A stretch of DNA of 18,584 nucleotides, taken from positions 1-18,584 of the forward strand of contig PBSR01000243.1 in the NCBI GenBank assembly GCA_002726335.1, written 5' to 3'. Made by a program: the position numbers and the translations under genes. The notes under the pieces were generated by a model that saw nothing but the letters and a program-made list of their open reading frames with translations, was not told the DNA's origin and made no database searches. This document shows positions 1 to 18,584 of the stretch, piece by piece (within the stretch, counting starts at the first letter, position 1; each line of letters begins with the position of its first letter). Source of the DNA: Gemmatimonadaceae bacterium. GTDB lineage: Bacteria; Latescibacterota; UBA2968; UBA8231.

Positions 1-1
1 C

Positions 2-61
2 GGGCAGCGGCCTCTGGCGCAGCTGATCAAGGCTGAGATACGGGCCAAGTATCCCAAGTGA
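2..61 (+). CDS. C-terminal tail of an unidentified protein (partial)
   Basis: An open frame enters from the left edge and ends at the TGA at 59-61. Only 19 residues are visible, with a basic, helix-like end (…LIKAEIRAKYPK). The stop overlaps a GTG at 58-60 that opens the next frame (GTGA arrangement), the same stop/start overlap seen at several other junctions in this window, which supports it being a real upstream gene in the same transcription unit. Too little is present to assign a function. Confidence 0.5.
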   Translation, partial: GQRPLAQLIKAEIRAKYPK

Positions 62-1271
62 GCGCCGATCACCCCCCGGCGTCCCACCGATCCGTCCTCC
101 TGCTCCTGCTCGTGATGGGGGCCACGCGTGGCCTGACCTTCTCGCGCGGCAGTCTGAACGAGGTCGGTCTCGAGTGCTTCTCCCTCGTTCTCGTCGGCCT
201 GATGCTCACCTTGTTCGTGCGCGGCCCCTGGCAGGGCTCGAGCGCCACCCGGGGGGGGCGTGTCCCTCTGGCTGATCCTGCTGCCCTGCGCCTACTTCCT
301 CGTGTTCGGCACGAACGCTGGGCGTCATCTGCTGCACAACTCGCCGGCAGAATGGCACTCGGCGCTGCAGGTGATGACCGGCGCAACGGCTGTGTTCGCC
401 GCTCTCGCACTGGCGCTCGTCTTCCAGCGCGTCAGGGATCGGTTCACGGCGAGCCAGCAGGCGATCCTGCTGGCTGTGCCCCTTCTGCCGGTGGGCGTCC
501 TTTTCCTGCTGACTCCGATCATCACGCCGGCACCGGCCATCGACGTGTACGTGTTCCAGTCGCAGGCGGCGCAAAGTCTGCTGGCAGGCGTGAATCCGTA
601 CGAGATCGATTTCACCAGTCTCTACTCCGACAACGTGGTCTATCCCAGTGGCGCGCCCGACAGCTATCCCTACGCACCCATGTCGTTCGTCTTCGCCCTG
701 CCTTGGACTGATGTCGTATCTGCTGGCTTGCCGGCGACCGACGGCCGCACTGTGGGCGGGTGGCTTCGTCGTCGCATGCAAGCAGACGATGGTGATGCTG
801 CTGCCTCTGTTGTGGGGGCTGTGGCGACGGATCGACCGGACGCTTCTGGTACCGGTGTTTGCTGCCAGCGCGGTGACCTATGGGGTGTTCCTGCTGTGGG
901 ATGCGGGGGCTCTGTGGAACGATGTCGTCGCCTTCCACCTGCACACGCCGTTCCGCCCGACCGCCCTGACCTACTCGGCGTACATCAACTATCTCGGCGG
1001 ATCACCGCTGCCCGACTGGGTGGGGGCCATGGCCCTCGTCGTCAGCCTCACAGCTGTTACGTTCCGGATGCGCCGTGGTGGCGGCGAATCACCCTGCGAC
1101 GGCGACCGGGTCTGGCGCTTCTACGCGGGGCTCGCCTTCGCCTACCTGGTGACCTCGCTGCTCAGCAAGCATGCCTTCATGAACTACTACTACCTGGTGT
1201 ACTTCGCCCTCGTGGCGGCGCTGGTGTGGTCGCGGGTGGCGGATCGGGAGACGAGCCAGGCCGACTCGTGA
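58..1271 (+). pseudogene. Polytopic membrane protein, glycosyltransferase-87/GT-C-like, broken by two frame shifts
   Basis: The hydrophobic protein can be followed only by changing frame twice. It starts at GTG 58 (overlapping the upstream TGA) and runs with two likely membrane segments to the G8 run at 251-258. Removing one G there joins it to the second frame (…SLWLILLPCAYFLVFGTN…), which continues to about 705 and includes a YPYAPMSFVFALPW stretch. The third frame takes over near 705-715 with VVACKQTMVMLLPLLWGLW and ends at TGA 1269-1271. A 'Y-P-Y-x-P' stretch followed by a 'KQ…LPLL' helix is typical of integral-membrane sugar transferases of the DUF2029/GT87 kind. In such proteins some 50-80 residues normally separate these two elements; here almost none do, so the second break may include a deletion. 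This could be a true pseudogene or a sequencing/assembly error. The family call is tentative. Confidence 0.6.
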
Positions 1272-1308
1272 GTCTGCACCGATCAGACTCCTGCCGGCTC
1301 GCGGCACG

Positions 1309-1908
1309 CTACCGTTGGGCTTTGATCCTGGCCCACGCAGAGGGCATGACTGAGGTGTCGAGATCGACGTCGATCTCTATGGGCTCGGCAATGTAGAAGG
1401 GCACCTCGGTGCGGCCGTCCGCCAGTACGATTCGGCTTTCATGAACCGGGCTGTGATAGATGCTGATGGTCCCGGCTGTCGGTCTCTCGCATACGAGTCG
1501 GAAGCAGGCAATGCTGCCTGAGCCGCCGCGGCCCCGCCCCTTGGCCGGACCGAGAAGGGTGGAGAATTCCAGCAGTCGGTGGCCGTCCGCTATGTAGGAG
1601 GCCCCATCCTCTACCTCTTCGTTGCGCACGACGACGCCCTCCGAAAACAGATCGCCAGGCAGGAAGGGTCCTGCTGTGCTCTCTGCATGGAGCAAGCGGA
1701 AGCCATCGGCGGGTACCTGTAGAAAGACGGTGACCCCCGAAGCACTGTGACGTCCAAGATTCGTGCTCAGATCGATCAGTAGCGTATCTCCCGGCACAGC
1801 TTCGATCTCAACCTTGCCCGTGGCGTGCTCGGAGAGCCGGGCGACCTGACTGTGTACGCCCCCGACGGTGAGCAGCAGACCGAGTACGAAGGGGAGTGTT
1901 GTTCTCAT
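1309..1908 (-). CDS. Secreted protein with a cohesin-like domain
   Basis: The 199-residue protein has an N-terminal signal peptide (MRTTLPFVLGLLLTVGGVHSQ), so it is probably exported. ATG 1908 is preferred over the longer frame that starts at 1953 because it is preceded on the minus strand by AGGAGGG about eight bases upstream and begins directly with the signal sequence. The mature part is beta-rich: a 'GDTLLIDLSTN' opening, an 'LPGDLFSEG' middle and a 'GSGSIACFRLVCERP' strand match the order of elements in cohesin-type domains (GD…V.V.L, then G-G-x-G-x-(I/L)-x-x-(I/F)-x-(F/L)). No dockerin module or membrane anchor is visible. It lies 110 bp downstream of the Omp85-like gene on the same strand, so the two may be co-transcribed. 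The fold assignment is from pattern only and the ligand is unknown. Confidence 0.75.
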   Translation of the reverse strand: MRTTLPFVLGLLLTVGGVHSQVARLSEHATGKVEIEAVPGDTLLIDLSTNLGRHSASGVTVFLQVPADGFRLLHAESTAGPFLPGDLFSEGVVVRNEEVEDGASYIADGHRLLEFSTLLGPAKGRGRGGSGSIACFRLVCERPTAGTISIYHSPVHESRIVLADGRTEVPFYIAEPIEIDVDLDTSVMPSAWARIKAQR

Positions 1909-2018
1909 GGGTGTATCCCTCCTGTTCTGTCTATCGGCTGGAGTTGCCCCCAACTTGAATCTGGCTCAGAGAGAGCTTTCGATCGGACTGGATCCAGCCC
2001 AGTGGAAACCTGTGAACT

Positions 2019-3494
2019 TCAGAAATACTGTCCCAACCCAAAGGACAACTGCCACACCCCCGCTCCCAGTCCGTGAGCCACGTCCGCCCGCAACACCGGC
2101 GTGTCGTAGATCCGCGGCAGGCCGAGGCGAAGTCCCGCTCCGACAGAGGAATACAGACGCGGATCATCGTCCCAGGCGCCACCGGCATCAGCGAACAGCG
2201 CCGCACCTAGGGCCCAGTCGGGGCGATGCACGATCAGGGGGCGCAGCTCAACATTGGCAGTCAGCCGCCTCCGCCCGTCGAACCGTCGCGGCAGGTATCC
2301 GCGCAGGCCGCTGTTGCCGCCCAACAGGTACTGGCTACCCAGATCCTCGGGACGGCTCAGGGTGTCGAAGTCGAGACGCGCGGCGAGGGCGGGCTGGTAC
2401 GGCCAATCCAGCAGCCGGCCGTAGAGGGTGGCGGAACTGCTGGTGAGCAGGCTTTCGTACCCGCCGTTGGCCCAGCGCGAACGCGCCACGAACGAGCTGA
2501 ACAGATACCAACCCCCCTCGAGCTGGAACCGCGGTGACACCGATACGGAAGCGAAAGGGTAGTCGCGGTCCGAGCCGAGAGCGCTCGATGACAGGCCGGC
2601 CCGCAGCGTAAGCCAGCTGCCCGTCTGGAAATCCTCCTGGGGTCCCAGGTAGCGGATGAACCGCGCCGTAGAGTACCGCGGTTGCCACACCGTGAGCACG
2701 AGACTCGGCGTGACCCGGCGCCGGTTGCCGGGTTGATAGGTGAAGGGAGACCGGGCGCTGAAGGTGCGGTCGCTGAGAGAGAGCTGGATCCCCGGACGGA
2801 TCTTCACATCACCCCCATACGAGCGAACGAGCCAGCCGCTGGCAGCGTCGAACCGGTCCTCGTACAGCGCCGCGAGCCGGCCGCTGCTGTAGAGCCGGGT
2901 GCGGGATCCGTGGCTGCTCGCCGACAGGCCGAAGGCCCAGGGCGCCGCAAGCGAGTAGAATGGCTGCGACAGTGACAGTCCGATGGTGTGACCTTCTTCC
3001 GCCCAGCCGGCTTCCGTGGCCAGCCGCAGGCGCGTGCCGCCCAGCCGTGGATCGCCGTACTGAGTTGTGACTCGCCGCCCGGAACGCGCGTCGTCGAAGG
3101 CGGTGATCCGAGCCGTCTGGCCCAGACCGAACAGGTTGAAGTCAACGGCCACGCCACCGTAGGAGACCTCCTCGATGTCCCCGGAGAACAGCGGCGACAG
3201 GGCACGGGCGTAGAGATCGCCCACCTCGACCACGACATTCACCGATCCCGCCTGCGCCGGTTCCGTAATGATCGTCACCCGACCCAGGTAGAGCAGGCGG
3301 CGCAGGTTGCGCTCTGTCTCGTCGATGACGGCTGCATCGAGGGAGTCTCCCGCCGCGAAAAGCAGCTCCCGCCGAATGACGTCGCTGCGGGTCCGCGTGT
3401 TGCCCCGCACATCGATCGTCGAGATGATCTGAGCGTCCAGAGCGGGAGTCGCCAGCAGCAGGCAGATCAGGACCAGGGCTGGAATCCCGGCCAT
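2019..3494 (-). CDS. Omp85-family outer-membrane protein with one POTRA domain (BamA/TamA-like)
   Basis: The 491-residue protein begins with a hydrophobic signal sequence (MAGIPALVLICLLLATPALDAQ). A single POTRA-like domain follows at about residues 24-95 (I-x-x-I-D-V-R-G-N-T-R-T-R-S-D-V-I-R-R-E-L, then an amphipathic helix ending in NLRRLLYLGRV). The rest is a 16-strand-type barrel with alternating aromatic residues. Near the C terminus GGNSGLRGYLPRRF carries the (V/L)RG(F/Y) motif of the conserved lid loop L6, and the last residues are GLGQYF, a terminal Phe beta-signal. BamA normally has five POTRA domains and TamA three, so one is short. Known family roles are insertion or secretion of proteins, or lipid handling, at the outer membrane. 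An alternative start at ATG 3527 adds an acidic leader (QPDDDAQ) that would suit a signal peptide poorly; neither start has a clear ribosome site. The gene faces away from the DapA-like gene. Confidence 0.85.
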   Translation of the reverse strand: MAGIPALVLICLLLATPALDAQIISTIDVRGNTRTRSDVIRRELLFAAGDSLDAAVIDETERNLRRLLYLGRVTIITEPAQAGSVNVVVEVGDLYARALSPLFSGDIEEVSYGGVAVDFNLFGLGQTARITAFDDARSGRRVTTQYGDPRLGGTRLRLATEAGWAEEGHTIGLSLSQPFYSLAAPWAFGLSASSHGSRTRLYSSGRLAALYEDRFDAASGWLVRSYGGDVKIRPGIQLSLSDRTFSARSPFTYQPGNRRRVTPSLVLTVWQPRYSTARFIRYLGPQEDFQTGSWLTLRAGLSSSALGSDRDYPFASVSVSPRFQLEGGWYLFSSFVARSRWANGGYESLLTSSSATLYGRLLDWPYQPALAARLDFDTLSRPEDLGSQYLLGGNSGLRGYLPRRFDGRRRLTANVELRPLIVHRPDWALGAALFADAGGAWDDDPRLYSSVGAGLRLGLPRIYDTPVLRADVAHGLGAGVWQLSFGLGQYF

Positions 3495-3552
3495 CTGCGC
3501 GTCATCATCGGGTTGTGTACTTTGCATCGGACAATCTGACGGAGGCAAAGGG

Positions 3553-4461
3553 ATGATGGAAGATACCAGGATGCGAGGGCTTTTCGGGCTGCTGCCCACG
3601 CCGTACGACGACGATCTCGAGATCCACACCGAAGACCTGTGCCGGGCGGCGCAGTTCTGCTGCGACACCGGACAGCACGGCATCGTCTGGCCGGTGATGG
3701 TGGGGGAGTTCTATTTCCTCGGCGAAACCGAACGGGTCGCCAACCTCGATGCGGTGCTGGAGCGTGTCAACGGCAAGCTGCCCGTCGTCTTCGGCTGTTC
3801 GGGTGTCTCGGTGCCCCAGGTCTGCTTCTTCGCGCGCGCCGCACAGGCCGCCGGTGCCGGCTCGATCATCGCCATGGCGCCGGCCCGCACCAACCAGGCT
3901 GTCGCCATCGACATGTACAAGCGTATGGCCGACTGCTTCGAGGGACCCATCATGGTGCAGAACGCCGGAGGGTATGCGCCGCTGAAGGGAGACCAGATCG
4001 CCGCCCTCATCGAAGACGTGCCGAGCATCGAGTACGTGAAGGAGGAACGGCAGCCCGGCCCACGCCACATCACCGAGACGGCCGTCGCCGCCGGTGATCG
4101 GATCAAGACCATCTTTGGCGGCGCCGCCGGCAAGAACCTGCCGGACGAGATGCGCCGCGGCGCCGACGGCTGTATGCCGGCCTGTGAATTCGGCGATGTG
4201 CTCGCCCGCGTGACGGAGCTGTGGTGGGCGGGCGACGAGGAAAGCGCCAGGGCCCTGCACCGCCGCATCCTGCCCTTGATCAACCTGGAAAACCATAGCC
4301 TGGTGCGTTATGTCCTGCGTCGTCGTGGTGTCCTCACCTCGACGGGGGAGCGTTCCCCGGGTCCCGGTCTCGATGCCGAGGACAAGCGCGAGATCTCGTC
4401 GTTGCTGGGCGTTCTCGAGGAGGGTGACTTCGACGGCGACTATCCCTTTGGTCAGGAGTGA
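3553..4461 (+). CDS. DapA/N-acetylneuraminate-lyase superfamily protein, active site altered
   Basis: At 302 residues it has the usual length of this class-I aldolase superfamily (DHDPS, NAL, KDG aldolase and relatives), (beta/alpha)8 barrels that form a Schiff base with a keto acid. LLPTPYDDDLEIHTEDL at residues 13-29 is the standard opening strand. The Schiff-base lysine is K163 in IEYVKEER. The usual G-(T/S)-T-G-E pyruvate loop appears as VMVGE (48-52), and the usual Y-N-x-P tyrosine strand appears as MVQNAGG, with Gln136 where the catalytic Tyr is expected. It is therefore unlikely to be the lysine-pathway DapA and its substrate is unknown. GGAGG sits seven bases before ATG 3553 (a second ATG follows at 3556). 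Its TGA overlaps a GTG of the next gene, so it probably leads an operon with the hydrolase and ANKH-like genes. Confidence 0.85.
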   Translation: MMEDTRMRGLFGLLPTPYDDDLEIHTEDLCRAAQFCCDTGQHGIVWPVMVGEFYFLGETERVANLDAVLERVNGKLPVVFGCSGVSVPQVCFFARAAQAAGAGSIIAMAPARTNQAVAIDMYKRMADCFEGPIMVQNAGGYAPLKGDQIAALIEDVPSIEYVKEERQPGPRHITETAVAAGDRIKTIFGGAAGKNLPDEMRRGADGCMPACEFGDVLARVTELWWAGDEESARALHRRILPLINLENHSLVRYVLRRRGVLTSTGERSPGPGLDAEDKREISSLLGVLEEGDFDGDYPFGQE

Positions 4462-4469
4462 CAGCGGCG

Positions 4470-5921
4470 ATGGGCGCGGATCTGTTCTCGGAAGCACAGA
4501 GCTGGCTCCTGATGAACGATGGAGTACGGCTCGACGCCTCCGTGCTCCAACCCGCCGGTGACCGGCCGGATGGTGGCTGGCCGTCGGTGCTGCTCGTCCA
4601 TGGACACGGTGACACGGGGTGCAAGGTGAGCTGTCTGCCGAGGGCGCGGCAGCTGGCGACTCGCGGTTACTTGGTGGTGGCCTACAGCGTACGCGGCCAG
4701 GGTGCTTCCGAGGGATTGTCCTTTCATATGGGACCGCGGGAGATCTTCGACCTGCAGGATGTGGTGGGCTGGATGCTGCGCGAGTGCCCGGTGCACGCAC
4801 AACGACTGGCCGTCTGTGGCTCATCGCAGGGGGGCTGGCATGCCTACATGGCGGCCATCCACTGTCCGCAGGTGGCCACCGTCGTTCCCGAGAACATCTT
4901 CACCGACTTCGCCTCCTTCGTCGTGCGCCACGGCTGCCTCAATCGCTGGTTCTTCACGCGCACGATGCGTCGCCGGATCATGACGGCGGGGTTTCAGGAG
5001 CTGACGCGGCAGTGGGCGCAGGCCGGGGAGTGGGACCTGCTGCGCGCCTGGATGCACGAGCGTTCGCCGCTGAACTTCGTCGATCGCATCCGCTGCCCGG
5101 TGTTCATCGTGCACGGCTGGCACGACGTGGGCATGCCGCCCAACGAGGTCGTGGAGATGTACGAACGTGTGGAGGCACCGAAGAAGCTCTACCTCGGCGC
5201 CGGCGGTCACGACGGAATCGAAGACGAGTCGGCGAAGCAGGTGCGAGAAGACCTGGTCGATCGCTGGCTCGATCACTGGCTCAAGGGCGAGGACACGGGG
5301 ATCCTCGAAGAAGCGCCGATCACGGCGGTGCGCCGCCCCGGCTGGGAGCCTGTGGGTCTGCAGAGCCTCTCTGACAGTGAGGGGCAGCGCCGGCTGCATC
5401 TGCGCGTCGACGGCCGTCTCACCGGAACGGCACCTGATGGACCGACGTTGCCGTCGAATATCAACAACTTTCCCGTCGACCCGACGTACGGTCTGGACCG
5501 GGCTCTGCGCGATGACATGGCGGGCGTGTCGTCGGCGTTAACCCGCGAGGAGGTCGTCTTCGACAGCGATCCTGTCGATGAGGAGCTGACGATTCTCGGG
5601 TCGTCTGTGATACGGCTGCACATCCTGCCGAATCGGCCCGAGGTGCAGGTCCACGGGGAGTTGTACGATGTCTCACCCGAAGGCGAAGCGACGCTGATCA
5701 GCCGCGGACACGTGGGCACACAATCCGCCGAACCAGGCTGCCATCGAGCGATCGACATCGAGGCAGCCACGATCCACTACCAGATCGCCGCCGGCCACCG
5801 GCTCCGCCTCGTGGTGGCCAACTACAACACGACCTTTGCCTATCCGTATTTCGCCCATTCCTGCACACGCCTGTTCCATGACGACGAGCGGCCGTCGTCC
5901 GTGACATTGCCGTTGGCTTGA
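4470..5921 (+). CDS. CocE/NonD-type (X-Pro dipeptidyl-peptidase S15 family) alpha/beta hydrolase
   Basis: The 483-residue cytoplasmic protein has an N-terminal alpha/beta-hydrolase domain followed by a beta-rich C-terminal domain of the PepX_C/jelly-roll kind. The core shows VLLVHGHGDTG (oxyanion strand), YSVRGQGASEG, and the nucleophile elbow GSSQGG with Ser119. It also has HGWHD with acid Asp219 and GAGGHDG with base His247 (numbered from ATG 4470). The C-terminal part (about residues 300-483) includes V-H-G-E-L-Y-D-V-S-P-E-G and GHRLRLVVANYN, typical of the S15/CocE jelly roll. Family members cleave esters, amides or acyl-prolines; the substrate cannot be read from sequence. I chose ATG 4470 because AGGAG lies 11 bases upstream, whereas GTG 4458, which overlaps the previous stop, has no ribosome site of its own. 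The stop overlaps the TTG start of the ANKH-like gene. Confidence 0.85.
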   Translation: MGADLFSEAQSWLLMNDGVRLDASVLQPAGDRPDGGWPSVLLVHGHGDTGCKVSCLPRARQLATRGYLVVAYSVRGQGASEGLSFHMGPREIFDLQDVVGWMLRECPVHAQRLAVCGSSQGGWHAYMAAIHCPQVATVVPENIFTDFASFVVRHGCLNRWFFTRTMRRRIMTAGFQELTRQWAQAGEWDLLRAWMHERSPLNFVDRIRCPVFIVHGWHDVGMPPNEVVEMYERVEAPKKLYLGAGGHDGIEDESAKQVREDLVDRWLDHWLKGEDTGILEEAPITAVRRPGWEPVGLQSLSDSEGQRRLHLRVDGRLTGTAPDGPTLPSNINNFPVDPTYGLDRALRDDMAGVSSALTREEVVFDSDPVDEELTILGSSVIRLHILPNRPEVQVHGELYDVSPEGEATLISRGHVGTQSAEPGCHRAIDIEAATIHYQIAAGHRLRLVVANYNTTFAYPYFAHSCTRLFHDDERPSSVTLPLA

Positions 5922-7255
5922 CCGCCGCCCTGCCGTACCTGCGGCTCGTCCGCTTCCTGCTGCCCCTGGTGGTGACGATGGTCATCGCCGGCCTCATGCC
6001 GCAGTTCCTGGCGGGGGGGATCGCCCGTGGCTCGCAGCCCACCGAAACCCTCGCCGCCTTTGCCCTGGCCTGGGGTCTGGCCGAGTTCCTCGCCAGTCCG
6101 CTGTCCCAGGTCCGCCAGCTGGCCCTCGTTCTGGTGCGCCATCGAGAGCAGGCCCGGCAGGTGCTGCGTTTCGTCACTGCCTGCGGCCTGCTCCTCGGCG
6201 CCATCGTCGCCCTGCTCGCCCTGACTCCGGCGGGAACCTTTGTCGTCGAAGATCTGCACAACACCTCGCCGGATCTGGGCAAGGTCGTGCGCTTCGCTTT
6301 GCTGCTGTTGATCCCGTACCCGCTGCTGGCAGCCCTGCAGCGTTGGCTGTCCGGTCTGCTGATGCGCGTGCGGCGCACCGAGATCGTCAGCGCCGGCATG
6401 CTCTGCGGCATCGGCGCGAGTCTGCTCACCGTCTTCGTTGCCGTACCCACGGCCCTGGTGCGTGACACACCGATCGCGCTGCCGCTGCTGGTGACCTACG
6501 CCGGGGTCATCACCAATATGACAGTGCTCTGGGTGGGTGCCAGACGCTACGCCCACCCCGGCCTGAGGCTTGGTGCGGACCATGGGGACAGCACCGATCT
6601 CACCTTCGCCTACCTTGGACGCTTCTTCTGGCCCCTGGCTCTGACGATGGCGATTCAGGGGCTGAGTCGTCCGGTGGTCAACCTGTTCGTCTCTCGCGGT
6701 ACTGAGGGCGAACAGGCGCTGGCGGCACTGGCCGTCGTCTACTCTCTCGCCCATCTGCCCTATGGCTGGCTGAACGAGCTGCGTTGTCTGCCGCCGGTAT
6801 TTGATGAGTACGGACCTGCAGGGTTGCGACGGATTCGCCGGTTCGCTTGCCTGTGCGGGGCCCTCTCCTTCACGACCATGGCGATCGCCTTCTGGTTTCC
6901 CACCGTGCGGGACCTGCTGCTGCTCGATCTGCTGGCGTTGAGCCCCGCCCTTGCCGATCGCTGTCACGTGCCCCTCGTCCTGTTCTCCTTCTTTCCGCTG
7001 ACCGTTGCCGCCCGTGCCTATCTCCAGGGAGTGGCTCTGAGCGAGCGCCGTACCGCGGCCCTGGCGCCGAGCGCCCCCGCCCGCATCGCCGCGATACTGC
7101 TGGTGCTCGTGCTCGTTCCCATGGCCTGGATGCCGGGAGCCACCCGCGGACTGGCGGCGCTGTTGACCGGCTTCGTCGTCGAGGCGGTCGTCGTGTGGTG
7201 GTTCGTACATGCACGGCGACCCGATTCCTTGCCGGCGCCCGGGGCGCGAACGTGA
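5918..7255 (+). CDS. ANKH-like (progressive ankylosis family) multipass membrane transporter
   Basis: The 445-residue inner-membrane protein has about twelve hydrophobic segments. It resembles the vertebrate ANKH protein over its whole length, with long near-identical stretches in the same order: RFFWPLAL…SRPVVNLFVSR (235-260), HLPYGWLNELR (279-289), PLVLFSFFP (352-360), RAYLQG (366-371), LAPS (382-385) and GATRGLAALLTGFVVE (407-422). The N-terminal YLRLVRFLLPLVVT also matches. Vertebrate ANKH mediates cellular efflux of ATP (a source of extracellular pyrophosphate), citrate and malate, and the fold is related to the MATE/MOP flippase superfamily. The bacterial substrate is unknown. The start is TTG 5918, overlapping the hydrolase TGA (TTGA), so translation is probably coupled. 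The comparison is from memory of the mammalian sequence and was not computed. Confidence 0.85.
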   Translation: MTAALPYLRLVRFLLPLVVTMVIAGLMPQFLAGGIARGSQPTETLAAFALAWGLAEFLASPLSQVRQLALVLVRHREQARQVLRFVTACGLLLGAIVALLALTPAGTFVVEDLHNTSPDLGKVVRFALLLLIPYPLLAALQRWLSGLLMRVRRTEIVSAGMLCGIGASLLTVFVAVPTALVRDTPIALPLLVTYAGVITNMTVLWVGARRYAHPGLRLGADHGDSTDLTFAYLGRFFWPLALTMAIQGLSRPVVNLFVSRGTEGEQALAALAVVYSLAHLPYGWLNELRCLPPVFDEYGPAGLRRIRRFACLCGALSFTTMAIAFWFPTVRDLLLLDLLALSPALADRCHVPLVLFSFFPLTVAARAYLQGVALSERRTAALAPSAPARIAAILLVLVLVPMAWMPGATRGLAALLTGFVVEAVVVWWFVHARRPDSLPAPGART

Positions 7256-7301
7256 TTGCACCTGTCCCGGAAAACAGACCAGCCGACGGAGGAGTCTGAG
7301 C

Positions 7302-8498
7302 ATGAAACAGTGGGATGGCCCGCGTCCTGCACGACGGTCAGAATTCGCTGAGGCCATGCGGTTCACCGATCTCGTGTTCCGGCCGGGGCAGAAGGGGCGG
7401 CGTATCGTCCAGCGACAGTATCCCCATGCCTACCGGGACGACACTGCCCACGTCCGGCGCTTGTTGATCCTGCGTCACCTGGGCGACCTGGTCGGCTGCG
7501 TGGCCATCCATCCCATGACGCTGAAGCTTGGCGTCGCACGGCTGAGCGCCGGAGGCATCGGCATCGTCGGGACCCATCCGGAACGCCGGGGAGAGGGCAT
7601 CATGAGCCGGCTTCTCGATGAGGCTGTGCGACGGATGCGCCGGTCGGGAAAGAGCGTGTCGGTACTGGGAGGGGATCGGCAGCGATATGGCCGCTGGGGC
7701 TGGGAGAACGGCGGGGTGCGGGTCGTCTACGAGCTGACGGAGCGCTCTGTCGGCAGGCCTTCGGCAGGGGAGCGGGCGCTTCGTCTGCAGCGTCTTTCCC
7801 AGGATCCCGACGTCGGCCTCTGCCGACGGATCCAACGCCTCTCGGCGGGCCGTTCCTATGGTGTGGTCCGCCCTCTCGAAGACATGGTGCCGCTGCTGGT
7901 TCGCAACGGCAAGGAGTCCTGGTTCTGCGAGGCGGGACGACGTTTCGCCTATGCCGTGGCCGGAGGCGCGCAGCGCGTCAATCGCCCCTATGCCTCGATC
8001 CACGAATTCGGTGGCGACCCGGAACTGGTGCTGGCCTTGTTCCGACGACTGCTGCCCCGGTCAGCGCATGGCAGGCTTTCCGTCATCGCCGGTCCGAATG
8101 CAGACGAACAGTCCCTGCTGGGGCCGGTCAGCGCGTCCTGGACACGTCTGGCCGATGGCATGACGCAGATCCTCGACGTCGAACGGGTCGTTCGGCAGTT
8201 GCTACCCGAGTTGAGGAGCCGGGCGGCCACCGCCGGCCTCAACGGCAGGTTCATCCTGCAGGTGGCAGGTGTCGACGGCACGAGCCAGCAGGCGACGCTG
8301 CAGTTGGGGAAGACCCGCGCGTCAGGCCGCCCTCAGCGGCTGTGCCTCGATCAGCGAGAGCTTGTAGAACTGCTGTTCGGCTGTCTGCCCATAGAGGAAC
8401 GGTTCGGCGCTCACGGCGGCATCAGTGACACTGTTCGCCGTCGTCTGGCCACCATCCTGCCACTGCCGCTGCACATCCCGTCTTTGGACCATATATAG
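7302..8498 (+). CDS. Eis-like GNAT family N-acetyltransferase
   Basis: The 398-residue protein shows the acetyl-CoA-binding motif A as GIVGTHPERRGEGIMSRLL (about 87-105, R/Q-x-x-G-x-G/A type), then VLGGDRQRYGRWGWENGG, which closely matches the equivalent block of the Eis/enhanced-intracellular-survival family. Those proteins are about 400 residues long: an N-terminal GNAT domain, a second GNAT-like domain and a C-terminal sterol-carrier-like lobe. The length and the beta-rich C terminus (about 300-398) fit. Eis acetylates amines at several positions of aminoglycosides or lysine side chains; the substrate here is unknown. Start ATG 7302 is preceded by GGAGGAG seven to eight bases upstream and is preferred over the ATG at 7209 that overlaps the ANKH-like gene. 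It lies 46 bp behind that gene and may share its transcript. Confidence 0.85.
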   Translation: MKQWDGPRPARRSEFAEAMRFTDLVFRPGQKGRRIVQRQYPHAYRDDTAHVRRLLILRHLGDLVGCVAIHPMTLKLGVARLSAGGIGIVGTHPERRGEGIMSRLLDEAVRRMRRSGKSVSVLGGDRQRYGRWGWENGGVRVVYELTERSVGRPSAGERALRLQRLSQDPDVGLCRRIQRLSAGRSYGVVRPLEDMVPLLVRNGKESWFCEAGRRFAYAVAGGAQRVNRPYASIHEFGGDPELVLALFRRLLPRSAHGRLSVIAGPNADEQSLLGPVSASWTRLADGMTQILDVERVVRQLLPELRSRAATAGLNGRFILQVAGVDGTSQQATLQLGKTRASGRPQRLCLDQRELVELLFGCLPIEERFGAHGGISDTVRRRLATILPLPLHIPSLDHI

Positions 8499-8590
8499 AC
8501 GCGTCCCATGGCTTGCCAAACACCGGGGGGCGTGAGTACCCTTGTAGAGATTTCCACAACTGCAACGCAAACAAGGAGTTACTCCTGTCG

Positions 8591-9244
8591 ATGAGATACT
8601 GGAATCGGGTTCTGTTGGGCACGGCCCTCGGCCTTGCCAGTCTGACCACGTCTCCGGCGAGTGCCGATCTGTCCGCCTTTATCGCCGCTGTCGGTTTTGA
8701 TGAGGACGCCAACCTTGAAGGTGCACCCGGAATCGGCCTGCGCTGGGGCAAGTCGAGCGGTATCCTCGGTGGTGAAACGTCGTTGATGATCTCGCGACCG
8801 GATCGCGAAGTCGCCACCATCGGTGGCACCGCCAGCGAGCCGGCGACGACGATCTTCTACGAGGGGCGGGTCCTGCTCAATATCCCTGTCGGTCAGATCA
8901 AGCCCTTCATCGGTATCGGTTATGGTGCCATCACGATCCTGCCCGGAAAACTTTCCGTGCCCGGGGCGGGTGATGTCGATAAGGCGACGCTGAACTCACT
9001 GTCGGAAACGTCGACCAACTCCGCCTTTTCCTATGGGGCCGGCGTGCGCTACGCCCTGAACGAGCGTCTCGATGCCCGCTTCGACCTGCGCCAGTACCAG
9101 GTGTTTTCTGTGACGGGTAAGGTGAAGGACCGGGCCCTCGAGGAACTGGCCGATGAGGCCGGTGTCAGCGATCTGCTCGGCGAAACGGAGGAGAACACGG
9201 TCACCTACAGCGAGATGTCGGTCGGCGTCGTCTTCCGCTTCTGA
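8591..9244 (+). CDS. Small outer-membrane beta-barrel protein
   Basis: The 217-residue protein begins with a signal peptide (MRYWNRVLLGTALGLASLTTSPASA, cut before DLSAF). The mature chain of about 190 residues has alternating hydrophobic strands: FIAAVGF, GIGLRWG, GGETSLMIS, TIFYEGRVLLNIPV, KPFIGIGYGAI, FSYGAGVRYAL, DARFDLRQYQVF and SEMSVGVVFRF. It ends in Phe, the usual signal for BAM-dependent insertion. The size and strand count fit an eight-stranded OmpA/OmpX/opacity-type barrel. ATG 8591 is taken as the start because the signal peptide begins there; AGGAG at 8574-8578 is about 12 bases upstream. The 92-bp gap before it is the only sizeable gap in this block, so the MCE operon promoter may lie there. 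The best match, TTGCCA at 8513 and TACCCT at 8537, is weak. Its TGA overlaps the ATG of the MlaE-like gene, which suggests a shared function. Confidence 0.8.
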   Translation: MRYWNRVLLGTALGLASLTTSPASADLSAFIAAVGFDEDANLEGAPGIGLRWGKSSGILGGETSLMISRPDREVATIGGTASEPATTIFYEGRVLLNIPVGQIKPFIGIGYGAITILPGKLSVPGAGDVDKATLNSLSETSTNSAFSYGAGVRYALNERLDARFDLRQYQVFSVTGKVKDRALEELADEAGVSDLLGETEENTVTYSEMSVGVVFRF

Positions 9245-10047
9245 TGGGAGCGTACCTGACCCCCTTCCAGGCCCTCGGGCAGCAGGTCATACGCACTGCT
9301 CTCGATGCCTGGCAGTTGCTCAGGTTCTCCCTCGGTTCCATCGTCGCCCTGGCCCGGTTCTTCAGTCGCAACGGCTTTCGAGCCTCGGCGCGGGTGACGA
9401 TGCAGCAGGTGTATTTCACCGGTCTCGAGGCGTTGCCGTTTCTCAGCCTGTTGTCACTGCTGCTCGGATCGACGGTGCTGGTGCAGTCGTTGCCGCAGTT
9501 GCAGGGAGTTGGGGCGGGAGAACTGATCGGCAAGATCCTCGTCATCTCCATCGTCCGCGAGCTGGGGCCCATCATCACCGCCATGGTTGTCATCACCCGA
9601 TCGGGTACGGCCATGGCCGCCGAGATGGCGACGAACCGGATCTCGGGTCAGGTCGAGGCCCTCGAGTCGATGGGGGTGGACGTGTTCCATTACCTGATCG
9701 CGCCGCGTGTCATCGGCGCCATGGTGGCCATGTTCTGCATGATCGTGTATTTCGATGTCGTCGCTCTGGTGGGCGGGTTTCTCGTGGCCAGTCTGCAGTT
9801 GACCATGCCGATCTCCGTCTACCTCGCCCAGATCTCCGATTCGCTGCAGCCTCTCGATCTCTACATCAGCCTGAGCAAGGGGATCCTTTTCGGTCTGGTG
9901 GTCAGTCTGTTCACCTGCTATCACGGTCTGCGCGCCAGGCGCGCTCCCTTCGAGGTGCCCATGGTTGCCCGTTCGGGTGTCATACAGGCAATGTTCTTCG
10001 TGTTCGTGTCGAGTGCCGTGCTTTCGGCCGGATTCTACTGGATCTGA
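9244..10047 (+). CDS. mlaE: MlaE-family ABC transporter permease
   Basis: The 267-residue inner-membrane protein is the length of MlaE/YrbE permeases, which with MlaF, MlaD and other partners move phospholipids between the two membranes. The family pattern runs through the centre: MQQVYFTGLEALPFLSLLSLLLG (interfacial helix and TM1), then ELGPIITAMVVITRSGTAMAAEMATNR, then the coupling helix region GQVEALESMGVDVFHYLIAPRV. Four or five further membrane segments follow. The usual E-Q-I-D-A-L in the coupling region appears as G-Q-V-E-A-L. The ATG at 9244 overlaps the stop of the barrel gene, and the ATPase gene starts five bases after its own stop. It is a clear MlaE-family member; whether it belongs to a canonical Mla system or to another MCE system is uncertain, so the symbol names the family. 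Confidence 0.93.
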   Translation: MGAYLTPFQALGQQVIRTALDAWQLLRFSLGSIVALARFFSRNGFRASARVTMQQVYFTGLEALPFLSLLSLLLGSTVLVQSLPQLQGVGAGELIGKILVISIVRELGPIITAMVVITRSGTAMAAEMATNRISGQVEALESMGVDVFHYLIAPRVIGAMVAMFCMIVYFDVVALVGGFLVASLQLTMPISVYLAQISDSLQPLDLYISLSKGILFGLVVSLFTCYHGLRARRAPFEVPMVARSGVIQAMFFVFVSSAVLSAGFYWI

Positions 10048-10052
10048 CTCGG

Positions 10053-10907
10053 ATGAACTGCGTCGAACTGCAGCAGGTCAGCCTGGCGGTGGATGGCCGC
10101 CAGTACCTCGATGGGGCGAGCCTGACCGTGGCCGTCGGGGAGTCGGTCGTCATCGCCGGCCTGCCCGGGTGTGGCAAGTCCTTTGTGCCCCGCCTCATCC
10201 TCGGTCTGCCGGGGATGGACAACGAGCAGGTCAGCCTGCAGGGCGAGGTCCTCGTCTCCGGCGCCAGTATGTCGGCACTGAGCCCGGCCGAGTTGCAGGC
10301 GCTGCGCCCGAGGATGGGCAGCATCATGCGCGACGGCGGTCTCATCGAGATCCTGGACATCCGCGCCAACGTGGCCCTGCCGCTGACCTACCACTACCGG
10401 GACCTGCTGGGGCCGGCCCAGATCCAGGTGCGCGTTGATGCCGTGCTCGACGATCTCCAGCTCACCCATCTCGGTGCCCCGGGAACCCGGCCCATCGCCC
10501 TCAATCGGGAGGAGCGCATCTATGTTTCGCTGGCGCGGGCGCTGGTCTGCGAACCTTTCCTGTTGCTCCTCGATGAGCCCTGCGCCGGACTGAGTCCGGG
10601 GTCGGCGTCTCGGTTGTGCAAACACGTATTCACCTACGAGCCATATTTCGTACCGCCCCTCCCGGACAGACCCGTGCCGGCAGCCGTCAACGGCCTGACC
10701 CGGCTTGTCACGACGGTAAACCTGGGTCCCTATCTCGACTCCGCCGATCGTTTTCTGCTGATGTGGGACGGGCGCTTCGAAGATCTCGGGGATCGTGCCG
10801 CGGTCCTTGGCAGCACCGATGATCGTGTCCGACAGTTGCTTGATTCTCGACCCGAGACGAGCACCGATCGAGAGCGGGAAACCCTGGCCGAGCCCGTCCA
10901 TGGCTGA
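10053..10907 (+). CDS. MlaF-like ABC ATP-binding subunit with degenerate catalytic motifs
   Basis: The 284-residue protein lies where mlaF is expected, between the permease and the MCE gene. Walker A is intact (GLPGCGKS, 36-43) and so is Walker B with its catalytic Glu (LLLLDEP, D174-E175). Three other elements that ABC ATPases need are changed. The Q-loop position, usually F-Q-x-G-A-L, reads MRDGGL, with Arg93 for Gln. The LSGGQ/M signature reads LNREE (150-154), and the switch T-H-D reads T-V-N (221-223), with Val for His. The D-loop also reads AGLSP instead of (S/A)-G-L-D-P. A proline-rich insert (YFVPPLPDRPVPAAV, about 198-212) sits between Walker B and the switch. The frame is open with no sign of decay and is tightly coupled at both ends, so it looks maintained. 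It probably binds ATP, but hydrolysis may be weak or noncanonical. Confidence 0.85.
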   Translation: MNCVELQQVSLAVDGRQYLDGASLTVAVGESVVIAGLPGCGKSFVPRLILGLPGMDNEQVSLQGEVLVSGASMSALSPAELQALRPRMGSIMRDGGLIEILDIRANVALPLTYHYRDLLGPAQIQVRVDAVLDDLQLTHLGAPGTRPIALNREERIYVSLARALVCEPFLLLLDEPCAGLSPGSASRLCKHVFTYEPYFVPPLPDRPVPAAVNGLTRLVTTVNLGPYLDSADRFLLMWDGRFEDLGDRAAVLGSTDDRVRQLLDSRPETSTDRERETLAEPVHG

Positions 10908-11880
10908 GTCCGTCGTCCGTCGGCCGCAGGAATCTCCCACGGTGCAGATCGGCGTGGGCCTGTTCGTCAGCGTCGCCGTGGCCGGCTTCATCTGGTTGCT
11001 GATCAGTCTGCGTCTGGGCCCGGAGCGTTATCCCCTGGTGGCCGAGTTCGATACTCTGGGCGGCATCAGCGAAGCGACCAAGGTCAAGCTGCGCGGGTTT
11101 GTCGTCGGGCAGGTGGAAGCCATCGAGTTCCGCCCGCTGGCGGGAGAGGGGGAGGCCCACTTCCTCGTCACCCTGGGCATCGAGAAGATCTATCCGGTAC
11201 CAACCGGCGTCTTTGCCGAGATCCGCGGCAGCGGTTTGGTGGGCGAGGCCCATGTTCATCTTGACGTCACCGCCGGCGACGGGCCACCGCTGCCTCCCGG
11301 GGCACATATCCGCGGGCAGTCCGACGAGACGATGAAAACGCTGATGGTGAAGATCCGGGAAGCGGCGCAGAAGCTCGGCGGCGCCGGCAAGGCCCTGCAC
11401 GACGCCGAGCTGGGCGACCGGCTCAGTGATCTCACCGGCAGTATTGCCCGGATCGCCGAGGACCTGGGCACGGTATCGCGCAGTGCCGACAGTCTGCTGC
11501 TGGCCGGTCGTCACGTCGTCGTCGACATGGAACCCGGAGTGGCACGGTCTCTGCAGAGCCTGGAGCGGACCATGTCCCGGCTGGCGCTGACGATGGCACG
11601 CACCGATACGCTGGTGGCGGCCACGAGCCAGGATGTGCAGGGCTCGGTGCGGGCCCTGCGTCAGGTGGTGGAGCGCGTCGATCTGTTGCTGGTGCGGGTG
11701 GATTCCCTCGTCGTCGGCAAGCAGGCACAGCTGAATGAGACGGTCGACAATGTGCACGCCACGTCAGCGGCGGTGCGCGAACTCACCGAGAATCCATGGA
11801 AACTCGTCATCGGCCGGGGGGACGGGCAGGTGGCTGAGGAGATGGGGGATCCGCCGGCCTCGAAGGAGGATCCCGAATGA
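10900..11880 (+). CDS. mlaD: MlaD-like MCE domain protein, inner-membrane anchored
   Basis: The 326-residue protein has one N-terminal membrane helix (about residues 16-37, IGVGLFVSVAVAGFIWLLIS). It is followed by an MCE domain at about 44-138: YPLVAEFDTLGGISEATKVKLRG, then VGQVEAIEF, then VPTGVFAEIRGSGLVGEAHVHL. The remainder (about 145-310) is largely helical, probably coiled coil, with many Leu/Val heptad-like spacings, so the chain is longer than E. coli MlaD (about 180) and more like MCE proteins that extend a helical stalk. MCE proteins form hexameric rings that bind or pass lipids in the periplasm. ATG 10900 overlaps the ATPase gene by eight bases. The last four bases (ATGA) contain the start of the next frame. 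mlaD is used as a family name; the substrate and the outer-membrane partner are not known. Confidence 0.9.
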   Translation: MAESVVRRPQESPTVQIGVGLFVSVAVAGFIWLLISLRLGPERYPLVAEFDTLGGISEATKVKLRGFVVGQVEAIEFRPLAGEGEAHFLVTLGIEKIYPVPTGVFAEIRGSGLVGEAHVHLDVTAGDGPPLPPGAHIRGQSDETMKTLMVKIREAAQKLGGAGKALHDAELGDRLSDLTGSIARIAEDLGTVSRSADSLLLAGRHVVVDMEPGVARSLQSLERTMSRLALTMARTDTLVAATSQDVQGSVRALRQVVERVDLLLVRVDSLVVGKQAQLNETVDNVHATSAAVRELTENPWKLVIGRGDGQVAEEMGDPPASKEDPE

Positions 11881-12242
11881 TGAGTGTGGCCGCCGGGGCG
11901 ATTCATCAACTTCGCGGGCGCCTGCTCGAGGCGCGTCGCACCTGCAATCATGATGCTCTGCCCGGACTGATCGACGACGTGCAGGCCCTGGCTCGCCGGG
12001 GGTATCGCTGTTGTCTCGTCGACTTCGAGGCCTGCCTGCCCGCCTTCTACGTCCGCGTCCTCGGTTTCGAGCGGGCGCGCGTGGAAGCGGAACTGGAGTT
12101 TCCCATCGAGCCGAGCTTGCGGGCCGTGCAGCACGTGCCCCTGTCACATCTGGTCGACTACAACGAGGCCGATCCGCAGCACATCCGGACGATCTACCAC
12201 AGTCTGTCGCCCTTCCTGCACCACCGGCGCGCCCGCCTGTAG
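11877..12242 (+). CDS. Conserved-looking protein of unknown function in the MCE operon
   Basis: This is a 121-residue soluble protein with no signal peptide or membrane segment. I do not recognise a family. It begins with a helical part (AAGAIHQLRGRLLEARRTC, DALPGLIDDVQALARRGYRCC) and continues with a mixed region containing VEAELEFPIEPSLRAVQHVPLSHLVDYNEADP and a basic C terminus (HHRRARL). Two adjacent Cys lie at 45-46. It starts at ATG 11877, overlapping the TGA of the MCE gene by four bases (ATGA); another ATG follows at 11880. GAAGGAGGATCCC just upstream supplies a ribosome site. Translational coupling to the MCE gene makes it a candidate accessory factor for lipid transport, but that rests on position alone. 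Confidence 0.7.
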   Translation: MMSVAAGAIHQLRGRLLEARRTCNHDALPGLIDDVQALARRGYRCCLVDFEACLPAFYVRVLGFERARVEAELEFPIEPSLRAVQHVPLSHLVDYNEADPQHIRTIYHSLSPFLHHRRARL

Positions 12243-12263
12243 CCGGCCCAGTCGCCCCGGCCG

Positions 12264-12365
12264 ATGAAGTCCATCACCGATGAAAGGCCGGCTTCGATGG
12301 CAGCCTGGTGGGCGGTGGCCACCGCGCTCTTCGTGACCAGCCTCCTGCTTTTCGCCGTCGCCTGA
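12264..12365 (+). CDS. Possible 33-residue single-pass membrane peptide
   Basis: A short open frame fills the gap between the 121-residue protein and the channel gene. It encodes MKSITDERPASMAAWW followed by an uninterrupted hydrophobic stretch of about 20 residues (AVATALFVTSLLLFAVA) and then a stop. This is the profile of a small single-pass membrane peptide. Its TGA at 12363-12365 lies within the GAGGA that probably serves the next gene's TTG start at 12377, so the two could be translationally coupled. The first ATG has no obvious ribosome site; an internal ATG at 12297 has GAAAGG about 11 bases upstream and would leave only the hydrophobic part. A frame this short can arise by chance. Confidence 0.35.
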   Translation: MKSITDERPASMAAWWAVATALFVTSLLLFAVA

Positions 12366-12376
12366 GGATCGAGATC

Positions 12377-13435
12377 TTGACCGAGACACCCGACAGCCCC
12401 GCAACCTGTGCTTTCGTCCGCGCCGACGGCAGTCTCTGCCCCGGACCTCTGGAGGGGGAGGGTGAGATGTGTTTCTGGCATGACCCGGAGGCATCGAAGG
12501 AGACCGACGACCTGCGTGGTCGTCTCCAGGAGTGGGCCGAATCAGGCGAGTCGATGGAGGGCTTCATCCTGCGCTATGGCCGTCTGGAGGGTTTGCGGCT
12601 GAGCATGAAACCGAGTCGTGACCTGCGCGGGGCCAACTTGTTCAAGGCATCTCTGCAGGGCGCCAGCCTCTACAATCTGGACTTCTCCGGAGCCGATCTG
12701 TCGAAGGCGGACCTGGCCGGTGCCAACCTCAACGAGTCGGTGATGACCGGGGTCAACCTGCTCGGCGCCAACTTCGACGGCACGCGCCTGGAACGGGTCG
12801 AGTGGGGCGGTCCCTGCATCAACGAGACACAAGCCTACCAGGCACAGAGCCAGGGCCGTCCTGACGAGGCGCAGGCGTCCTTCGAGGAAGCGGAGGAGAT
12901 CTACCGCGTCCTGCGACGGGCCTACGACGGCGCCGGGCGCTTCGAACAGGCTGGGGGATTCTTCAGCCGCGAGATGAAGATGCGGCGCATGTTGATGCCG
13001 CGGTTTTCCGGGGGCCGCTTCTGGTCGAAACTCGTCGATGTGTTCTGTGCCTACGGGGAGAGCCCGCCGCGAGTCATCGTCTCGGCCATGACGCTCAATC
13101 TCGTCGTTGCCGTCATCTTCTTTCTCTGCGGCGTCAATGGGCCGAATGGGCCGCTGCGTCTCGATCCGGCCCTGGGGGTGCTGGCCAACGTGGAGATGTA
13201 CCTGAACTGCCTCTACTACACGGTCGTCACCTTCACCACGCTCGGCTACGGCGAGATCACGCCGCCTACCTTGTTCACCCGACACCTGGCATCCACCCAC
13301 ACCACGCTCGGCTACGGCGAGATCACGCCGCCTACCTTGTTCACCCGACACCTGGCATCCACCCACGCCTTTGCCGGCGCCTTCATGATGGCCATGTTCG
13401 TCACCGTCTTCGGCAAGAAAATGACCCGTGGCTGA
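12377..13435 (+). CDS. Zn-knuckle / pentapeptide-repeat / two-TM potassium-channel fusion with duplicated filter
   Basis: The 352-residue protein has several parts. Residues 11-35 carry a C-x9-C-x10-C-x2-H cluster (CAFV…CPGP…CFWHDP) that looks like a small zinc knuckle. Residues about 82-139 are pentapeptide repeats of the A(D/N)LxX kind (LRGANL, LQGASL, FSGADL, LAGANL, LLGANF), forming a right-handed beta-helix. A helical linker follows (about 150-205). The C-terminal part is a 2-TM ion-channel domain: TM1 at about 232-252, pore helix NCLYYTVVTFTTLGYGE with the K+ filter TLGYG, and TM2 at 331-347. The 22 residues from TTLGYGEITP to LASTH occur twice in tandem, which would put a second filter before TM2. 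The start is TTG 12377, with GAGGA eight bases upstream; no ATG fits. The next gene's GTG overlaps its end by eight bases. Confidence 0.8.
   Translation: MTETPDSPATCAFVRADGSLCPGPLEGEGEMCFWHDPEASKETDDLRGRLQEWAESGESMEGFILRYGRLEGLRLSMKPSRDLRGANLFKASLQGASLYNLDFSGADLSKADLAGANLNESVMTGVNLLGANFDGTRLERVEWGGPCINETQAYQAQSQGRPDEAQASFEEAEEIYRVLRRAYDGAGRFEQAGGFFSREMKMRRMLMPRFSGGRFWSKLVDVFCAYGESPPRVIVSAMTLNLVVAVIFFLCGVNGPNGPLRLDPALGVLANVEMYLNCLYYTVVTFTTLGYGEITPPTLFTRHLASTHTTLGYGEITPPTLFTRHLASTHAFAGAFMMAMFVTVFGKKMTRG
13235..13366 (+). repeat. Perfect 66-bp tandem duplication inside the channel gene
   Basis: Two identical 66-bp units, 13235-13300 and 13301-13366, lie head to tail. Each encodes 22 residues from TTLGYGEITP to HLASTH, so the reading frame is preserved. 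No base differs between the copies, which means either a very recent duplication or an assembly artefact. Removing one copy gives a normal 2-TM channel: pore helix, a single TLGYG filter, then TM2. Confidence 0.95.
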
Positions 13436-14123
13436 GCGCTTCCGAACCATCTCGGCAGCCTTGGGACTCCTCCTGGTGCTGTGGGCGACGGCAACGCCGG
13501 CGCAGACGCCGACCCAGGCGCAGCAGTACTTTCTGCAGGGCAGGCAGTATCATCTCGGTGAGGGCGGCAAGAAGGTCGATGTCGAAAAAGCTCTGCGGTA
13601 CTACCTGCAGGCGCTGCGTGCCGATCCGCAGTTCTACGAAGCCCATGTGAACGCCGGCAAGGCCTACTACGCCCGCAAGGACTACGTGCGGGCGATCAAG
13701 CACTTCAATGCTGCCATCATCAGCGCCCGCGGCCGAGATGATATCTCTGCGCAGGCCGAAGCCAGGATTTCTTCGGATATGGGTGGCTGCTATTACAAGG
13801 CGGGCAAACTGGCCGATGCGGAGAAGTGGTTCCGCGGAGCCGTCGGCCTCGACCCCTCCTTGGTGGAGGCGCACTACAATCTGATCAACCTGCTGTTTTC
13901 TGATGAACGGGAGGAGGAGGCGATTCGCCAGATGGCCATCGCTACCGAGGCGGCACCCAGCGAGCGTTACGGAATCTTCCGTGGCCGGCAGGCGACGCAG
14001 GAGAGCAAGGCCGAATCCGATCGCCTGATACTGATCGCCGTGGCTGCGGCGATCGGCGGCGCAGTACTTATCACGATCGTCTATTCCTTGCGCGGGGGCT
14101 CCACCAAAGGGACGAGGAAGTAA
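13428..14123 (+). CDS. Exported TPR-repeat protein with C-terminal membrane anchor
   Basis: The 231-residue protein has an N-terminal signal sequence (about residues 6-26, TISAALGLLLVLWATATPAQ). At least three tetratricopeptide repeats follow: QQYFLQGRQYHL…ALRYYLQALRADPQFYEAHVNAGKAYYARKDYVRAIKHFNAA, then DMGGCYYKAGKLADAEKWFRGAVGLDPSLVEAHYNLINLLF. Near the end is a hydrophobic helix (about 200-221, LILIAVAAAIGGAVLITIVYSL) with a basic tail (GGSTKGTRK), so the TPR domain probably faces the periplasm and is tethered to the inner membrane. TPRs are protein-binding scaffolds, and the partner is unknown. GTG 13428 overlaps the channel gene by eight bases, so it is likely translated with it and is the last gene of the MCE-linked run. 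No clear terminator follows before the riboswitch promoter. Confidence 0.8.
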   Translation: MAERFRTISAALGLLLVLWATATPAQTPTQAQQYFLQGRQYHLGEGGKKVDVEKALRYYLQALRADPQFYEAHVNAGKAYYARKDYVRAIKHFNAAIISARGRDDISAQAEARISSDMGGCYYKAGKLADAEKWFRGAVGLDPSLVEAHYNLINLLFSDEREEEAIRQMAIATEAAPSERYGIFRGRQATQESKAESDRLILIAVAAAIGGAVLITIVYSLRGGSTKGTRK

Positions 14124-14125
14124 CC

Positions 14126-14155
14126 TTGACGATGTCGCCGACATCGGGCTACACT
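14126..14155 (+). promoter_or_regulatory. Sigma-70-type promoter for the B12 operon
   Basis: TTGACG (14126-14131, five of six consensus bases) and TACACT (14150-14155, four of six) are 18 bp apart. A start about seven bases on, near 14162, would place the 5' end of the RNA just before the first paired stem of the riboswitch at 14169. Position and spacing agree well; the -10 match is moderate. Confidence 0.55.
14131..14145. promoter_or_regulatory. Perfect inverted repeat between the -35 and -10 boxes
   Basis: GATGTC-GCC-GACATC is a perfect inverted repeat with six-base arms and a three-base centre, located within the promoter spacer. This is a classic position for a repressor operator. It is not followed by a T tract, so it is unlikely to be a terminator for the TPR gene. 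No regulator can be named. Confidence 0.35.
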
Positions 14156-14168
14156 ACGTACTGAACAA

Positions 14169-14338
14169 ACGGTTCCACGGTGCCCTGAAGACGAGCCCCC
14201 GGCTCACGCCGGGAGTTGACGTTTTCGGGGAGAATAGGGAAGGGCGGTGAAAAGCCGCCGCGGCCCCGCCACTGTGTCCGGTGCCGTCTCGAGCGATCGG
14301 GATGGACGCCGGGAGCCAGGAGACCTGCCTGGAACCGT
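14169..14338 (+). promoter_or_regulatory. Cobalamin (B12) riboswitch aptamer
   Basis: The leader carries the conserved blocks of the cobalamin class in the right order: GGTGCCC at 14179-14185, a CCCGGC/GCCGGG hairpin (14198-14213), AGGGAAGGGCGGTGAAAAGCC (about 14236-14256), CCCCGCCACTGT (14264-14275) and AGCCAGGAGACCTGCC (14314-14329). The ends form a perfect nine-base closing stem P1: ACGGTTCCA (14169-14177) with TGGAACCGT (14330-14338). Binding of adenosylcobalamin or a related corrinoid normally reduces expression of the genes that follow, which here are B12 uptake and processing genes. No protein frame in this stretch is credible. Confidence 0.95.
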
Positions 14339-14471
14339 CGGGTGCATTTCGACACGCCTTCGCGGGAAGGCAGACCCGGGCTCTTGTGATTGGTGGCGGC
14401 ATGTTGCCCCAGCCGGTTCAACGCCCCGTCTGCATGTCTGGCGACTGGGAACGGTGGAACCGGGAAAAAAC
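14339..14471 (+). promoter_or_regulatory. Predicted riboswitch expression platform (ribosome-site sequestering leader)
   Basis: This 133-base leader between the aptamer and the btuD start holds no gene. CCGGTTC (14413-14419) can pair with GAACCGG (14457-14463), which overlaps the weak GGGA ribosome site (14462-14465) just before ATG 14472. The same CGGTTC (14414-14419) can instead pair with GAACCG (14332-14337), the 3' strand of P1. P1 formation and freeing of the ribosome site are therefore mutually exclusive, as expected of a translational switch. A smaller hairpin, GCCTTC/GAAGGC (14356-14371), lies between. No T tract typical of a transcription terminator is present. The pairing is read directly; its function is inferred. 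Confidence 0.5.
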
Positions 14472-15305
14472 ATGCTCCTCGACGTGACCGGCATCCGCGC
14501 CGGATACTATCCTGAAAACCCTGTTCTTGATGACGTCGACCTGCGGCTGTCCGCCGGGGGCTTCCTCGGTCTCATCGGCCCGAACGGCTCGGGGAAGAGC
14601 ACCCTTCTGCGCGTGCTGGCCGGGGTGCTCACGCCCTGGGCAGGGCAGGTCTGTCTCGACGGTGCCAACGTCCTCGACCTGAGCCGCCGGCAGCTGGCGC
14701 GCACGATCGCCGTCGTTCCGCAGGAGATTCTGAGTCCCTTCGCCTTCACCGCCGGAGAGATCGTCGCCATGGGACGGCATCCCTATCTGCCAAGATTTGG
14801 TGGACTCGGGGCCGAGGATATGAGCGCCGTGACCGACGCCATGGAGCGCACGGGCACGGCACAGCTTGCCTCGCGCAGTATTCTCGAACTGTCCGGCGGA
14901 GAGCGGCAACGTGTCGTGATTGCCCGAGCCCTGGCGCAGCAGCCCCGACTGCTGCTGCTCGACGAGCCCACCAACCATCTCGACATCAATCACCAGGTCG
15001 AAGTCCTCGATCTGCTCTACGATCTCAACCGCAACGACGGCCTGGCCATCGTCTGCGTCACGCACGATCTCAACGCTGCCGCCGAGTACACCGACCACGT
15101 CGTACTGATGGCACCCGGCGGGCGGGTCCACGCTGCAGGGCCTCCAGGTGACGTGATCACAGCCGATCATGTGGAGGCCGTGTACGGCATCCGCGTCGCC
15201 GTCATCGACACAGCCGGGCGGCCCAGGATCACGCCCTGGTCCCGTCGTCATCCGCAGATGCCCGTTCCTGAAACCATCCCCGTTGCCCCGGAGACGTGCC
15301 CGTGA
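14472..15305 (+). CDS. btuD: Cobalamin ABC importer, ATP-binding subunit
   Basis: The 277-residue cytoplasmic ATPase is of the iron-siderophore/B12 (FecE/BtuD) type. Walker A is GPNGSGKS (36-43), the Q-loop Gln is 84 (VVPQE), the signature is LSGGE (140-144), Walker B is LLLLDEP (160-166) and the switch His is 198 (THD). GRHPYLPRFGG (about 101-111) is the family's typical block after the Q-loop. The B12 assignment rests on the cobalamin riboswitch in front and the BtuF, adenosyltransferase and CobQ genes behind, since this subfamily also serves siderophores and heme. I chose ATG 14472 because the homologous region begins there; the open frame upstream overlaps the riboswitch. All motifs are intact, unlike the MlaF-like ATPase in the same window. 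Confidence 0.93.
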   Translation: MLLDVTGIRAGYYPENPVLDDVDLRLSAGGFLGLIGPNGSGKSTLLRVLAGVLTPWAGQVCLDGANVLDLSRRQLARTIAVVPQEILSPFAFTAGEIVAMGRHPYLPRFGGLGAEDMSAVTDAMERTGTAQLASRSILELSGGERQRVVIARALAQQPRLLLLDEPTNHLDINHQVEVLDLLYDLNRNDGLAIVCVTHDLNAAAEYTDHVVLMAPGGRVHAAGPPGDVITADHVEAVYGIRVAVIDTAGRPRITPWSRRHPQMPVPETIPVAPETCP

Positions 15306-16222
15306 CCCGCATGGCCTTGTGTTTCGGCTGCTACCTGCTGTCGATCCTGTCCGCCGCCGCCGCACCCCTGTCAGTGGTCGACGATCAGCAGAACGAGATC
15401 ACACTGGCCGCCGCGCCGATGCGCATCGTCTCCCTGGCCCCATCGAATACGGAGTTGCTCTTTGCTCTGGGTCTCGGGGAGCGAGTGGTGGGTGTCACGC
15501 AGTTCTGCAACTACCCGGCAGCTGCCGGCAAGATCGAGCCGGTCGCCGGTTTCTCCGACCTGAGTGCGGAAAAGATCGCCGCCGTACGCCCCGATCTCGT
15601 GCTGGCCTCGCGGGGCAACGACGCCGAAGCGCTGGAGACGGTGCGACAGATGGACGTACCGGTCTTCGCCCTGGCAAACAACACGGTCGCTGAAGTGATC
15701 GAGTCGGTGCGGCGTCTCGGTCGCCTGACCGACCGTCAGGAAGCGGCCATGGTGCTGGCCGCCTCCCTGCAGGCTCGCGTCGACAGCGTCAGCCGTCGCG
15801 TGCAGCTGCATTCGGCAGATGAGCGCCCGGGGGTGCTCTGGGCTTATGTCGGTGATCCCATCTACACTGCTGGCACCGGCACGATCATCGACGATGTGAT
15901 CCAGACCGCCGGGGGCCGCAACCTGGGACGCGAGGCCGGAGAGGGCTGGCCGCAGGTCAGTCTCGAGTCTGTCGTCGACTGGCGGGTGGATGTTCTGCTC
16001 ACCAGCCTGCGCCTCGGCGAGGGCACGCCTGCCGCCGCGATCGAAACCGAGCTGGCCCGCATGCGTGGCCTGGATGGGTGGCGGCAGCTGCCGGCCACGA
16101 AGGCGGGCCAGCTCGTCCACGTCGACGCCGATCTGCTGACCCGGGCCGGGCCACGGATCGTCGACGCCGTCGAAATCCTCGCTGCCTCCTTGTACCCGGT
16201 GTCCTCCGGAGATCGCCGGTGA
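15302..16222 (+). CDS. btuF: Periplasmic cobalamin-binding protein
   Basis: The 306-residue protein is exported by a signal peptide (MTRMALCFGCYLLSILSAAAA, cut near residue 21) and has no lipobox cysteine. The mature N terminus RIVSLAPSNTELLFALGLGERVVGVTQFCNYP is the hallmark opening of BtuF-type class III binding proteins. LSAEKIAAVRPDLVLAS and the C-terminal GPRIVDAVEILAASLYP also match. It delivers corrinoid to the BtuCD complex. I prefer GTG 15302, which overlaps the btuD stop as GTGA and has GGAG eight bases upstream, to GTG 15296. The order btuD-btuF-btuC with overlapping ends implies coupled translation. Confidence 0.92.
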   Translation: MTRMALCFGCYLLSILSAAAAPLSVVDDQQNEITLAAAPMRIVSLAPSNTELLFALGLGERVVGVTQFCNYPAAAGKIEPVAGFSDLSAEKIAAVRPDLVLASRGNDAEALETVRQMDVPVFALANNTVAEVIESVRRLGRLTDRQEAAMVLAASLQARVDSVSRRVQLHSADERPGVLWAYVGDPIYTAGTGTIIDDVIQTAGGRNLGREAGEGWPQVSLESVVDWRVDVLLTSLRLGEGTPAAAIETELARMRGLDGWRQLPATKAGQLVHVDADLLTRAGPRIVDAVEILAASLYPVSSGDRR

Positions 16223-17259
16223 TCGAAGCCGGTGCCGCAGACACCGGGCCAGGACGGGGCGGCCTGGTGTTGCCCATGCTCGGCGCTCTGCTGTTGCTGC
16301 TGACCGTGCTGTCCCTGGGGACAGGCCCGGTGGCCGTGCCCCCGGACCGTGTCGTCGACCTGCTGTTGCACGGGGGCGAGTTTCCCGAGGATGAGGCGGC
16401 TGCGGTTATCATCCGGCAGTTGCGACCGCCCCGTGTGCTGCTCGCCATCCTGGTGGGTGCGTCCCTCGGGCTCTGCGGCGCCGTCATGCAGGGCTTCTTC
16501 CAGAACCCCATGGCCGATCCGTACATCATCGGCGTGTCTTCCGGCGCCGCTCTGGGGGCTACCATCGCGCTGGCCTTCAGCATCGACATGTGGCTCTTCG
16601 GCGTTCATTCAGCGTCGCTCTTCGCTTTCGCCGGCGCCCTGGCGGTCACGATACTCGTCTATGCGGTGGCTCGACGGGGAGGCAAAGTACCAACGACACT
16701 TCTGTTGCTGACGGGAGTTGCCGTGGGATCGTTGGCGGCGGCGGCGACATCTCTGGTGATGATCACCGGCAAGACCGACCTGCACCGGATCCTGTTCTGG
16801 CTTCTGGGTAGCTTTTCTTCGAGGCGCTGGGAACACGTCAACATGGTCTGGCCCTGGGCGCTGGTGGGTGTCGTTACGCTGCAGTTTTTCGCCCGTGATC
16901 TCAATATCCTGCTCCAGGGAGAGGAGAACGCCCAGTTTCTTGGCGTCGACGTGGAGCGCGTGAAGCGACTGCTGCTGGTCATCACCGCCCTGCTGACGGC
17001 GGCGGCGGTATCGGTGAGCGGCATCATCGGCTTCGTCGGACTCATCGTGCCGCACGTCATGCGTCTGCTCGTCGGCCCCGATCACCGGCGCCTGCTGCCG
17101 GCCTCGCTGCTGGGGGGAGCGATCCTGCTGGTCGCCGCCGACATGCTGGCACGCACCCTGATCGCCCCGGCGGAGGTGCCGGTGGGAGTCATCACGGCGC
17201 TGTTGGGCTGTCCCTTCTTTCTCTACCTGCTCAGCCGCCGGCGTGACGTGGTGGTCTGA
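16219..17259 (+). CDS. btuC: Cobalamin ABC importer, FecCD-family permease
   Basis: The 346-residue inner-membrane protein has about ten hydrophobic helices, as BtuC does. Family blocks are RQLRPPRVLLAILVGASLGLCGAVMQGFFQNPMADPYIIGVSSGAALGA (about 68-115), TLLLLTGVAVGS, FWLLGSFSSRRWEH, LGVDVERVKRLLL and GIIGFVGLIVPHVMRLLVGPDHR. The helix ending in the PHVMR block contacts the ATPase. It forms the translocation path of the BtuC2D2-F importer. GTG 16219 overlaps the btuF stop as GTGA, and the frame upstream of it falls within btuF in another register. The protein ends with a short basic tail (SRRRDVVV). Confidence 0.94.
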   Translation: MIEAGAADTGPGRGGLVLPMLGALLLLLTVLSLGTGPVAVPPDRVVDLLLHGGEFPEDEAAAVIIRQLRPPRVLLAILVGASLGLCGAVMQGFFQNPMADPYIIGVSSGAALGATIALAFSIDMWLFGVHSASLFAFAGALAVTILVYAVARRGGKVPTTLLLLTGVAVGSLAAAATSLVMITGKTDLHRILFWLLGSFSSRRWEHVNMVWPWALVGVVTLQFFARDLNILLQGEENAQFLGVDVERVKRLLLVITALLTAAAVSVSGIIGFVGLIVPHVMRLLVGPDHRRLLPASLLGGAILLVAADMLARTLIAPAEVPVGVITALLGCPFFLYLLSRRRDVVV

Positions 17260-17275
17260 GGCAGTAGCGAGATCG

Positions 17276-17860
17276 ATGGTCAACCTCACAAAGATCTACA
17301 CCCGCACCGGGGACACCGGCACGACCCGTCTGGGTAGCGGCGACAGTGTGGCCAAGAGTGATGTACGCGTCGAGGCCCTCGGCGTCGTGGAAGAGGCAAA
17401 TGCTGTGATCGGTCTGGTGCTCACCGTGCCGACGTCGCCGATGACGAGGCAGCAGCTGCCGATGGTGCAGAATGACCTGTTCGACCTCGGCGCCGATCTG
17501 TGCCTGCCCGTAGTGGAAGCCGATGATCGAAAGCCCCTGCGTATCACCGAAGCGCAAGTGAGCAGACTGGAAGACGCCATCGACGAAGCCAACGCCGGCC
17601 TGGCGGATCTGCGCAGTTTCGTGCTGCCCGGTGGGGCCACAGCAGCCGCCTGGCTGCACCTGGCGCGTACGGTGTGTCGTCGTGCCGAGCGGCGCACCTG
17701 GGAACTGGTGGCAGACGTCGGTCCGGAGAACGTCAACGAGCAGGCGCCGATCTATCTGAACCGGCTTGCCGATCTCCTCTTCGTCCTCTCCCGCGTGGAG
17801 AACGCCGCCGCCGGTACCGCCGATGTGCTCTGGCATCCCGGAGGCGGCGCTTCCTCGTGA
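17276..17860 (+). CDS. pduO: PduO-type ATP:cob(I)alamin/cob(I)yrinate adenosyltransferase
   Basis: The 194-residue cytoplasmic enzyme transfers the 5'-deoxyadenosyl group of ATP to reduced corrinoid, giving adenosylcobalamin or its precursors. The ATP-binding N terminus [40 protein letters not shown] is diagnostic of the PduO/MMAB family and differs from the CobA/BtuR family. The C-terminal [27 protein letters not shown] and [13 protein letters not shown] complete the active-site helices. The usual D-E-L-N in the first helix reads E-E-A-N here. ATG 17276 is placed at the conserved N terminus, 16 bases after btuC; the ribosome site is weak. Its position between uptake genes and cobQ fits adenosylation of salvaged corrinoid before amidation. 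Confidence 0.92.
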
Positions 17861-18584
17861 CCGCAAACAGCGCACCACGCCCCCCCGCGACGATGGTCCT
17901 GGGAACGCACTCCAACGCCGGCAAGAGCATCATCGCGGCGGGACTGTGTCGCCTGCTGGCGCGCCGCGGGTACAATGTGGCGCCCTTCAAAGCGCAGAAT
18001 ATGTCGAACAATGCCGGCGTCACCGCCGATGGTGGCGAGATGGGCCGGGCCCAGCTGGTGCAGGCCGAGGCGGCCGGCGTCGAGCCGCACACGGACATGA
18101 ACCCCGTACTGCTCAAGCCGGAGGCTGACCGGCGCAGTCAGGTCGTGCTCGACGGGCGGGTCCACGGGCACATCGACTCGGCCAACTGGCGCGATCTGAA
18201 GCAGACCCTGTGGCGGCACGTCTGTGCAGCCTACGACCGCCTGGCGGCCCGGTACGATGTGATCATCCTCGAGGGGGCCGGCAGTCCGGCGGAGATCAAC
18301 CTGAAGGATGCCGACATGGTGAACCTGGCCATGGCGCGCCATGCCGAGGCGCCCTGTCTGCTGGTGGGGGATATCGACCGGGGGGGAGTCTTTGCGGCAC
18401 TGGCCGGCACGATGCTGCTGCTCGACCCGGAGGAGCGCAGCCAGGTCAGAGGACTTCTGATCAACAAATTCCGCGGCGACCCGGTCCTGCTCGGCGATGC
18501 CGTCGACCGCCTGCGTGAGCTGGCTTTTGATACCCCCTGTCTCGGTGTGGTTCCATTCTTGCCCTACCTCGGGATCGCCGAGGA
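17857..18584 (+). CDS. cobQ: Cobyric acid synthase, N-terminal part (runs off the window)
   Basis: The frame opens at GTG 17857, overlapping the adenosyltransferase stop as GTGA, with GGAGG about 12 bases upstream. It stays open to the right edge (242 residues seen of roughly 490 usual). The nucleotide-binding N terminus [20 protein letters not shown] is followed by the CobQ block [15 protein letters not shown], then [38 protein letters not shown] and [13 protein letters not shown], all characteristic of CobQ and distinct from CobB. The enzyme uses ATP and glutamine to amidate four side chains of adenosylcobyrinic a,c-diamide. The C-terminal glutaminase domain with its catalytic Cys lies beyond the window. 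Confidence 0.95.

Follow-up and report, generated by a model that had tools for sequence, protein, structure and literature searches.

A clade of MCE lipid systems in Latescibacterota and other genomes pairs MlaE permeases with MlaF-like subunits lacking catalytic and trans-site residues, suggesting transporters that work without ATP hydrolysis

An MlaF-like protein encoded in the window (the whole 18,584-nucleotide stretch of DNA analysed) is missing the Q-loop Gln, the LSGG signature, the D-loop Asp and the switch His, and has both Walker A and Walker B. Alignments show that one clade of MlaE permeases, found in Latescibacterota and in other genomes, pairs with such subunits lacking catalytic and trans-site residues, that the degenerate subunits mostly retain the residues of the cleft opposite the MlaE coupling helix, and that some branches have no P-loop. 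Within the family, the relatives appear to be an old and widespread branch that is still being maintained, a pattern suggesting transporters that work without ATP hydrolysis. Our preferred explanation, with a probability of roughly 0.6, is that the ATPase of an ancient MCE lipid-system branch has turned into a non-hydrolysing scaffold or gate, with lipid flow passive or otherwise driven. The fuller proposition, that in several phyla the ABC pumps of this branch became ATP-independent lipid conduits with a pseudo-ATPase as scaffold or gate, the P-loop lost in some and the coupling helix changed, we hold to be evenly balanced between true and false.

Under the preferred explanation, the operon would be an MCE lipid system of the MlaE-F-D type that has given up ATP hydrolysis, the reading frame would encode its nucleotide-binding subunit, and this degenerate, presumably non-hydrolysing subunit would act as a scaffold or gate beneath the MlaE dimer. 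Where the P-loop is intact, as in the branch of the window protein, ATP-Mg may remain bound as a structural or regulatory ligand; branches without a P-loop should not bind ATP in the usual way. Lipids would pass the MlaE and MCE tunnel passively, down an inter-membrane gradient, or by a drive other than the degenerate ATPase. The window system is one copy of its kind, which in most of the genomes checked stands alongside a canonical system.

The gene is part of a tightly packed operon with the following members:

8513..9244, + strand, outer-membrane beta-barrel protein, upstream of MlaE
9244..10047, + strand, MlaE-type permease, 267 aa, partner of the degenerate ATPase (PF02405, 199.7 bits)
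10053..10907, + strand, predicted pseudo-ATPase subunit, an MlaF-like ABC protein of 284 aa (ORF translation, Pfam, predicted structure)
10900..11880, + strand, MCE/MlaD protein, 326 aa (PF02470, 53.4 bits)
11877..12242, + strand, 121-aa protein with no Pfam match, overlapping the MCE stop

The Pfam scan thus places the ATPase frame in an MCE-transporter context, flanked by the MlaE permease and the MCE/MlaD gene. The beta-barrel and MlaE genes overlap at stop and start, the ATPase gene follows MlaE after a gap of 5 bases, the MCE gene starts within the end of the ATPase gene, and the 121-aa gene starts within the end of the MCE gene. The order permease, ATPase, MCE is kept in the loci of relatives, a beta-barrel gene occupies the equivalent position at 6 of 10 related loci, and the 121-aa protein, possibly an extra subunit, has counterparts in 8 of 10 related Latescibacterota loci (L058 stops short of its expected position). 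Among the 20 window ORFs scanned with Pfam, no second, complementary canonical nucleotide-binding domain for a heterodimer was found in the operon; the sole other ABC_tran match (14247-15305) has a periplasmic binding protein and a FecCD permease as neighbours. The same scan gave no MlaB-, MlaC-, LetA- or PqiA-type match, the permease being MlaE. A TPR gene lies at 13428-14123, three genes after the MCE gene, and in the degenerate loci L195, L198, L199 and L203 the MCE gene is followed by one with TPR repeats. The pentapeptide/ion-channel ORF at 12308-13435 contains a perfect 66-bp tandem duplication (13234-13366) that doubles its TTLGYGE segment; the L062 orthologue is single-copy, so the duplication is recent or an assembly artefact.

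The motifs of the window protein read as follows:

10158..10184, + strand, Walker A GLPGCGKSF, residues 36-44, kept (motif alignment)
10320..10346, + strand, degenerate Q-loop SIMRDGGLI, residues 90-98, Arg93 replacing Gln (alignment with canonical MlaF)
10500..10514, + strand, degenerate signature LNREE, residues 150-154, replacing LSGGM (alignment with canonical MlaF)
10560..10577, + strand, Walker B LLLLDE, residues 170-175, kept (motif alignment)
10584..10598, + strand, degenerate D-loop AGLSP, residues 178-182, Ser181 replacing Asp (alignment with canonical MlaF)
10635..10691, + strand, Pro-rich insert, residues 195-213, absent from some clade members
10710..10721, + strand, degenerate switch TTVN, residues 220-223, Val222 replacing His (alignment with canonical MlaF)

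The first-pass annotation had described this same combination of intact Walker motifs and degenerate Q-loop, signature, D-loop and switch, a Pro-rich insert after Walker B, and an intact frame beside an MlaE-type permease and an MCE protein, and the alignment, ORF and Pfam results bear it out on each point. The insert, located between the D-loop helix and the H-loop strand, was considered as a family mark and rejected, because it is missing in clade members P0028, L053 and L055.

The single Pfam match of the 284-residue protein is ABC_tran (PF00005, 57.9 bits, cut-off 25), and its AlphaFold model (pLDDT 90.9, pTM 0.88, residues 270-284 low) predicts that the ABC fold is retained. The best Foldseek match of the model is MlaF (6xbd); by VIA-align Z, MlaF is tied with other ABC proteins, e.g. 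MetN. Against the MlaF equivalog NF008809 (PRK11831) the protein scores 60.0 bits, under the curated cut-off of 441, which is narrow, since the canonical MlaF of genome G001 (157.9 bits) also falls below it. E. coli MlaF variants K47A and E170Q are reported to fail to complement (PMC7367683), and a subunit without the signature, D-loop Asp, Gln and His should therefore not power the canonical cycle. Because it has both Walker motifs, including the catalytic Glu, the window protein, a predicted pseudo-ATPase, may still hydrolyse ATP slowly or in an unusual manner. Walker B variants of Mycobacterium tuberculosis MceG reportedly destabilise Mce1 (PMC9947336); loss of hydrolysis is thus harmful in a canonical MCE system, which counts against the preferred explanation.

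A search of 5.8 billion proteins returned 3298 matches, the best 120 of which, as listed, include a tight group of 28 (query included) whose other members are 47-71% identical to the query; outside it, identity among the matches listed drops to 39% or less. The named members of the group are Latescibacterota. The Gln, GG and His are missing in 28/28, P0009 retains the D-loop Asp, and the replacement signature LNREER is largely conserved. The only close locus in the GTDB contig scan was L001, from Candidatus Latescibacterota UBA8231, with the same gene order as the window. Strong matches (>220 bits; next best 134 bits) occur in 9 of 64 Latescibacterota genomes, and all nine genes adjoin an MlaE. 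When the neighbouring ATPase was read at 80 MlaE places from 58 of these 64 genomes, 63 were canonical, 10 degenerate (the nine plus L066, G020:C77, which has Ser in place of the Walker A Lys) and 2 truncated, with 4 places having no ATPase found alongside and 1 (L082) no MlaE call. The GG and His are missing in 11/11 Latescibacterota-type loci, the window counted; L049 retains the Q-loop Gln. The canonical MlaE at L003 (G001:C282, 730-1836) has 368 aa, vs 267 aa for the degenerate-system MlaE of the window, and its extra N-terminal part is a putative STAS domain.

A profile search of the protein database (5817 matches) contributed 17 further clade members among the best 120 listed. The 45 clade proteins from the listed matches lack the GG in 45/45, the Gln in 44/45 (P0122 retains it) and the His in 44/45, one of the 44 being an alignment gap; P0132 has a His at the switch position, a counterpoint to the preferred explanation. 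In 27 of the 45, Asp or Ala replaces the catalytic Glu, and three of the 45 retain the D-loop Asp. Walker A Lys is present in 44/45 (the other is a gap) and Walker B Asp in 45/45.

Outside Latescibacterota, related MlaE permeases (A6) were used to search 386 genomes around G001, giving 45 places in 45 genomes, 11 of them Latescibacterota and 34 others that were examined. At 18 of these 34 the ATPase-like gene next to MlaE is degenerate; at the other 16 it has the switch His, with Asp replacing the catalytic Glu in one of them (L244). LSGG occurs in 0/18, and 10/18 have no GxxxxGK[ST] anywhere in frame. Pfam, run on seven of the ten P-loop-less genes, found ABC_tran in six, including L212 below the cut-off, and no match in L211; the third gene is an MlaD match in 10/10 loci tested, L212 lying exactly at the cut-off. 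Loss is graded: L205 is missing just the His and one signature Gly, L198 additionally has no Glu, and L194 additionally has no P-loop. Near the degenerate MCE locus L201, a glycerophosphodiester phosphodiesterase gene (250-1143) is a possible hint at phospholipid substrates.

A joint set of 134 loci comprised the window, the 80 Latescibacterota regions and 53 others (the 34 A6 loci and 19 controls hand-picked from ~155 best MlaE places in the 386 genomes); 126 were used after 1 without an MlaE call, 5 without an adjacent ATPase found and 2 truncated ones were dropped. The 29 loci without the switch His include four assigned by alignment gap, where the loss is not directly read (L200, L206, L210, L212), and 29/126 is not a frequency because the 53 loci were chosen partly for likeness to degenerate permeases. 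The other 97 have the switch His, by which the canonical class of MlaE-adjacent ATPases was defined, and carry Gln in 97/97, D-loop Asp in 97/97, GG in 96/97 and Glu in 96/97. In an ATPase tree built without the motif columns, from which loci L194-L212 were left out, a single branch separates the 43 degenerate rows used from the rest (SH-aLRT 99), and P0031 and P0034 in this grouping keep Gln. Checked against convergence as its cause, the grouping thus survived removal of the motif columns. The inner branching is unsure, since the Latescibacterota-type group alone required 2 changes and long branches are common.

These patterns bear on a special case of the preferred explanation, with which its probability overlaps, namely that non-hydrolytic ATP binding opens or closes the lipid path in step with cellular energy status. 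In its favour, both the clade and the Verrucomicrobia/Acidobacteria-type proteins described below (Lys 100/101, Walker B Asp 101/101) retain the half-site that binds ATP-Mg; against it, an ATP sandwich without the signature motif has no known trans clamp, and sister branches exist without a P-loop. We regard a regulatory switch as possible and lean against it.

The permease has changed at its contact with the ATPase:

9622..9681, + strand, MlaE coupling helix EMATNRISGQVEALESMGVD (alignment with E. coli MlaE)

E. coli MlaE residues Arg142, Ser131, Gln128, Glu127 and Met135 are reported to contact MlaF Glu112, Arg157, Leu96, Arg52 and Tyr108, respectively (PMC7784689). The window MlaE has Gly135 at the Glu127 position and Asn131 at the Met123 position, and the same replacements are found in all Latescibacterota-type permeases (Glu127 to Gly 11/11, Met123 to Asn 11/11); canonical MlaE rows have Glu127 in 68/69 and Met123 in 68/69, with one row poorly aligned. 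Over the joint set, Glu127 is lost in 27/29 degenerate systems (to G, H, D, R, N or Q) vs 1/97 canonical ones, where 96 MlaE keep it and L224 has Gln. The Fisher p of 5e-24 for degenerate ATPase against Glu127 loss is not independent evidence, because the link has a single evolutionary origin; the 29 degenerate-system MlaE form one side of a branch (SH-aLRT 100). Glu127 loss as an obligatory feature was rejected, the degenerate systems L194 and L196 retaining Glu127. On the ATPase side, residues equivalent to MlaF Leu96 and Arg157 are present in 45/45 clade proteins, and docking to MlaE is therefore probably retained; in degenerate loci outside Latescibacterota the Leu96 equivalent is found in 15/18 and the Arg157 equivalent in 16/18.

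The changed helix also weighs on the idea that the operon MlaE is driven in trans by the canonical MlaF of a second Mla-like system, either as a homodimer or as a heterodimer with the degenerate subunit as regulator. Canonical MlaE-MlaF pairs are indeed present in 9/10 Latescibacterota genomes with a degenerate locus, a counterpoint to the preferred explanation as this MlaF could act in trans, and in 9 of the 11 other degenerate-locus genomes whose second MlaE was examined (in the second system of G169 the ATPase is near-canonical, with LSVGQ, and G197 has an MlaE with no ATPase found alongside). Sharing has a precedent in Mce1 and Mce4, which reportedly share MceG (PMC9947336). The coupling helix, however, differs from that of canonical paralogues at the otherwise near-invariant Glu127 and Met123, the degenerate gene is retained beside its own MlaE under selection, and a heterodimer would have both sites impaired, because the degenerate subunit has lost catalytic residues and signature alike. 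In the exceptional genome, G053, neither a second MlaE nor a clear canonical MlaF was found (best NF008809 match 132 bits), in an assembly that may be incomplete. Borrowing, which the first-pass annotation had proposed as one option, is thus kept alive by the canonical MlaF in 9/10 checked Latescibacterota hosts and spoken against by the changed coupling helix, and we consider it unlikely. Its other suggestions, a transporter driven differently or one with ATP in a structural or regulatory ligand role, agree at the sequence level with the conservation across the clade, the purifying selection, the kept order with MlaE and MCE, and the coupling-helix change.

We give still less credence to an unorthodox active ATPase, in which Arg93, the NREER signature and Glu175 would build a new hydrolytic site. 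The persistence of Walker A Lys and Walker B Asp in the clade and the largely conserved substitute signature LNREER would suit it; against it, the position of Glu175 is Asp or Ala in 27/45, and no common new site is seen because the substitutes vary among branches and related branches have no P-loop.

The dN/dS values show the Latescibacterota ATPase genes to be under purifying selection, at 0.19-0.20 (L060/L062), 0.33-0.39 (L053/L058), 0.14 (window/L048) and 0.11 (L048/L062), dS being saturated in the latter two pairs. Isolated decay or sequencing error has a negligible probability, given that the 27 nearest proteins also lack Gln, LSGG and His, that GG and His are missing from every Latescibacterota-type locus, that no stop codons occur in the nine Latescibacterota genome copies, and that dN/dS is 0.1-0.4. 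The early judgement that the change was probably not decay therefore holds, on clade-wide loss, purifying selection and conserved order with MlaE and MCE; the alignment it had called for finds the Gln, GG and His changes conserved across the clade, and the close relatives with canonical motifs that would have pointed to error do not occur among the nearest 28. In the Latescibacterota type, MlaE is better conserved than its ATPase partner in 35/35 pairs (mean identity 72.6 vs 48.1%; 9 of 11 loci, one of 36 pairs failing the length filter), whereas in canonical loci, represented by 28 hand-picked ones, the ATPase is more conserved than MlaE in 263/378 pairs (means 46.9% MlaE, 49.3% ATPase).

Among known MCE systems, LetAB is ATPase-free and uses the membrane protein LetA, and PqiABC is reported to be ATPase-free as well, using PqiA. 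These resemble the proposed system in being MCE lipid conduits apparently without an ATPase of their own, but rely on LetA/PqiA membrane proteins where the window system retains an ABC permease and a predicted pseudo-ATPase. MlaFEDB of E. coli and other Proteobacteria shares with the window the MlaE permease, MlaF-type fold, MCE/MlaD gene and Leu96/Arg157-equivalent cleft residues; unlike it, the window system has no catalytic and trans-site motifs, no MlaE Glu127, a longer MCE protein and, in the 20 ORFs scanned, no MlaB- or MlaC-type Pfam match. The three-gene MlaEFD of Veillonella parvula is likewise reported as a minimal MlaE-F-D set with a long MlaD, but its mlaF is reportedly very similar to that of model diderms whereas the window mlaF is degenerate (PMC10665443). 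ABC exporters with one degenerate nucleotide site, which has a structural role, are well known and keep one canonical site per dimer (PMC7756269), whereas a window-type homodimer would have none. One study that surveyed 1083 genomes for Mla components reportedly identified MlaF by synteny, cited uncertainty in MlaF annotation and noted Gracilicutes duplications; the section reporting this makes no mention of degenerate motifs (PMC10665443). A literature search of top-ranked matches, with most subscription papers outside its reach, found no published description of a degenerate MlaF group.

The direction of MCE lipid movement and the contribution of ATP hydrolysis are debated, and one review bears the title 'Forward or backward, that is the question'. 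Natural MlaE-MCE systems without a working ATPase, sharing many of their genomes with canonical paralogues, would be a ready-made test; the loci stand at different degrees of ATPase loss, the Latescibacterota-type permease meanwhile being strongly constrained. The finding also matters for annotation, as five of the nearest proteins (P0004, P0007, P0008, P0012 and P0015) carry the plain name MlaF ATPase subunit in one source, JGI.

The best 120 of the 5817 profile matches listed also include 101 MlaF-like proteins of another kind (P0111 and P0138-P0239, the canonical-looking P0141 and P0206 excluded), a Verrucomicrobia/Acidobacteria-type family placed by sequence alone. Its four named members are from Verrucomicrobia, Verrucomicrobiales, Pedosphaera (Verrucomicrobiota) and Candidatus Sulfopaludibacter (Acidobacteriota). 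The catalytic Glu position is Asn in 89/101, Asp in 9, Ser in 2 and Thr in 1; the GG and His are missing in 101/101, the Gln is kept in 22/101 and the D-loop Asp in 72/101. Locus searches for this family scored 6 candidates per genome in 386 relatives of G001, where best matches were <=159 bits and the 30 returned loci were all canonical-looking, and 8 per genome in 290 relatives of G092, where nothing was found under E 1e-48 in a run without a positive control. From plasmids and phages, the matches listed were all remote ABC proteins (<36% identity). Three loci matched in viral contigs, among them L161, a canonical MlaF, and query set A2 found no relative there. The family is marked by LLLLDNP, an RNWQKR-type signature and a conserved WW pair. 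Tyr at position 113 is present in 101/101 of this family, 45/45 clade proteins, 11/11 Latescibacterota-type loci and 14/18 other degenerate loci, vs 0/97 canonical ATPases.
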